A stretch of 56,499 bases of DNA, taken from NCBI GenBank assembly GCA_017612555.1, contig JAGAFR010000008.1, positions 1 to 56,499 on the forward strand. Direction: 5' to 3'. The DNA comes from Lachnospiraceae bacterium (lineage in GTDB: Bacteria; Bacillota; Clostridia; Lachnospirales; Lachnospiraceae). The notes beneath the pieces were generated by a model. That model made no database searches, was not told the DNA's origin, and saw only the letters and a list, made by a program, of their open reading frames with translations. Positions 1 to 56,499 of the stretch are shown here, in pieces. The translations under genes and the position numbers were made by a program. Numbering within the stretch: the first letter of the stretch is position 1; the number at the start of each line of letters is the position of its first letter.

Positions 1-18
1 CAAAACGGAGATAATACC

Positions 19-1182
19 ATGAAAAGACTATCAGTCAGAACGGATGAATTCACCGATTCTGTCATACGGAGGATGACAAGGATTTCCAACAAATACGGTG
101 CGGTAAATCTTTCGCAGGGATTTCCTGACTTTGAGCCGCCCAAAGAGATCCTGTACAGACTTGCACAGGTGTCAAAGGAGGACTTTCATCAGTATTCCAT
201 AACGTGGGGAGCCCAGAACTTCCGGGAAGCACTGGCGGCCAAGCAGAGCCGTTTTATGGGGATCGATATTGATCCCGATACAGAGATAGTAGTTACATGT
301 GGGAGCACGGTGGCAATGATGGCAGCACTGATGACTGTTGCTAATCCCGGCGACAGGGTCATTGTCTTTTCGCCGTTTTACGAAAATTACGGCGCGGATA
401 CAATCCAGTCGGGAGCGCAGCCGATATATGTTCCCCTTAACCCGCCTGAGTTTACGTTTGATCCTGATGTACTTGAAGATGCATTCAGGCAGGATGTAAA
501 AGCTCTCATTCTATGCAATCCCTCCAATCCGAGCGGAAAGGTATTCTCACAAAGCGAGCTTCAGATAATAGCGGATCTTTCCATAAAGTACGATACATAT
601 GTGATAACGGATGAGGTATATGAGCACATAGTCTATGATCCGTATGAGCATGTTTATATTTCGACCCTTCCGGGAATGAGAGAGCGGACCATATGCTGTT
701 CATCGCTTTCAAAGACTTATTCCATAACCGGCTGGAGATTGGGATATACGATAGCACCTCCCAAGATAACCGACAGGATTAAGAAAGTACATGATTTTCT
801 GACTGTCGGGGCTGCTGCACCTTTGCAGGAAGCGGTCATACCGGGACTTAAGTTTGAAAAGGGATACTATGACGGCCTTAAGGAGACATATACCCGCAAG
901 AAGGACCTGTTCATGAAAGGTCTTGATGATATCGGTATCATACATACAGATCCGCAGGGAGCGTATTACGTGATGCTTGATATAGCGGAATACGGGTATG
1001 AAAGTGATCTGGATTTCTGCGAGAAACTGGCTGAAAAAGTCGGAGTGGGTGCGGTTCCGGGGTCAAGCTTTTTTAGGGAAGATATCAATCATCTTATAAG
1101 ACTTCATTTTGCAAAGAAAGACGAAACACTGAAGAAAGCATTGGAGAGGCTTTCGGATATCAATGTTAAAATGAAACGATAA
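19..1182 (+). CDS. PLP-dependent class I/II aminotransferase
   Basis: A 387-residue fold-type I aminotransferase that should move an amino group from an amino acid to a 2-oxo acid in the cytoplasm. The N-terminal NLSQGFPDF stretch, the NPSNPSGKVFS motif near residue 170 and SSLSKTYSITGWRLGY are typical of the aspartate/methionine/kynurenine aminotransferase group. Lys232 in the SLSKT motif is the expected Schiff-base lysine. The start has a GGAG site 8 bases upstream. A GNAT gene follows 10 bases after the stop, so the two are probably co-transcribed. Substrate cannot be read from sequence; a methionine-type or general aromatic/aspartate activity are both possible. The promoter lies outside the window. 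Confidence 0.9.
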   Translation: MKRLSVRTDEFTDSVIRRMTRISNKYGAVNLSQGFPDFEPPKEILYRLAQVSKEDFHQYSITWGAQNFREALAAKQSRFMGIDIDPDTEIVVTCGSTVAMMAALMTVANPGDRVIVFSPFYENYGADTIQSGAQPIYVPLNPPEFTFDPDVLEDAFRQDVKALILCNPSNPSGKVFSQSELQIIADLSIKYDTYVITDEVYEHIVYDPYEHVYISTLPGMRERTICCSSLSKTYSITGWRLGYTIAPPKITDRIKKVHDFLTVGAAAPLQEAVIPGLKFEKGYYDGLKETYTRKKDLFMKGLDDIGIIHTDPQGAYYVMLDIAEYGYESDLDFCEKLAEKVGVGAVPGSSFFREDINHLIRLHFAKKDETLKKALERLSDINVKMKR

Positions 1183-1192
1183 GGAGCAGGAC

Positions 1193-1771
1193 ATGGCCTG
1201 GGAGTGCATCATACCAGAAAAAGCCATAGAGGTCATAAAGGAGCTTGGCATTAAGGACTTCGATCTGTATGAGCGCTTTGAATTCCGCCTGATAAATGAT
1301 GACGAAGCAGATGAGGCGGCAGCTGTTGAAGCCGAGTGTTTCCCTCCCAAGGAAGCCTGCACCCTGGAGCACATGAGAAACCGTGTAAAATCCGCAGGAG
1401 AGATATTCCTGGTGGCAGTGGATAAGGAAACCGGTAAGATGGCCGGCTTTATAAACGGCATAGCAACGAACGACGATGACTTTACGGATAACTTTTTTAC
1501 CGACGCATCTCTTCATAATAAAGACGGAAAGAATATAATGATCTGTGGCATATGCGTCCGTCCCCAATACCGGAAACAGGGTCTTGCAAGAGAGCTTGTA
1601 TATAACTACTCCAGAAGAGAGTGGGAGCGTGGGAGAAGATCCCTGATCCTTACCTGCAAAGAGCAGAAGGTAAAGATGTACAAGAAGTTCGGATTTACCG
1701 ACAGGGGAGAGGCAAACTCCTCCTGGGGCGGCCGGAAATGGCATAAGATGGATATGATTCTTAACCGATAG
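1193..1771 (+). CDS. GNAT-family N-acetyltransferase
   Basis: A 192-residue GNAT protein. The segment ICVRPQYRKQGLARELV (about residues 121-137) carries the R/Q-x-x-G-x-A acetyl-CoA pyrophosphate-binding loop of motif A. The middle region EAECFPPKEAC resembles the substrate-side helices of GNATs acting on small amines or peptides. AAGGAG overlaps the end of the preceding aminotransferase gene and sits at good spacing before the ATG, which points to translational coupling. The ArsC-like remnant starts 8 bases after its stop. The acetyl acceptor is unknown. Confidence 0.85.
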   Translation: MAWECIIPEKAIEVIKELGIKDFDLYERFEFRLINDDEADEAAAVEAECFPPKEACTLEHMRNRVKSAGEIFLVAVDKETGKMAGFINGIATNDDDFTDNFFTDASLHNKDGKNIMICGICVRPQYRKQGLARELVYNYSRREWERGRRSLILTCKEQKVKMYKKFGFTDRGEANSSWGGRKWHKMDMILNR

Positions 1772-1779
1772 GAGAGAAA

Positions 1780-1962
1780 ATGATACAGATTTTCGGAACG
1801 AAAAAATGCAATGATACAAAGAAGGCAGAGCGCTTCTTCAAAGAGCGGAACATAAAGTTCCAGTTCATCGATATGAAAGAAAAGGGCATGAGCAAAGGTG
1901 AACTAACATCCGTTTCCGCAACTCTCGGTTATCAACTTCTCCATAAAGGTGTCGGTTTCTGA
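1780..1962 (+). pseudogene. Truncated ArsC/YffB-type thioredoxin-fold gene
   Basis: The first 37-40 residues (GTKKCNDTKKAERFF, then FQFIDMKEKGMSKGEL) match the start of the ArsC/Spx/YffB family, with the single redox cysteine at position 10. Family members are usually about 110-120 residues. Here the match stops near base 1900 and the frame runs on for about 20 unrelated residues before a stop. That junction coincides with the 3' end of a gene on the opposite strand (stop at 1903-1905), as if a rearrangement or insertion replaced the back two-thirds of the gene. A good ribosome site (AGGAGA) remains. A functional short peptide cannot be excluded but is unlikely. Confidence 0.7.
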
Positions 1963-2385
1963 GAAACCGCTTTTGACATACGCTTTTCTTCCCATTTCGG
2001 AAGCATGCAAAAAGAGCATTTCAACGCCTCGAGCCTTGGCTTCTTTTTCAAGATATTCCAGAAGTTGTCCTGCTATTCCCTGTCCGCGGTATTCATCGGA
2101 AGTATACATATTGGCGACATATCCACGCTTTCCGCTTGGATTGGTGAAAGAGGGCGGAAAATCCATGAATATGATCGCGGAAGTGGCGATGATGGCACCA
2201 TCAGCATCTTCGGCGATCCATTCTATGAGATCTCTGGATGATATCTTGTCTTTGAAGAACTGATGCAGCTCCTCATCCATGTTGACGGACGGCTTTTGCC
2301 CTTCATCCTGCAACTGCTTCTTACGTAACTCGGAGATCTGTACTATATCATCAATCGTGGCTTTTCGGAAATATATCTGGCCCAT
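1903..2385 (-). CDS. GNAT-family N-acetyltransferase
   Basis: A 160-residue GNAT enzyme. FRKATIDDI at the N-terminus and MYTSDEYRGQGIAGQLLEYL around residues 90-110 give the GNAT fold and the acetyl-CoA binding R-G-Q-G-I-A loop. Two ATGs are possible; I chose the second because AAGGAG is better spaced from it (the first would add one Met, starting at 2388). It overlaps the SRAP gene stop as TGATG, so the two genes form a coupled minus-strand pair. Its 3' end sits on the truncated ArsC-like gene, suggesting the pair arrived as a block. The substrate is unknown. Confidence 0.85.
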   Translation of the reverse strand: MGQIYFRKATIDDIVQISELRKKQLQDEGQKPSVNMDEELHQFFKDKISSRDLIEWIAEDADGAIIATSAIIFMDFPPSFTNPSGKRGYVANMYTSDEYRGQGIAGQLLEYLEKEAKARGVEMLFLHASEMGRKAYVKSGFSETDTFMEKLITESCGNGC

Positions 2386-3002
2386 CATTCTCCTTTCTGT
2401 GTACGCTCAGCTACCATCTGAGTAAGAGCTTTTTCTACAAGCATGTCCGGGTCCGAGTCCGGCTTTATCCAGGTTTCAATAAGGTCCTTTGGCATAATGA
2501 GTGGCATGCGATCATGGATAAACCGTATATTCTCTTCGGCGGCCCGTGTCAGTATAACAAACATTGGCAGGCTGTTTTCTATGTGGTAAAGGCCGCAAAG
2601 CCATGTAATGTTTGAATCCTTCGGCTGTATCGCGTATTTATCACCGGTCTTTGTATTGCCATTGTTAAGCGTAAGATGTTCCCATTCATAGTAATACAAG
2701 GCTGGGACGATGCAACGGTGGGATTTCCAGTCATCACGAAATGTCAGCTTCTCCGCGGCTGTCTCAACCCTTGCGTTTATAAGAAGGTTTTTTTGCCCTT
2801 GATAGCCCCATTTCATAGGGTATACCGCCTGCTTCCCCGACTTATCCGGCGCAATGACCGGTACTACATCAGTAGGTCTGATCTCGCCGAAAGATTTAAC
2901 TCCACAAGTATCGGACCACTTGCGAACAAGCGGGGATTTCATCATTTGCTGGATAAAGGGCTCTGTTTCGGTTGTTGCATCAAGATAGTATCTGCCACAC
3001 AT
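2385..3002 (-). CDS. SRAP-domain DNA-crosslinking peptidase (YedK/HMCES type)
   Basis: SRAP proteins form a thiazolidine crosslink between an N-terminal cysteine and abasic sites in single-stranded DNA and so shield replication forks. The sequence MCGRYYLD puts the catalytic Cys at position 2 when the internal ATG at 3002 is used. That ATG has its own GAGG site, so I prefer it to the upstream frame start that adds eight residues. Other family landmarks are NARVETAAEK, the FYEW-like YYYEW segment and the HDRMPLIMP segment carrying the active-site histidine. Length (205 aa) is normal. It is coupled to the GNAT gene downstream. Confidence 0.9.
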   Translation of the reverse strand: MCGRYYLDATTETEPFIQQMMKSPLVRKWSDTCGVKSFGEIRPTDVVPVIAPDKSGKQAVYPMKWGYQGQKNLLINARVETAAEKLTFRDDWKSHRCIVPALYYYEWEHLTLNNGNTKTGDKYAIQPKDSNITWLCGLYHIENSLPMFVILTRAAEENIRFIHDRMPLIMPKDLIETWIKPDSDPDMLVEKALTQMVAERTQKGE

Positions 3003-3249
3003 AGGTAACCTCATAGAATTTGACATGAATCATTATATCGTATATTTGCTACTTATGCCGATTGAGATTCAATATCGAGATTTTAGCCTAACTGTCATGT
3101 GCGTACAAAATAGAAGTCGTGTTTTTGATGTGCAGACAAATCTGTGACGATGCTTTAACATTAAGGGTACTCGATACATGAGCTTTTCTTTTAGCTTGGA
3201 TTCCGAACGGCATCGCAACAAGACAAAAACCCATATAATAAAATGAGTC

Positions 3250-3285
3250 TTGGATGTTGACGGCGGTACTATATAGTGGTACCAT
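3250..3285 (+). promoter_or_regulatory. hicAB promoter with GGTAC dyad
   Basis: TTGACG (3257-3262) lies 17 bases from TACCAT (3280-3285); an alternative pair is TTGGAT (3250-3255) with TATAGT (3272-3277), spacing 16. An inverted repeat GGTAC (3265-3269) / GTACC (3279-3283) covers the spacer and -10. This is where a ribbon-helix-helix HicB repressor would be expected to bind, but binding is inferred. The start codon is only about 6-14 bases after the -10, and no ribosome site precedes it. The rest of 3003-3249 shows nothing I recognise. Confidence 0.5.
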
Positions 3286-3291
3286 CGTGAT

Positions 3292-3546
3292 ATGAACAGT
3301 AGTAGCCTAAAAACATATAAGAAGATATATCAAGATCCGATATTGGCGAACATAGAGTGGTCGGACATCGAGAATCTGTTTGAATCGTTAGGTGCCAGAA
3401 TATCTGAGGGCTCCGGTTCAAGAGTTCGGGTGGAGCTGAATGGAGAGAGGGCAGTTTTTCACAGGCCACATCCGGAATCTACAACAGATAAAGGCGCTGT
3501 TAAATCGGTTAGAAGATTCCTTGAGAATGCGGGGGTGAAGCCATGA
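3292..3546 (+). CDS. hicA: HicA-family mRNA interferase toxin
   Basis: An 84-residue small basic protein with the HicA layout: an N-terminal helix, a strand pair around GSGSRVRVELNGERAVFHRPHP and the C-terminal KSVRRFLENAGVKP helix. HicA toxins have a dsRBD-like fold and cleave mRNA using a His in the G-S-H/R region; here the G-S-R spelling and the later His in FHRPHP are what is visible, so the exact catalytic His position differs from short HicA versions. It overlaps the antitoxin gene by four bases (ATGA). The messenger appears almost leaderless. Confidence 0.85.
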   Translation: MNSSSLKTYKKIYQDPILANIEWSDIENLFESLGARISEGSGSRVRVELNGERAVFHRPHPESTTDKGAVKSVRRFLENAGVKP

Positions 3547-3884
3547 ATACCATGATGTATAAAGGATATGTCGGTGAAATAGAATATGATGATGATTTTA
3601 AGATATTCAGCGGCTCTGTCATTAATACTCGTACAGTGATTACCTTTCAGGGTAAATCCGTAGATGAGCTAAGCAAAGAGTTTCAGCTGTCTGTAGATGA
3701 TTACCTTGAATGGTGTAAAGAAGACGGAATTGATCCGGAGAAGCCATATTCCGGCAGATTTAATGTACGTTTGAAGCCAAATACTCACCAAAGAGCTGCG
3801 GTTAAGGCAAAAACTCTTGGAATGTCACTTAACAGTTTTATCGAGAAGGCTGTTGAAGATGAACTGAGGGTAACTGAAGGATAA
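3543..3884 (+). CDS. hicB: HicB-family antitoxin
   Basis: A 113-residue antitoxin. Residues about 1-65 (YVGEIEYDDDFKIFSGSV, then SVDELSKEFQLSVDDYLEWC) form the degenerate RNase H-like HicB domain that binds HicA. The C-terminus (GRFNVRLKPNTHQRAAVKAK, then SLNSFIEKAVEDEL) is a ribbon-helix-helix DNA-binding motif. Such proteins neutralise the toxin and repress their own promoter; the GGTAC dyad upstream of hicA is a candidate site. Toxin-first order with an ATGA overlap is standard for hicAB. Confidence 0.9.
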   Translation: MNTMMYKGYVGEIEYDDDFKIFSGSVINTRTVITFQGKSVDELSKEFQLSVDDYLEWCKEDGIDPEKPYSGRFNVRLKPNTHQRAAVKAKTLGMSLNSFIEKAVEDELRVTEG

Positions 3885-4157
3885 ACTGGGCCCCTCAAAG
3901 AGTGATTGAGAAAGACAATTCATAAAATTTCGGATTTATGCTTTTGGCTACCCCGGGCGCCATTTGGCGGTAGCTTTTGTGTCTTTATATTCTATAGCCA
4001 TATATGTACCTTATATGGCTTGGGACAATGGGATCATGAGCATCGGGATGGGATTTGGCGACTATATAAATGTTTTAATGCTTTAACGCAGATGCCAAAA
4101 GGCGCGATGACTTACCTTAGCGGGTTTCATTCATACTGGTATAAGGAAGGCTGAAGA
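3885..4157 (+). other. Probable decayed reading frame of a membrane protein
   Basis: No convincing gene. An 82-codon frame at 3906-4154 has low-quality composition and no ribosome site. A different frame ending at the TAA near 4086 reads LAVAFVSLYSIAIYVPYM followed by a Gly/Met-rich tail, which looks like the last transmembrane segment and C-terminus of a membrane protein with no start codon. I read it as a remnant. It lies between hicAB and the HXXEE gene. Confidence 0.35.
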
Positions 4158-4685
4158 ATGGACAAATACATATGGATTTTCCCTGTCCTGTTCATACTTC
4201 ATGACATGGAAGAGGTCATATGGCTTCCGGGATTCATTGAGAAGAACCGTGAGGACATAATAAAGCAGTATCCGATAGCTGAAAAGCTGCTTTCGGTATA
4301 CAAAATGGGTATGACAACCGAAGCCTTTGCACTTGCAGTATATGAAGAACTTATAGTTCTTATGGCCATATGCGTACTTGTTGAGTTAACAAAAGCAGAG
4401 CTTGCCATGGGCATTTGGTACGGCGCACTAATCGGATTTACCGCACATCTGGTGATACATATATTGCAGTCCATAGCGATAAAACGGTATATCCCATCGC
4501 TTATAACCTCGATACTGACACTTTTGCCAAGCATCATGCTGCTTATGCACACAAAGGGGGATATAGGCGTATCTGCCATGATCGGAGCTGTCATTGGCAT
4601 CGCGGGTGTGGCAGCAAACCTTAAACTGGCCCATATGCTGATGAACTGGTACATGAAAAGGAGGAAGATCACATGGCACAGGTAA
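4158..4685 (+). CDS. HXXEE-domain integral membrane protein
   Basis: A 175-residue polytopic membrane protein. The N-terminus reads WIFPVLFILHDMEEVIW; HDMEE fits the H-x-x-E-E signature that names the HXXEE domain family, whose function is unknown. Four or five hydrophobic helices follow (about residues 55-75, 82-100, 108-125, 130-160). The last 13 bases overlap the MBL-fold gene, whose ribosome site AGGAGG lies within this gene, so they should be translated together. Confidence 0.75.
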   Translation: MDKYIWIFPVLFILHDMEEVIWLPGFIEKNREDIIKQYPIAEKLLSVYKMGMTTEAFALAVYEELIVLMAICVLVELTKAELAMGIWYGALIGFTAHLVIHILQSIAIKRYIPSLITSILTLLPSIMLLMHTKGDIGVSAMIGAVIGIAGVAANLKLAHMLMNWYMKRRKITWHR

Positions 4686-5362
4686 TAAAGGTTAACGACA
4701 GTACATGGAGATTTGAGGATGACGGTGTACGTTTTTTCCTGTTTGTAGGAACGAAAAAAGCGGCTCTCATCGATTCGGGAATGAATGTTCCTAATGCTAA
4801 AAGGCTTGCCGAGGAGCTTACAGATCTTCCCATGATACTCATAAACACACATGCGGATCCTGATCATATTTCGGGAAATGATGCTTTTTCTGAGCTCTAC
4901 ATGAGTCCGAAAGAAGATGGCAACTACAGGGAGAATGGTGGAACAGGAGCCATTCATCCTGTACATGAAGGAGATGTGATCGACCTGGGGGACAGGCCGC
5001 TTCGCATCATAGACATCCCCGGACATACGCCCGGAAGCATAGCGATAATAGATGAAAAGAACAGGATCCTTGTAAGCGGTGATTCGGTTGAGGACGGAAA
5101 CATCTTTCTTTTCGGTCCGATGAGAAACATGGACAGATACATTGAGAGCATGAAGCATCTCCTTGGATTCACGGACATGTTCGATGAGATATATGCGATG
5201 CACGGGTCATTCCCGGTAAAGAATGACCTCATAGAAAAAGTCATTGAGGGTGCACAGCTCATAAAGGCAGGAAAAGTGGAAGGAAGCCATGTGAACATCT
5301 TCGGGAAAGAAGCGGTCTTGTATAAGTTCCCATATGCTGGCTTTTTGTGCGACCCGAAGTGA
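4673..5362 (+). CDS. MBL-fold metallo-hydrolase
   Basis: A 229-residue metallo-beta-lactamase-fold hydrolase. THADPDHISGN (about residues 59-69) is the H-x-D-x-D-H metal site, with DIPGHTPGSIAII providing the next His and SGDSV the bridging Asp. A late histidine in AMHGS completes the set. This pattern is that of glyoxalase II-like/MBL hydrolases with two metals, but the substrate is not evident. Strong AGGAGG site. It overlaps the HXXEE gene by 13 bases. Confidence 0.85.
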   Translation: MAQVIKVNDSTWRFEDDGVRFFLFVGTKKAALIDSGMNVPNAKRLAEELTDLPMILINTHADPDHISGNDAFSELYMSPKEDGNYRENGGTGAIHPVHEGDVIDLGDRPLRIIDIPGHTPGSIAIIDEKNRILVSGDSVEDGNIFLFGPMRNMDRYIESMKHLLGFTDMFDEIYAMHGSFPVKNDLIEKVIEGAQLIKAGKVEGSHVNIFGKEAVLYKFPYAGFLCDPK

Positions 5363-5767
5363 AAATATAATTAGTATCTATGATCATTAAATCTATCTTG
5401 ACAGACAGGACAGAAGTAAGATGAAAAAACAGGTAAAACTGCAGTAGTAATCGTCATTGCAGTTGCTATTTTAGTGGGTGTTCCAATACTCGTAAAAGAT
5501 CCTGCTGATTAACGGAATATCGCCTTACCTGTATTTTCTTGTGATCTGGCTTATGAGGGCTAATACGGAAATACAGGGATTAAAAGTACTTGTGGTCATT
5601 TTCGCTAGTGTATTTCGCTTATAACAAGGGGAAAATACCAGACTTGCTTTTGAACATAAATTTAGTAAAACTTAAGAATAGAGAATCAACAGCAGTTCCG
5701 GCAGGCAGAAATGAGAATATCCCGATTTTCAGTCTGCCGGAAAACTTATGTTGAAGCCAAGGATCTG
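5363..5767. other. Gene-free stretch with a frameshifted micro-ORF and two hairpins
   Basis: Around 5421-5512 an ATG-AAA-AAA start is followed, after a +1 frame change, by TAVVIVIAVAILVGVPILV and a stop. This looks like a small single-pass membrane peptide broken by a frameshift. A CCTGTATTT / AAATACAGG inverted repeat lies near 5528-5577. A CCGGCAG / CTGCCGG hairpin near 5699-5742 sits after the VOC gene stop on the minus strand and may help end its transcript, though no T-run follows. Nothing else recognised. Confidence 0.4.
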
Positions 5768-6136
5768 TCAGCCCTCATTTCGAATATGATAGTAAAGAAG
5801 AATACGCTCACCCTTTTCGTTCATCAGACCGACATGTATGGAGTTATTTCCGCTTACCGGCTCCATCAAAACCTTGTTATAACCGCACTTCTTAAAATAT
5901 TCCATACCCTCCTCGAAATCTCTGACGTTCACGCGCATACCGAAATAGCCGTCCTCGACCGGAATATTCCCGTCATACATGATATCCAGACAATCATTAC
6001 CGACTTCAAGAACATAATGTTTCAGATGCTCGTTCTCAAATTTGTGTATAACCTTAAATCCGATTTCCTCATACCTTTTGATAGCAGCATCTGTGTCCTT
6101 ATAACAAAAAATAGGATAAAAACTTGTTATCGTCAT
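5768..6136 (-). CDS. VOC (glyoxalase/bleomycin-resistance fold) protein
   Basis: A 122-residue single-domain VOC protein with paired beta-alpha-beta-beta-beta modules: FYPIFCYKDTDAAIKRYEEI at the start and YFGMRVNVRDFEEGMEYFKK for the second module. VOC proteins bind a metal and a small molecule, acting as isomerases, dioxygenases or drug-binding proteins; the metal ligands here are not certain. AGGAGG is 8 bases from the ATG. It stands alone on the minus strand, divergent from the sulfur island. Confidence 0.8.
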   Translation of the reverse strand: MTITSFYPIFCYKDTDAAIKRYEEIGFKVIHKFENEHLKHYVLEVGNDCLDIMYDGNIPVEDGYFGMRVNVRDFEEGMEYFKKCGYNKVLMEPVSGNNSIHVGLMNEKGERILLYYHIRNEG

Positions 6137-6180
6137 TGTGTATACCTCCTGTTCGGATTATGTGATATTTTTTCCCTTTT

Positions 6181-6208
6181 ATTCTATCATAGTGCATTTA
6201 GAAAACAA
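6181..6208 (-). promoter_or_regulatory. Promoter of the VOC gene
   Basis: On the minus strand TTGTTT (6203-6208) lies 16 bases from TAGAAT (6181-6186), giving a leader of about 40 bases to the VOC start. Confidence 0.4.
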
Positions 6209-6418
6209 TATTATGATTTTCTGTTATAATTCATAGCAGTAACAGACATATTATTCTGAGCACGGTTCCTTTTTGATGGAACGCTGAGGTGTCATCTCAT
6301 TCGGTCGGAGGAAGATCTTCTTGATAAACTCAGTAAGTTATGACAGAAATGGAAAAGCTGCAACTATTGTTCTGATCTAAAGAATATGTATAGAAACAGA
6401 ACAAGTCGTCGTCATAAT
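6209..6418. other. Unassigned upstream region of the sulfur island
   Basis: No open frame. There is a small GGTTCC / GGAACG hairpin near 6264-6284 and a GAAGATCTTC palindrome near 6312. It does not match the SAM-I, T-box or cobalamin patterns I know, and it lies upstream of the metY promoter, so it would not be in that transcript. Confidence 0.3.
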
Positions 6419-6452
6419 ACCTATTGACACAGTAGGTAAATAGGGATATAAT
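6419..6452 (+). promoter_or_regulatory. Promoter of the sulfur island with operator-like dyad
   Basis: TTGACA (6424-6429) and TATAAT (6447-6452) are both consensus with 17-base spacing. A dyad ACCTA (6419-6423) / TAGGT (6433-6437) wraps the -35 box. Almost the same arrangement is seen before nifS at 47187-47220, including the AATAGG bases in the spacer. A shared repressor of the Rrf2 (IscR/CymR) type is a reasonable guess, but the regulator is not in the window. Confidence 0.75.
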
Positions 6453-6478
6453 CTGAGCAATATACACGCGAATATCCA

Positions 6479-7726
6479 ATGGTAGACAAAATGCTGTTTA
6501 ATACGAAACTGCTTCACGGAAAAAGTACACAGGGCTTTGTATCAGGCCAGACACTCCCACCGATCTCTCAGGTCAGTGCATTCAGATATGAGAGTATGGA
6601 GGAGCTTGAAAAAGTCTTTGACCATAAAAAGATGGGGTTTGCATACACAAGAATAGGCAATCCCACGCTTGCCGCATTTGAACAGCGGATCAGCGAACTT
6701 GAGGGCGGAGCCGGTGCGGTAAGCTGCAGCAGCGGTATGTCAGCCATCTCTTCAGCGATACTCGCCATATGTGAAAGCGGTGATGAGATCATAGCCGGAA
6801 GCGGCCTGTACGGTGGGACGATCGGTCTCCTGCATGATCTTGAAAAATTCGGGATCCATACAGTTTACGCGGAAGAGCTTAACGGTGATGCTGTAAGGCG
6901 TCTGGTCAATGAAAAAACACGGCTTGTATTTGCCGAACTGATATCAAATCCTTCACTTAAAGTCGTTCCCGTTACGGAAGTAGCGCAGGCTGCGCATGAA
7001 GCCGGTATTCCGCTGTTTGTTGATTCAACTACCGCGACACCCTTCATAGCACGCCCCCTTACTCTCGGGGCAGATGCAGTTATACATTCGACGTCCAAGT
7101 ATCTGAACGGCGGCGGTAACTCCATAGGCGGGATCATCGTTGACGGGGGAAAGTTCAAATGGGATGTTTCAAAGCATACAGCTCTTGCTGAATTTGCGAA
7201 ATACGGTCCCATGGCATTCTCGGTAAGACTTCGTACGGATATATGGGAAAACCTGGGCGGCTGTATGGCCCCGGCTAATGCCTTCCTCAGTTACATAGGG
7301 ACGGATACGCTGGGACTTCGAATGGAAAGGATATGTGAAAATGCCGATAAACTCGCGCATGCGCTTGATAAGCTTTCGGGAATAGAAGTTAATTACCTGA
7401 CGCTGCCGCAACATGCATACCATGAATATGTTGACAGCCAGCTTGGAGGATACGGCGGAGGAATCTTAAGCTTCAGAGTGGGATCGAAGGAACGTGCATT
7501 TTCGGTTATAAATTCGCTTAAATATGCATACATAGCAAGCAACATAGGAGATATCAGGACACTGGTGATCCATCCGGCATCAACACTGTATGTTCAGGCA
7601 AGCCGTGAGGAAACCGAAGCTGCAGGTGTATATGATGACACAGTAAGAGTCAGTGTCGGAATAGAGGACGCGGATGACCTGATAGATGATTTTACACAGG
7701 CTATAGAACGATTGGAGAATATATGA
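6479..7726 (+). CDS. metY: Cys/Met-metabolism PLP enzyme, O-acetylhomoserine/O-acetylserine sulfhydrylase-like
   Basis: A 415-residue member of the Cys/Met gamma-family. FNTKLLHGKSTQGFVSGQT, YTRIGNPT, the AGSGLYGGT loop and the STSKYLNG motif with PLP-binding Lys207 are clear. Family members add sulfide or a thiocarboxylate to O-acetylhomoserine or O-acetylserine. A MetY of this sort is paired with ThiS-like carrier, E1 and JAMM peptidase in the Wolinella homocysteine pathway, and the same partners follow here. The serine acetyltransferase at the island's end suggests O-acetylserine could be the acceptor instead. The start has no clear ribosome site; an in-frame ATG at 6491 is an alternative. 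The leader is only about 20 bases. Confidence 0.85.
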   Translation: MVDKMLFNTKLLHGKSTQGFVSGQTLPPISQVSAFRYESMEELEKVFDHKKMGFAYTRIGNPTLAAFEQRISELEGGAGAVSCSSGMSAISSAILAICESGDEIIAGSGLYGGTIGLLHDLEKFGIHTVYAEELNGDAVRRLVNEKTRLVFAELISNPSLKVVPVTEVAQAAHEAGIPLFVDSTTATPFIARPLTLGADAVIHSTSKYLNGGGNSIGGIIVDGGKFKWDVSKHTALAEFAKYGPMAFSVRLRTDIWENLGGCMAPANAFLSYIGTDTLGLRMERICENADKLAHALDKLSGIEVNYLTLPQHAYHEYVDSQLGGYGGGILSFRVGSKERAFSVINSLKYAYIASNIGDIRTLVIHPASTLYVQASREETEAAGVYDDTVRVSVGIEDADDLIDDFTQAIERLENI

Positions 7727-8097
7727 AATATACAATAACGCCTCCGGCTCTTGACAGGATGAAATCGCATCTGACGGGGACTTATCCCAACGAAGGATGC
7801 GGACTTCTGGCAGGAACCGCCAAAGGCTCGATCGAAGAAGTGTTTTACACAGATAACGTAACAGATGTCGAAAAGGCATCAAAGCATTATGAAATAGATC
7901 CCCTTACTCTTTATGATCTTGAGAAGAGAGCGGAAGAAAAAGGCTACAGGATCCTCGGTTTTTACCATTCGCATCCCGACTGTCCCGCAAATATGTCATC
8001 AGAAGACAGCGAGCATATGATACCCCGCATGCTGTATGTGATAGCATCAGTCGAAAGAGGCAGGTGCGGTGAGATAAGAGGATATGTAAAGGATTGA
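7723..8097 (+). CDS. JAMM/MPN+ metalloprotease, sulfur-carrier processing type (first copy)
   Basis: A 124-residue JAMM domain (Mov34/MPN/PAD-1). The zinc site is complete: Glu24 in NEGCGL, His82-x-His84-Pro, then Ser92-x-x-Asp95. Relatives such as Mec and HcyD cut after the Gly-Gly of ThiS-like carriers, either to trim a C-terminal residue or to free an amino acid made on the carrier. It overlaps metY by four bases (ATGA) and precedes the ThiS-ThiF-rhodanese fusion by 7 bases. The internal Gly-Gly of that fusion is a possible substrate (inference). Confidence 0.9.
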   Translation: MKYTITPPALDRMKSHLTGTYPNEGCGLLAGTAKGSIEEVFYTDNVTDVEKASKHYEIDPLTLYDLEKRAEEKGYRILGFYHSHPDCPANMSSEDSEHMIPRMLYVIASVERGRCGEIRGYVKD

Positions 8098-8104
8098 TGA
8101 GACA

Positions 8105-9562
8105 ATGAGAGTATTAATATCGGCAACGCTTCGGAATTACTTTGATAAAAATCATGTGATAGAAGTATCGGAAGATAATATAAGGTCTATTCTGAAGTTT
8201 CTTACGGATGAGTATCCCGAGTCCAAGCGGATACTGTTCGATGACAACGGGAATATAAGGAGTTTCATACGTTTGTATGTCGGAGAAAAAGATCATACTG
8301 ACCCGGGAATGTGGTACAAGCAGCTTTCCGAAAATGATGAACTTATCATTCTGCCTGCCATTGCGGGAGGCGCCCCGAATGATTCGATCATCAGCGATGC
8401 AAGGATGAAAGCTCAGTCGCTTGACGATAATGATATCAAACGGTTTGAAAAGCATCTTCTCCTGAAGGAGATAAGTGTCAAGGGGCAGAAGAGGATCAAG
8501 GCGGCAAGGGTGGTCGTCTGCGGAGCGGGGGCGCTCGGCTCGCCTGTGATACAGTACCTTGCGGCAGCGGGCGTCGGAACGATCAAGGTTGTTGACGATA
8601 ATGATGTTGCGCTTGCGGATGTTTCCTGCCAGGTGCTCCACAACAGCCGGGATGTCAACAGACCGAAGGTCGCATCCGCAAAGGACAAAGTCAGAAATAT
8701 CAATAAGAACATAGAATTCGAGGCAGAGAATGTAAAGCTGGACGCAGAGAATATAGAGGATATCTTCGACGGATATGATCTTGTAGTAGACTGTACGGAC
8801 AATTACAAATCAAGATATCTGATCAACGATGCGTGCGCACTTCTTGATATACCTCTGGTATTTGCTTCCGTATATCAATATGAAGGCAGAGTGGGCATAT
8901 TCAACCATAACGGAGGACCGTGTCTGCGATGTCTGTATCCCGAACCTCCGGAGCCGGGTCTTGTACCGACATGTGCGGAGGGAGGGACGATCAGCCCGCT
9001 CGCCGGAATCGTCGGGAGCATCCAGGCGAATGAAGCGTTAAAGCTTATCATAGGTATCGGAGATCATCTTGACGGAAAGCTTCTTACGATCGACAGCCTG
9101 TATCTGCATTCGAGGATATTGACCGTAAATAAAAACAGTAAATGCCCGCTCTGCGGTATTTCCAAGACTATTCATTCGGTCGAGGATTATGATTACGATG
9201 AGCTTTGCGGACTGAGGCACGGAGATGAAGAGATCCCTGTTGAAGGTCTTACCCCCGATGAGCTTGCACGGAGGATAGATAACAATGATCCGATGACCCT
9301 CATAGATGTCAGGGAACCTCATGAACGTGCGATAATGCGATTCCCGAATGCGATCGTGATACCGATAGGACAGCTTGCAAGAAGGATGAAAGAACTGGAT
9401 CCCGAGGTTGATACGATATTCATCTGTAAGTCGGGAAAGCGAAGTATCCTTGCGATCAATACGCTTCGCGAAGCGGGATACGAAGGAAAAATGTACAACC
9501 TTAAAGGCGGCATAGATGCGATGAAGGATATCATATTCTCGCATGAAGGAGCTTGGTTATAG
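8105..9562 (+). CDS. ThiS/MoaD - ThiF/MoeB - rhodanese fusion protein
   Basis: A 485-residue three-domain protein. Residues 1-89 are a ubiquitin-like MoaD/ThiS domain ending in AIAGG (Gly88-Gly89), followed directly by Ala-Pro rather than a terminus. Residues about 110-345 are an E1-like domain with the GAGALGSP nucleotide loop, CLRC (273-276) and CPLC (347-350) zinc pairs and Cys290 in PTCAEGG. Residues about 380-485 are a rhodanese with catalytic Cys441 in CKSGKRS. Two arginines needed for adenylation in MoeB are altered: the YSRH arginine is Lys116 and the NLQRQ arginine is Cys175 (DVSCQ). The second E1 of the island keeps both. The fusion could carry persulfide sulfur to carriers; true adenylation is doubtful. 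Confidence 0.9.
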   Translation: MRVLISATLRNYFDKNHVIEVSEDNIRSILKFLTDEYPESKRILFDDNGNIRSFIRLYVGEKDHTDPGMWYKQLSENDELIILPAIAGGAPNDSIISDARMKAQSLDDNDIKRFEKHLLLKEISVKGQKRIKAARVVVCGAGALGSPVIQYLAAAGVGTIKVVDDNDVALADVSCQVLHNSRDVNRPKVASAKDKVRNINKNIEFEAENVKLDAENIEDIFDGYDLVVDCTDNYKSRYLINDACALLDIPLVFASVYQYEGRVGIFNHNGGPCLRCLYPEPPEPGLVPTCAEGGTISPLAGIVGSIQANEALKLIIGIGDHLDGKLLTIDSLYLHSRILTVNKNSKCPLCGISKTIHSVEDYDYDELCGLRHGDEEIPVEGLTPDELARRIDNNDPMTLIDVREPHERAIMRFPNAIVIPIGQLARRMKELDPEVDTIFICKSGKRSILAINTLREAGYEGKMYNLKGGIDAMKDIIFSHEGAWL

Positions 9563-9564
9563 GA

Positions 9565-9614
9565 TGTCACGACGAATGTCGTGACAGGCGGAGCGCCGTC
9601 TGAGCGGGGACGGC
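9565..9614 (+). repeat. TGTCACGA palindrome plus second hairpin before the encapsulin gene
   Basis: A perfect 9-bp stem TGTCACGAC / GTCGTGACA with loop GAAT (9565-9586) is followed by a second stem GCCGTC / GACGGC (9595-9614). The first palindrome shares its TGTCACGA...TCGTGACA core with the two arms that flank rnpB. The spacing of two hairpins around a GGAGCGC stretch also recalls the dispersed two-hairpin element found at 51561. No T-run follows, so it is not a simple terminator. Confidence 0.6.
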
Positions 9615-9687
9615 CAACTTTAATATTTGATGTTTTATTAAAATGAACATAAGTAATGCCAGTCATACACAAAAGGAGGAGACAAAC

Positions 9688-10647
9688 ATGGCAAAAGAAA
9701 CCGAAAACAAGAGCGTTGGTATCAATGCGCTCGGAGCAAAAGCGGCTTACAATCTTGCGAATATCACCAAGACCAAGCCACAGTACGGAGCACTGACACC
9801 CAAATGGCTCACGAAATTTCTTGAATTCAAGGGACTCGAGACGGGTATCTACAGGGTCAACAAGGTTGTTGAAGGAGAAACACCCCTTGATGTGCTTTGC
9901 AGCCAGACCAAGAAGTCTGACATCATCCCCCAGGGATTTATCCAGTATGAGACCGAGCCACGTGAATACGTGCTCAATTCGATCTCAACGATCATTAACG
10001 TTAACACGGCAGTGGAAGATGTTTACAGTGTTCCTTACGATCAGGTTCAGGAACAGCTCGGGCTTGCGATCGAGTCACTGCGTGAGCGTCAGGAAAGTCA
10101 GCTGATCAATAATGATGATTACGGCCTTCTTAAGAACGTTGCAGATTCACAGAGGATCCAGACAAGAAACGGTGCACCTACACCGGATGATCTTGACGAA
10201 CTGATCTCCAAGGTATGGAAGGAGCCTTCATTCTTCCTTGCTCATCCGAGAGCTATCGCTGCATTCGAGAGAGAGTGCACGAAGAGAGGCGTTCCGCCTG
10301 TAGTTGTTAACATTGCAGGAGGCAATTTCCTTACATGGAGGGGAATCCCTGTTGTTCCTACAGATAAGCTTCTTGTTGACGGACTTAAGAATCCCAAGTC
10401 CGAAAGCGGAAAGACAAACATCCTTCTTATCCGTACCGGAGAAGCCAAGAGAGGCGTTATAGGTCTGTTCCAGGCAGGACTTAAGAATGAGCATTCAAGA
10501 GGTCTGTCCGTACGTTTCAGAGGGATCGACGATAAAGGTGTTGCATCCTATCTTCTGTCTTTATACTGCTCTGCAGCAATACTTGCCGATGACGCAATAG
10601 CTGTGCTTGAAGATGTAGAAGTAGGTGAATATTATGACTACGATTGA
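9688..10647 (+). CDS. Family 2A encapsulin nanocompartment shell protein
   Basis: A 319-residue HK97-fold shell protein of the SrpI-like Family 2A group. Recognisable runs include LANITKTKPQYGALTP, ETGIYRVNKVV, YETEPREYVL, GAPTPDDLDELISKVWKEP, FFLAHPRAIAAFERECT, RGVPPVVV, WRGIPVVPTDKL and a C-terminal ASYLLSLYCSAAILADDAI. These match the cyanobacterial SrpI shell closely from memory. Such shells self-assemble and enclose a cysteine desulfurase, which is the next gene and overlaps by 14 bases. The ATG at 9688 follows AGGAGG at ideal distance; an upstream ATG at 9643 lacks a site. A phage major-capsid reading is rejected because no other phage genes are present. Confidence 0.95.
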   Translation: MAKETENKSVGINALGAKAAYNLANITKTKPQYGALTPKWLTKFLEFKGLETGIYRVNKVVEGETPLDVLCSQTKKSDIIPQGFIQYETEPREYVLNSISTIINVNTAVEDVYSVPYDQVQEQLGLAIESLRERQESQLINNDDYGLLKNVADSQRIQTRNGAPTPDDLDELISKVWKEPSFFLAHPRAIAAFERECTKRGVPPVVVNIAGGNFLTWRGIPVVPTDKLLVDGLKNPKSESGKTNILLIRTGEAKRGVIGLFQAGLKNEHSRGLSVRFRGIDDKGVASYLLSLYCSAAILADDAIAVLEDVEVGEYYDYD

Positions 10648-12352
10648 AAACCTTGCCGGTGTTCCGAGTGCGGGAGAATTGAGCATACTTGCCAATGAGC
10701 TGTTTCCCGATCTGACGGAGGGTGTGTACGGTGTTCCCGAGACAGACATCCCGGTCGCATCTGTCCCTGAGGCTGATGTATCGCAGGGCATAACCTATGT
10801 GGCTACAGAGGAAGCAGTACCTGGAGTTAATGTCAATGAGACGGTACCTTCTTCGGAAGAATTCGACTGGGAGCATCCGTTCGCATACGGCGGCGGGGAT
10901 CCTTATTTCCGGTCAGTTGAAGAGGCAAGTGCACCCGAGGCAGAGTTCCTTCCGGGTGTTGCGGATATGCCTGCAGTAACGTCGGACAGCAGTACGAGTT
11001 ACGCACCTGCTGTAATGTCTCAGACACAGGCGAAGGAGCATGACCGTAAGATCGATGCACCGACTTCGCTTGGAGGCGACAGTGTTAAAACGTCAAAGAG
11101 CGAAGGCGAAAGATCAACTTCGCGAAATGATTCCATAAGGATCGGAAGCAAAACGCTGGCACAGATTAGGGATGATTTTCCGATACTAAAGGAACAGATA
11201 AACGGACATCCCCTTGTATGGCTTGACAACGGCGCAACAACACAGCGTCCTCAGGCTGTCATCGACAGACTGAAATATTATTACGAACATGAGAATTCAA
11301 ATGTTCACCGAGGTGCTCATACACTTGCTGCAAGATCGACTGACGCATATGAAGATGCAAGGGACACGGTAAGGGATTTCATAGGTGCACCTTCATCCGA
11401 TGAGATCGTGTTCGTTCGCGGAACAACGGAGGGAATAAACCTTGTCGCAAATGCGTATGTAAAACCGCTCCTTGAGCCGGGCGACGAGATAATCGTATCG
11501 ATACTCGAACATCATGCCAACATAGTTCCCTGGCAGCTTGTTGCACAGGCAACGGGTGCGGTTATCAAAGTCATTCCGTGCGATGAGACCGGACAGCTGA
11601 TACTTCACGAATATGAAAAACTGTTCACTCCGAAGACCAAATTCGTATCCGTTACACATGTATCAAATGTGCTCGGTACGGTAACACCTATCGAAGAGAT
11701 AATCGCCATCGCTCACAGACATGGCGTACGTATCCTTGTTGACGGTGCTCAGTCCGTTGCACATATACCGGTTAATGTATCGGCTCTTGATGTTGACTTT
11801 TTCGTTTTCTCCGGTCACAAGATCTTCGCGCCGACAGGCATCGGAGCTGTTTACGGCAAGAAGGAACTGCTTGAGGCGGCGCAGCCGTATCACGGTGGCG
11901 GAAACATGATAGCCGATGTGACTTTTGAAAGAACGATCTATAACCCCGCTCCAAACAAATTTGAAGCGGGAACAGGAAGCATAGCGGATGCGGTGGGACT
12001 CGGCGAAGCACTCAAATATCTGTCTTCAATAGGCATGCCGTGCGTTTATCGTTGGGAGCATGAACTTCTTCAGTATGCGATGAAGGAAATGAGTACCGTT
12101 AAGGGACTCCACTTTATCGGAACGGCTCTTAACAAAGCCTCGGCTCTTGCGTTCACGCTTGACGGGTATTCGGATGAAGAGGTCGGAAAGAGACTTGATG
12201 CATACGGAATAGCGGTAAGAACAGGACATCACTGTGCGCAGCCGGTTTTGAGACGGTTCGGATATGAGAGCTCGGTAAGACCTACGCTGGCTCTTTACAA
12301 TTCACCGGACGATATTGATGCGCTTGTAAAAGTATTAAAGACATTTGCGTAA
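10634..12352 (+). CDS. Encapsulin cargo cysteine desulfurase with disordered N-terminal loading region
   Basis: A 572-residue protein. Residues about 1-170 are low-complexity, rich in Pro, Ala, Val, Glu and Ser, with LSILANELFP near the N-terminus; such extensions target the enzyme into Family 2A encapsulins. From about residue 175 it is a group II (SufS-like) cysteine desulfurase: DNGATTQRP, NVHRGAHTLA, EHHANIVPW, VDGAQS, PLP lysine Lys396 in FSGHKIFAPTG, and the catalytic Cys534 in RTGHHCAQP. It takes sulfur from cysteine to give alanine and an enzyme persulfide. I chose ATG 10634 (AGGTG 6-7 bases upstream) over an in-frame GTG at 10625. It overlaps the shell gene, supporting co-expression. 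Confidence 0.95.
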   Translation: MTTIENLAGVPSAGELSILANELFPDLTEGVYGVPETDIPVASVPEADVSQGITYVATEEAVPGVNVNETVPSSEEFDWEHPFAYGGGDPYFRSVEEASAPEAEFLPGVADMPAVTSDSSTSYAPAVMSQTQAKEHDRKIDAPTSLGGDSVKTSKSEGERSTSRNDSIRIGSKTLAQIRDDFPILKEQINGHPLVWLDNGATTQRPQAVIDRLKYYYEHENSNVHRGAHTLAARSTDAYEDARDTVRDFIGAPSSDEIVFVRGTTEGINLVANAYVKPLLEPGDEIIVSILEHHANIVPWQLVAQATGAVIKVIPCDETGQLILHEYEKLFTPKTKFVSVTHVSNVLGTVTPIEEIIAIAHRHGVRILVDGAQSVAHIPVNVSALDVDFFVFSGHKIFAPTGIGAVYGKKELLEAAQPYHGGGNMIADVTFERTIYNPAPNKFEAGTGSIADAVGLGEALKYLSSIGMPCVYRWEHELLQYAMKEMSTVKGLHFIGTALNKASALAFTLDGYSDEEVGKRLDAYGIAVRTGHHCAQPVLRRFGYESSVRPTLALYNSPDDIDALVKVLKTFA

Positions 12353-12378
12353 CACCGGAAGTAAGAAAGGATAAAAAA

Positions 12379-12585
12379 ATGAAGATCACGGTTTCGGGAG
12401 AGAAAAAGGAAGTTGCTGACGGCATTACCGTTTCAGCCCTTATTGAACAGGAACAGGTGGAAACACCGCAATATGTGACGGTATCCGTAAACGAAGAATT
12501 CATCGATAAAGATGATTTTGACAGTCACGTTCTTAAAGATGGTGATGAAGTTGAGTTCCTGTATTTCATGGGAGGAGGAAGATAA
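12379..12585 (+). CDS. ThiS/MoaD-like sulfur carrier protein ending GGGR
   Basis: A 68-residue ubiquitin-fold carrier (ITVSGEKKEV, TVSALIEQ, DGDEVEFLYFM). It ends Gly65-Gly66-Gly67-Arg68, so the Gly-Gly end used for adenylation and thiocarboxylation is masked by one arginine. Carriers of this kind (HcyS-type) need a JAMM peptidase to remove the last residue, and two are encoded nearby. The stop overlaps the ATG of the next E1 gene by one base, which fits a carrier-E1 pair. Confidence 0.9.
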   Translation: MKITVSGEKKEVADGITVSALIEQEQVETPQYVTVSVNEEFIDKDDFDSHVLKDGDEVEFLYFMGGGR

Positions 12586-13391
12586 TGGCTTTTACCAATG
12601 AACAGCTCGAGCGCTACAGCCGGCATATCATTCTGAAAGAAGTAGGAGTCAAAGGTCAGAAAAAGCTTCTTAACGCGAAAGTTCTCATAATCGGAGCCGG
12701 AGGACTCGGCGCTCCGGCAGCTTTGTATCTTGCGGCTGCCGGTGTCGGGACTATCGGAATAGTCGATGCGGATGTAGTCGACCTGTCTAATCTTCAACGT
12801 CAGGTCATACATACAACGAACGACATCGGAAAGAAAAAAGTTGAATCCGCAGCTGAAACGATGCGGGCGATCAATCCGGATGTAACGGTCAACACATATT
12901 ATGAATTTGTGTCAAGCGCAAACATCATGGATCTGATCAAAGACTATGATTTTATTCTTGACGGAACAGATAATTTCCCGGCAAAATTCCTTATCAACGA
13001 TGCATGCGTTATGGCAAAAAAACCGCTTTCGCATGCAGGTATCATAAGGTTTAAGGGACAGCTTACCACGATCGTTCCCGGAGAGGGACCGTGCTACAGG
13101 TGTATCTTTAAGGATCCACCGCCGAAGGATGCCGTTCCGACTTGTAAACAGGCCGGTGTCATAGGCGCGATGGGCGGTATCATCGGATCGCTCCAGGCTA
13201 TGGAAGCCATCAAGTATATTACAGGTGTCGGAGATCTTCTTGTCGGTTATCTGCTCACATATGATGCGATCAAGATGGAGTTTCACAAGATCAAACTCCC
13301 GCCGCGGGGCAGGGGATGTGCGGTGTGCTCGGATACACCGACTATCACGGAACTGATAGATTACGAACAGAAGGCTTGTGATATGCATTAA
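12585..13391 (+). CDS. ThiF/MoeB/HesA-family E1-like adenylyltransferase
   Basis: A 268-residue canonical E1-like enzyme that would adenylate the C-terminal glycine of the carrier encoded just upstream and allow its sulfuration. Residues visible: Arg13 in YSRH, the GAGGLGAP loop (37-44), Arg72 in NLQRQ, LDGTDN around 126-130, zinc pairs CYRC (170-173) and CAVC (245-248), and Cys187 in PTCKQAG. Length is normal for ThiF/MoeB. Unlike the fusion E1 at 8105-9562 it keeps both catalytic arginines, so it is the likely active activating enzyme. AGGAGG upstream. Confidence 0.92.
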   Translation: MAFTNEQLERYSRHIILKEVGVKGQKKLLNAKVLIIGAGGLGAPAALYLAAAGVGTIGIVDADVVDLSNLQRQVIHTTNDIGKKKVESAAETMRAINPDVTVNTYYEFVSSANIMDLIKDYDFILDGTDNFPAKFLINDACVMAKKPLSHAGIIRFKGQLTTIVPGEGPCYRCIFKDPPPKDAVPTCKQAGVIGAMGGIIGSLQAMEAIKYITGVGDLLVGYLLTYDAIKMEFHKIKLPPRGRGCAVCSDTPTITELIDYEQKACDMH

Positions 13392-13513
13392 GGAGGGACC
13401 CACGAAGTGGGAGGATTCCTTATTGCACCGTGAGGCCCCATCCTGTATCCCGTACGAAGTGCGGGATGCCACCCCGGCGAGGGGCGAAGTCGGATTCAAA
13501 TGGCCGAACGTCC
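13389..13513 (+). repeat. Two-hairpin dispersed element, copy A
   Basis: This begins at the stop codon of the E1 gene. Hairpin 1 has an outer stem TAAGGA / TCCTTA, a purine-rich internal loop (GGGA / AGGA) and an inner stem CCCAC / GTGGG. CACCGTGAGGCC follows, then hairpin 2 (ATCCCG / CGGGAT) and a tail ATGGCCGAACGTCC. The same order occurs at 23594-23681, 28133-28200 and, inverted, at 51561-51646. It fills the gap before the second JAMM gene. Confidence 0.75.
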
Positions 13514-13526
13514 TTGGAGATATGAA

Positions 13527-13955
13527 ATGAAGATAACGATTTCCAAAGATGATTTTGACAGAATATATGAGCATGCCCTTTCGGTCCGCCCTGAGGAAGC
13601 ATGCGGTCTGATAGCCGGGCAGGACAGGGATTCGGGGTTCCGTGTTATAGAAAAGGTGTATATCCTTACGAATACGGACCATACGAATGAACATTTTACG
13701 ATCGATCCCAAGGAGCAGCTCGCGGCTATCAAAGATATGCGAGCAAACGGGCTGAAACCCCTCGGTAACTGGCATTCCCACCCGGAATCCCCGTCACGGC
13801 CGTCTGAGGAAGACAAGAGGCTTGCAAACGACAGCAAGGCAAGTTATCTCATCTTATCATTGATGGAAGAAGGAAAGCCTGTGCTGAACGCGTTTCACAT
13901 AGAATCTAAAGATGGCGAAAAAACTGTAAGAAAAGAAGAACTGTTGATAATTTAA
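13527..13955 (+). CDS. JAMM/MPN+ metalloprotease, sulfur-carrier processing type (second copy)
   Basis: A 142-residue JAMM peptidase. Glu24 in EEACGL, His83-x-His85-Pro, Ser93-x-x-Asp96 reproduce the zinc site with the same numbering as the first copy. I chose the ATG at 13527, which has GGAG 7 bases upstream and leaves the repeat element outside the gene; an in-frame ATG at 13500 would read through the repeat. It probably acts on the carrier encoded upstream (removing Arg68, or releasing an amino acid), while the first copy may serve the fusion protein. That division is inference. Confidence 0.9.
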   Translation: MKITISKDDFDRIYEHALSVRPEEACGLIAGQDRDSGFRVIEKVYILTNTDHTNEHFTIDPKEQLAAIKDMRANGLKPLGNWHSHPESPSRPSEEDKRLANDSKASYLILSLMEEGKPVLNAFHIESKDGEKTVRKEELLII

Positions 13956-13982
13956 GACACTGAAGAAACGGGAGGATGACAA

Positions 13983-14234
13983 ATGGCGGATATTGATTTT
14001 AACGTTGATGATACTGTAGATATAACCGATGTTAACTGCCCGGTGACGTTTGTTAAGACAAAGGTTGCGCTTGAGGAACTTGACGAGGGGCAGATACTCC
14101 GGGTTCACCTTAACGACGGAGAGCCGGTACAAAATGTTCCGAGAAGCGTTAAGGAAGAAGGACATGAGGTTCTGCGCCTTGATGATAACGGCGACGGAAC
14201 ATTTGAACTGTACATTAAAAAGGTTGGAGATTAA
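13983..14234 (+). CDS. TusA/SirA-like sulfur relay protein
   Basis: An 83-residue TusA-fold protein. The active Cys19 lies in NCPVTFVKTK, where the usual C-P-x-P is C-P-V-T. The rest (VALEELDEGQILRVHL, DGEPVQNVPRSVKEEGHEV) is typical of TusA relatives encoded beside JAMM and ThiF genes. TusA proteins accept persulfide sulfur from cysteine desulfurases or rhodaneses and hand it on. GGAGG upstream; 14 bases separate its stop from the acetyltransferase start, so the two are surely co-transcribed. Confidence 0.88.
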   Translation: MADIDFNVDDTVDITDVNCPVTFVKTKVALEELDEGQILRVHLNDGEPVQNVPRSVKEEGHEVLRLDDNGDGTFELYIKKVGD

Positions 14235-14248
14235 CGGAGAAACACTTG

Positions 14249-15208
14249 ATGCCCCAGGATATGGAAAAAAAGATAGATAACCTTATAAACCTGTATATTG
14301 ATGATTATCAGGGGAAGAAGGTCATCGATAAGATCAAGATTTTTGAACATCCCGATCGAGCAAAAGTAATTGATATACTGGAAAAACTGCAGAAGATCAT
14401 TTATCCGGGATATCACAGGAACAATGCGTTCAAGACATATACCATCAGAAACAGTATATCTGTCCTTCTTGAAGATGTGATATACAATCTTAAGGCTCAG
14501 CTCAGTATTGTTCTGAAATACTCACCTCAGTACGAGCATGCCGGTCCCGAAGCAATTACACTTGCTGCGGACAGTATCACATTCAGTTTTCTGGAGAAGA
14601 TACCCAAGATCAGGGAGTATATCGAAACAGATGTACAGGCAGCTTTTGACGGAGATCCCGCAGCTTATAATACGGACGAGATCATATGTACCTATCCGGG
14701 ACTGTATGCAACAATGACGAATCGCATCGCGCATGAGCTGTATCTGCTTGATGTTCCGATGATCCCACGCATAATGACTGAACATGCCCATAGTATCACA
14801 GGGATAGATATCCACCCGGGAACAACTATCGGAAAGTATTTTTTTATCGATCACGGAACAGGAGTTGTCATTGGTGAAACTACGGTGATCGGAGATAATG
14901 TTAAGATCTATCAGGGTGTAACACTCGGTGCATTATCTACAAGAGGCGGACAGACACTGAAGAAGGTAAAACGTCATCCGACTATTTCGGATAATGTGAC
15001 CATATATTCCGGAGCTTCGATACTTGGTGGAGATACTGTGGTTGGAAAGGATGTAGTCGTAGGAGGTAATGCGTTCATAACCTCGTCAATACCTGAAGGT
15101 GCCCGCGTGAGTGTCAAAAGTCAGGAGCTTACGTTTAATTATGACTCCGGGCACCCTATCGAGAGAAAAGAAATTGAAATGGATGAGTCCTGGTTTTATA
15201 CCATCTGA
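14249..15208 (+). CDS. cysE: Serine O-acetyltransferase
   Basis: A 319-residue serine acetyltransferase of the long EpsC type. The helical N-terminal half carries the SAT N-terminal domain, and the C-terminal half (from IHPGTTIGKYFFIDHGTG) is a left-handed hexapeptide-repeat beta helix with the HGTGVVIGETTVIG active-site segment and the GALSTRGG loop. It makes O-acetylserine from serine and acetyl-CoA, the sulfur acceptor for cysteine synthesis. An ATG at 14249 with GGAG nine bases before it is preferred to an in-frame TTG at 14246. It closes the island; serine acetyltransferases are known neighbours of Family 2A encapsulins. Confidence 0.95.
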   Translation: MPQDMEKKIDNLINLYIDDYQGKKVIDKIKIFEHPDRAKVIDILEKLQKIIYPGYHRNNAFKTYTIRNSISVLLEDVIYNLKAQLSIVLKYSPQYEHAGPEAITLAADSITFSFLEKIPKIREYIETDVQAAFDGDPAAYNTDEIICTYPGLYATMTNRIAHELYLLDVPMIPRIMTEHAHSITGIDIHPGTTIGKYFFIDHGTGVVIGETTVIGDNVKIYQGVTLGALSTRGGQTLKKVKRHPTISDNVTIYSGASILGGDTVVGKDVVVGGNAFITSSIPEGARVSVKSQELTFNYDSGHPIERKEIEMDESWFYTI

Positions 15209-15233
15209 AGGAATCGGAAAATCGGGACAGTAT

Positions 15234-15280
15234 GAGACTCGGCCACTGCATGACAGCAGACGGGCAGAGTCTTTTTCTTT
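15234..15280 (+). terminator. Rho-independent terminator ending the sulfur island
   Basis: AGACTC (15235-15240) pairs with GAGTCT (15267-15272), with GCC / GGC pairing inside, and is followed by TTTTTCTTT. It lies 26 bases after the cysE stop. Confidence 0.65.
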
Positions 15281-15307
15281 ATGACTTTCATTTAAATGTG
15301 ATATAAT
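15279..15307 (+). promoter_or_regulatory. Promoter before the flavin-nucleotide-binding gene
   Basis: A consensus TATAAT (15302-15307) preceded at 17 bases by a weak TTATGA. It follows the terminator and leads into the PNPOx-like gene. Confidence 0.4.
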
Positions 15308-15355
15308 TTAAAACAGTAAGCTCGGGAAGATTATGAGAAAAGGAGATGCAAAATC

Positions 15356-15751
15356 ATGATGGAAAGAGTAGAACGATTCCTGAAGGAAGCACAGACTTAT
15401 TATCTGGCAACGGTGGATGGGGACCAGCCCAGAGTAAGACCCTTTGGTACGATCAATGTGTTTGAGGGAAAAATGTATATTCAGACGGGAAAGGTGAAGG
15501 ATGTATCAAAGCAGATACACGCCAACCCCAAGTTCGAGTTATGTGCATTCAAGGACGGTGAGTGGCTTCGAGTTGCCGGAGAGCTTGTCGAGGATGACAG
15601 GCGCGAGGCAAGACAATCGATGCTTGACGCTTATCCTTCCCTTCAGGGCATGTATTCCGCAGACGACGGCAATACCGAGGTATTCTACGTTAAGAATGCG
15701 AAGGCGACATTTTCATCATTTACAAAAGCGCCCGAAACGGTAGAATTCTAA
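15356..15751 (+). CDS. Pyridoxamine 5'-phosphate oxidase-like FMN-binding protein
   Basis: A 131-residue split-barrel flavin protein: YYLATVDGDQPRVRPFG and MYIQTGKVKDVSKQI are typical of the PNPOx-like family that binds FMN and reduces small substrates. True PdxH is longer and has a C-terminal dimerisation segment missing here, so the role is general and unknown. The start is ATGATG with AAGGAG upstream; the second ATG is equally possible. It begins a unit that seems to run into the cell-wall and replication genes (19-base gap). Confidence 0.85.
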   Translation: MMERVERFLKEAQTYYLATVDGDQPRVRPFGTINVFEGKMYIQTGKVKDVSKQIHANPKFELCAFKDGEWLRVAGELVEDDRREARQSMLDAYPSLQGMYSADDGNTEVFYVKNAKATFSSFTKAPETVEF

Positions 15752-15770
15752 GACACAGGTAAGACAACTT

Positions 15771-16982
15771 ATGTATGCCATAAGACTTGAGTTGGGACGC
15801 GAGCTCGAAGACCTTTTGTTTCGCAACATGCAGGCCAAGCGTGACGAAGAGGAGCTTGCGGAACTTAAATACAGAGCAAAACGTGCGTGGTATATCCGTA
15901 AAATATCGAAGCTGGCAGGTTTTCTGGGGTTCTTCATAGGAATCCTTATTTTTGTGTTTGCGGATATTTCAAAGTACCATGAGCTTAAGGAGATAGAAGA
16001 GCGCAACTCAAAACGGCAGACATTTGTAGCGGCTCACCCGATGATCGATATTACCGTTCTCGAGGAAGAACGAGAGAAGGAAAGGCAGATTGAGGAGCGA
16101 AAAAGCACGCAGTACTATGCGGCAGAGACGTCGGAGACAACAGGCATGGGCGAAGACGTGATCAGCCAGTACGGTATAGTGATCGATGTCAATAACGATA
16201 CGATACTGGCGGCTCGGGACGGTAAGACACGTATGTACCCGGCGTCCATGACAAAAGTCATGACGGTACTCGTGGCGGCTGAGAATATCCCTGAAGAAAA
16301 GCTTGATGAGGAAGTTACGGTAACTCCCGAAGTCAATTACTATGCGAGCAGCCATGGAGCGAGTCGTGTGGGTTTTGTCGATAACGAGACGGTAAAAGTA
16401 AGGGATCTGTTTTACGGAACGATACTTCCGTCGGGAGCGGATGCGGCTGTAACGCTTGCCACATATGTTGCCGGAAGCCATGAAGCGTTTGTTGACATGA
16501 TGAATGAGAGAGTTGCGGAACTGGGACTTTCCGATACGACGCACTTTACGAACTGCGTAGGTCTGTTTGACAATGATCATTACAGCACATGTTACGATAT
16601 GGCGATGATCATGCATGCAGCCATTAATACCCCGCTTTGCAGAGAAGTCATGTCCACAAGGACATACACAACAACCCCGACGGATCAGCATCCCAACGGA
16701 ATCGAGATATCAAACTGGTTCCTAAGAAGAGCCGAGGACAAGCCGATCGGTGCGACGCTCATGTGTGCCAAGACCGGTTATGTCAAAGAATCCGGCAACT
16801 GTGCAACCAGCTATGCCAGGGATGATAAAGGTAACGATATCATAATAGTCACAGGTAATTCCAACGGCAGTTGGCGATGCATATATGATCATATCGCGCT
16901 GTATCGCAAGTTTTTCCCTGATTTTGATCCGTCATCGGCAGATGCCGGAAAAGAAGCGGCTGAGGCCGGTGAAGAAAACTGA
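15771..16982 (+). CDS. D-alanyl-D-alanine carboxypeptidase (peptidase S11)
   Basis: A 403-residue penicillin-binding carboxypeptidase that trims the terminal D-Ala from peptidoglycan stem peptides. Instead of a cleaved signal it has a charged N-terminus (residues 1-45) and one transmembrane helix (about 46-66: LAGFLGFFIGILIFVF), putting the catalytic domain outside. Ser159-Met-Thr-Lys162 is the S-x-x-K motif; the S-x-N position reads SGADAA near 221; KTG occurs in CAKTGYVKESGN. A long linker with coiled-coil character (about 70-125) separates membrane and enzyme. It belongs to the DacF-like group of Firmicutes. Confidence 0.92.
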   Translation: MYAIRLELGRELEDLLFRNMQAKRDEEELAELKYRAKRAWYIRKISKLAGFLGFFIGILIFVFADISKYHELKEIEERNSKRQTFVAAHPMIDITVLEEEREKERQIEERKSTQYYAAETSETTGMGEDVISQYGIVIDVNNDTILAARDGKTRMYPASMTKVMTVLVAAENIPEEKLDEEVTVTPEVNYYASSHGASRVGFVDNETVKVRDLFYGTILPSGADAAVTLATYVAGSHEAFVDMMNERVAELGLSDTTHFTNCVGLFDNDHYSTCYDMAMIMHAAINTPLCREVMSTRTYTTTPTDQHPNGIEISNWFLRRAEDKPIGATLMCAKTGYVKESGNCATSYARDDKGNDIIIVTGNSNGSWRCIYDHIALYRKFFPDFDPSSADAGKEAAEAGEEN

Positions 16983-17027
16983 AAAATAAAAAAAGGAAAT
17001 CTCACTCGGACACGTAATATATCTAAT

Positions 17028-18038
17028 ATGATGACTATACGTGAAGAACTTGAGCAGTGGGAGAATAAATACCTGTCGCCGTATGCGTCCAAGAGCGCGG
17101 AGTCGGCCGGCAGGGATATCGAAGAAGAAGAATGCGATATCAGGCCTGTGTACCAGAGAGACCGTGACAGGATCCTTCACAGCAATTCCTTCAGAAGGCT
17201 CAAGGATAAGACACAGGTTTTTCTGGCGCCGGAAGGTGACCACTACAGAACACGTCTTACACATACCCTTGAAGTATCACAGAATGCCAGAACGATAGCC
17301 AAAGCGCTCAGACTTAACGAGGATCTTACGGAAGCTATAGCGCTTGGACATGATATCGGACACACACCGTTCGGTCATGCGGGAGAGCGCGCTCTTGCCA
17401 GAGTCTGCCCCGAGGGCTTCGAGCATAATGTGCAGTCGGTCCGTATAGTTGAGATCCTGGAAAAAAGAGGCCAGGGTCTTAATCTTACCAAAGAGGTAAG
17501 GGACGGTATCCTTAACCATAAGACAAAAGGGATGCCTTCGACACTTGAAGGCAAGATCGTAAGGTTTTCCGATAAGATCGCATACATACATCATGATATG
17601 GATGATGCCATAAGAGGAAAGATACTCAGCGAAGAAGATATACCGAAGGAACTGCGCAACACTCTCGGAAATACGACGACCAAAAGATTTGACTGTTTTA
17701 CTCATGATATAATCAGGAATTCCGCAGACCGTGATGATATCCTTATGTCCGATGAGATAGGGCAGGCCATGGCGGAACTTCGCAGCTTCATGTTCGAAAG
17801 AGTGTACACCAATCCGAAGGTTAAGAGCGAGGAAGTAAAAGCCGAGCGCCTTGTGGAGTTTTTGTATGATTATTTTCTTCATCAACCGGATAAGCTTCCG
17901 AGTGAGTACATGATGCTCGTAAGAGAACGCGATACCAGTCTGGAAAGGGCAGTATGCGATTATGTATCGTCCATGTCAGACAGGTATGCCGTCGGAGTTT
18001 TCAACGAGTTGTTCCTGCCGAGTTCGTGGCGGGATTAA
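17028..18038 (+). CDS. Deoxyguanosinetriphosphate triphosphohydrolase-like HD protein
   Basis: A 336-residue dGTPase-family protein. HTLEVSQNARTIAKAL and LGHDIGHTPFGHAGE give the HD-domain metal site, and the N-terminal RDRILHSNSFRRLKDKTQVF is the family signature. These enzymes hydrolyse dNTPs to nucleosides and triphosphate and influence dNTP pools. The length matches the short type-2 branch. The start has no clear ribosome site; an AAAGGA sits about 30 bases away. The gene directly precedes dnaG in the macromolecular synthesis block, a common clostridial order. Confidence 0.92.
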   Translation: MMTIREELEQWENKYLSPYASKSAESAGRDIEEEECDIRPVYQRDRDRILHSNSFRRLKDKTQVFLAPEGDHYRTRLTHTLEVSQNARTIAKALRLNEDLTEAIALGHDIGHTPFGHAGERALARVCPEGFEHNVQSVRIVEILEKRGQGLNLTKEVRDGILNHKTKGMPSTLEGKIVRFSDKIAYIHHDMDDAIRGKILSEEDIPKELRNTLGNTTTKRFDCFTHDIIRNSADRDDILMSDEIGQAMAELRSFMFERVYTNPKVKSEEVKAERLVEFLYDYFLHQPDKLPSEYMMLVRERDTSLERAVCDYVSSMSDRYAVGVFNELFLPSSWRD

Positions 18039-18050
18039 GGGGGAGTATCG

Positions 18051-19883
18051 GTGTATTATCCGGATGAACTGGTCGAGGAAGTCAGACAGAGAAGTGATAT
18101 CGTTGATGTGATCTCTTCATATGTCCGTCTGACCAGAAGAGGCAGTAATTATTTCGGCTTATGTCCGTTCCATAATGAGAAGACCGGATCCTTTTCGGTC
18201 ACGCCGTCCAAGCAGATGTTTTACTGTTTCGGCTGCCACGAGGGCGGAAATGTCATAAGCTTTATACAAAAATATGAGAACGCGACTTTTCAGGAAGCGG
18301 TTAAGATACTCGCGGATCGTGCCGGAATGGCACTTCCCGAATCGACGGATGCGACAGCGCGCGAGCGTGAAAATCGCCGGGCGCAGCTTCTTGCGATAAA
18401 CAAGGAAGCAGCCAAGTATTACTACGCGCAGCTTAGAAGCGATTCGGGAAAGCGCGGCATGGAATACCTTATAGGAAGAGGACTTTCCGATGAGACGATG
18501 CAGCGGTTTGGGCTTGGATTTGCCAGATCCACACGCGATGAGACATACAGATATCTGAAGAGCAAAGGATATCCGGATGATCTTTTGCGGGAGAGCGGAT
18601 TGTTCAGCTTTCGCGAAGACCGCGGGATGACGGATAAGTTCTGGAACCGCGTGATCTTTCCCATCATGGATGTGGGACAGCGCGTCATAGGATTTGGCGG
18701 GCGAGTCATGGGAGACGGGGAGCCGAAGTACTTAAACTCTCCGGAAACACCGATATTTGATAAGAGCCGTAACCTGTACGGATTAAACATTGCCAAGAGT
18801 TCCAAGGCAAAGAACATAATAATCTGCGAAGGATATATGGATGTCATATCACTCCATCAGGCGGGATTTGATCAGGCAGTTGCATCCCTCGGAACGGCAT
18901 TTACCTCGGGGCATGCGAATCTGATCGCCAGATATGCCAAGGTCAATGTCAGACAGGGAGAGATACAGCGGTACAAGGATATCCTCCTTTGTTACGACTC
19001 GGACGGCGCAGGTGTAGACGCCGCCAAGAGAGCACTTTCGATATTATCGGAGGCAGGTCTTCGGGCCAAGGTCATCGATATGAGACCTTACAAAGATCCC
19101 GATGAGTTCATCAAGGGGCTTGGCGCCGAAGAGTTCCAAAAGCGCATAGATGATGCGGAAAACGGCTTCATGTATGAGATCAGGATGCTTGAAGGCGAGT
19201 ATGATATGAAGGATCCCTCGGGAAAGAGCTCGTTTATCACGGATGTGGCAACAAGGCTGCTTAGGTTCGAGGATCCGGTCGAGAGAGACAATTACGTCGG
19301 ATTGGTCTCGTACAAGTATGATGTTTCGGCTGAATCCGTTAATGAAGTCATTAAAAAACAGGCACTTGCCGGAACCGGCGTAACCATAAAGCCGCGGCCC
19401 ATATCAACACGAAACGGCAAGAACGATATGATCGAGGCTGCAAGTCTTCCGCAGACAAGACTCCTGTCGTGGCTGTGTGATGAACCGGCTATATACAAAG
19501 TGGTAAACAGATACATCACGGCAGATGATTTTGCGGATCCGCTGTACCGGGAAGTCGCCGCGATACTGTTTGAACAGCTTGAGAAAGGGCATTGTGATCC
19601 GGCCGATATAATAAGCGTGTTCCCGGAGGAGGAGCAGCAGCGCAGGATAGCGGAAGCTTTCCACCAGAGCATCGGAGACCTTGAAAGTCTTGCCATGAAA
19701 GAGATGGCGCTTCGGGATCTGATGATCAATATCAAGCAGTTATCACTTACAAGAAATGACCGAAGTGACAGTGATTTCGGATATATTATAAAAATACGCG
19801 GAGAGCTTGAGGAACTCAAAAGAGTTAAGATCGATCTGCAGGATATCGATCGATCCACGGCATTTTCGCAGAAAGAGGAGTAA
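18051..19883 (+). CDS. dnaG: DNA primase
   Basis: A 610-residue primase that makes RNA primers at the fork. The zinc finger is Cys38-x2-His41 ... Cys59-x2-Cys62 (CPFH, CFGC). The RNA polymerase domain follows, and the TOPRIM part is seen as IIICEGYMDVISLHQAGF and LLCYDSDGAG. Between ARYAK and DILLCYD there is a short insertion (VNVRQGEIQRYK) that I do not recall in other primases. The C-terminal helicase-binding region is present. The start is GTG at 18051 with GGGGGAG upstream. rpoD begins at the next base after its stop. Confidence 0.97.
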   Translation: MYYPDELVEEVRQRSDIVDVISSYVRLTRRGSNYFGLCPFHNEKTGSFSVTPSKQMFYCFGCHEGGNVISFIQKYENATFQEAVKILADRAGMALPESTDATARERENRRAQLLAINKEAAKYYYAQLRSDSGKRGMEYLIGRGLSDETMQRFGLGFARSTRDETYRYLKSKGYPDDLLRESGLFSFREDRGMTDKFWNRVIFPIMDVGQRVIGFGGRVMGDGEPKYLNSPETPIFDKSRNLYGLNIAKSSKAKNIIICEGYMDVISLHQAGFDQAVASLGTAFTSGHANLIARYAKVNVRQGEIQRYKDILLCYDSDGAGVDAAKRALSILSEAGLRAKVIDMRPYKDPDEFIKGLGAEEFQKRIDDAENGFMYEIRMLEGEYDMKDPSGKSSFITDVATRLLRFEDPVERDNYVGLVSYKYDVSAESVNEVIKKQALAGTGVTIKPRPISTRNGKNDMIEAASLPQTRLLSWLCDEPAIYKVVNRYITADDFADPLYREVAAILFEQLEKGHCDPADIISVFPEEEQQRRIAEAFHQSIGDLESLAMKEMALRDLMINIKQLSLTRNDRSDSDFGYIIKIRGELEELKRVKIDLQDIDRSTAFSQKEE

Positions 19884-21011
19884 ATGAAGAAAACAGAAGA
19901 AGACACACAAAAGAAATTTGAGGAGCGTCTTGCGCAGCTCAAAGGATTTGCAAAGAAAAAGAAAAACGTCCTTGAGCCGGCCGAGATTGCCGATTTCTTC
20001 AGCGAGTATGAACTTACCGAAGATAACTTCGACAGGATCTACGAGTTCCTTGAACAGAACGGTATAGACCTTCTGAGGATCGTTGAAGAAGAGGAAGAAG
20101 ACGTCCCCGATGACGAGATCGATCTGTCAGAGGAGGAAGAGGTCGATGTCGAAAATATCGATCTGTCCGTTCCCGACGGCGTATCGATCGAGGATCCTGT
20201 CCGTATGTATCTGAAGGAGATCGGTAAAGTTCCGCTTCTTACCGCAGAGGAAGAGATCGAACTGGCCAAGAGGATGGAAGACGGTGATGAGGTTGCCAAG
20301 AAGCGTCTTGCGGAGGCAAACCTCCGTCTTGTCGTATCCATTGCAAAGCGTTATGTCGGACGCGGAATGCTGTTCCTCGATCTGATACAGGAAGGTAATC
20401 TCGGACTTATCAAAGCCGTTGAAAAGTTCGATTATACAAAAGGATACAAGTTCAGTACGTATGCAACATGGTGGATCCGCCAGGCTATAACAAGAGCCAT
20501 CGCCGATCAGGCCAGGACGATCAGAATACCCGTGCATATGGTCGAGACGATCAATAAGCTGATAAGAGTCAGCAGACAGCTTCTTCAGGAACTGGGACGT
20601 GAACCAACCCCGGAGGAGATAGCTGAAGAGATGAACCTTCCGGTAGAGCGCGTAAGAGAGATCCTGAAGATATCACAGGAGCCCGTTTCGCTTGAGACAC
20701 CTATAGGTGAGGAAGAAGACAGTCATCTCGGTGATTTTATACAGGATGATAATGTACCGGTACCTGCCGAAGCTGCAGCATTTACTCTTCTGAAAGAGCA
20801 GCTTGTGGAGGTGCTTGAGACGCTTACGGACAGAGAACAGAAGGTCTTAAGGCTTCGTTTCGGTCTTGATGACGGAAGAGCACGTACGCTTGAGGAAGTG
20901 GGCAAGGAGTTTAACGTAACCCGTGAGCGTATCAGACAGATAGAAGCCAAGGCACTCAGAAAACTGCGTCATCCGTCGCGTTCCAAGAAGCTTCGTGATT
21001 ATCTGGACTGA
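19884..21011 (+). CDS. rpoD: RNA polymerase primary sigma factor
   Basis: A 375-residue primary sigma factor (sigma-A/sigma-70). A short acidic region 1.1 occupies the N-terminus. Region 2 includes [18 protein letters not shown] for -10 melting, region 3 [15 protein letters not shown], and region 4 [20 protein letters not shown] for -35 contact. It starts immediately after the dnaG stop, with GAGGAG inside dnaG as ribosome site, so the genes are translationally linked. trmK follows 3 bases later. Size is typical of Firmicutes. Confidence 0.98.
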
Positions 21012-21014
21012 TCT

Positions 21015-21749
21015 ATGGCGATATTATCAGACAGACTAAAAGCTGTTGCCGAAATGATAACGCCGGGCCTTCCTGTTGCCGATATAGGATGTGATCATGC
21101 ATATCTTCCGATCCATCTGGCAAAAGAAGATATAAGCCCGCGAATCATTGCCTGTGACATCAATGCGGGACCGATACTGCGTGCCAAGGAAAACATTGAT
21201 GACGTGGAACTGGGGGATCGTATCGAAGTCAGACAGGGAGACGGTCTGTCAGTGATAGAGCCCGGAGAAGTTTCGTCCGTTGTCATTGCGGGAATGGGCG
21301 GCAGGCTCATGATGAAGATACTGACCGAGGGAGAAGGTGTTCTTCGAAGTGTGTCCGAGATCATAATGGAACCGCAGTCGGAAGTCGGATCCCTTCGTCA
21401 TTTTCTGCAGGACAGAGGCTTTCGGATAATCAGTGAAAGCATGGTGAGCGAAGATGACAAGTTCTATCCGGTCATCAAAGCGGTTCCGGGACAGATGGAC
21501 TGGGACAGGGAGATATACTTCAGATACGGCAAGATACTCCTTCGGGAAGAAAATCCCGTGCTTCACGAATTCCTGCTCCGTGAAAAACAGTATCTTGGAG
21601 ACCTTCTCATCGAACTGTCCGAGAATGAGGAGATACCCCATGTTTTTGTAAGAATGGAAGAGGTCAAGACGGACCTGTCGCTTAATACGGATGCACTGTG
21701 TCTTGTGTCCGAACCGGGCCTCTTTGAAGCAACACGGGAGATAAATTGA
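21015..21749 (+). CDS. trmK: tRNA (adenine(22)-N1)-methyltransferase
   Basis: A 244-residue Rossmann-fold methyltransferase of the TrmK family, which methylates A22 in tRNA D-loops using SAM. LPVADIGCDHAYLPIHLA is motif I, IIACDINAGPI motif II and VVIAGMGGRLMMKIL the G-M-G-G family signature. NPPY-type motifs are absent, as expected for TrmK. It follows rpoD after 3 bases, the conserved position for trmK in Firmicutes, with no obvious ribosome site, so translation is likely coupled. Confidence 0.93.
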   Translation: MAILSDRLKAVAEMITPGLPVADIGCDHAYLPIHLAKEDISPRIIACDINAGPILRAKENIDDVELGDRIEVRQGDGLSVIEPGEVSSVVIAGMGGRLMMKILTEGEGVLRSVSEIIMEPQSEVGSLRHFLQDRGFRIISESMVSEDDKFYPVIKAVPGQMDWDREIYFRYGKILLREENPVLHEFLLREKQYLGDLLIELSENEEIPHVFVRMEEVKTDLSLNTDALCLVSEPGLFEATREIN

Positions 21750-21776
21750 TAGGGATCACAGCGCAAGAAAGGGGAT

Positions 21777-23441
21777 ATGACTATGAGAACTGTTACGGTT
21801 ACGATCCACAACAACGAATACGAGTATGAAGCAGGTACTACCTACGAGCAGATCGTAAAGGATTTTCAGAAGGATTACGATGCCAAGATCGTGCTTGTGT
21901 CGGTAGACGGAAGACTCAGAGAGCTTCACAAGATACTGTCGAATGACTGCACGATCGAATTCGTTACGCTCGCCGAGAAGATCGGAATGGAAACGTACAG
22001 AAGAAGTGCGACTTTCCTGCTCGTAAAGGCTGTTCACGATGTGATCGGACCCGACAGTAAAAATCATATTGTTGCACAGTATACGGTTGGACGAGGACTC
22101 TTGTGTAAGCTCATCGATGTCGATGTGACCGAGCAGTTCATGAGAAGTGTACATGCGAGAATGGATGAACTCATCTCTCAGAACATTCCGATATGGAAGA
22201 CATCGTATTCGGTTGATGAGGCACGTAAGATCTTTGCGGAAGCCGGAATGGAAGATAAGGTAAAACTGTTCAAGTTCAGACGTGCTTCCAAGGTCAATGT
22301 ATATTCCATAGGTGATTATAAAGACTACTATTACGGATATATGGTTCCGTCAACAGGATACATCACACACTATGAACTGTATTCATATGATGAAGGTATA
22401 ATACTTCAGCTTCCTTCAAGACACTCACCCAACGTCGTTCCTCCCAAGACGGAGTCTCCGAAACTTCAGAAGACCCTTCAGGATACGAGCAACTGGGGTG
22501 AGAGCATCGGTATCGAGGATGTCGGTGATCTTAACGAGATGATTTGTAATGAAGGTGTTCAGGATGTTGTTCTTCTTCAAGAAGCATACATGGAGAGCAA
22601 AATCGCCGAGATCGCCAAGGATATAATAACAAAGGGCGGCAGAAAGTTCATAATGATCGCGGGACCGTCATCTTCCGGAAAGACATCATTTTCATACAGA
22701 CTGTCCATACAGCTTCGTGCACTGGGACTCAGACCGCATCCCATCGCACTTGACAATTATTTCAAGAACAGGGAAGATACACCGAAGGATGAGAACGGCG
22801 ATTATGATTTTGAATGTCTCGAAGCAATTGACGTAGAGCAGTTCAACAAGGATATGCTTCAGCTCCTGGCGGGAGAGACGGTTGAACTTCCTTCGTTCAA
22901 TTTCAAGACCGGCAAGCGTGAATACAAGGGTGATTATAAGCGACTTGCGGAAAATGATATACTTGTCATCGAGGGCATACACGGACTGAATGAAAAGATG
23001 TCATATGCGCTTCCGGCTGACTGCAAATACAAGATATACATTTCGGCACTTACGGCGCTTAACGTTGATGAACACAACAGGATAGCCACAACTGATGTAA
23101 GACTCCTTAGAAGGATGGTACGTGATAACAGAACACGGGGAACAAGCGCATCCGGAACACTTAATATGTGGCGCAGTGTCAGACGAGGAGAAGAAAAGTA
23201 TATTTTCCCTTTCCAGGAAGGTGCGGATGCCATATTCAACTCGGCACTCATATATGAACTCTCGGTACTCAAGCTCTATGCGGAGCCGCTCCTGTTCGGT
23301 ATCAGCAAGGAAGATCCGCAGTACTATGAGGCAAAGAGATTGCTCAAATTCCTTGATTACTTCCTCGGAATGACGAGCGAAGGATTGCCGAACAATTCAC
23401 TCATACGAGAATTCGTGGGTGGATCGATTTTCAACGTTTAA
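21777..23441 (+). CDS. TGS-domain uridine kinase-like nucleoside kinase
   Basis: A 554-residue protein in which a TGS-like N-terminal region (VTVTIHNNEYEYEAGTTYEQ, residues 1-60), and a region resembling the threonyl-tRNA synthetase second additional domain, precede a P-loop kinase. The Walker A is GPSSSGKTSF at about residues 300-309, followed by HPIALDNYFKNRED and VIEGIHGLN, as in uridine kinase/phosphoribulokinase. This architecture is common in Clostridia; the substrate is presumed to be a nucleoside. AAAGGGG precedes the ATG. rnpB begins 30 bases after its stop. Confidence 0.88.
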   Translation: MTMRTVTVTIHNNEYEYEAGTTYEQIVKDFQKDYDAKIVLVSVDGRLRELHKILSNDCTIEFVTLAEKIGMETYRRSATFLLVKAVHDVIGPDSKNHIVAQYTVGRGLLCKLIDVDVTEQFMRSVHARMDELISQNIPIWKTSYSVDEARKIFAEAGMEDKVKLFKFRRASKVNVYSIGDYKDYYYGYMVPSTGYITHYELYSYDEGIILQLPSRHSPNVVPPKTESPKLQKTLQDTSNWGESIGIEDVGDLNEMICNEGVQDVVLLQEAYMESKIAEIAKDIITKGGRKFIMIAGPSSSGKTSFSYRLSIQLRALGLRPHPIALDNYFKNREDTPKDENGDYDFECLEAIDVEQFNKDMLQLLAGETVELPSFNFKTGKREYKGDYKRLAENDILVIEGIHGLNEKMSYALPADCKYKIYISALTALNVDEHNRIATTDVRLLRRMVRDNRTRGTSASGTLNMWRSVRRGEEKYIFPFQEGADAIFNSALIYELSVLKLYAEPLLFGISKEDPQYYEAKRLLKFLDYFLGMTSEGLPNNSLIREFVGGSIFNV

Positions 23442-23445
23442 TGCG

Positions 23446-23481
23446 TGTCACGATCGCTTCGCGATCGTGACATAGAATACC
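23446..23481 (+). repeat. Left arm of the inverted repeat bracketing rnpB
   Basis: Bases 23446-23472 form a 12-bp palindrome TGTCACGATCGC / GCGATCGTGACA with loop TTC. Together with the next nine bases they are the inverse of 23897-23932. The two arms differ at two positions (TCGC versus TTGC), which keep each arm's own hairpin perfect but place one C-A mismatch and one G-U pair between the arms. Confidence 0.8.
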
Positions 23482-23907
23482 AGACAATCGCTTGAAATAC
23501 AGAGGAAAGTCCGGGCTTCGCAGGGCAGGATGCCGGATAACGTCCGGTGGAGGTGACTCTAAGGAAAGTGCAACAGAAAATATACCGCTCTATGAAGATA
23601 GGAGGGGCCCACTGTGTGGGAGGAACCTGTCTTCACCGCGAGACCCTATTCTGCGAAAGCAGAATTTGATTGTCGAGCGTCCTCGTAAAGAGGTATGAGT
23701 AAGGGTGAAATGGCAGTGTAAGAGACTACCGCCCGGGTGGTAACACGCGGGGCAGTGTAAACCCCATCCGAAGCAAGACCAAGAAGAAGCGATACGGTTG
23801 CCCGCCGTGCTTCGGGTAGGTCGCTTGAGGTCGTCGGTAACGGCGATCCTAGATAGATGATTGTCACGGGATTTTCCCGTACAGAACCCGGCTTATGGTA
23901 TTCTATG
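23471..23907 (+). ncRNA. rnpB: RNase P RNA, class A
   Basis: The catalytic RNA that matures tRNA 5' ends. The universal segments are visible: GAGGAAAGTCCGGGCT near 23502, GGATAACGTCCGG near 23536, GGAAAGTGCAACAGAAA near 23563, GTAAGGGTGAAA near 23699, AAACCCCATCCGAAGCAAG near 23759 and ACAGAACCCGGCTTA near 23881. P1 pairs CATAGAATACC (23471-23481) with GGTATTCTATG (23897-23907). At about 437 nt it is longer than usual because the P12 region holds a dispersed two-hairpin element (23594-23681). Exact ends are inferred from P1. Confidence 0.95.
23594..23681 (+). repeat. Two-hairpin dispersed element, copy B, inside RNase P RNA P12
   Basis: Hairpin 1 pairs GAAGATAGG with CCTGTCTTC, has a purine internal loop (AGGGG / AGGAA) and an inner stem CCCAC / GTGGG with loop TGT. 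CACCGCGAGACC follows, then hairpin 2 (ATTCTGC GAAA GCAGAAT) and the tail TTGTCGAGCGTCC. It sits between ATACCGC and GTAAGGGTGAAA of rnpB, where most class A RNAs have a short P12 stem. The match to copies A, C and D includes compensatory changes in the outer stem. Confidence 0.8.
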
Positions 23908-23932
23908 TCACGATTGCGAAGCAATCGTGACA
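23897..23932 (+). repeat. Right arm of the inverted repeat bracketing rnpB
   Basis: GGTATTCTATG, the 3' strand of P1, runs into a palindrome TGTCACGATTGC / GCAATCGTGACA with loop GAA (23906-23932). No T-run follows, so it is not an ordinary terminator; it could be a processing hairpin or allow an extended P1. Confidence 0.8.
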
Positions 23933-23937
23933 AGGCT

Positions 23938-23968
23938 ACATCAATATCAGCTTTATCGATGTTGATGT
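23938..23968 (+). other. Hairpin in the leader of the histidine kinase gene
   Basis: ACATCAATATC pairs over 11 bp (one G-U) with GATGTTGATGT around a 9-base loop. It lies between rnpB and the kinase start, with no T-run after it. Confidence 0.5.
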
Positions 23969-24004
23969 TGGTAATGAAGAAGTCTACAAATTTAGGAACC
24001 CAAA

Positions 24005-26239
24005 ATGTACACCTTACTATTAACATTACAGATCATAGCGGTGCTGTTCTGCCTCTTAAGTGCAGCTGTGCTGATCATTCAGAAAGGTTCGGAAGTGACC
24101 AAGCTGATAATGATCGGCTGTTTTTGTGCGTTCATACAAAATGCCGGCTATCTTCTGGAGATGACGAGTAATAATCTCGACGAAGTTATGATAGCACTCA
24201 AGCTTGAGTATATCGGAACAGCATTCATAGCTACGATGTCGATGCTCTTCGTGTTCAGATACTGCAGGGTCGTGGTACTTCGTTGGATCAAGATCGCGAT
24301 ACTTGTCATCGATGTACTTGTGCTCGCAAGCGTGTGGTGCTATGAGTATGTTCCGTTCTACTACGCCGGAGTAAGCTTTGTATATACCGGAGTATTCCCG
24401 CATGTTGTCCTTGCCAAAGGATTTTTGTATATCATCTTCATGGTAACGATCTATGCCGAACTTGTGGGGGGATTGGTTGTAGCAGCCGTATTTGCCATAA
24501 GAACAACGGATCCCAATATGAAGACAAATTATCGTCTCCTGATAGTCAGCAATGCCGTTCCGCTATTATTCTACATAACAGGCGTCTGCAACATGATCGA
24601 CGGATATGATCCGGCACCTCTGGGAGGCGCTGTCGGTATTCTGATATTCTGTGCGAATCTTATATTCAGAAGGGTATTTGATGTTGTCGAAACCGCACAT
24701 GAGAACATCCTGACCGATCTGGAAGATGCAATAGTCGTTCTTGATTACAGAAGGGGATTCCAGGAGGCTAACAGGGCGGCGATCAATCTGTTTCCGGAGC
24801 TTGCCAAGACATCGTTCGGAGAACTTGTTCCAAGCGACAAGTTTTACGAACTGTTTGACAATAAAGAGAACAATGAAGTTGAGATAGACGGAAGATTCTA
24901 CGATGTTCATATCAATGAACTGTATGCAAGGAGCGGTATAGAGTCCAACTTCATAGGTTATTCGATCATTTTCTTTGATATAACCGATGCCAAGCAGCAG
25001 ATCAGGAAGATGGACGAACTGCGTATCGCGGCGGATGCAGCCAACAAGGCAAAATCTGATTTTCTTGCGAACGTTTCCCATGAGATCCGTACTCCCATCA
25101 ACGTGGTGCAGGGTATGAGCGAGGTCATCATGCGTGACTATGATGAGCCCAAGCTCCTTGAGTATGCCAACAATATCCAGAATGCCGCAGATCAGCTGCT
25201 GGATCTGATAAACGGCATACTTGATTTTTCCAAGATCGAATCCGGAAAAGTCACGCTTTCGAATGTGGAATACAGGGTTGATGATTTCTTCAGAGATATC
25301 ATCATGGTATTTGAACACAAGGGTGATGAGAAAAAACTTGATTTTATCACGGATATAGCCGGTGATATTCCCGCGATACTGTATGGTGATGCACTCAGGA
25401 TCCGACAGGTTGCGACCAATATACTGTCAAATGCGTTCAAGTATACGAGGGAAGGAAGCGTAACGCTCCGTGCGAGATTTGAAAAGATCTCCGAAGAAAA
25501 GGGCAACCTGATCTTTTCCGTTGAAGATACCGGAATAGGTATCAAAAAGGGAGAGATCGACAGGATGTTTGAACTGTTTGTCCGTCTGGATGAGAGACTG
25601 AACAGATCCGTGGAAGGAACCGGACTTGGGATGAACATCACCAAGCGCCTTATAGACCTCATGGGCGGGGAGATCAAGGTGTATTCCGAGTACGGAAAAG
25701 GTTCGGTATTTACCGTTATACTGCCTCAGTTCATACGTTCCGGAAACGGTGAGACCATCGGGGCTATCGAGAAACGTGATGTCGTAAGAAGACATACCGG
25801 GGTCGGATTCGAGTGTCCGGATGCAAAAGTACTTGTTATAGATGACAGTAAGACAAACCTGATAGTTGCAAAGGCACTTCTTAGGGATACCAAGGCTGAT
25901 ATCACGACGGGAATAAGCGGTGATGAGTGTCTGGATCTGGTTCTTCGTGAACACTTCGATGTGATCTTCCTCGATCACAGGATGCCCGGAATGGATGGAG
26001 TTGAAACACTTAAGAAGATGCAGATGCTCGATAACAAGTGTAAGGATACGCCGATCATCATGCTGACGGCGAACGCAGTCAACGATGCAAGGGAATTTTA
26101 CCTCCGACAGGGATTTTCAGACTTTATTGCAAAGCCCATAACCGAGCAGTCTATATGTCGGATGCTTCTTAAGTATCTGCCGGTGGAAATGGTACACAGG
26201 ACGATAGATGAAACAGAGGACAAAGGGGATGGACAGTAA
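24005..26239 (+). CDS. Hybrid sensor histidine kinase / response regulator with 7TM sensor
   Basis: A 744-residue membrane kinase. Residues about 1-230 hold seven or eight hydrophobic helices like the histidine kinase N-terminal 7TM sensor. A PAS-like region (about 235-340) follows, then the HisKA helix [16 protein letters not shown] with phospho-accepting His359, the HATPase domain ([24 protein letters not shown]) and a C-terminal receiver ([22 protein letters not shown]) with phospho-accepting Asp657. No separate output domain or adjacent regulator gene is seen, so the next step is probably a phosphotransfer protein elsewhere. The ligand is unknown. proA overlaps its end by 11 bases. Confidence 0.92.
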
Positions 26240-27497
26240 ATTCGATCTTATCGATACGGGGAAAAGAGCAAAGACCGCAGCGTTTGTTCTGCAGTCTTTT
26301 TCGCATGAAAAAAAGAGAGAAGGCCTGTTTGCGGTAGCGGATGCTCTCGAAAAAAAAGCGGATGCTCTGATCGCGGAGAATGAAAAAGATATCAAAAAGG
26401 CAAAGGAAAACGGAACGAGTGAAGCGATGCTCGACCGCCTCAGGCTTGATAATAAGCGTATAGGTGAAATGGCGCTTTCCGTACGACAGGTAGCGGATCT
26501 TGATGATCCGATAGGAGATGTACTTGAAGAATTTGAGCGCCCCAACGGACTTAAGATACAGAAAGTAAGAGTGCCTATGGGCGTCATCGGTATCATATAT
26601 GAATCAAGACCGAATGTCACAAGCGATGCCTTTTCACTCTGCTTTGCGACGGGAAATGCGGTCATACTGCGTGGAGGAAGTGATGCGATCAATTCCAACG
26701 TCGCGATCGTGGATGTGATCAGGGATGCGCTTGATTCGGTTAACATAACACCCGACGCTGTACAGCTCGTAACCGACACATCGAGGGAAACAGCGGGCCG
26801 GATGATGAAACTCGATCAGTATATAGATCTGCTCATACCACGCGGAGGGGCCGGACTTATCAGGAATGTCGTGGAGAATTCGACGATACCGGTCATAGAA
26901 ACAGGCACAGGCAACTGCCATATTTTTGTTGATGAAACAGCGGATCTTGATATGGCGGTTAACATAATATTTAATGCAAAAACTCAGAGGATGGGCGTGT
27001 GCAATGCATGCGAATCACTCCTTGTTCATGAAAAGGTGGCAGGTGTCGCGATACCGGCTATATGCAAAAGCCTCAAGGCAAAGGATATCGAGATTCGTGC
27101 CGGACAGAAGGCTTTTACTCTTGCACCGGGATCGGCAGCGGATATGAAACCGGCAAGCGAAGAAGATTATGCAACGGAATTTCTCGGGCCTGTAATATCC
27201 CTACAGATCGTATCGGACGTTGATGAGGCGATAGCGCACGTTAACAGATACACGACCCATCATTCCGAAGCGATCATCACCAAGAGCGCGGAGAATGCGG
27301 AGAAATTCCTGAACGGAGTTGACAGTGCCTGCGTATATGTCAACGCCAGCACGAGATTTACGGACGGATTCGAATTCGGATTCGGTGCGGAGATCGGGAT
27401 CAGCACGCAGAAGCTCCATGCCAGAGGCCCGATGGGACTTCGTGAGCTTACGTCATATAAATATAAAGTATACGGCAACGGTCAGGTAAGAAAATAA
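26229..27497 (+). CDS. proA: Glutamate-5-semialdehyde dehydrogenase (gamma-glutamyl phosphate reductase)
   Basis: A 422-residue ProA, the second step of proline synthesis, reducing gamma-glutamyl phosphate with [24 protein letters not shown] and the [16 protein letters not shown] segment form the cofactor site, and the catalytic cysteine lies in [14 protein letters not shown] prefer the ATG at 26229, giving [11 protein letters not shown] with AGAGGA nine bases upstream; an in-frame ATG at 26208 lies inside the kinase gene. proB is not in the window. The overlap with the kinase suggests shared transcription, though the pairing has no obvious logic. Confidence 0.93.
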
Positions 27498-27501
27498 CCC
27501 G

Positions 27502-27530
27502 TTGCAAAAAACCACAAGATAAGGTATCAT
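27502..27530 (+). promoter_or_regulatory. Promoter of the nitroreductase gene
   Basis: TTGCAA (27502-27507) and TATCAT (27525-27530) with 17-base spacing, 21 bases before the ATG at 27552. Confidence 0.55.
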
Positions 27531-27551
27531 TGAAAATCGGAGGGACAAGAT

Positions 27552-28091
27552 ATGGACGCATTGGAGAACATCCGTACAAGAAGAAGCATACGTAAGTTTA
27601 CAAAAGAGCCTGTTGATCATGCTGTTCTTGAGAAGATCATCGAGGCTGCTTCGTATTCACCTTCATGGAAGAATACGCAGATCGTCAGATATATCGCCAT
27701 CGAGGATCCGGTCCTCAAGGATAAGATCGCGAAGGAGTGCACAACAGGTTTTACCTATAATGCAGGAACCATGGAATCCGCTCCTATGCTCATCGCCGTA
27801 TGCGTTGTAAAGGGCAGATGCGGTTTTGAAAAGGACGGTTCATATACCACATCCCGTAAGGATACGTGGCAGATGTTCGATGCGGGCATAGCATCCCAGA
27901 CTTTCTGTCTTGCGGCACATGAGTATGGACTCGGAACCGTGATAATGGGAATTTTTGATGATACGCTTTCCGACGTTCTCGAGATCCCCGAAGGTCAGGA
28001 ACTTGTTAACGTGATATGTATCGGACATCCCGATGAGGCACCTGAAATGCCAAAGAGAAAAACGGTGTCGGACCTTCTTACTTATAAATGA
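27552..28091 (+). CDS. Nitroreductase-family flavoprotein
   Basis: A 179-residue FMN-dependent nitroreductase-fold protein. The N-terminal IRTRRSIRKFTKEPV and SYSPSWKNTQ segments are the FMN-phosphate and dimer contacts typical of the family, and GLGTVIMGIFDD near residues 132-143 the second flavin contact. Such enzymes reduce nitro compounds, quinones or enones with NAD(P)H; the natural substrate is unknown. GGAGGG before ATG. It is a single-gene unit with its own promoter and a strong terminator. Confidence 0.9.
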   Translation: MDALENIRTRRSIRKFTKEPVDHAVLEKIIEAASYSPSWKNTQIVRYIAIEDPVLKDKIAKECTTGFTYNAGTMESAPMLIAVCVVKGRCGFEKDGSYTTSRKDTWQMFDAGIASQTFCLAAHEYGLGTVIMGIFDDTLSDVLEIPEGQELVNVICIGHPDEAPEMPKRKTVSDLLTYK

Positions 28092-28097
28092 TCATTA

Positions 28098-28127
28098 AGA
28101 GTTTCCCATTCGGGGAACTCTTTTTTT
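28098..28127 (+). terminator. Rho-independent terminator after the nitroreductase gene
   Basis: AGAGTTTCCC pairs with GGGGAACTCT around a 4-5 base loop, followed by seven T residues. Confidence 0.85.
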
Positions 28128-28132
28128 GATAT

Positions 28133-28200
28133 GCAGATGGGGCAGGGGCCCCGTCTGCACCGCGAGGCCTATTGCGTAGCAATCTTAGTTGCCGAGCGTC
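28133..28200 (+). repeat. Two-hairpin dispersed element, copy C
   Basis: Shortened hairpin 1 pairs GCAGATGGGG with CCCCGTCTGC. CACCGCGAGGCC, a small hairpin 2 (ATTGC GTA GCAAT) and the tail AGTTGCCGAGCGTC follow. CACCGCGAG and CGAGCGTC are identical to the copy in RNase P RNA. It lies 24 bases before pyrB and would be in the pyrBI leader if that transcript starts upstream. Confidence 0.75.
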
Positions 28201-28223
28201 ATTATTAAGATAGGAGAAAGAAT

Positions 28224-29138
28224 ATGCGCCACTTAATGAGCCCCATGGACTTTTCCGTGGAAGAACTTGATCGACTGATGGACCTGGCGGTAAAGATCGA
28301 AAAAGACCCCGCCGCGTATGCTCACAAATGCGACGGAAGGATACTGGCCACATGCTTTTATGAACCGTCCACAAGAACGAGACTGTCTTTTGAATCGGCA
28401 ATGCTCCGCCTTGGCGGAAACGTCCTCGGATTTGCATCGGCCGATTCGTCAAGCGCCGCAAAAGGAGAGAGCGTATCCGATACGATCAGGATCATATCTA
28501 GTTACGCCGACATATGTGCAATGCGCCATCCCAAGGAAGGTGCCCCGATGGTAGCGGCATCCAAGTCTTGGATCCCCGTTATCAATGCAGGCGACGGAGG
28601 ACACCAGCATCCCACTCAGACACTTACCGATCTTATGACAATAAGGTCACTTAAGGGAAGTCTTTCCAACATGACGATAGGTCTGTGCGGAGACTTGAAA
28701 TTCGGCCGTACCGTACACTCGCTGATAAATGCCCTTATCCGGTATGAGAACGTTAAGTTCGTGTTCATTTCTCCGCCGGAACTGCGCATCCCTGATTATA
28801 TCAGGGAAGATGTGCTGATAAAGAATAATGTGGAATTTAAGGAAGTGATCAAACTCGATGACGTTATGCCGGAACTTGACATACTTTATATGACAAGAGT
28901 ACAGCGTGAGAGATTCTTCAACGAGGAAGATTACGTTCGATTGAAGGATTTTTACATACTGAACAAAGAAAAGATGGCACTTGCCAAGAAGGAAATGATG
29001 GTACTTCATCCGCTTCCGAGGGTCAATGAGATATCGGTGGAGGTTGATGAAGATGAGCGTGCCATGTACTTCAAGCAGGTAAGATACGGAATGTATATCA
29101 GGATGGCGCTCATACTGACGCTTTTGGAGATTGAATAA
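28224..29138 (+). CDS. pyrB: Aspartate carbamoyltransferase, catalytic subunit
   Basis: A 304-residue ATCase catalytic chain, the committed step of pyrimidine synthesis (carbamoyl phosphate + aspartate). [16 protein letters not shown] holds the S-T-R-T-R carbamoyl-phosphate site; [11 protein letters not shown] and the late [12 protein letters not shown] are the other active-site loops. AGGAGA upstream of ATG. It is followed 12 bases later by the regulatory chain gene, so the enzyme should be the allosteric heteromeric form. I see no clear promoter between the terminator at 28098 and this gene. Confidence 0.97.
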
Positions 29139-29150
29139 CGGAGGTTTGCC

Positions 29151-29579
29151 ATGTTAAATGTCGGAAAGATAGAAGAAGGATTTGTGCTCGATCATATGAA
29201 TGCGGGTGAGAGCCTGCAGATCTACCATGATCTGAAGCTTGACGAACTTGACTGTACGGTTGCCATGATCATGAACGCAAGGAGCGGCAAGATGGGCAAG
29301 AAGGACATCCTTAAAGTCGAATGCAGCATCGATATGCTTGACCTGGATGTGTTGGGATTCATCGATCATAAGATCACCGTCAATGTGATCAAGGACGGCG
29401 AGATCGTGGAAAAGAAGCGTCTGCATCTGCCGAAGGAGGTCAGGAACATCATCAAGTGCAAGAACCCGCGATGCATCACGAGCATCGAGCAGGAACTCGA
29501 TCATATTTTTGTACTTACGGATCCTGAAAAAGAGACATACAGATGCAAGTATTGTGAGGAAACATACTCGAGGCTGTAG
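29151..29579 (+). CDS. pyrI: Aspartate carbamoyltransferase, regulatory subunit
   Basis: A 142-residue PyrI chain that binds nucleotide effectors and bridges catalytic trimers. The N-terminal allosteric domain (VGKIEEGFVLDHMNAG) is followed by a zinc domain with cysteines in KCKNPRC and RCKYCEE, giving the C-x4-C ... C-x2-C site. GGAGG lies 7 bases before the ATG. Length is slightly under the enterobacterial 153 residues. Confidence 0.95.
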   Translation: MLNVGKIEEGFVLDHMNAGESLQIYHDLKLDELDCTVAMIMNARSGKMGKKDILKVECSIDMLDLDVLGFIDHKITVNVIKDGEIVEKKRLHLPKEVRNIIKCKNPRCITSIEQELDHIFVLTDPEKETYRCKYCEETYSRL

Positions 29580-29613
29580 ACCGGCTGAGAAGACAGGCAG
29601 GGCCCTGTCTGCC

Positions 29614-29642
29614 TTGCAGTATCTCATGAATGATGGTATATT
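29614..29642 (+). promoter_or_regulatory. Promoter of the PH-domain/folate operon
   Basis: TTGCAG (29614-29619) and TATATT (29637-29642), spacing 17. It follows a short GC-rich hairpin (CAGGGCCCTG near 29598). Confidence 0.5.
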
Positions 29643-29689
29643 CTTGATTGTACGACGGATCACAATGTTCAGATTAAGGGAGAATGATC

Positions 29690-30139
29690 ATGGCAGAAGA
29701 GAAGAATATCATTGAAGAGGCAAAGAGTTCACTTGATCCGGAAGTAAGATATCAGGATGAAGTGCCCGTGTTCACGGAACGCAAGAGATGGCTGTTCCTG
29801 GGGCTTCCTTTTACTTTTACCAAATACATTCTTAAGGATGATATACTCACGGTTCAGACGGGATTTTTCAAGACGGTCATCAACGACTGCTATATGTACA
29901 AGATAGTAGATGTTCAGTTGGAAAAAACGCTGTTTGAAAAAATGGCCGGACTCGGTACGGTTGTATGTTACACATCCGATACGACTGATAAAGTTCTGCG
30001 AATCAGCCATGTGTGCCACTCTGACCAGATCAAGAATTTTATATTGGAAAAATCAGAGAAGATGAGAATGAAGCGCAGGACGCTCACGACGCTCAGCCTT
30101 AACTCTGATGTATCAGACGCGCAGGATATCATTGACTGA
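29690..30139 (+). CDS. Bacterial PH-domain-like protein
   Basis: A 149-residue soluble protein. FTFTKYILKDDILTVQTGFF and the following TVINDCYMYKIVDVQLEKTLFEK resemble the bacterial pleckstrin-homology (YdbT/bPH2) fold, here without the usual membrane helices. Function unknown. The second in-frame ATG (29690) has GGGAG at good spacing and is preferred to 29684. It begins the folate operon; folC starts just after its stop, though no link between PH domains and folate is known to me. Confidence 0.65.
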   Translation: MAEEKNIIEEAKSSLDPEVRYQDEVPVFTERKRWLFLGLPFTFTKYILKDDILTVQTGFFKTVINDCYMYKIVDVQLEKTLFEKMAGLGTVVCYTSDTTDKVLRISHVCHSDQIKNFILEKSEKMRMKRRTLTTLSLNSDVSDAQDIID

Positions 30140-30140
30140 T

Positions 30141-31475
30141 ATGTTTGACTATGCGTCTGCATGTGATTATATCGAAAGATCTGCCTGCCTCGGAAGCAGG
30201 CCGGGACTCGAACGGATAAGAGGTCTTTGTGAGATACTCGGCGATCCGCAGGAAGATCTGTCTTATATTCATATAGCGGGGACCAACGGAAAAGGAAGTA
30301 CCGGTGCGATGATAGCATCAGCGCTTCATGCCTGCGGACTTTGCGTGGGAATGTATTATTCTCCGGCTGTTCGCGGCATCAAAGACCACTATATGACGGA
30401 CGGGCAGATAATATCCGATGATGATTATGCTTCGGTGGTAAGCGAGGTTGCTGCTGCAAATGAAAAGCTGACAGACAGGACCGGTGAAGGAGCGACTCAG
30501 TTTGAACTTGAGACTGTGGTCGCGTTTTTGTACTTTAAAAATAAAAAATGTGATGCAGTCGTCCTTGAGACCGGAATGGGCGGAAGGGATGATGCGACCA
30601 ATATAGTAACGAACAAGATATGCTGTGTTCTTACTTCGATCTCGTTTGATCATATGCAGTATCTTGGCGATACCCTTTATGATATAGCGACGGTTAAAGC
30701 CGGGATCGTCACATCGGATCATCCGGTCATCATGCTTGGATCGGAACCGGAAGTGACCGAAGCGGTACGAAGAAGATGCAACATAACCGGAAGTGCTCTT
30801 AGTATAGTTGATCCCGGAAGAATAACTATCACACACGATCTTCCTTCAGGTGAGATCATAAGTTATGACAGGTTCCGGGATGTTCACATACCGCTTACGG
30901 GAGGGTTTCAGGCGGAAAATGCGGCCGTTGCGTTAACGACTGTTGAAGTGATAAAAGAGCGTCGATCGCTCCCGAAAGCTAATATAAACGATGATGATAT
31001 AAGGGCCGGGTTTGCGAAAGTGGTATGGCCCTTCAGGTTTGAAAAGATATGCGATGATCCGCTCATATTTGTGGACGGTGCGCATAATGCGGATGCAGCG
31101 TACAGGCTTTGTCAGACGATAAAAGACAGATTCGCAGACTATACGGTCATCCTGGTGATGGGGATGTTTCGCGACAAGGAGTATGATAAGGCAGTAATGA
31201 TACTGGCGGATACGGCTTATAAGATCATTACCGTTGCGACCCCCAACAATCCGCGGGCACTGCCGGCGCAGGAGCTTGCAAATGTTGCGGCAAAATACTG
31301 TGAAGATACGGTGGCGGCAGACAGTATTCTGAAAGCTTATGATATTGCGATAAAATCATGTGCCAAAGCCGGAGAAAAAAGCGTTGTCATCGCGTGCGGA
31401 TCGTTTTCTTATCTGGCAAAGTTCAGATCATACGTAAAGGAAGGAAAGAATGGTAACCGGTATGGAAAGGGTTAA
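30141..31475 (+). CDS. folC: Bifunctional folylpolyglutamate/dihydrofolate synthase
   Basis: A 444-residue Mur-ligase-fold enzyme that adds glutamate to dihydropteroate and folates. IAGTNGKGSTGAMIASAL is the ATP-binding loop, LETGMGGRDDATNIV and SFDHMQYLGDTLYDIATVKA the substrate loops, and VDGAHNADA the C-domain signature. I place the start at ATG 30141, just after the PH-domain stop. An earlier in-frame ATG (30108) would overlap that gene; neither has a strong ribosome site. The HD-protein gene overlaps its end by 26 bases. Confidence 0.92.
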   Translation: MFDYASACDYIERSACLGSRPGLERIRGLCEILGDPQEDLSYIHIAGTNGKGSTGAMIASALHACGLCVGMYYSPAVRGIKDHYMTDGQIISDDDYASVVSEVAAANEKLTDRTGEGATQFELETVVAFLYFKNKKCDAVVLETGMGGRDDATNIVTNKICCVLTSISFDHMQYLGDTLYDIATVKAGIVTSDHPVIMLGSEPEVTEAVRRRCNITGSALSIVDPGRITITHDLPSGEIISYDRFRDVHIPLTGGFQAENAAVALTTVEVIKERRSLPKANINDDDIRAGFAKVVWPFRFEKICDDPLIFVDGAHNADAAYRLCQTIKDRFADYTVILVMGMFRDKEYDKAVMILADTAYKIITVATPNNPRALPAQELANVAAKYCEDTVAADSILKAYDIAIKSCAKAGEKSVVIACGSFSYLAKFRSYVKEGKNGNRYGKG

Positions 31476-31944
31476 CAGGATACTGAATAATGATAAGTAT
31501 AAAGAGCTTGTCACAGAGATTGAGGAACTTGAAAAAGATCGTATATACTGTCATCATGATATGGACCATTGCCTTGATGTTGCAAGGATAGCAACGATCA
31601 TCGCCGGTGAGGAGCATCTTGATATCAGCCGGGAGATCATATATGCGACAGCGCTCCTTCATGACATAGGAAGGGCAGAGCAGTATAAGAATGAGATAGA
31701 GCATGAACTTGCCGGAGCCGCGATCGCGCCGTCAATACTTGAGGAATGCGGTTTTAACGAAGATGAGACAAATGATATCGTCGTAGCGATACTCAATCAT
31801 GGAAATGAGCAGATAATGGAAGATCGCGATCTTAGCGGTATCATCTACAGAGCTGACAAGGCATCGAGAAAGTGTTATGTGTGCAAGGCTATTGAAACGT
31901 GCACCAAGCCTGAAGAAAAGATCGTAAGGAATATACGGTATTGA
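31450..31944 (+). CDS. HD-domain phosphohydrolase
   Basis: A 164-residue HD protein: HHDMDHCLDVARIA and LLHDIGRAEQY provide the H...HD metal ligands, and the later RADKASRKC the final Asp. HD proteins hydrolyse phosphate esters of nucleotides or related compounds. Its place between folC and folP, overlapping folC, raises the idea that it removes phosphates from a dihydroneopterin intermediate, but this is inference from position only. AAAGGAAAG lies before the ATG. Confidence 0.85.
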   Translation: MVTGMERVNRILNNDKYKELVTEIEELEKDRIYCHHDMDHCLDVARIATIIAGEEHLDISREIIYATALLHDIGRAEQYKNEIEHELAGAAIAPSILEECGFNEDETNDIVVAILNHGNEQIMEDRDLSGIIYRADKASRKCYVCKAIETCTKPEEKIVRNIRY

Positions 31945-31949
31945 TCGAT

Positions 31950-32759
31950 ATGAAGATCAGGAACACGGATTTTTGTTTTTCAAAAACAACATATGTGATG
32001 GGAATACTGAATGTAACGCCGGATTCTTTTTCGGACGGCGGTTTACATAATTCCACAGACAAGGCGATCGAGCATGCGCTTAAGATGGCGGAAGATGGAG
32101 CGACGATCATCGATATCGGCGGAGAGTCAACAAGACCGGGCTATGAAGCTGTTGCAGCCGATGAGGAGATAAGAAGGGTAGTACCCGTCATAGAAGGACT
32201 TCGAAAGATATCGGATATACCCGTATCCATCGATACGACAAAAGGAGCCGTGGCAGCTGCGGCACTCGATGCCGGGGCAGATATCGTCAACACCGTTGCC
32301 GGAGTGGATATAGACGAAGATATGCTGACACTTGTCAGGGACAGATCATGTCCGATCGTGATAACATACGAGAAGAATTATGTCAACCAATTCGGGGAAG
32401 CTCTCATAGCGATGGCAGAGAGACTGATCAATGCCGGTATAAGCGAAGATAAGATAATAGTAGATCCGGGTATCGGATTCGGTAAGACACAGGAGGAGAA
32501 CCTTCGGATAATCAACGAACTTCCGATCATCACGCAGATCGGGTATCCGGTCCTTCTCGGGACATCACGCAAGTCTGTGATCGGAAATGTGCTGAATGTG
32601 TCTACCGACAGGAGACTGCCGGGGACTATTGCGACAACCGTTCTCGCGGCCCTTGCGGGAGTGGCGATCGTGCGTGTACATGATGTATCGGAAAATGTTT
32701 TGGCCATCAGGATGGTTGAGGCCGTTAGCGGGGTGGAAGATGGATCATATCAGCATTAA
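31950..32759 (+). CDS. folP: Dihydropteroate synthase
   Basis: A 269-residue TIM-barrel enzyme that joins pABA and hydroxymethyl-dihydropterin pyrophosphate; it is the sulfonamide target. GILNVTPDSFSDGG and DIGGESTRPG are the two family signatures, with DPGIGFGKT later. I use ATG 31950; an in-frame TTG at 31941 overlaps the stop of the HD gene. The 3' end overlaps the folB-folK fusion by 20 bases. Confidence 0.95.
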   Translation: MKIRNTDFCFSKTTYVMGILNVTPDSFSDGGLHNSTDKAIEHALKMAEDGATIIDIGGESTRPGYEAVAADEEIRRVVPVIEGLRKISDIPVSIDTTKGAVAAAALDAGADIVNTVAGVDIDEDMLTLVRDRSCPIVITYEKNYVNQFGEALIAMAERLINAGISEDKIIVDPGIGFGKTQEENLRIINELPIITQIGYPVLLGTSRKSVIGNVLNVSTDRRLPGTIATTVLAALAGVAIVRVHDVSENVLAIRMVEAVSGVEDGSYQH

Positions 32760-33570
32760 GGACCTTGAAGTATTTGCCAATCACGGTGTATTTGAGGAAG
32801 AGGTAAACCTGGGACAGAAATTTCTTATCTGTGCCGATCTTTATTTTGACATATCAAAAGCGGGAAGGAGCGACGACCTTAACCGGTCGGTCGATTATGC
32901 GCAGGTCTGCGCATCCATCACAAAATGGATGAAGAAGAACAGATGCAGGCTTATAGAGACCGTGGCGTGCCGTCTGGCTGATAAGCTCCTGTGCGATTAT
33001 GAAGTAGTGCGTGAAGTTGAAGTGACGATCAAAAAGCCGTGGGCACCTATCGGGCTTCCTCTTGAGTGCGTCAGTATCTCGGTATCACGCAAATGGCACA
33101 GGGTATACTTATCGCTCGGATCCAACATGGGAGACAGAAAAAAGAACATCGAGGACGGGATCAAATATATCAAAAAAAATGCACCCTTGCGCGTGCTGTC
33201 CGTATCAAAACTGATCGAGACCAAACCGTACGGCAAGACCGATCAGGATGATTTTATAAACGGAGCCGCTTCTGTCGAAACGATCCTTGGACCGTACGAA
33301 CTCCTGGATGTGCTCCATAAGGCAGAGAAGGCATCGGGACGCGTAAAAAAAGAGCACTGGGGTCCCAGGACTCTTGATATTGATATTCTGATGTATGACG
33401 ATCTGATCATGGCGGAAGATGATCTCGTAATCCCGCATTATGATATGGCAGCGCGGGAATTTGTACTGGCGCCGCTTTGTGAGATCGCACCGTATGCCGT
33501 CCATCCGATAACGAAGAAGACGGTGACGCAGATGTATTCGCAGCTTTCCGGATCAGGGATTGAATCTTGA
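32740..33570 (+). CDS. Dihydroneopterin aldolase - HPPK fusion (FolB-FolK)
   Basis: A 276-residue bifunctional folate enzyme. Residues 1-117 are FolB (DLEVFANHGVFEEE, SVDYAQV), which splits dihydroneopterin. Residues about 118-276 are FolK (VYLSLGSNMGDR, HWGPRTLDIDILMY), the pyrophosphokinase. The ATG at 32740 lies inside folP after GGGTGG and begins exactly at the FolB domain; a longer in-frame start at 32596 would add 48 meaningless residues. Fused FolB-FolK is known in Firmicutes. Its last 18 bases overlap the convergent DUF5050-like gene. Confidence 0.93.
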   Translation: MDHISIKDLEVFANHGVFEEEVNLGQKFLICADLYFDISKAGRSDDLNRSVDYAQVCASITKWMKKNRCRLIETVACRLADKLLCDYEVVREVEVTIKKPWAPIGLPLECVSISVSRKWHRVYLSLGSNMGDRKKNIEDGIKYIKKNAPLRVLSVSKLIETKPYGKTDQDDFINGAASVETILGPYELLDVLHKAEKASGRVKKEHWGPRTLDIDILMYDDLIMAEDDLVIPHYDMAAREFVLAPLCEIAPYAVHPITKKTVTQMYSQLSGSGIES

Positions 33571-34548
33571 CGATTCGCCGTTTCCTCCGAAAGTATACGT
33601 TACGTACATGGCATCTTCCTTGAACGGGGAATAGAACGTATACATGCTCGTGCAGTTGATGTTTTCGTAATTGCCGGTAGCTATCACTGTTGAATTGCTG
33701 CCGTCCGTTTCTACCCGGATAAGTGCCGGATCCTGATTTCTTTGGTAAAAGATCACATTACCGTATACATTGAACGTATCCACGCGTTCGCTCGTGACCT
33801 TGGTAAGGCTTCCGTCCGCAAGCGAATACCTGTACAGACAGTAATCATCGTTCATGTTCATGAAGTACAGGTCGCTGCCGTTTAAGACCGGATTGTACAT
33901 CGCCATATCCATGAACAGCCTGGAAGATGAGCTTCCGGGTCTGTATATCTTAAGCTTCATGGAATCCTGCTCACTGTAATAAATATCTCCGTTCACAACG
34001 CATGCCGGGTTGATTATCTCGTCGACCGCAAGCCCCTTGTCGGAACCGTCGGGAGAGCAGTGATACAGCTGCATCCCGTTCGTGTTGTCATAATGCTCGT
34101 AGTAGAGGGTATTTCCTATCAGATTCAGCACGCCTGAAGTACATTTGTCAAGACAGACGAAGTCGGTCTCGCCTTTTTTGAGACGGAAGATACCGCTCAT
34201 GCGGCCGGCAACGCCCATGAATTTGGTGCCGCCCGGATCGTCAAAGTAGAAATACAGGTAGTCACCGGCGGAGTTGATATATGAAACCGGAACGTCAATG
34301 AGCTTTTCCGGGTTGGAGCAGTCCGTACGCATCCTGTACAGACAGTGTGAATCATTCAGATTGGCAAAATAAATGTAACCGTCGTTCTCACAGAACAGAC
34401 CTTTGTTATTCAGATTTCCTGAGGTGTTTCCTACGGTATCGGGGCTGTTGTCGGGTATTCTGGACAGGATCTTGCTGAGCAGTACACCGCCTATCACAAG
34501 CGCAATGACCATGACCGCAACGACTATCGCGATAATACGTTTATTCAT
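33553..34548 (-). CDS. Membrane-anchored DUF5050-like beta-propeller protein
   Basis: A 331-residue protein with one N-terminal hydrophobic helix (IIAIVVAVMVIALVIGGVLL) and a long extracytoplasmic part made of repeated blades such as DGYIYFANLNDSHCLYR, GDYLYFYFDD and GSDLYFMNMNDDYCLYR. The recurrent Y-F-x-N / LYR pattern fits the DUF5050 family, predicted to be a beta propeller of unknown function. The ATG at 34548 follows AAGGAGGTGATC, a perfect complement to the 16S rRNA tail, so I prefer it to an in-frame GTG at 34557. It is convergent with the folate operon. Confidence 0.8.
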   Translation of the reverse strand: MNKRIIAIVVAVMVIALVIGGVLLSKILSRIPDNSPDTVGNTSGNLNNKGLFCENDGYIYFANLNDSHCLYRMRTDCSNPEKLIDVPVSYINSAGDYLYFYFDDPGGTKFMGVAGRMSGIFRLKKGETDFVCLDKCTSGVLNLIGNTLYYEHYDNTNGMQLYHCSPDGSDKGLAVDEIINPACVVNGDIYYSEQDSMKLKIYRPGSSSSRLFMDMAMYNPVLNGSDLYFMNMNDDYCLYRYSLADGSLTKVTSERVDTFNVYGNVIFYQRNQDPALIRVETDGSNSTVIATGNYENINCTSMYTFYSPFKEDAMYVTYTFGGNGESSRFNP

Positions 34549-34641
34549 GCAGATCACCTCCTTACCATCTATATTATATCATTTTCTGATGATATTGTGA
34601 TAAACAGATTTAAGACATACAGGGACTCGAATATAATCCTC

Positions 34642-34756
34642 TTGACGAAACATACGTCCGCATTTATATTATACTAAGGATCCGGAACAAACACATCATA
34701 GAAGACCGCATATCGGGCCGGTTATCGGGCAAGATCATCCCATGATTTGTTTTTTT
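34642..34756 (+). ncRNA. Candidate small RNA between the DUF5050-like gene and recA
   Basis: TTGACG (34642-34647) and TATATT (34665-34670) with 17-base spacing should start a transcript near 34677. A hairpin CAAGATCAT / ATGATTTG (34730-34749) followed by seven Ts would end it near 34756, before the recA promoter. No ORF lies within. The roughly 80-nt product contains two TATCGGGC repeats (34711-34730). It could instead be a first recA promoter with attenuation. Confidence 0.35.
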
Positions 34757-34776
34757 GAAAAATTTTAAAAATCATG

Positions 34777-34825
34777 TTGACAAAATCGAACAAATGTTTT
34801 ATGCTCTGATACAGAACAAATGTTC
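34777..34825 (+). promoter_or_regulatory. recA promoter with two LexA boxes
   Basis: TTGACA (34777-34782) and TATGCT (34800-34805), spacing 17. One SOS box, GAACAAATGTTT (34788-34799), fills the spacer up to the -10. A second, perfect GAAC-N4-GTTC box GAACAAATGTTC (34814-34825), lies just downstream of the start site. This is a typical LexA-repressed Gram-positive recA promoter with doubled operator. Confidence 0.88.
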
Positions 34826-34863
34826 TTGTTGGGGCGAGTATTTTTAGTGAAAAGGAGATCATT

Positions 34864-35934
34864 ATGGAACGTGAAGATAAGTTAAAAGCACTCGATGCGG
34901 CGTTGGCACAGATAGAGAGACAGTTCGGCAAAGGATCTGTCATGAAGCTGGGTGATTCCGGCACACAGATGAACATTGAGACGATACCGACAGGGTCACT
35001 GAGCCTTGATATAGCGCTTGGACTCGGCGGTATTCCCAAGGGCAGGATCGTTGAGATATACGGGCCCGAGAGCAGCGGTAAGACCACGGTCACTCTTCAC
35101 ATGATAGCTGAGGTCCAGAAGAGGGGCGGTATCGCCGGATTCATAGATGCAGAGCATGCACTTGATCCCGTTTATGCGAGGAACATCGGTGTTGATATAG
35201 ATAATCTTTATATCTCTCAGCCTGATAACGGTGAACAGGCACTCGAGATCACGGAGACGATGGTCAGATCCGGTGCGATAGACATTGTAGTTGTTGACTC
35301 TGTTGCAGCTCTTGTTCCCAAGGCCGAGATAGACGGTGAGATGGGTGATTCCCATGTGGGACTGCAGGCAAGGCTCATGTCGCAGGCATTGCGTAAGCTC
35401 ACTGCAGTCATCAGCAAGTCCAACTGTACCGTGATTTTCATTAACCAGCTGCGTGAGAAGGTTGGGATCATGTTCGGTAATCCCGAGACGACAACAGGCG
35501 GCAGAGCACTGAAGTTCTATTCGTCCGTCAGACTTGATGTCAGACGTATCGAGGCTCTCAAGCAGGCCGGTGAGGTCATAGGTAACAGGACAAGGGTCAA
35601 GGTCGTCAAGAACAAGATCGCGCCGCCATTCAAGGAGGCTGAGTTTGATATCATGTTCGGCAAGGGCATATCAAGAGAGGGAGACCTTCTTGATCTTGCA
35701 GCCAATGCCAACATCATAGTCAAGACAGGCGCATGGTATGCATATAAGGGACAGAAGATCGGACAGGGAAGAGAGAACGCCAAGCAGTATCTTCTTGAGA
35801 ATCCTGATGTTTACACAGAGGTTGAGAAGACTGTAAGAGACCATTATTTTGCCCAGCAGGAGACTGATCCTGCAGAGGAGCCCGCCCCTGCCGCAGCTTC
35901 TTCGAAGAAGGCAGCTGCTGAGGACAAGGCCTGA
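34864..35934 (+). CDS. recA: Recombinase A
   Basis: A 356-residue RecA. The Walker [10 protein letters not shown] is at residues 67-75, and [17 protein letters not shown] contains the L2/ATP-sensing segment; the C-terminal tail is Ala/Glu-rich. RecA performs strand exchange and stimulates LexA cleavage. AAAGGAG lies 6-7 bases before the ATG. recX follows 54 bases downstream, the normal order. Confidence 0.99.
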
Positions 35935-35988
35935 GCGAAGCGAATTCTAATGTCGTGGCTCTCAACAAACGGTTCCTGAGGGTGGTTT

Positions 35989-36627
35989 ATGGAGATGAAG
36001 ATCACGGGGATAGAGGACTATCCCAAGGGCAAAGGACGTGTATCCGTATATTTAAATGATGAGTTTGCTTTTGTACTGTACAAAAGTGAGGTTGCGCGAT
36101 ATGGGCTTGAGTCAGGCATGACGGTCTGTGATGAAATGTATGAACGGATCATGACCGAGACGCTTTATCCCAGAGCCAGGAAGCGCGCAATGAACCTTCT
36201 TAAGAATATGGACAGAACTGAGGCAGATGTGCGTCGCAGGCTTTCGGAGGTTTATCCTCCGGAGGCCGTCGACAATGCTGTTGAATACCTCAGGTCATTT
36301 CACTATATCGATGATAAGAGATATGCCGAAGAGTATATCCGCTGCAAGGCAGAACGCGCCAGCAGGAAACAGATCAGATCCAAACTTGCAGAAAAAGGTA
36401 TCGGCAGGGATGTGATCGAATCCGCATTTGAGTCTTATGATGAAGAGATGGGCGACTGCTCAATATCTCCGGAAAGAGAACTGATCCGCAAACTTATCAT
36501 TAAACGATGCCATGACATAACAAATCTTGATTATGACGGAAAGCAGAAGCTTTTCGCATATCTGTACGGGAAAGGATTCTCCGTTTCCGATATCGAAGCA
36601 GTATATTCCGAAGTGTGTAATGAATAA
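35989..36627 (+). CDS. recX: RecX-family regulator of RecA
   Basis: A 212-residue RecX protein made of three-helix repeats: RAMNLLKNMDRTEADVRRRL, YLRSFHYIDDKRYAEEYI and the C-terminal QKLFAYLYGKGFSVSDIEAV. RecX binds RecA filaments and limits their growth. Its position after recA supports the call. The start is ATG 35989; the ribosome site is a weak GAGGGTGG. Confidence 0.92.
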   Translation: MEMKITGIEDYPKGKGRVSVYLNDEFAFVLYKSEVARYGLESGMTVCDEMYERIMTETLYPRARKRAMNLLKNMDRTEADVRRRLSEVYPPEAVDNAVEYLRSFHYIDDKRYAEEYIRCKAERASRKQIRSKLAEKGIGRDVIESAFESYDEEMGDCSISPERELIRKLIIKRCHDITNLDYDGKQKLFAYLYGKGFSVSDIEAVYSEVCNE

Positions 36628-36647
36628 TGATCCTGAATTAATCAGGG

Positions 36648-36676
36648 ATGACTTTTGTTATCAAATGTTCTATAAT
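36648..36676 (+). promoter_or_regulatory. Promoter of the BMP-type ABC transporter
   Basis: Consensus TATAAT (36671-36676) with a weak ATGACT 17 bases upstream. A small CCTGA / TCAGG hairpin (36632-36645) precedes it and could end the recAX transcript. No purine-riboswitch pattern is visible in the leader. Confidence 0.45.
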
Positions 36677-36738
36677 ATATGGAGTGGTGCCGGCCATAAA
36701 ACGGTTGGCTCTCAAGAAGGAAAGGGAGGATTTTTAGA

Positions 36739-37851
36739 ATGAAGAGATTATTTGCAGTTGTTATGGCTGTTGCAATGATGACAACGCTTGTTGCCTGCTC
36801 GGGTACAGGTGCTGCCGGAGGAGCTGCAAGCGACATGAAGGTCGCTATGGTAACAGACTACGGCGATATCACGGACCAGTCATTCAACCAGTCTACTTAT
36901 GAAGCATGTAAGGCATTTGGAGATGCCAACGGCGTAGATTTCACATACTACAAGCCCGAAGGTGATTCAACCGCAGAGAGAGTTGCGATGATCGACAAGG
37001 CAGTAGCAGACGGATATAACGTTATCGTTATGCCGGGTTATGCATTCGGTGAGGCTATTGGCGAAACGGCAGAGACATATCCCGATGTTAAGTTCGTAGC
37101 TCTTGATGTTTCAGAGTATGATCTTGGCGGCAAGGTTGCTCCGAACGTGTTCTCAGCGGTTTACCAGGAGGAACTTCCAGGTTACATGGCAGGATATGCC
37201 GCAGTCAAGATGGGTTACACGAAGCTCGGTTTCCTTGGCGGTATGGCAGTTCCGGCAGTTATCCGTTACGGTTACGGATTTGTTCAGGGTGCAGATGCTG
37301 CTGCAGCAGAGCTTGGCGCAGACGTTGAAGTCAACTATGCATACGGTAACCAGTTCTATGGCGATTCAGATATTACCGCTGCAATGGATACATGGTACCA
37401 GGGCGGTACAGAGATCGTGTTCGCATGCGGCGGCGGAATCTTTACATCGGCTGCTGAGGCTGCTGCAAAGACAGGCGGCAAGGTGATCGGTGTTGACGTT
37501 GACCAGGCAGCTACGATAGACGGAAGCTACGGCGAGGGCATGACGATCACTTCAGCAATGAAGGGTCTTGCAGCAACAGTCAATACACTGCTTACGGCTA
37601 TCAAGGACGGCAAGTGGGATCAGTACGCAGGACAGGTTCAGAACCTCGGACTTGTATCAGCAGATGATATGTCACTTAACTATGTAGGTCTTGCAGGTTC
37701 GACCGTTTGGAATGATTCATTTACGGAAGCTGACTACAAGGCACTCGTTGCCGACATGGTAAACGGCAAGGTTACGGTTTCCAATGATTCATCAGCAGAG
37801 GAACCCAGCGCTACAACAGTTAAGATCAATTTCCAGGGTAACATCAAATAA
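36739..37851 (+). CDS. BMP-family substrate-binding lipoprotein of a nucleoside ABC transporter
   Basis: A 370-residue lipoprotein: a signal peptide ends in the lipobox LVAC with Cys20 as lipid attachment site. The body (VAMVTDYGDITDQSFNQ, VIVMPGYAFGEA, VKFVALDV, GGKVIGVDVDQA) is the BMP/PnrA family, which binds purine nucleosides. The high-expression codon style and a terminator directly after the gene suggest it is made in excess over the ATPase and permeases downstream, as is usual. GGGAGG before ATG. Confidence 0.93.
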   Translation: MKRLFAVVMAVAMMTTLVACSGTGAAGGAASDMKVAMVTDYGDITDQSFNQSTYEACKAFGDANGVDFTYYKPEGDSTAERVAMIDKAVADGYNVIVMPGYAFGEAIGETAETYPDVKFVALDVSEYDLGGKVAPNVFSAVYQEELPGYMAGYAAVKMGYTKLGFLGGMAVPAVIRYGYGFVQGADAAAAELGADVEVNYAYGNQFYGDSDITAAMDTWYQGGTEIVFACGGGIFTSAAEAAAKTGGKVIGVDVDQAATIDGSYGEGMTITSAMKGLAATVNTLLTAIKDGKWDQYAGQVQNLGLVSADDMSLNYVGLAGSTVWNDSFTEADYKALVADMVNGKVTVSNDSSAEEPSATTVKINFQGNIK

Positions 37852-37869
37852 TAATCGCATTTAGCGACC

Positions 37870-37904
37870 AAGGCCGGCAGATCAACAGTCTTCCGGCCTT
37901 TTTA
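37870..37904 (+). terminator. Terminator between binding protein and ABC genes
   Basis: AAGGCCGG (37870-37877) pairs with CCGGCCTT (37893-37900), followed by a T-run. It lies inside the operon and should work as a partial terminator. Confidence 0.8.
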
Positions 37905-37936
37905 TAAATATGATTCATTTATGGAGGGTTACTTAA

Positions 37937-39481
37937 GTGGCAGAATCAAGCGAATATGCTATCGAGATGCTCAACATCACCAAACGCTTTCCGGGGATCA
38001 TTGCAAACGATAATGTCACGATACAGCTGAAAAAGGGAGAGATACATGCGCTCCTGGGAGAAAACGGTGCCGGAAAATCAACCCTTATGAGCGTTCTGTT
38101 CGGACTTTATCAGGCGGAAGAGGGCGAGATCAGAAAGGACGGTAAAAAGGTTACCATCAACAACCCCAATGATGCCAATGATCTTGGGATAGGAATGGTC
38201 CACCAGCATTTTAAACTGGTCCAGTGTTTCTCGGTACTTGATAACATCATACTCGGAGATGAGACGGTAAAGCACGGATTTTTACAAAAAGACGTGTGCC
38301 GCAAGAAGATAATGGAGTTGTCGGACAAGTACGGACTTATGGTAGATCCGGATGCGATCATCGAAGATATCACGGTCGGAATGCAGCAAAGGACGGAGAT
38401 CCTGAAGATGCTGTACCGTGACAATGAGATCCTTATCTTTGACGAACCGACGGCAGTCCTTACTCCGGCTGAGATCGATGAACTCATTAAGATCATGAAG
38501 AATCTTGCGAAGGAAGGAAAATCGATCCTGTTCATTTCCCACAAGCTTGCAGAGATCATGGCTGTAGCCGACAGATGTACGGTCTTAAGGCGCGGTAAAT
38601 GCATAGGTACCGTTAACATCAAGGATACCGATCAGAATGAACTTTCACGTATGATGGTAGGACGTGATGTACAGCTTGTTGCCGAGAAGTGTGACAGCCA
38701 TCCGGGCGATGTCATACTTCATGTTGAGAATATGACCGTTCCGAGCAAACTCCATCACAATAATGCGGTCAGCAATGTATCGTTTGATGTAAGAGCCGGT
38801 GAGATAGTATGTATCGCCGGGATCGACGGCAACGGGCAGACGGAGCTCGTATACGGTCTGTCGGGACTTGAGAAGTGTACCGGCGGCAGGATCACCCTGA
38901 ATGGTAAGGATATAACGCATGCGCCCATCAGAGAGCGCTCTCTGGCTGTTATGAGCCATATCCCGGAAGATCGTCATAAGCACGGGCTTGTTCTTGATTA
39001 CTCGCTTGCTTACAACCTTGTATTGCAGAGGTATTTTGAACCGGAGTTTTCCACGCGGGCGGGATTTTTGAAGAGATCAGCGATAGATCAATATGCCCAA
39101 AAGCTCATAGATCAGTACGATATCAGATCCGGACAGGGTGAATCGACCATAGTCCGCAGTATGTCCGGCGGTAATCAGCAGAAGGCGATCATAGCCCGTG
39201 AGATCGATAAGAACCCGGATCTTCTGATCGCCGTTCAGCCTACAAGAGGACTGGATGTGGGTGCCATCGAATTCATCCACAGGCAGATAATTGAGCACAG
39301 AGACAAGGGACACGCAATACTCCTTGTATCTCTTGAACTTGAAGAAGTAATGAGCATTTCGGACAGGATCCTTGTGATGTATGAGGGAGAACTGGTAGGA
39401 GAGTTCGATCCGAAGAATACAACAACCGAGGAACTTGGATTATACATGGCAGGAGCCAAGAGAAAGGAGGTCAGTGCGTAA
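37937..39481 (+). CDS. ABC transporter ATP-binding protein, nucleoside/simple-sugar type
   Basis: A 514-residue tandem ATPase with two nucleotide-binding domains. The first has GENGAGKSTL (Walker A) and LIFDEPTAVL (Walker B); the second has the degenerate GIDGNGQTEL and the signature VRSMSGGNQQK with LIAVQPTRGLD. This layout is that of RbsA/YufO (NupO) proteins that energise BMP-dependent nucleoside importers. The start is GTG at 37937 with GGAGGG upstream. Its stop overlaps the permease ATG. Confidence 0.93.
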   Translation: MAESSEYAIEMLNITKRFPGIIANDNVTIQLKKGEIHALLGENGAGKSTLMSVLFGLYQAEEGEIRKDGKKVTINNPNDANDLGIGMVHQHFKLVQCFSVLDNIILGDETVKHGFLQKDVCRKKIMELSDKYGLMVDPDAIIEDITVGMQQRTEILKMLYRDNEILIFDEPTAVLTPAEIDELIKIMKNLAKEGKSILFISHKLAEIMAVADRCTVLRRGKCIGTVNIKDTDQNELSRMMVGRDVQLVAEKCDSHPGDVILHVENMTVPSKLHHNNAVSNVSFDVRAGEIVCIAGIDGNGQTELVYGLSGLEKCTGGRITLNGKDITHAPIRERSLAVMSHIPEDRHKHGLVLDYSLAYNLVLQRYFEPEFSTRAGFLKRSAIDQYAQKLIDQYDIRSGQGESTIVRSMSGGNQQKAIIAREIDKNPDLLIAVQPTRGLDVGAIEFIHRQIIEHRDKGHAILLVSLELEEVMSISDRILVMYEGELVGEFDPKNTTTEELGLYMAGAKRKEVSA

Positions 39482-40614
39482 TGAATGATAACAGTCAGAA
39501 AAAGAGTATGCGCGACTTTCTTTCCAAGAATTCCGTTCAGTCTGTCTTAGCGGCACTTCTGTGCATCGTGATAGGGCTTCTTGTAGGATATATTGCACTT
39601 CTGATAATAGATGCATCGGGTGCGACGGCAGCCATAATCACTATACTCAAGAACTACTTCACGTACCCGTCAAAGGCAGCTGAGCTTAAATATCTCGGCA
39701 ATACGCTTGTCAAGGCAGCGCCTCTTCTTATGTGCGCATTGTCGATCCAGTTCTGTTACCAGGCGGGACTCTTTAACATAGGTGCCGCCGGACAGTATGT
39801 GGCAGGTGCGGGTGCGGCACTTTACTGTGCGCTGTCGCTTCATATGCACTGGACCGTATGTCTTCTTGCGGCGATCATAGCCGGAGGGATATTCGGCATT
39901 ATTGTCGGTGTGTTAAAATCATACCTTAACGTTAACGAGGTAATATCAGGCATCATGCTCAACTGGATAGGACTGTATTCGGTTAACATGCTGCTTGCAG
40001 GGGTTAAGGAAACAGCCAGTCCGTACACGGTAACGATCAACTCGGAAAATCCCGCGGCTCTCCTTCCTTCACTCGGGCTTGAGCGGCTGTTTTCGAATAA
40101 CAAGTACGTTACTATAGCGATACCGCTTTCGGTTATAATCGCGATCGTACTTAAGATCATACTCAGCAAGACCGTTTTCGGTTATGAGATAATCGCAACG
40201 GGTGCCGCAAGAGAAGCGGCCAGGTACAGCGGCATGAAGGAAAAGAGGAACATAATCATCTCACTGTTCATCGGCGGAGCTCTTGCCGGATGCGGAGCTG
40301 CATTCTTGTTCCTGTCCGGATACGAACAGTGGTCGGTCACTCAGTCATCCGTACCCGGAATGGGATTTAACGGTATTGCCGCTACGTTCCTCGGAGGACT
40401 TGATCCTATAGGAACTGTATTCGCCTCATATTTTATCCAGCATATTACGAGCGGCGGTTCATACCTTGATAAGAATATCTATCCTTCGCAGATATCCGAT
40501 TTTATCTCATCCATAATCATATATCTGTGCGGTTTCGTATTGTTCTTTAAGATGTATCTTAACAAGCGATTACGAGCTAAAAAGGAAAACGCAGGGGAAG
40601 GAGGTAAGAGATAA
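39481..40614 (+). CDS. ABC transporter permease, nucleoside type (first)
   Basis: A 377-residue membrane permease of the branched-chain/simple-sugar type with about nine or ten helices. Hydrophilic N- and C-termini are Lys/Arg-rich. ISGIMLNWIGLYSVN and GFNGIAATFLGGLDPIG are conserved in NupP-like permeases. It overlaps the ATPase and the second permease by one base each (TAATG), so the three are co-translated. Confidence 0.92.
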   Translation: MNDNSQKKSMRDFLSKNSVQSVLAALLCIVIGLLVGYIALLIIDASGATAAIITILKNYFTYPSKAAELKYLGNTLVKAAPLLMCALSIQFCYQAGLFNIGAAGQYVAGAGAALYCALSLHMHWTVCLLAAIIAGGIFGIIVGVLKSYLNVNEVISGIMLNWIGLYSVNMLLAGVKETASPYTVTINSENPAALLPSLGLERLFSNNKYVTIAIPLSVIIAIVLKIILSKTVFGYEIIATGAAREAARYSGMKEKRNIIISLFIGGALAGCGAAFLFLSGYEQWSVTQSSVPGMGFNGIAATFLGGLDPIGTVFASYFIQHITSGGSYLDKNIYPSQISDFISSIIIYLCGFVLFFKMYLNKRLRAKKENAGEGGKR

Positions 40615-41555
40615 TGCTGTTACTTCTTCAATACACTTTCTTATTTGCAGCGGTCCTTACTCTCGTAGCCCTGGGAGGCTGTATCTCGGAACACTCGGGT
40701 ATCATCAATCTGGGACTTGAGGGGATAATGATAATGGGCGCTCTCGGAGGAGCACTCACTCTTAAGTATATCGACCCTGCGACGCCCTCACTGGTGATAC
40801 TGATACTGGTGATACTCAGCGCCATGACATGCGGACTTGTGTATTCAATGCTGCTTGCGATCGCGTGTATCAATTTCAAGGCGGATCAGACACTTGTCGG
40901 GACCGCACTTAACATGCTTGCGGCTGCCGCTGCTACCGTCATGGTTAAGTCGATAAACATAGCCGAGAATCCGGACAATGTATCATCGACCGTTCAATAC
41001 GTCAGGACCAAGAAGGCTCTTGTTACGAACATCGGACAGATCGAGTTCAACTGGTTCATTCTTGTTGCGGTGATCGCGCTCATACTGGCTTATATCATGC
41101 TTTACAAGACAAGGTTCGGACTGCGTCTCATGGCATGCGGAGAGCATCCTCAGGCAGCAGACAGTGTGGGTATCAATGTATATAAGATGCGTCTGTGGGG
41201 CGTACTGATATCCGGTATGCTTGCCGGAATAGGCGGAATAGTATATATCACGGCCGGCGTCAGTGAGTGGAAGTTTGAAGTCGGAGTTGCAGGATTCGGA
41301 TTCCTGGCTCTTGCAGTTATGATCTTCGGACAGTGGAAGCCCGTCAACATCGGACTTGCAGCACTTTTATTCGGATTTTTCAGGGCACTTTCGAACGTTT
41401 ACTCGGGATTTGATTTTCTGGCTGCGCTTAAGATCCCCGGATCGGTGTACAACATGATGCCGTATATCATCTCGCTTGTTGTTCTTGCGTTTACATCATC
41501 GAGATCAAGGGCGCCCAAGGCCGAAGGTATACCTTATGACAAGGGATCCAGATAG
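40614..41555 (+). CDS. ABC transporter permease, nucleoside type (second)
   Basis: A 313-residue permease, the NupQ-like partner of the preceding one. ALGGCISEHSGIINLGLEGI is the classic entry segment of this family, and CGEHPQAADSVGINVYKMR the cytoplasmic loop that meets the ATPase. Eight or nine helices. It ends the importer operon; rny follows with its own promoter. Confidence 0.92.
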   Translation: MLLLLQYTFLFAAVLTLVALGGCISEHSGIINLGLEGIMIMGALGGALTLKYIDPATPSLVILILVILSAMTCGLVYSMLLAIACINFKADQTLVGTALNMLAAAAATVMVKSINIAENPDNVSSTVQYVRTKKALVTNIGQIEFNWFILVAVIALILAYIMLYKTRFGLRLMACGEHPQAADSVGINVYKMRLWGVLISGMLAGIGGIVYITAGVSEWKFEVGVAGFGFLALAVMIFGQWKPVNIGLAALLFGFFRALSNVYSGFDFLAALKIPGSVYNMMPYIISLVVLAFTSSRSRAPKAEGIPYDKGSR

Positions 41556-41567
41556 AGATTAAATCAC

Positions 41568-41596
41568 TTGACATAACTTGACCAAATGTATATTAT
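41568..41596 (+). promoter_or_regulatory. rny promoter
   Basis: TTGACA (41568-41573) and TATTAT (41591-41596), spacing 17, giving a leader of about 70 bases that contains an A/T-rich stretch. Confidence 0.65.
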
Positions 41597-41673
41597 TTAA
41601 TAGTTGTATTATAGCAAGTACATTTATACAATATATATTTTTGTACTATGACAATTTCATAAGGAGGTAAACT

Positions 41674-43224
41674 GTGCAATTAGCTCTTATCATTGCCGGT
41701 GTGATACTTCTGGTGATCGCGTCTTTTGCGGCATACAAGATCGGGTATAATGCCCGCAGCAAGGCCGACGAAGGCAAGATCGGAAATGCCGAGCAGAAAG
41801 CTCGGGAGATCATTGATGATGCACTCAAGACCGCTGAGACGAAGAAGCGCGAGAGCCTGCTCGAGATCAAGGAAGAGTCCATAAGGACGAAGAATGAGCT
41901 CGAGAAGGAGACCAAGGAGCGCAGAGCGGAGCTTTCAAGGAACGAGAGAAGACTTCAGCAGAAGGAAGAGAACGTTGACAAGAAGCTCGAGACTTTGGAA
42001 CGTCGTGAGCAGTCACTTGCATCAAGAGAAGACTCACTGGCTAAAAAGAAAGAAGAAATCAACAAGCTTAATGAGCAAAGGTTGCAGGAACTGGAAAGGA
42101 TTTCAGGTTTAACCTCTGAACAGGCAAAAGAGTATCTGTTAAAAGTCGTTGAAGAAGAAGTAAAGCATGAGACCGCACTCAAGATCAAAGAGATGGATAT
42201 GCGGCTCAAGGAAGAAGCCGGTAAGAAGGCAAGAGAGTATGTGGTAGGCGCCATTCAGAGATGCGCTGTAGATCATGTGGCTGAATCGACGATCTCTGTC
42301 GTACAGCTTCCGAGTGATGAGATGAAAGGCCGCATCATAGGGCGTGAGGGTAGAAATATCCGAACCCTTGAGACGATGACAGGCATCGACCTCATCGTTG
42401 ATGATACTCCGGAAGCAGTTGTCTTATCCGGATTTGATCCTATCAGAAGAGAGATCGCAAGGATCGCACTTGAAAAGCTTATCGTAGACGGAAGAATACA
42501 TCCGTCGAGGATCGAGGAAATGGTCGAGAAGGCCGAGAAGGAAGTCGAGAACGGCATCCGCGAGGCCGGAGAGGCAGCGTTGCTTGAGACCGGAGTTCAC
42601 GGAGTACATCCTGAGCTTGTAAGACTCCTCGGTCGCATGAAGTTCAGAACGAGTTACGGACAGAATGCACTCAAGCATTCCATCGAGGTTTCACTTCTGG
42701 CCGGACTTCTGGCTCAGGAGATCGGTGTTGATGTCAGAATGGCAAAGCGTGCCGGACTCCTTCATGATATCGGTAAAGCGGTAGATCATGAGCAGGAAGG
42801 AACGCACATCCAGCTTGGCGTCGAGCTTTGTAAGAAATACAAAGAATCAGCGATCGTTATCAACTCGGTTGAATCACATCACGGCGATGTGGAACCGCAG
42901 TCACTCATAGCTTGTCTCATACAGGCAGCTGATGCGATCAGCGCAGCTCGTCCCGGGGCAAGAAGAGAGACACTTGAGACTTATACTAACAGATTACAAC
43001 AATTGGAAGATATTACAAACGGCTTCAAGGGAGTCGAAAAATCTTTTGCTATTCAGGCAGGTAGAGAGATCCGCGTTATGGTTGTTCCTGAACAGGTCAA
43101 CGATTCAGACATGGTTCTTCTGGCAAGGGATATCAGTAAGCAGATAGAAGCTGAACTTGAGTATCCGGGTCAGATCAAAGTCAGTCTCATAAGAGAGAGT
43201 CGTGTAACCGATTACGCAAAGTAA
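41674..43224 (+). CDS. rny: Ribonuclease Y
   Basis: A 516-residue membrane-anchored endoribonuclease that starts mRNA decay. An N-terminal helix ([16 protein letters not shown]) anchors it; residues about 30-200 are a long coiled coil; a KH domain ([15 protein letters not shown]) and an HD domain ([12 protein letters not shown]) follow. The start is GTG 41674 with AAGGAGGT upstream. It stands alone between its promoter and a strong terminator. Confidence 0.97.
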
Positions 43225-43231
43225 AAATTAA

Positions 43232-43262
43232 GGTTCCGGTCGAAAGACCGGAACCTTTTTAG
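43232..43262. terminator. Bidirectional terminator between rny and the secreted-protein gene
   Basis: A perfect stem GGTTCCGGTC / GACCGGAACC with a GAAA tetraloop is followed by TTTTT on the + strand and by TTAATTTTT on the minus strand, serving both converging genes. Confidence 0.9.
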
Positions 43263-43284
43263 TTTCTTTATGATATCAAACTCT

Positions 43285-43773
43285 TTACATCAGATTTGCA
43301 AGAGCAGACTGTGCATAAGCAAGGTTTGCATTGGCAGTATCCAGTCTTGCAGATGCAGCGGCATAATCAGCCTGAGCCTGAGCAAGCTCACGCACATATG
43401 CATTGTTTCCTGCTGAAAGAGCTGTGAACCAGTCAAGCTGTGCCTTACGTGTTGCACATACCTTCTGCTCAAGAGCAGCCTTTGCAGTGAGCATCTCGAT
43501 GTGGTTGATAGCGCTGTTCCTGTTAACAGCAGCAACATCCTTGGTTACGGTTGCAGCAAGATTAGCAACAGCAGCCTCTGCGCCGGGACCCTGCTGAACC
43601 TTTGCAAGTTCCTGGAATGCATTGTATTCCTTGGTTGCATTTGCCTGAAGCTTCTGCATAAGAACATCTGTGTTCTCAGCGCTGATGCTTGCTGCAGGAT
43701 TAGCCATAACAGGCATTGCAAAGATAAGTGTTAAAAATGCAGAAACAACGAGTAACTTAACGATTGACTTCAT
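43285..43773 (-). CDS. Small secreted helical protein, paralog 1
   Basis: A 162-residue protein with a signal peptide (KLLVVSAFLTLIFAMPVMA, likely cut after A-N or nearby) and an Ala/Gln/Asn-rich, almost wholly alpha-helical body. I do not recognise a family. It is clearly related to the protein at 45244-45729: both share the signal sequence style, SENTD-x-L, a KVQxGPGA block, AAVN...NHI and a closing AQxxYxxA-x-AR pattern. A single Cys lies mid-protein. AGGAGG before ATG and a good own promoter suggest strong expression. Function unknown; a cell-surface or envelope-stress role is only a guess. Confidence 0.75.
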   Translation of the reverse strand: MKSIVKLLVVSAFLTLIFAMPVMANPAASISAENTDVLMQKLQANATKEYNAFQELAKVQQGPGAEAAVANLAATVTKDVAAVNRNSAINHIEMLTAKAALEQKVCATRKAQLDWFTALSAGNNAYVRELAQAQADYAAASARLDTANANLAYAQSALANLM

Positions 43774-43816
43774 AATGAAAACCTCCTATAAAAAAGCATT
43801 AAAAAACCGTACAGAA

Positions 43817-43845
43817 ATAATACTACAAATCGGCTCCGATATCAA
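43817..43845 (-). promoter_or_regulatory. Promoter of secreted paralog 1
   Basis: On the minus strand TTGATA (43840-43845) and TATTAT (43817-43822), spacing 17, between the ppaC stop and the paralog start. Confidence 0.6.
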
Positions 43846-43865
43846 CCCGGTCATCCCCTTATCTG

Positions 43866-45161
43866 TCATTCTCCGACAGCGTGCAGTATCTCGGGAAGAA
43901 GCTGTTTTTTACGGCTCATTACACCCGGCATATCATACAGTTTTTCACCGATCGGTTTGTAGGGAAGATGTCTGCATGCTTTATGCTTTGTGCTTATAAG
44001 TGCACTGTGTTCGTGTATGACATCGGTTATCATCAGTACCGCCCAGTCAAGACCGTTCTTGACTCTGACACTTTCCAGACCTTCGGCAAATACTTCGGAA
44101 TAATCCTTAAGGTCATTAAGCTGTGTTACCTCGCATTGTCCGATGCCGATCTTAACATTCTTTTCATCGTAGATCTTAAAATCCGAAGATATGGCGGATT
44201 CGGGATCGCGCTCCTTAAGTCCCTCGACTTTGGAGAACATCTCCAGGCCGAACTGTTCGAGACTGACCCCGCCGATCGAAGCAAGGACATGGGCAGCGAC
44301 AACGTCTACGCCTGTAGTTGTGGGACTCTTCAGGATCAGTGTATCTGATACCAGTCCACACAAAAGTACCCTGGCAGTCTGAGGATCGGGAGTACGATTG
44401 TTCCTGATATACTGCTGATATACGATCGTACACGTACTGCCGAGAGGTTCGGCGTCTATGAATATGGGCTGATCCGTCTTGATCGCATCAAGCCTGTGAT
44501 GGTCTATTATCCCGATGATGTTTGCTGTCTCGATCCCCTGTATGCTCTGGCGGGACTCGTTGTGATCCACCAGGATAACATTGTTCCGGGGACATTTAAG
44601 AAAACAACGTCTTGTTACAAATCCCGCATATCCGTCTTCGTCAAATACGGCAAGTCCGCGTTTGGGGCTGCTTTGAAGAAGAGTCCTTGCCTCATCGAAC
44701 AGTTCGTCGGCATTTACGGGCGGCTCCTGAGCAGTCATTATCTGACGGACTTTGGGGATCGATGTTATCTTGTTGTCTTTGGCAAGCTCACGCATCGTCC
44801 AGTTGGTTATATCATCAACGGTCAGAAGACCGTAAAATTCGCTTTTATCGTAAACGGGAATGGCACTCGGATTGTCTTTTTCATATATGGCGGCGACAAC
44901 GGTCAGTTCATCATCGGCATCGATCCTGTAATCGGCATTAAGCATAACGTCGCGCACCTTAGGAAAAACATCCCGTTTATACTTGGGGATATCTATATCA
45001 AGAAATTCAAGGATGTTCTTGACACTGCCGCTAAGGTGTCCGCACCTTACCGGAATATATGTATTGTCGGGATCCTGCAGGTTCATGAGCTTTGCATAGC
45101 CATAAGCGCTGCAGACGCTGTCAAGATCCGGATTCTTATGTCCTGTGATGTAGATGTTCAT
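43866..45161 (-). CDS. ppaC: Manganese-dependent inorganic pyrophosphatase with CBS domains
   Basis: A 431-residue family II pyrophosphatase that hydrolyses PPi. GHKNPDLDSVCSA at the start gives the first metal ligands, VDHNE and IDHHRLD the DHH motif, and the C-terminal DHHA2 domain is present (CEVTQLNDL, ISTKHKACRHLPYK). Between them (about residues 65-185) lie two CBS domains, which bind adenine nucleotides and regulate such enzymes. The DRTGG domain of longer clostridial forms is absent. GGGAGG before ATG. It sits between the two secreted paralogs on the same strand. Confidence 0.93.
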   Translation of the reverse strand: MNIYITGHKNPDLDSVCSAYGYAKLMNLQDPDNTYIPVRCGHLSGSVKNILEFLDIDIPKYKRDVFPKVRDVMLNADYRIDADDELTVVAAIYEKDNPSAIPVYDKSEFYGLLTVDDITNWTMRELAKDNKITSIPKVRQIMTAQEPPVNADELFDEARTLLQSSPKRGLAVFDEDGYAGFVTRRCFLKCPRNNVILVDHNESRQSIQGIETANIIGIIDHHRLDAIKTDQPIFIDAEPLGSTCTIVYQQYIRNNRTPDPQTARVLLCGLVSDTLILKSPTTTGVDVVAAHVLASIGGVSLEQFGLEMFSKVEGLKERDPESAISSDFKIYDEKNVKIGIGQCEVTQLNDLKDYSEVFAEGLESVRVKNGLDWAVLMITDVIHEHSALISTKHKACRHLPYKPIGEKLYDMPGVMSRKKQLLPEILHAVGE

Positions 45162-45182
45162 ATATGTCCTCCCGGTACCTGA

Positions 45183-45219
45183 ATATAAAAATTCGGGATC
45201 GACGCCTGTCGATCCCGAA
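45183..45219 (-). terminator. Terminator after secreted paralog 2
   Basis: TTCGGGATCGAC / GTCGATCCCGAA forms a 12-bp stem (45192-45203 with 45208-45219); on the minus strand it is followed by ATTTTTAT. It separates the paralog from ppaC. Confidence 0.85.
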
Positions 45220-45243
45220 AAATAATATGATCAAAGTTTGATC

Positions 45244-45729
45244 TTACATATAAGGAGCAAGCTTAATCTTTGCTGTTGCAAGATATTGCTCAGCAGCTGC
45301 TCTTGCAGCTACAGCAGTATCATATTCCTTCTGAGCTGAAGCAACCTGAGGAGCCCATGTGGGACTTACGGTAAGAAGACCCTTGAAGTAGTTGAGCTGC
45401 TGAAGGCGTGTAGCTTCGAGCTGCTTAAGGTTATAAATCTTTTGATTAAGGAATGCGATGTGGTTCTCTGCACACTCTTTGTTAACTGCAGCGATCTTGC
45501 TGTTTACAAGTGCTGTCTGGTTAGCGATGATGGCATCTGCACCGGGGCCGCACTGAACCTTGATAAAGTTTGCAAGGTCTCCGTTGAGCTTAGCCGTATT
45601 TGCATTAAGAAGAGTGATAAGATAATCCGTGTTCTCTGATGAGAAGCTTACTTCTTTTGCCATAACGGGCATTGCAAAGAGCATTGTAAGTACTGCAGAA
45701 ACAACTAACAGTTTTGTGATCTTTTTCAT
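45244..45729 (-). CDS. Small secreted helical protein, paralog 2
   Basis: A 161-residue protein with a signal peptide (KLLVVSAVLTMLFAMPVMA) and a helical Ala/Gln/Asn-rich mature part, paralogous to the protein at 43285-43773 (roughly a third or more of positions identical by eye). It has a Cys in KVQCGPGA and another in NKECAENH, positions that differ from paralog 1. No known domain recognised. It has a consensus promoter, AGGAGG and a strong terminator, so it looks like a well-expressed single-gene unit. Confidence 0.75.
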   Translation of the reverse strand: MKKITKLLVVSAVLTMLFAMPVMAKEVSFSSENTDYLITLLNANTAKLNGDLANFIKVQCGPGADAIIANQTALVNSKIAAVNKECAENHIAFLNQKIYNLKQLEATRLQQLNYFKGLLTVSPTWAPQVASAQKEYDTAVAARAAAEQYLATAKIKLAPYM

Positions 45730-45779
45730 TGTTGATAACCTCCTGATGATTAAACTCGCACTTGATCATGCGCTTATTC

Positions 45780-45808
45780 AGTATATTAGTTTTGCCGTGC
45801 GCTGTCAA
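45780..45808 (-). promoter_or_regulatory. Promoter of secreted paralog 2
   Basis: On the minus strand TTGACA (45803-45808) and TATACT (45780-45785), spacing 17, a near-consensus promoter. Its -35 lies 5 bases from the divergent thrH -35. Confidence 0.75.
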
Positions 45809-45813
45809 TAAAT

Positions 45814-45842
45814 TTGACTTTACGCCGGAGCTTGTGTATTAT
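45814..45842 (+). promoter_or_regulatory. thrH promoter
   Basis: TTGACT (45814-45819) and TATTAT (45837-45842), spacing 17, divergent from the secreted-protein promoter. Confidence 0.65.
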
Positions 45843-45873
45843 TATGTTAACCTGAGAAAAGGAGAGAAGTGTT

Positions 45874-46476
45874 ATGAACATAGTTTGTCTTGACCTCGAG
45901 GGCGTTCTCGTGCCCGAGATATGGATCGCATTTTCAAAAGAGAGCGGAATAGACGAGCTCAAACGAACGACAAGAGATGAGCCCGATTACGATAAACTGA
46001 TGAAGTGGAGACTCGGCATTCTGAAGGAGCATGGACTCGGTCTTAAACAGATACAGGATACGATCGCAGGGATCGATCCGCTTCCGGGAGCGAAGGAGTT
46101 TCTTGATGAGCTTCGCAGCATCACGCAGGCGATTATCATCAGTGATACTTTTGATCAGTTCGCTGCGCCTCTTATGAAGAAGCTCGGCTGGCCGACTCTT
46201 TTCTGCAATACTCTTGAGGTGGGGCAGGACGGAACGATAACGGGATATAAGATGCGCTGCCCTCAGTCGAAGCTTACGACCGTAAAGGCGCTTCAGTCAA
46301 TAGGTTTTGATACGATCGCTGCCGGAGACAGCTTTAATGACCTGGCGATGATAGAAGCCGGCAAGGCAGGTTTTCTCTTCAGAACGACCGACAGTATAAA
46401 AGCAGATCATCCGGATATTCCGGCTTATGAGGAGTATTCAGATCTCCTGGATGCGATAAGGGCACAGGTGCAGTAA
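45874..46476 (+). CDS. thrH: Bifunctional phosphoserine phosphatase/homoserine phosphotransferase
   Basis: A 200-residue HAD-superfamily protein of the ThrH type. CLDLEGVLVPEIW has the nucleophile Asp7 with the D-x-E variant typical of ThrH, IIISDTFDQF is motif II and AAGDSFNDLAMI motif IV. ThrH releases phosphate from phosphoserine and can transfer it to homoserine, linking serine and threonine synthesis. AAAGGAGAG upstream. An MBL-fold gene follows after 25 bases. Confidence 0.93.
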   Translation: MNIVCLDLEGVLVPEIWIAFSKESGIDELKRTTRDEPDYDKLMKWRLGILKEHGLGLKQIQDTIAGIDPLPGAKEFLDELRSITQAIIISDTFDQFAAPLMKKLGWPTLFCNTLEVGQDGTITGYKMRCPQSKLTTVKALQSIGFDTIAAGDSFNDLAMIEAGKAGFLFRTTDSIKADHPDIPAYEEYSDLLDAIRAQVQ

Positions 46477-46501
46477 TCCGGGTACTGTAGAGAGGTTTTG
46501 T

Positions 46502-47134
46502 ATGGGAGTCAATATCGCGGTAAACGTACAAAGCAGTATTCGGATAAAAGCTTCGAAGACTTTATACTTTGATCCGTGGCAGATCGAAGGGCAGCCGCTT
46601 GACGGAGACTACGTATTCGTCACCCATGAGCACTACGATCATTTCTCACCGGAGGATATACGCAAGGTGGTCAAGCCCGACGGATATCTTATCATCCCTG
46701 AATCGATGGCACATCTTACCGGGGACATCACTACCATACCCGAAAGTCATATAGTAAAGGTACGTCCCGGTGAAAAACGCGAGGTCGCACGTTTGATGGT
46801 TGAGACTTATCCCGCTTACAATCAGGGTAAACCGTTCCATATCAGAAGAAACGGCTGGATGGGATATGTTGTAACGATCGATGCCAACAAATATTACGTG
46901 GCGGGAGATACCGACCCTGTCCCGGAGATCAGGGATATCAAGTGCGATGTGGCGTTCCTTCCCATCGGAGGAACATATACAATGGATGCAACTGCAGCCG
47001 CAAGGCTGACCACGATGATCCATCCGAGAGTCGTTATACCGACACATTACGGCAGCGTTGTCGGAAGCCCGGTAGACGGAGATTTTTTCCAGGGGCTGCT
47101 TCCGCGGGATATCCGTTGCGAACTGTTATTGTAA
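46502..47134 (+). CDS. UlaG-like MBL-fold metal-dependent hydrolase
   Basis: A 210-residue MBL-fold protein. VTHEHYDHFSPEDI is the H-x-H-x-D-H metal motif; VAGDTDPVPEI gives the bridging Asp and VIPTHYGSV the late His. It belongs with YhfI/UlaG-type hydrolases of mostly unknown substrate. GAGAGG before ATG. It is probably co-transcribed with thrH. Confidence 0.87.
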   Translation: MGVNIAVNVQSSIRIKASKTLYFDPWQIEGQPLDGDYVFVTHEHYDHFSPEDIRKVVKPDGYLIIPESMAHLTGDITTIPESHIVKVRPGEKREVARLMVETYPAYNQGKPFHIRRNGWMGYVVTIDANKYYVAGDTDPVPEIRDIKCDVAFLPIGGTYTMDATAAARLTTMIHPRVVIPTHYGSVVGSPVDGDFFQGLLPRDIRCELLL

Positions 47135-47186
47135 GACAGAGGTGGACAGGGGATTTCTTTTGTCTGCCTTTATTTTTGCCCCAATA

Positions 47187-47220
47187 ACCTATTGACACGA
47201 TAGGTGAATAGGAATATAAT
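47187..47220 (+). promoter_or_regulatory. nifS promoter with operator-like dyad
   Basis: TTGACA (47192-47197) and TATAAT (47215-47220), both consensus, spacing 17. The dyad ACCTA (47187-47191) / TAGGT (47201-47205) and the following AATAGG match the metY promoter at 6419-6452. A common sulfur or Fe-S responsive repressor is inferred. Confidence 0.78.
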
Positions 47221-47252
47221 CCAAAATGCGAAATGTCAAAGAGGAGTAAGCA

Positions 47253-48437
47253 ATGATCTATGCAGATAATGCCGCCACGACCAAAATGAGTGATGCGGCG
47301 ATAAATACCATGACGAGCCTTATGAAAGAGACATGGGGAAATCCTTCGAGTCTCTATGAGTTCGGACAGAAGGCAAAGGAAGTGCTTGAAGAGGCCAGGA
47401 GAACCGTTGCCGATGCTATAGGCGCGGATCCGAAGGAGATAGTTTTCACATCGGGCGGAAGCGAATCCGATAACCAGGCGATCATCACTGCGGCAAATAT
47501 CGGGGCGGAAAAAGGAAAGAAGCATATAATTTCTTCCGCTTTTGAACATCACGCAGTGCTTCATACATTAAAAAAACTTGAAAAACAGGGCTATACAGTA
47601 ACGCTTCTTGATGTACATGAAGACGGGATCATAAGGCCGGAAGAGCTCGCAACTGCCATAACTGATGACACATGCCTTGTAACGATAATGTATGCGAACA
47701 ATGAGATCGGAACGATCCAGCCCATAAGAGAGATCGGGCAGATATGCAGGGATCGCGGGATCATCTTTCATACCGATGCGGTCCAGGCACTCGGGCATAT
47801 ACCGGTAAACGTTATAAGCGACAATGTCGATATGCTTTCCGGATCTGCGCATAAGTTCCACGGACCAAAGGGCGTCGGATTTTTATATGTCAAAAAAGGC
47901 ATAAAGATCAGCAGCCTTATAGAAGGCGGGGCTCAGGAAAAGGGCAGAAGAGCGGGTACGGAAAATGTCCCGGCGATAGCAGCCGCTGCAGCAGCACTTA
48001 AGGATACCGTCGCAGGTATTAAGGTAAACACCGCAGGCATCAAAGCTAAGCGCGACAGGCTCATGGAAGGCCTTCGTACCATACCGCACAGCGCTCTTAA
48101 CGGGGACGCAAAGAGACGCCTTCCGGGCAACGTCAATTTCTGCTTTGAAGGAATCGAAGGTGAATCGCTCCTGCTCCTTCTGGACGATAAGGGGATACAG
48201 GCATCATCGGGGTCGGCCTGCACTTCGGGCTCGCTCGATCCGAGCCACGTTCTTCTTGCGATAGGACGTGTGCATGATGTGGCCCACGGATCGCTGCGCC
48301 TTACCATAGGAGAGGATACGAGTGATGAAGACGTTGAGACGATCATCAGCTCGGTAAAAGAAGTAGTCGGATATCTCAGGAGTTTCTCGCCGATATGGAG
48401 AGATCTTGAGTCGGGTGTAAAGAAGCACATTCTCTGA
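47253..48437 (+). CDS. nifS: Cysteine desulfurase, NifS/IscS type
   Basis: A 394-residue group I cysteine desulfurase for Fe-S cluster assembly. YADNAATTKMSD at the N-terminus, TSGGSESDNQAI, the PLP lysine in GSAHKFHGPKGVG, and the catalytic Cys in SSGSACTSGSLDPSH on the flexible loop. It differs from the SufS-like encapsulated enzyme at 10634-12352 in both the loop and the missing N-terminal extension. AGAGGAG before ATG. The scaffold gene follows by 24 bases. Confidence 0.95.
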   Translation: MIYADNAATTKMSDAAINTMTSLMKETWGNPSSLYEFGQKAKEVLEEARRTVADAIGADPKEIVFTSGGSESDNQAIITAANIGAEKGKKHIISSAFEHHAVLHTLKKLEKQGYTVTLLDVHEDGIIRPEELATAITDDTCLVTIMYANNEIGTIQPIREIGQICRDRGIIFHTDAVQALGHIPVNVISDNVDMLSGSAHKFHGPKGVGFLYVKKGIKISSLIEGGAQEKGRRAGTENVPAIAAAAAALKDTVAGIKVNTAGIKAKRDRLMEGLRTIPHSALNGDAKRRLPGNVNFCFEGIEGESLLLLLDDKGIQASSGSACTSGSLDPSHVLLAIGRVHDVAHGSLRLTIGEDTSDEDVETIISSVKEVVGYLRSFSPIWRDLESGVKKHIL

Positions 48438-48461
48438 TAAAGAGTGAACGGGAGGAATAAA

Positions 48462-48839
48462 ATGGCTCTGTACAGTGAAAAAGTAATGGATCATTTTCGC
48501 AATCCGAGAAACGTCGGAGTGATCGAAGATGCGGACGGTGTCGGCGAAGTCGGAAACGCGAAGTGCGGGGACATCATGAAGATGTATCTGAAGATAGATA
48601 ATGACATAATAAGTGATGTCAAGTTCGAGACTTTCGGATGCGGCAGCGCGATCGCATCAAGCTCCATGGCGACGGAACTCATAAAAGGCAAACCCGTCAG
48701 CGAAGCGATGGAACTTACGAACAAGGCCGTTGCGGAGGCGCTTGACGGACTTCCGGATTACAAGATGCATTGTTCGGTCCTGGCTGAAGAGGCGATCCGG
48801 TCCGCGATCGATGATTATGAAAAAAAGAAAAAACAGTGA
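48462..48839 (+). CDS. nifU: NifU/IscU-like Fe-S cluster assembly scaffold
   Basis: A 125-residue scaffold protein with three conserved cysteines: NAKCGDIMKMYL, FGCGSAIASSSMATELIKG and MHCSVLAEEAI. The cluster is built on these using sulfur from the upstream desulfurase. The ATG at 48462 with GGGAGG is preferred to an in-frame GTG at 48444. Its stop is one base from the convergent hemolysin III gene stop. Confidence 0.95.
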   Translation: MALYSEKVMDHFRNPRNVGVIEDADGVGEVGNAKCGDIMKMYLKIDNDIISDVKFETFGCGSAIASSSMATELIKGKPVSEAMELTNKAVAEALDGLPDYKMHCSVLAEEAIRSAIDDYEKKKKQ

Positions 48840-48840
48840 T

Positions 48841-49545
48841 CTATAATACACAGAAGAATATACCGAAGAATTGCAGGACGCTGCCTGCAACCACGAAAAG
48901 ATGGAAGACGGAATGCATGTACCGTTTTCCTTTTTTCTTGCCGATGGCGTAGAGAACGGCGCCGATGGTATAGGAGATACCGCCGCCGAGAACCCAGAGG
49001 ATGGCGGGCCAGCCGACAGCCTCGATAGTCGGTTTTGCGGCTATGACGATGCACCAGCCGATGGCGATATAGCATATCATGGAAAGACGCTGATACTTGT
49101 TATGATCTATCGCAGTAAACACGGCAGCCATGATCGACAGGCCCCATACTATGCCGAACATCGTCCATGCCCAGCCGGGATGGATGCGGCGCACTCCGGT
49201 AAGTAATATCACCGTATATGTCCCTCCGATCAGATAGTAGATCGTGCAGTGATCTATGACCTGCATGACTTTCTTGCCCATGTTCTTGTGAAGACCGTGA
49301 TAAACACTGCTCATCGTATACAGTATGATGAGTGATGAACCGTATATGGAAGAGGATACAACACCCCACGGGTCACCTTTCATCGCGGATCTTACAACGC
49401 ACAGCACTAAAGCGGCTATACCGAGAGCGCCGCCTACAATGTGGCTGACCATATTGAAGATCTCTTCGCCTTTAGTGTAATCCGGCAGAACGCGATCTTT
49501 CAGTTTGGTCCGTGGTTGACGAAGTTTTGCTGATGCCTGACCCAT
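48841..49545 (-). CDS. Hemolysin III family (PAQR) membrane protein
   Basis: A 234-residue seven-helix membrane protein. FNMVSHIVGGALGIAALVL, SSVYHGLHKN, MQVIDHCTIYYLIGGTYT and the terminal HSVFHLFVVAGSVLQF carry the conserved Ser/His/Asp metal-binding residues of PAQR/hemolysin III proteins. Activity may be hydrolase-like; most bacterial members have no proven role in haemolysis. I chose ATG 49545 (AGAGGA 8 bases away) over an in-frame start at 49596. Confidence 0.9.
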   Translation of the reverse strand: MGQASAKLRQPRTKLKDRVLPDYTKGEEIFNMVSHIVGGALGIAALVLCVVRSAMKGDPWGVVSSSIYGSSLIILYTMSSVYHGLHKNMGKKVMQVIDHCTIYYLIGGTYTVILLTGVRRIHPGWAWTMFGIVWGLSIMAAVFTAIDHNKYQRLSMICYIAIGWCIVIAAKPTIEAVGWPAILWVLGGGISYTIGAVLYAIGKKKGKRYMHSVFHLFVVAGSVLQFFGIFFCVL

Positions 49546-49584
49546 AGTCAATATCCTCTTATAATCATTAATATCAACACATCT

Positions 49585-49613
49585 AATATAACTCATTAGA
49601 TGCGCTCGCGCAA
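49585..49613 (-). promoter_or_regulatory. Promoter of the hemolysin III gene
   Basis: On the minus strand TTGCGC (49608-49613) and TATATT (49585-49590), spacing 17; back-to-back with the aminotransferase promoter. Confidence 0.5.
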
Positions 49614-49630
49614 TAGCAACTCGATTATTA

Positions 49631-49659
49631 TTGTCTATGAACGCACAATATTGTATAAT
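49631..49659 (+). promoter_or_regulatory. Promoter of the type Ic-like aminotransferase
   Basis: TTGTCT (49631-49636) and TATAAT (49654-49659), spacing 17. The transcript start near 49666 supports the downstream ATG at 49710. Confidence 0.65.
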
Positions 49660-49709
49660 TTATGAAATTTAAAGGCAGGTTCCCGGATAAGAAGGAGAGG
49701 AGCATTATT

Positions 49710-50999
49710 ATGAAACCTTACAGCGAGTATTCAAGAGATGAACTTGTGGAACTGGAGCAGAAACTGTTCTTACAATATGAAGACATCAAGGCAAGAGGAC
49801 TGAAGCTGAACATGGCAAGAGGTCTTCCTTCGGCCGAGCAGCTTGATATGGAAGCTGATTTTTTCGGAATGCTGTATCCGGATTCTGATTTTATATCCGA
49901 AGAGGGGAAGGACTGCCGTAACTACGGTGAACTTACCGGAATACATGAAGCCAGAAGGCTCATGGGCCAGATGATGGAGATCAGCGATGAGAATGTCATC
50001 GTATTCGGTAATTCAAGCCTCAACGTAATGTATGATACGGTCGCAAGATCGATGATCCTCGGTGTATGCGGCTCAACGCCGTGGTGTAAGCTCGATAAGG
50101 TAAAATTCCTCTGTCCGGTTCCCGGCTATGACAGGCATTTTGCAATCACCGAACAGTTCGGCATCGAGATGATCAATATCCCCATGACCGATAAAGGCCC
50201 TGACATGGATCTGGTCGAAAAATATGTAAACAACGATCCGGCGGTCAAAGGTATATGGTGCGTTCCGAAATATTCGAATCCCGGCGGCGTAACGTATTCC
50301 GATGAAACCGTTAAGAGATTTGCGGCTCTTACTCCCGCCGCGGAGGATTTCAGGATATTCTGGGATAATGCATACTGCATCCATCATCTGTACGACGACA
50401 GACAGGATAAGCTTCTCGAGATACTCTCCGAGTGTGAAAAAGCAGGTCATCCCGACATGGTATACAAGTTCTGTTCGACATCCAAGGTTACATTCCCCGG
50501 AAGCGGACTTGCTGCTCTTGGTACGAGTAAGAAAAATCTCGACTACATCAGGAGCGTGATCACGATACAGACCATCGGGCACGACAAGCTCAATCAGCTC
50601 CGACATGTCAGATACTTTAAAGATGCCAACGGTATGAGGGAGCATATGAAAAAACATGCAGCGATCCTTCGTCCGAAGTTTGAGCTGGTTCAGAAGAGGT
50701 TGAAAGAGGAACTTGACGGCCTGGGCATCGGTACATGGTCGAATCCTGTAGGAGGATATTTTGTTTCATTTAACACCATCCCCGGCTGTGCCAAGACAGT
50801 CGTGGGTATGTGCAAGGATGCCGGAGTGACGATGACCGGAGCCGGAGCTACATATCCGTACAAGAAGGATCCCGAGGATTCCAACATAAGGATCGCACCG
50901 ACATTCCCGCCGATAGAAGAACTCGCAAAAGCGCTGGACGTGTTCACGCTCTGCGTAAAGCTTGCAACCGTCAGAAAGCTTCTTGAAGATAATAATTAA
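49710..50999 (+). CDS. PLP-dependent aminotransferase, aspartate aminotransferase type Ic-like
   Basis: A 429-residue fold-type I aminotransferase resembling the Asp_aminotransf/MocR-like C-terminal family. LNMARGLPSAEQLD, NSSLNVMYD, WCVPKYSNPGGVTYS, IFWDNAYCIHHL and STSKVTFPGSGLAAL are diagnostic, with PLP lysine in the last. Such enzymes can transaminate aspartate/glutamate and sometimes phenylpyruvate. The ATG at 49710 follows GGAGAGGAG and starts where the family starts; the frame upstream to 49662 precedes the transcript start. A Nudix gene follows. Confidence 0.9.
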   Translation: MKPYSEYSRDELVELEQKLFLQYEDIKARGLKLNMARGLPSAEQLDMEADFFGMLYPDSDFISEEGKDCRNYGELTGIHEARRLMGQMMEISDENVIVFGNSSLNVMYDTVARSMILGVCGSTPWCKLDKVKFLCPVPGYDRHFAITEQFGIEMINIPMTDKGPDMDLVEKYVNNDPAVKGIWCVPKYSNPGGVTYSDETVKRFAALTPAAEDFRIFWDNAYCIHHLYDDRQDKLLEILSECEKAGHPDMVYKFCSTSKVTFPGSGLAALGTSKKNLDYIRSVITIQTIGHDKLNQLRHVRYFKDANGMREHMKKHAAILRPKFELVQKRLKEELDGLGIGTWSNPVGGYFVSFNTIPGCAKTVVGMCKDAGVTMTGAGATYPYKKDPEDSNIRIAPTFPPIEELAKALDVFTLCVKLATVRKLLEDNN

Positions 51000-51011
51000 G
51001 AGGTTTACACA

Positions 51012-51560
51012 ATGCCGGACAGACCCGAGAGAGTTGGGCGAACGCTCATCCATAACGGAACGATAATAGATGTATACCGGGACCATATGAAGCTTCCGGA
51101 CGGAAGCAGCGAGAACTTTGATTTTATCAAGCACAAAGGCGCTGCCGCCGTGATCCCTGTCATGGATGACGGCAGGATAATCATGGTCAGACAGTACAGG
51201 AACGCGATCGATTCATATACGCTTGAGATACCCGCGGGAGGTCTTGACGGTGCGGATGAACCCACCAGGGTCTGCGCGCACCGTGAACTTGAAGAGGAGA
51301 CCGGGTATCGCGCCGATATCGAGGATGTTACGTTTCTCCTAAGTCTCTACACGACCGTTGCGTTCTGTAATGAGAAGATAGACATCTACGTTGCAAGGAA
51401 TCTTACGAAGACCGAGCAGCATCTTGATGACGATGAGTTCATCGATGTTGAGTATCATACGATTGATGAGCTGGCGGATATGGTGCTTGCCGGGAAGATC
51501 GTGGATGCGAAAACGATCGCGGGGATCATGACGTACAGATATACTATTTCAAGTGTCTGA
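51012..51560 (+). CDS. Nudix hydrolase, ADP-ribose pyrophosphatase-like
   Basis: A 182-residue Nudix protein. The Nudix box runs from AGGLDGADEP to RELEEETGY (G-x5-E-x7-R-E-U-x-E-E), about residues 77-99. The preceding MVRQYRNAIDSYTLEIPAG matches ADP-ribose pyrophosphatases (NudF). It would split ADP-ribose or similar nucleoside diphosphate derivatives. AGAGG before ATG, 12 bases after the aminotransferase stop. Confidence 0.93.
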   Translation: MPDRPERVGRTLIHNGTIIDVYRDHMKLPDGSSENFDFIKHKGAAAVIPVMDDGRIIMVRQYRNAIDSYTLEIPAGGLDGADEPTRVCAHRELEEETGYRADIEDVTFLLSLYTTVAFCNEKIDIYVARNLTKTEQHLDDDEFIDVEYHTIDELADMVLAGKIVDAKTIAGIMTYRYTISSV

Positions 51561-51646
51561 TGAGTGTCGCGCATTTGGATCGCCTTCGGCGATGAGCGCT
51601 CCACGTGTAGACAGGGTCCCACCGCTTTGCGGTTCCCCCTATCTAC
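51561..51646 (-). repeat. Two-hairpin dispersed element, copy D (inverted)
   Basis: Read on the minus strand: hairpin 1 pairs GTAGATAGGG with CCCTGTCTAC, has a purine internal loop (GGAA / GGGA) and an inner stem CCGC AAA GCGG. ACACGTGGAGCG follows, then hairpin 2 (ATCGCC GAA GGCGAT) and a tail AAATGCGCGACACTC. The outer stem differs from copy B at several pairs while staying complementary. It directly follows the Nudix stop. The remaining 51647-51773 is A/T-rich with a CGATAAA direct repeat and nothing else recognised. Confidence 0.7.
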
Positions 51647-51773
51647 ATTTTATGTAAAATTTTTATTGTAAACTTTTCACAACATATAGTTACGCTCCCA
51701 AACGGTTTCTCCGACATGTTGTGTCAAGTGCCAAAAAGTGCGATAAATGCGATAAAATCAAGGAATTTTTGTG

Positions 51774-51802
51774 TTGATTTTGTAAAGGAATCTGCTTATA
51801 AT
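51774..51802 (+). promoter_or_regulatory. Promoter of the Xer recombinase
   Basis: TTGATT (51774-51779) and TATAAT (51797-51802), spacing 17, 24 bases before the start codon. Confidence 0.65.
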
Positions 51803-51826
51803 TAGACGTCGGAGGCAGATTTTTTT

Positions 51827-52711
51827 ATGGAAAAGGCTATTCAAGGATTCATAACTTATTTACATAACGTCAAGAAAAAATCCCTGAACACGGAACTTTC
51901 ATATAAAAGAGATCTAAGCAAGATGCAGGATTACTTCAAGGGCATCGGTATTTTTGATGTCAAGGATGTAAGCGAAGATGCGCTTGCTAAGTATGTCGAG
52001 TATCTTAATGAGAGCGGATTTGCCGCAGCGACCGTATCAAGGTCTGTTGCATCGGCAAAAGCTTTTTTCCATTATTGTGCCAACGAAGGCCTGATCGTAA
52101 AGGATCCTACCGGAGTGCTCAAGGCTCCCAAGATAGAAAAGAAGCTGCCTGAGATACTGACGATGGATGAAGTTACGAGACTCCTTGAGCAGCCCAAGGG
52201 TGACACACCCAAAGAGATCAGGGACAAGGCAATGTTAGAACTCCTGTATGCAACGGGCATAAGGGTTTCGGAGCTTATGAACCTTGAGATATCGGATGTT
52301 AACATGCAGATGTGCTACATCACCTGTAAGGATGCAAATAAAGAGCGTGTGATACCTTTCGGAAGAGAGGCAAAGCATGCGCTTGAGAGATATATGAACG
52401 GCGGAAGAGAAGCGATCGTGGAAGACCCCACGTCCAAAGTACTGTTCGCCAACATATCGGGTCAGAAGATGAGCCGCCAGGGATTCTGGAAACTGATCAA
52501 GTATTACGCCAAGAAAGCAAAAATAACAGCTGATATTACACCCCATACGCTGCGTCATTCATTTGCGGCGCATCTCGTGGAGAACGGTGCGGATCTCCGC
52601 GCGGTCCAGGAGATGCTCGGTCACTCCGACATATCTACAACGCAGATATATGCCACGATGAATCACAACAAGATCAGGGAAGTATACGCGAAGGCTCATC
52701 CGAGAGGATAG
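51827..52711 (+). CDS. xerD: Tyrosine recombinase, XerC/XerD type
   Basis: A 294-residue site-specific recombinase with a SAM-like N-terminal core-binding domain (residues 1-90) and a catalytic domain. The catalytic set is visible: Arg in ATGIRVSELM, Lys in CKDANKERVIPF, His-x-x-Arg in HTLRHSFAAH, His in LGHSDISTTQIY and its Tyr nucleophile. Length and lack of neighbours of mobile type point to the chromosomal Xer system that resolves dimers at dif. GGAGG is 11 bases from ATG. Its end overlaps the convergent PHP gene by 16 bases. Confidence 0.9.
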   Translation: MEKAIQGFITYLHNVKKKSLNTELSYKRDLSKMQDYFKGIGIFDVKDVSEDALAKYVEYLNESGFAAATVSRSVASAKAFFHYCANEGLIVKDPTGVLKAPKIEKKLPEILTMDEVTRLLEQPKGDTPKEIRDKAMLELLYATGIRVSELMNLEISDVNMQMCYITCKDANKERVIPFGREAKHALERYMNGGREAIVEDPTSKVLFANISGQKMSRQGFWKLIKYYAKKAKITADITPHTLRHSFAAHLVENGADLRAVQEMLGHSDISTTQIYATMNHNKIREVYAKAHPRG

Positions 52712-53523
52712 AGGACAGGCTTCCTGTCGATAAATATCGCATGATATTTAAAACCGCATTCGAGGAGGATCTTTTCGATGCGTTCGAACTCGAAACACAT
52801 GAACTGCGGTGTATGAGCATCGCTTCCTATAGTAACGAGCTCACCGCCGAGACTTTTATATTTTTTAATTATATCAACACACGGATTCGGTTCGCCGAGT
52901 CCGTTTTTGTATCCGCCGGAATTGACTTCGAGCGCGATGTTCTTTTCGATGATCATATTTAAGATCTGATCGATGTATTCACTGTATTTTTCATAAGTAT
53001 ACTCTTTGTTCTTGTTCGGGCCGTATCTTACGACATAATCCATGTGTCCGATGACATCAAAATCGGAGAATGACTTAAGACATTCAATGGTCTCGGTAAA
53101 ATACTCTGTGTAGGCTTCCTGCTCACTCCTTCCTTCGAAGAAAGTCGGGTAGTAAGGGTCGACGTTTTTGGGATTGTGCATTGAACCGATCACGAGATCG
53201 AAAGGGTGGCTTTTTACATAATTCTGCTGCCAATCGGCCAGCCACGGCTGCAGACCGAGCTCCACGCCCCACAGGAGCCGGATCTTATCGCCGTATTTTT
53301 CCTTCATCTCCAGGAACCCCTTCCTGTATGCATCCGTATCAAGGAGGAATTCCGTGGGAAGAGAAGGGTCTCTTTTCGGATCGATGGGGTAATCCTTATC
53401 CATGTGCTCGGTAAAGCACAATGTATCAAGACCGCGGGATATTGCTTCAAGGATCATAGTCTCCATCGGAGATTCGCAGTCGGTCGAATATGTTGTATGT
53501 GTGTGAATATCTGCTTTTATCAT
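52696..53523 (-). CDS. PHP-domain histidinol-phosphatase-like protein
   Basis: A 275-residue PHP phosphoesterase. ADIHTHTTYSTDC (H-x-H), CFTEHMD, the IGSMH segment and TIGSDAHTP provide the metal-binding His/Asp/Glu set of the trinuclear site. The size and motifs match HisK/HisJ-type histidinol-phosphate phosphatases, the penultimate step of histidine synthesis, but other phosphoesters are possible. No ribosome site precedes the ATG and the promoter is only about 10 bases away, so the mRNA looks nearly leaderless. Confidence 0.87.
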   Translation of the reverse strand: MIKADIHTHTTYSTDCESPMETMILEAISRGLDTLCFTEHMDKDYPIDPKRDPSLPTEFLLDTDAYRKGFLEMKEKYGDKIRLLWGVELGLQPWLADWQQNYVKSHPFDLVIGSMHNPKNVDPYYPTFFEGRSEQEAYTEYFTETIECLKSFSDFDVIGHMDYVVRYGPNKNKEYTYEKYSEYIDQILNMIIEKNIALEVNSGGYKNGLGEPNPCVDIIKKYKSLGGELVTIGSDAHTPQFMCFEFERIEKILLECGFKYHAIFIDRKPVLYPLG

Positions 53524-53533
53524 AGCGAATCAT

Positions 53534-53562
53534 AGTATAACAAATCCGCGACGTCGAAACAA
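53534..53562 (-). promoter_or_regulatory. Promoter of the PHP phosphatase gene
   Basis: On the minus strand TTGTTT (53557-53562) and TATACT (53534-53539), spacing 17. The predicted start is about 4 bases before the ATG at 53523. Confidence 0.6.
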
Positions 53563-53565
53563 TAA

Positions 53566-53594
53566 TTGCTTTTGGTACGTCCGGATGATATAAT
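53566..53594 (+). promoter_or_regulatory. trpEG promoter
   Basis: TTGCTT (53566-53571) and TATAAT (53589-53594), spacing 17. Divergent from the PHP gene, -35 boxes 3 bases apart. The leader is about 26 bases: too short for a T-box or leader peptide. Confidence 0.65.
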
Positions 53595-53626
53595 TCGTTC
53601 CTGAAAAATCGCGGGAGGATGCGTCG

Positions 53627-55159
53627 ATGGACAGATATACACCTTCGATAGATGAGGCAGTTAAATTTGCCGGGCAGTACAATTACATGCCGGTAAAAAG
53701 AGAGATATTTTCCGATATCTGCACTCCGATACAGGCACTTAGGAAACTGCGGGCAGTCAGTGACCACGTGTTCATGCTTGAGAGTGTGGAAAATCAGGAG
53801 AACTGGGGCAGATACACGTTTCTCGGATTTAATCCGAGACTTTGTTTTACATGTCTTAACGGACACCTTACCGTTACAAGGGATGACGGTGCGGTTGTGG
53901 ATGATCTTACCATCCGGCATCCGGGTGAATACATTAAGGATATAGTCAAGAAATATAAAAGTCCGATGATTGAGGATTTTCCGTCGTTTACCGGTGGACT
54001 CGTCGGATATTTTGCATATGACTACATCAAATACAGTGAGCCTTCGCTGAATCTGTACGCAGAGGATGAAGAGCATTTCAAGGATATGGATCTGATGCTC
54101 TTTGACAAAGTCATTGCATTCGATAATGTCAAGCAGAAGATAGTGATCATAGCCAATGTCAAGATCGCCGACAGAGAGGCGGTGCTGCTTGCGGGGCAGG
54201 ACGATTATGTTCCCGATGAGGCGGGGATCCGGGCCGATTATGAAAGGGCCGTTAAGGATATAGATGAGATAGCGCAGATCCTCACAAACGGTAAAGAAGC
54301 CGACATTGAAAAAGGACGAATGACTTCTTCCTACAGAGCGCTGTTTGATAAAGATGAGTTCTGCAAAATGGTAAACCGGGGCAAGGATCATATACGTGAA
54401 GGAGATATTTTCCAGGTAGTACTCAGTAACCGTCTTGAGGCTGATTTTTCAGGGAGTCTCTTTGATATGTACAGAATGCTTCGCACGATCAACCCGTCGC
54501 CTTACATGTTCTATTTTTCGGGTGATGACGTTGAGGTTGCGGGCGCTTCGCCTGAGACGCTTGTAAAGATCAAGGACGGGTATGTTCATACTTTTCCTCT
54601 TGCCGGAACAAGAAGAAGAGGAGCCAATGAGAAGGAAGATAAAGAGCTGGAAGCAGAGCTTCTTTCCGATGAGAAGGAGTGCGCAGAGCACAACATGCTC
54701 GTTGACCTGGGGAGAAACGACATCGGACGTATTAGTGAGTTCGGTACCGTTGAGGTTGAAAAATATATGTCGATCGAGCGGTTTTCACATGTGATGCATA
54801 TCGGCTCGACCGTAAAGGGAAAGCTCAGAGAAAGGCTCGGTCAGCTGGATGCGATAGATGCGATCTTGCCGGCGGGAACGCTTTCGGGTGCACCCAAGAT
54901 AAGAGCGTGTGAGATCATCAATGAGCTCGAGAACAACAAGCGCGGGATATACGGAGGCGCTATAGGATATATAGATTTTATGGGTAATCTCGATACCTGT
55001 ATCGCGATACGTATTGCATTTAAGAAAAACGGCAAAGTGTTTGTCAGGAGCGGTGCCGGAATAGTGGCCGATTCCGTTCCGGAAAACGAATACGAAGAAT
55101 GTCTCAACAAGGCCAAGGCAGTCATGACGGCCATTGAGAAGGCGCAGGAGATGGACTGA
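53627..55159 (+). CDS. trpE: Anthranilate synthase component I
   Basis: A 510-residue chorismate-utilising enzyme making anthranilate with TrpG ammonia. The N-terminal part carries FMLESVENQENWGRYTFLG, whose MLES corresponds to the LLES tryptophan-feedback motif. The catalytic core includes GDIFQVVLSNR, INPSPYMFYF, FPLAGTRRRG, DLGRNDIGRI and AGTLSGAPKIRA. Feedback residues favour TrpE over PabB. GGGAGG before ATG. The amidotransferase gene follows directly. Confidence 0.95.
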   Translation: MDRYTPSIDEAVKFAGQYNYMPVKREIFSDICTPIQALRKLRAVSDHVFMLESVENQENWGRYTFLGFNPRLCFTCLNGHLTVTRDDGAVVDDLTIRHPGEYIKDIVKKYKSPMIEDFPSFTGGLVGYFAYDYIKYSEPSLNLYAEDEEHFKDMDLMLFDKVIAFDNVKQKIVIIANVKIADREAVLLAGQDDYVPDEAGIRADYERAVKDIDEIAQILTNGKEADIEKGRMTSSYRALFDKDEFCKMVNRGKDHIREGDIFQVVLSNRLEADFSGSLFDMYRMLRTINPSPYMFYFSGDDVEVAGASPETLVKIKDGYVHTFPLAGTRRRGANEKEDKELEAELLSDEKECAEHNMLVDLGRNDIGRISEFGTVEVEKYMSIERFSHVMHIGSTVKGKLRERLGQLDAIDAILPAGTLSGAPKIRACEIINELENNKRGIYGGAIGYIDFMGNLDTCIAIRIAFKKNGKVFVRSGAGIVADSVPENEYEECLNKAKAVMTAIEKAQEMD

Positions 55160-55160
55160 T

Positions 55161-55817
55161 ATGGCAAAAAAGAGTATTAAAAGGATACTGCTCATAGACA
55201 ATTACGACAGCTTTTCGTATAACCTCTACCAATATATAGGTGAGATCTGCACCAAAAAGTGGGGGAGCTGCTCGTCGACCATGTCAAACCCGAGAGTCTT
55301 TACCGGAGATTCATATGAGCTTCGGACTATAAGAAATGATGAGATGAGCGTGGAGGCGATCAGGGATTACGATCCGGGTGTCATCATAATATCACCGGGC
55401 CCGGGGAGACCTTCCGATGCAGGCGTGTGTGAAGAGGTCATCCTCAAACTCGGGGGGAGTGTTCCGATCCTCGGAGTATGTCTCGGTCATCAGGCGATAT
55501 GCGAAGCATACGGAGGAACGATCACCTATGCCAACGAGCTCATGCACGGCAAGCAGTCTGAGGTAAGCCTCGACACTTCTTCTCCGATATTTGCCGGACT
55601 TGAGACAAGAGTAAAAGTTGCAAGGTACCACTCACTTGCCGCGGCTGCGGATGATCTTCCCGATTGTTTAAAGGTCATTGCCAAGACCGGAGACGATCAG
55701 ATAATGGCAGTATCCCACAGGGAATATGAGCTGTTCGGGCTGCAGTTTCATCCCGAATCCATACTTACGCCTCAGGGTAAGAAGATGATGGAAAATTTCC
55801 TGAGTCTGGCAGGGTGA
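55161..55817 (+). CDS. trpG: Anthranilate synthase component II (glutamine amidotransferase)
   Basis: A 218-residue class I amidotransferase that supplies ammonia to TrpE. ILLIDNYDSFSYNLYQ, the nucleophile in GVCLGHQAI and the catalytic His-x-Glu in LQFHPESIL are intact. After YIGEI there is an insertion of about 22 residues (TKKWGSCSS through VFTGDSYE) before the usual RNDE segment, not seen in typical TrpG/PabA. The ATG at 55161 begins at the family start; an in-frame ATG at 55134 lies inside trpE. The same subunit may also serve pABA synthesis for the folate genes (inference). Confidence 0.93.
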   Translation: MAKKSIKRILLIDNYDSFSYNLYQYIGEICTKKWGSCSSTMSNPRVFTGDSYELRTIRNDEMSVEAIRDYDPGVIIISPGPGRPSDAGVCEEVILKLGGSVPILGVCLGHQAICEAYGGTITYANELMHGKQSEVSLDTSSPIFAGLETRVKVARYHSLAAAADDLPDCLKVIAKTGDDQIMAVSHREYELFGLQFHPESILTPQGKKMMENFLSLAG

Positions 55818-55834
55818 GAACGGAGGCAGATACG

Positions 55835-56050
55835 ATGACTCTTAGTGAAGCGATCGCTGAATGCGAAAGAAATGCCAGAAGATATGAATCAAGATCAGAA
55901 GAGATACTAAAGCATGGGGGAGGAGCTGCCGGTATTTCTATTGAGCAGGCAAAAATGAACCTTCAATACGCAAAAGATCAGAGGCAGATCAAGGAATGGC
56001 TGCGTGAATTGCAGAAGTACCGTTGGATGAACCACATGGATTCGGAGTGA
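55835..56050 (+). CDS. Small hypothetical protein
   Basis: A 71-residue charged, helical protein (SEAIAECERNARRYESRSEE, then NLQYAKDQRQIKEWLRELQ) with a Gly-rich turn between two helices. It resembles small helical-hairpin proteins of unknown role often found in clostridial genomes and phages. The ATG at 55835 follows GGAGG; an in-frame GTG at 55814 overlaps trpG. It is likely the last gene of the trpEG transcript. Confidence 0.6.
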   Translation: MTLSEAIAECERNARRYESRSEEILKHGGGAAGISIEQAKMNLQYAKDQRQIKEWLRELQKYRWMNHMDSE

Positions 56051-56084
56051 TGCGGTCGGCATAGTTGATCCCGTAAAAATCTTC

Positions 56085-56113
56085 TTTACAGTACAGGACT
56101 AAAGGTCTATAAT
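56085..56113 (+). promoter_or_regulatory. gap promoter
   Basis: TTTACA (56085-56090) and TATAAT (56108-56113), spacing 17, with a leader of about 57 bases ending in AGGAGG. Confidence 0.7.
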
Positions 56114-56176
56114 ATTCGTGCTGTGCAATGAATAAGAGTTAATAGTTTAAATTTAATTATTTAGGAGGAAAATAAC

Positions 56177-56499
56177 ATGGCAGTAAAAGTAGCAATCAAT
56201 GGTTTTGGTCGTATCGGCCGTCTTGCTTTCAGACAGATGTTCGGCGCAGAAGGATTTGAGATCGTAGCTATCAACGATCTTACATCTCCCGAGATGCTCG
56301 CTCATCTTCTTAAGTATGACAGCACACAGGGACGTTACGCTCTTTGCGACAAGGTTACATTCGGTGAGGATTCTATCAGCGTTGACGGCAAGAAGATCAC
56401 GATCTACAAGGAAGCTGATGCTAAGAACCTTCCTTGGGGCAAGCTCGGTGTAGACGTTGTTCTTGAGTGTACAGGTTTCTATACAAGCAAGGATAAGGC
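56177..56499 (+). CDS. gap: Glyceraldehyde-3-phosphate dehydrogenase (N-terminal part, cut by window end)
   Basis: The first 107 residues of GAPDH, the NAD-dependent glycolytic enzyme. [16 protein letters not shown] is the Rossmann NAD loop, [21 protein letters not shown] the second family signature and [14 protein letters not shown] the end of the visible part; the catalytic Cys lies beyond the window. AGGAGG is 8 bases from ATG. Codon choice is that of a highly expressed gene. Confidence 0.97.

Follow-up and report, generated by a model that had tools for sequence, protein, structure and literature searches.

A run of ten genes on the plus strand (6479–15208) of the analysed DNA of a Lachnospiraceae bacterium (the window, 56,499 nucleotides) combines a predicted Family 2A encapsulin and its putative cargo cysteine desulfurase with genes for ubiquitin-like sulfur carriers, E1 enzymes and JAMM metallopeptidases. 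With little more than even confidence, we interpret this operon as a compartment-coupled protein-thiocarboxylate sulfur pathway, of which we infer every sulfur-transfer step as well as the storage role. The gene set is found again throughout the genus and well outside it, so the ten-gene arrangement is not a product of chance.

Gene content of the operon

The genes encode, in this order, a MetY-like enzyme, JAMM1, a ThiS-ThiF-rhodanese fusion, the encapsulin, the desulfurase, a free ThiS-like protein, an E1, JAMM2, a TusA-type protein and a serine acetyltransferase, with successive intergenic gaps of -4, 7, 125, -23, 26, -1, 135, 27 and 11 nt. Profile searches matched all ten to named families, in full agreement with the original prediction of ten genes of these families on one strand. 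An internal duplication was dismissed, as no repeat families were found at the settings used.

The shell protein (9688–10647, 319 aa) clearly exceeds the cut-off of model NF041162 (489.7 versus 380 bits), stays below that of the Family 2B model (378.7 versus 400 bits), matches PF19307 (2.4e-95) and contains no cNMP-binding domain. Its solved relatives are 8t6r (4e-114) and SrpI (6x8m, 6e-109), the latter with 54% identity (165/304) and retained pore and cargo-site residues. The protein is therefore assigned to Family 2A, and assembly into a 60-mer and enclosure of cargo are predicted from homology to the solved shells. The most probable translation start is 9688, behind AAAGGAGG, rather than 9643. 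A phage capsid was discarded as an identity, since PHROGs yielded a single weak unnamed match (21.6 bits).

The first 23 nt of the desulfurase coding region (10625–12352) lie within the shell gene. The protein passes the SufS-type model TIGR01979 (539 bits, cut-off 475) and misses the cargo model NF041166 by 16 bits (783.6 versus 800); the scores of the SspA and DndA models (182 and 176 bits) are as expected of desulfurases. An N-terminal extension of about 175 residues (before residue 178) contains LSILANELF, which was likened to the LARLANEFFS given in PMC8049743. The RxGHHCA motif is present in 116 of the 121 distinct desulfurases of the fetched loci, and the cargo-extension motif fits 78/121 in a loose and 12/126 in a stricter pattern.

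The ThiS-ThiF-rhodanese fusion (8105–9562) consists of a CysO/ThiS-like carrier (carrier A), a ThiF/MoeZ-like E1 and a C-terminal rhodanese. Its ThiF and rhodanese domains (PF00899, PF00581) were matched with 8.8e-72 and 8.6e-15, respectively, while the N-terminal SAMP1/MoaD-type domain (1.2e-9) and the MoeZ model (342 bits, cut-off 647) remained under their cut-offs. The rhodanese active-site Cys is conserved in 94/94 relatives. Carrier A spans about residues 1–89 and ends in AGG, beyond which the polypeptide continues. Its best solved match is chain C of 3dwg (1.2e-4), deposited as cfp10A, whose last residue aligns with G89; we take this chain to be M. tuberculosis CysO, present there together with CysM. 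In an AlphaFold2 model of the fusion (mean pLDDT 76, pTM 0.65, 26-row alignment), used for residues 85–93 only, this AGG junction has a pLDDT below 50. The free ThiS-like carrier B (12379–12585; TIGR01683 1.8e-19, over the cut-off) ends in GGG-R, one residue beyond the ends of the solved ThiS proteins 1f0z and 1tyg. Variable C-terminal tails past the glycines are found in 48/48 distinct free B carriers and in 30 of 31 split A carriers, and the terminal glycines are buried in 60 distinct carrier fusions. Because the carriers are thus fused or tailed after their terminal glycines, trimming by a JAMM peptidase is predicted.

Of the two candidate peptidases, JAMM1 (7723–8097; PF14464 7.6e-17) contains HSHPx6SxxD and is closest among solved structures to 2kcq and 2kks, and JAMM2 (13527–13955; PF14464 2.5e-25), with 13527 as its most likely start, is closest to 2kks (7e-39). 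HxHx7SxxD/E is kept in 76/76 distinct JAMM1 proteins of the fetched loci and in 48/48 distinct JAMM2 relatives. JAMM1 is the proposed peptidase for trimming and release of carrier A. In PHROGs, both JAMMs additionally score up to 57 bits against phage tail proteins, within their peptidase region. The MetY-like PLP enzyme of the O-acetylhomoserine/O-acetylserine sulfhydrylase family (6479–7726; PF01053 7e-104; solved relatives 8sf5, 7kb0 and 3ri6) is considered a divergent member because it scores 393 bits against a TIGR01326 cut-off of 495. The remaining genes code for a ThiF/MoeB-like E1 without rhodanese (12585–13391; PF00899 1.4e-87), a TusA-type sulfur-transfer protein (13983–14234; PF01206 4.5e-21), the CPxTFV motif of which is present in 40/40 distinct relatives, and a CysE/EpsC-type serine O-acetyltransferase (14249–15208). 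The latter lies under the cut-offs of TIGR01172 (1.4e-47) and EpsC (149 versus 150 bits), and its frame is open from a TTG at 14246, with an ATG at 14249.

Conservation, regulation and genomic background

In the genus, the E1-rhodanese gene is present in all 23 encapsulin-bearing genomes and in none of 14 others; in the order sample the corresponding numbers are 14/20 and 0/372. JAMM, carrier and E1-rhodanese genes adjoin the shell gene in 55 of 80 named relatives, and the shell-carrier linkage spans nine phyla as judged by record titles. The linkage of carrier and JAMM genes with the encapsulin, for which the original prediction had called for a neighbourhood search, thus extends well beyond one genome. 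A frequent layout elsewhere is CysX-JAMM-carrier-E1/rhodanese-shell-desulfurase, where CysX is a dedicated cysteine synthase forming a group apart from CysK; it combines the arrangement of the mycobacterial CysM/Mec/CysO/MoeZ pathway with an encapsulin. A cysteine synthase occupies the place ahead of JAMM1 at 32 of the 84 JAMM1-bearing loci, a count in which some contigs figure twice. Pairwise distances across 71 loci are correlated between shell and E1-rhodanese (r = 0.64) and between E1-rhodanese and JAMM1 (r = 0.67), each with 0/2000 permutations as high, and uncorrelated between shell and JAMM1 (r = 0.06, 258/2000 permutations as high). An untrimmed run with 73 loci gave r = 0.51 for shell and E1-rhodanese and r = 0.05 for shell and JAMM1. 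Many of the compared genomes are MAGs. Carrier genes are absent nearby in 9 of 56 named loci having at least 4 kb upstream. The same holds for 10 of the 105 rows that fall within the carrier clade of the tree. This tree requires nine changes of the carrier label; therefore losses, gains or incomplete loci occur. Carriers are lacking in all four plasmid-borne plain Family 2A operons examined, which indicates that they are not required for the shell in general.

A sigma-70 match (12/12) at 6424–6452, just ahead of the first gene, is the sole promoter-like site scoring above 10/12; altogether 18 promoter-like sites were found versus 15.2 expected. It overlaps a 20-bp operator-like inverted repeat (ACCTA...TAGGT) at 6419–6438 with one mismatch, not found in 100 shuffles, the two elements together occupying 6419–6452 on the plus strand. 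In four genomes of the genus the core motif also precedes metY-cysK type genes, iscS-iscU and the encapsulin operon, and with up to two mismatches 18 matches were obtained versus 8 for a backward control, for which mismatch numbers are not given. Each of the ten zero-mismatch matches falls within a sulfur-gene locus; the match G029:C4 has as neighbours a gene of rhodanese/TusA-like type and what remains of a cysK, instead of an intact target. The motif was not seen before MetY at every locus of the genus. A second site in the window (47188–47205, plus strand, two mismatches) precedes a cysteine-desulfurase-type aminotransferase gene (47253–48437), which is followed by an IscU/NifU-type gene (48444–48839). 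On the basis of these sequence matches, we propose that the encapsulin operon and the iscS-iscU-type genes at 47253–48839 may belong to the same regulon. A riboswitch or T-box before the operon was rejected, as Rfam gave only RNase P with E up to 0.5.

The source genome, 89.7% complete, yielded no match to ThiG, MoaE or CysD. In the genus, ThiG is partially matched in 13/37 genomes with at most 27.1 bits, MoaE is found in 2/37, both without encapsulin, and CysD above the cut-off in 3/37, being absent at this level from 22 of the 23 encapsulin-bearing genomes. The classic uses of ThiS and MoaD as well as the CysD sulfate route therefore appear absent. CysK is encoded in 37/37 genomes of the genus, so a reading of the carrier pathway as the sole cysteine synthase route of the genome was dismissed; MetA is encoded in 34/37. 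Gene names outside the operon that carry weight were checked with Pfam, those of the AprA/AprB-like genes being assigned by eye.

Relation to known sulfur systems

The HcyS-HcyD-HcyF-MetY pathway is biochemically characterized in Wolinella, and the system is defined by a free carrier with an extra C-terminal residue, a JAMM peptidase, an E1 and MetY. The same gene set, including a tailed free carrier, is present here in one operon. The ThiS-E1-JAMM-TusA-MetY half matches the kind of carrier cluster associated with sulfate assimilation and shares with the Wolinella system and operon type 4e (PMC1779556) the free ThiS-like carrier, the JAMM peptidase, the rhodanese-less E1, TusA/SirA and MetY. 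In contrast to the Wolinella system, none of the ten genes belongs to the sulfate-to-sulfide reduction, the genome has no CysD match and the half forms part of an encapsulin operon. L130, a Pseudobutyrivibrio-like relative, has both sulfate-reduction genes and the encapsulin operon.

The Family 2A SrpI/CyD system of Synechococcus (PMC8049743, PMC8346489) shares the shell, the N-terminally extended SufS-type cargo, serine acetyltransferase and rhodanese. However, the SrpI operon contains CysK and a stand-alone rhodanese, whereas the rhodanese is fused here to E1 and carrier, in an operon that also encodes a MetY-like enzyme along with JAMMs and carriers. The CysM-CysO-Mec-MoeZ pathway of M. tuberculosis (PMC3227635) shares the CysO-like carrier, the E1-rhodanese and the JAMM, with a cysteine synthase adjacent in many relatives, as do operon types 4c/4d of Iyer et al. 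2006 (PMC1779556). Unlike in M. tuberculosis, the module is joined to shell and desulfurase, the carrier is fused or tailed, and the operon contains a MetY-like enzyme instead of a CysM-type cysteine synthase. The comparison with CysO, Mec and MoeZ had been drawn before; it is strengthened by 3dwg chain C as the best carrier match and by the cysteine synthase before JAMM in many relatives. PMC3227635 reports that MoeZR co-expression yields CysO thiocarboxylate, and calls the sulfur source unknown. No description of the union of encapsulin and carrier pathway was found in the literature covered, which did not extend to supplements or the 2024 sulfur-storage paper.

Proposed mechanism and alternatives

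The original interpretation, a compartment that stores or meters persulfide sulfur for carrier thiocarboxylates, is partly supported by the genomic linkage, the flow of sulfur from shell to carriers being its hypothetical part. Consistent with these data we propose the following scenario. The Family 2A shell would take in the SufS-type desulfurase via its N-terminal extension, and the encapsulated enzyme would convert cysteine to sulfane sulfur, which could be retained in the shell; for the storage role we follow published work on Family 2A encapsulins. The shell sulfur might then pass to the rhodanese domain of the CysO-ThiF-rhodanese fusion and, for carrier B, to TusA. After adenylation of the terminal glycine of the carrier by E1, the sulfur would give the carrier thiocarboxylate, which the PLP enzyme, a cysteine synthase in many lineages and MetY-like here, is expected to join to O-acetylserine, supplied by the acetyltransferase of the operon, or to O-acetylhomoserine. 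Finally, a JAMM peptidase would release cysteine or homocysteine; JAMM cleavage would already be required at the outset, to detach the carrier from the tail or from the protein fused to it. We favour the compartment-coupled pathway because of the families and their intact motifs, the all-or-none co-occurrence, the linkage over nine phyla, the carrier tails, the CysO-like best match and the operator-like site common to sulfur genes. It is weakened by the normal growth, in replete and sulfur-starved medium, of the Synechococcus shell and desulfurase knockouts described in PMC8049743, by the general presence of CysK, by the carrier-less loci and by the uncorrelated shell-JAMM1 distances. Other sulfur donors exist, such as the IscS-type gene product in the window and environmental sulfide, and were likewise counted against it. 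A route from cysteine to cysteine is futile, except where sulfur is stored at one time and withdrawn at another.

Carrier-mediated transsulfuration overlaps with this scenario: in this lineage, homocysteine would be formed from cysteine sulfur via MetY, with O-acetylhomoserine as its putative substrate, and the shell would act as a safe persulfide generator, not as a store. The MetY-like nature of the PLP enzyme, the frequent MetA genes and the resemblance of MetY with ThiS, E1 and JAMM to the HcyS system (an operon type in PMC1779556) argue for it, while many relatives carry a cysteine synthase in the MetY position and the serine acetyltransferase of the operon points to O-acetylserine; on balance we consider this variant doubtful. 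The operon might also reflect regulon clustering only, with shell and carriers as two sulfur-responsive sets kept together for joint expression. The carriers would then be sulfurated from free sulfide or by general sulfurtransferases, and the shell would separately drain off surplus cysteine or persulfide. The operator-like site shared with other sulfur genes, the carrier-less plain Family 2A operons and two loci (L102, L104), where the rhodanese-less E1 of module B sits with sulfite-reductase/sulfate genes away from the shell, are compatible with such an arrangement. It is nevertheless unlikely, given that the rhodanese-bearing module is tied to the shell, lies upstream of it in relatives from several phyla and was never found, in the genus or in the order sample, where the encapsulin is lacking, and that CysD stays below the cut-off in 22 of the 23 encapsulin-bearing genomes of the genus.

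A ubiquitin-like conjugation, in which the carriers are attached, in the manner of SAMPs, to the shell, the desulfurase or further proteins and are taken off again by the JAMMs, would suit the set of Ubl, E1 and JAMM and the matches of both JAMMs to the desampylase model, which lie under its cut-off. We regard it as highly improbable, since none of the ten genes is E2-like, the neighbours include rhodanese, TusA and PLP enzymes, and defence-type E1/JAB models match only partially (at most 67 bits). With these partial matches and no other system parts among the ten genes, an anti-phage system was rejected as well. It is scarcely conceivable that the carriers work in the synthesis of thiamine, molybdopterin or a thio-natural product with the shell as an accidental neighbour. 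Although free carrier B passes the ThiS cut-off, ThiG and MoaE are distributed as described above, alignments that reach the ends of 1f0z, 1tyg and 2cu3 show these solved ThiS chains to be devoid of carrier tails, and the linkage is too widespread for an accident. Carrier B as a thiamine ThiS was rejected for want of a ThiG partner and because its end (GGG-R) is not exactly GG.

More tentatively still than the pathway itself, and rated below even, we suggest that a large, horizontally spread Family 2A clade, presumably of anaerobes of many phyla and mostly gut-derived (judging by record titles), might act as rechargeable sulfur banks with protein thiocarboxylate as the currency of withdrawal. 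Cysteine sulfur would be deposited by the shell, and a dedicated CysO-type carrier system would pay it out in the form of cysteine; in rumen Lachnospiraceae the product would be homocysteine, made without cystathionine. Two questions meet here, the reuse of the sulfur of Family 2A shells and the sulfur supply of CysO-type carriers, the latter raised in PMC3227635. As both halves are united in one conserved operon in several phyla, both questions become directly testable. If the proposal is true, the encapsulin would be a metered node of amino-acid synthesis rather than a store.

The ten-gene operon and its proteins

All ten same-strand genes of the original prediction are present at 6479–15208 (+) and could be assigned to families. 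They are ordered as MetY-like enzyme, JAMM1, ThiS-ThiF-rhodanese fusion, Family 2A encapsulin (the shell), cysteine desulfurase, free ThiS, E1, JAMM2, TusA and serine acetyltransferase (SAT). Seven of the nine intergenic junctions are at most 27 nt long, three of these being overlaps; the remaining two, of 125 and 135 nt (9563–9687 and 13392–13526), each contain a predicted GC-rich hairpin (z = −3.2 and −2.3, respectively), and these hairpins may set the expression ratios of the shell and JAMM2. A sigma-70-like promoter (12/12 match) is found at 6424–6452, and the base composition of the operon resembles that of the remainder of the window. The sole Rfam match in the window is a class A RNase P RNA gene (23472–23910).

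At 489.7 bits, the shell protein clears the cut-off (380) of the curated Family 2A model. Relatives among solved structures include 8t6r and the Synechococcus shell SrpI (6x8m); with SrpI it shares 54% identity (165/304) and the residues G194, P196, F262 and Y273 (SrpI numbering), assigned to the pore and cargo site in passages of PMC8049743. A second shell-desulfurase-ThiS-E1 copy with 86–92% DNA identity was detected in the same assembly (G000:C47; locus L003, 1–3257); its nearest neighbour in the shell tree is genome G001, and the copy perhaps stems from a contaminating sister species.

Carrier A, which forms the N-terminal domain of the fusion, has its best solved match (1.2e-4) in 3dwg_C, which we take to be the CysO chain of an M. 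tuberculosis CysO-CysM complex, and its Gly89 aligns to the final residue of that chain. In the free, ThiS-like carrier, Gly67 aligns with the terminal residue of the solved ThiS proteins 1f0z, 1tyg and 2cu3 and is followed by one further residue. Among the examined loci, excluding carriers truncated by contig ends, a tail of 1–14 residues past the glycines occurs in 48/48 distinct free carriers (R in 14, Q in 8, varied in the rest); the split A-type carriers comprise 31 distinct ones, of which 30 have a tail and one (L187) ends at the glycines. The glycines are internal in the 68 fusions (60 distinct). Such ends would be expected of a carrier that a peptidase matures. In an AlphaFold2 model of the fusion, the stretch containing the carrier A glycines (residues 85–93) is disordered (pLDDT below 50). 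The HxHx7SxxD/E motif is intact in 76/76 distinct JAMM1 and 48/48 distinct JAMM2 proteins, and the rhodanese cysteine is conserved in 94/94.

Linkage of shell and carrier genes

The shell was found in 23 of 37 genus genomes. The E1-rhodanese protein is present at E <1e-100 in all 23 and in none of the 14 shell-lacking genomes, where the best matches exceed 1e-15. JAMM1, fusion and shell are contiguous in 18 of the 23, the desulfurase following in 16 and the contig stopping at the shell in two (G006, G016); three loci (L041, L046, L048) lack JAMM1 and carry JAMM2 in the operon, and two (L040, L050) are interrupted by contig ends. One genus genome (G021) harbours two fusion versions on contigs C175 and C307 (L040, L106), 67% and 83% identical to that of the window, the second on a short contig without a shell gene. 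In the order sample, the shell was detected in 20 of 392 genomes (three under the curated cut-off) and E1-rhodanese (E ≤1e-75) in 14, all within these 20, the two counts originating from two draws showing identical handles. Fisher tests of the association gave 1.6e-10 (genus) and 2e-21 (order), both values being too small because of kinship. The phylum sample contained the shell in 7 of 398 genomes including that of the window; one of the other six (G398, L097) has JAMM2, TusA, MetY and the fusion adjoining the shell, and five have shell and desulfurase with no JAMM or carrier in the locus.

Scanning genome contigs with the shell alignment yielded at least 590 relatives, and the following counts refer to the best 80 of these, ranked by similarity to the window shell. 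Of the 56 with at least 4 kb 5′ of the shell, 38 carry JAMM1, carrier and E1-rhodanese within 6 kb, seven carry carrier and E1-rhodanese without JAMM1 (five of them with JAMM2 in the locus), nine have none of the three and two are partial; all three are present in 11 of the remaining 24 with shorter upstream stretches. Either JAMM together with carrier and E1-rhodanese lies within 7 kb of the shell in 55/80 loci, distributed by record title over nine phyla, i.e. Bacillota, Spirochaetota, Fibrobacterota, Planctomycetota, Pseudomonadota, Thermodesulfobacteriota, Synergistota, Myxococcota (titled Deltaproteobacteria) and Campylobacterota, plus one unassigned. Thus, the carrier/JAMM genes adjoin the encapsulin not in this genome only; the arrangement recurs in the genus, the order and several phyla. 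Single contigs are possibly misbinned because MAGs, many with rumen or omasum in the title, make up most of the records; carrying records without a MAG label include Pseudobutyrivibrio xylanivorans MZ8 (L153) and Enterobacter sp. 10-1 (L195). A contig titled Succinivibrionaceae (L170, 6584–15335) bears a complete MetY-type operon preceded by the operator-like motif of the window operon (see below), reflecting either horizontal transfer or misbinning.

A tree of 126 shells, in which the window shell is represented by its near copies L003 and L037, contains one clade of 105 rows (SH-aLRT 100), with carrier and E1 in 89 rows (JAMM1 in 73 of these), no carrier genes in 10 and six undecided. The JAMM1-bearing L224, an Aliarcobacter plasmid locus, is placed just outside, and the plasmid shells of Azospirillum, Methylosinus, Synechococcus and Variovorax branch farther out. 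The annotated stretches of these four plasmids contain no JAMM, carrier or E1 in an incomplete gene table, and profile models detected no JAMM or carrier in the four loci, only rhodaneses labelled E1-rhodanese-like. Across 71 loci, pairwise distances of shell and E1-rhodanese are correlated (r = 0.64) and those of shell and JAMM1 are not (r = 0.06); with median distances of 0.22 (shell), 0.41 (E1-rhodanese) and 0.68 (JAMM1), the shell has diverged far less than its carrier partners.

Variant layouts and regulation

In Aliarcobacter and many other loci, the gene 5′ of JAMM1 encodes a cysteine-synthase-family enzyme, termed CysX. The neighbour preceding JAMM1 in 84 loci (some contigs counted twice) is CysX in 32, MetY-like in 27, neither in 17 and off the contig in 8, although L182 and L202, tallied as neither, do have an overlapping CysX. 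One branch (SH-aLRT 100) separates CysX (37 rows) from CysK-like enzymes (19 rows), and among solved structures, Aliarcobacter CysX is closest to cysteine synthase B (CysM) enzymes. As CysX precedes JAMM1 in many loci and is distinct from CysK, the wider system has the layout CysX-JAMM-carrier-E1/rhodanese-shell-desulfurase, to which SAT is often added (43 of the best 80 of at least 590 relatives). The Aliarcobacter cibarius plasmid (L224, 4001–14515) carries the CysX version with insertion sequences within; since transposase genes lie between JAMM and carrier and also inside the E1-rhodanese gene, this copy looks broken.

The second module (ThiS-E1-JAMM2-TusA-MetY) occurs without a shell adjoining sulfite reductase in L102; in L104 its E1, JAMM and TusA adjoin sulfite reductase and CysN- and CysD-type genes, distant from the shell of that genome. 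In two loci of Pseudobutyrivibrio-like genomes from the same family as the window genome (L127, 4763–12969; L130, 2585–15164), CysD-/CysN-type genes lie directly 5′ of JAMM1-fusion-shell-desulfurase-SAT, followed in L130 by MetY, sulfite reductase, TusA, ThiS, E1 and JAMM2. The window genome has both modules and no match for CysD, ThiG or MoaE; such single absences are weak because this genome is 89.7% complete, and the genus pattern is stronger. Among the 37 genus genomes, ThiG gave weak partial matches in 13 (maximum 27.1 bits, six nominally above the Pfam cut-off), MoaE occurs in two, both shell-less, and CysD exceeds the cut-off in three, one of them shell-bearing (G002); CysK is present in 37 and MetA in 34.

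The operon promoter is overlapped by an operator-like sequence, ACCTATTGACACAGTAGGTA, which at up to three mismatches has a single occurrence in the window and none in 100 shuffles. In four genus genomes, its core is matched 10 times with zero mismatches. These matches precede the encapsulin operon, pairs of the desulfurase-IscU type and genes of the metY or Rrf2/cysK type; the one in G029:C4 is next to a remnant of cysK and a rhodanese/TusA-like gene. A two-mismatch site lies ahead of an Aminotran_5 desulfurase-type and NifU/IscU-type pair in the window (47188–48839), and Rrf2 genes (Pfam) adjoin four motif sites (L231, L236, L239, L241). Portions of PMC3828012 describe CymR as an Rrf2 protein which acts with CysK to repress Bacillus cysteine metabolism, and clostridial CymR and IscR sites as alike. 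We infer that an Rrf2 protein binds the operator-like site.

A putative sulfur route

The carrier modules correspond to operon types 4c–4e of Iyer et al. 2006 (PMC1779556), whose passages on these types mention no encapsulin alongside them, and according to parts of Andreas and Giessen 2021 (PMC8346489), no accessory genes are more enriched in Family 2A desulfurase operons than SAT and rhodanese. The full-text literature searched yielded no description of the encapsulin-carrier union, a prior mention being possible in supplements and subscription papers, which lie outside it; nor did it yield encapsulin together with thiocarboxylate, and carrier terms (e.g. sulfur carrier protein, CysO, MoeZ) together with encapsulin in a sulfur context were absent among the matches listed.

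According to sections of PMC8049743, encapsulation raises the activity of the Synechococcus Family 2A desulfurase, and sulfur starvation induces the shell, knockouts having no growth defect; sulfur storage in Family 2A shells is stated in parts of PMC10960027 and PMC12407261. CysO was sulfurated by MoeZR in co-expression, the sulfur source being termed unknown in the relevant passage of PMC3227635. We propose that the shell-enclosed desulfurase would generate sulfane sulfur, which the rhodanese of the fusion might take up; E1 would then form carrier-COSH, from which the PLP enzyme could produce a carrier-amino acid adduct, to be released by JAMM. This route, in which we infer every transfer step, would be the simplest union of both systems.
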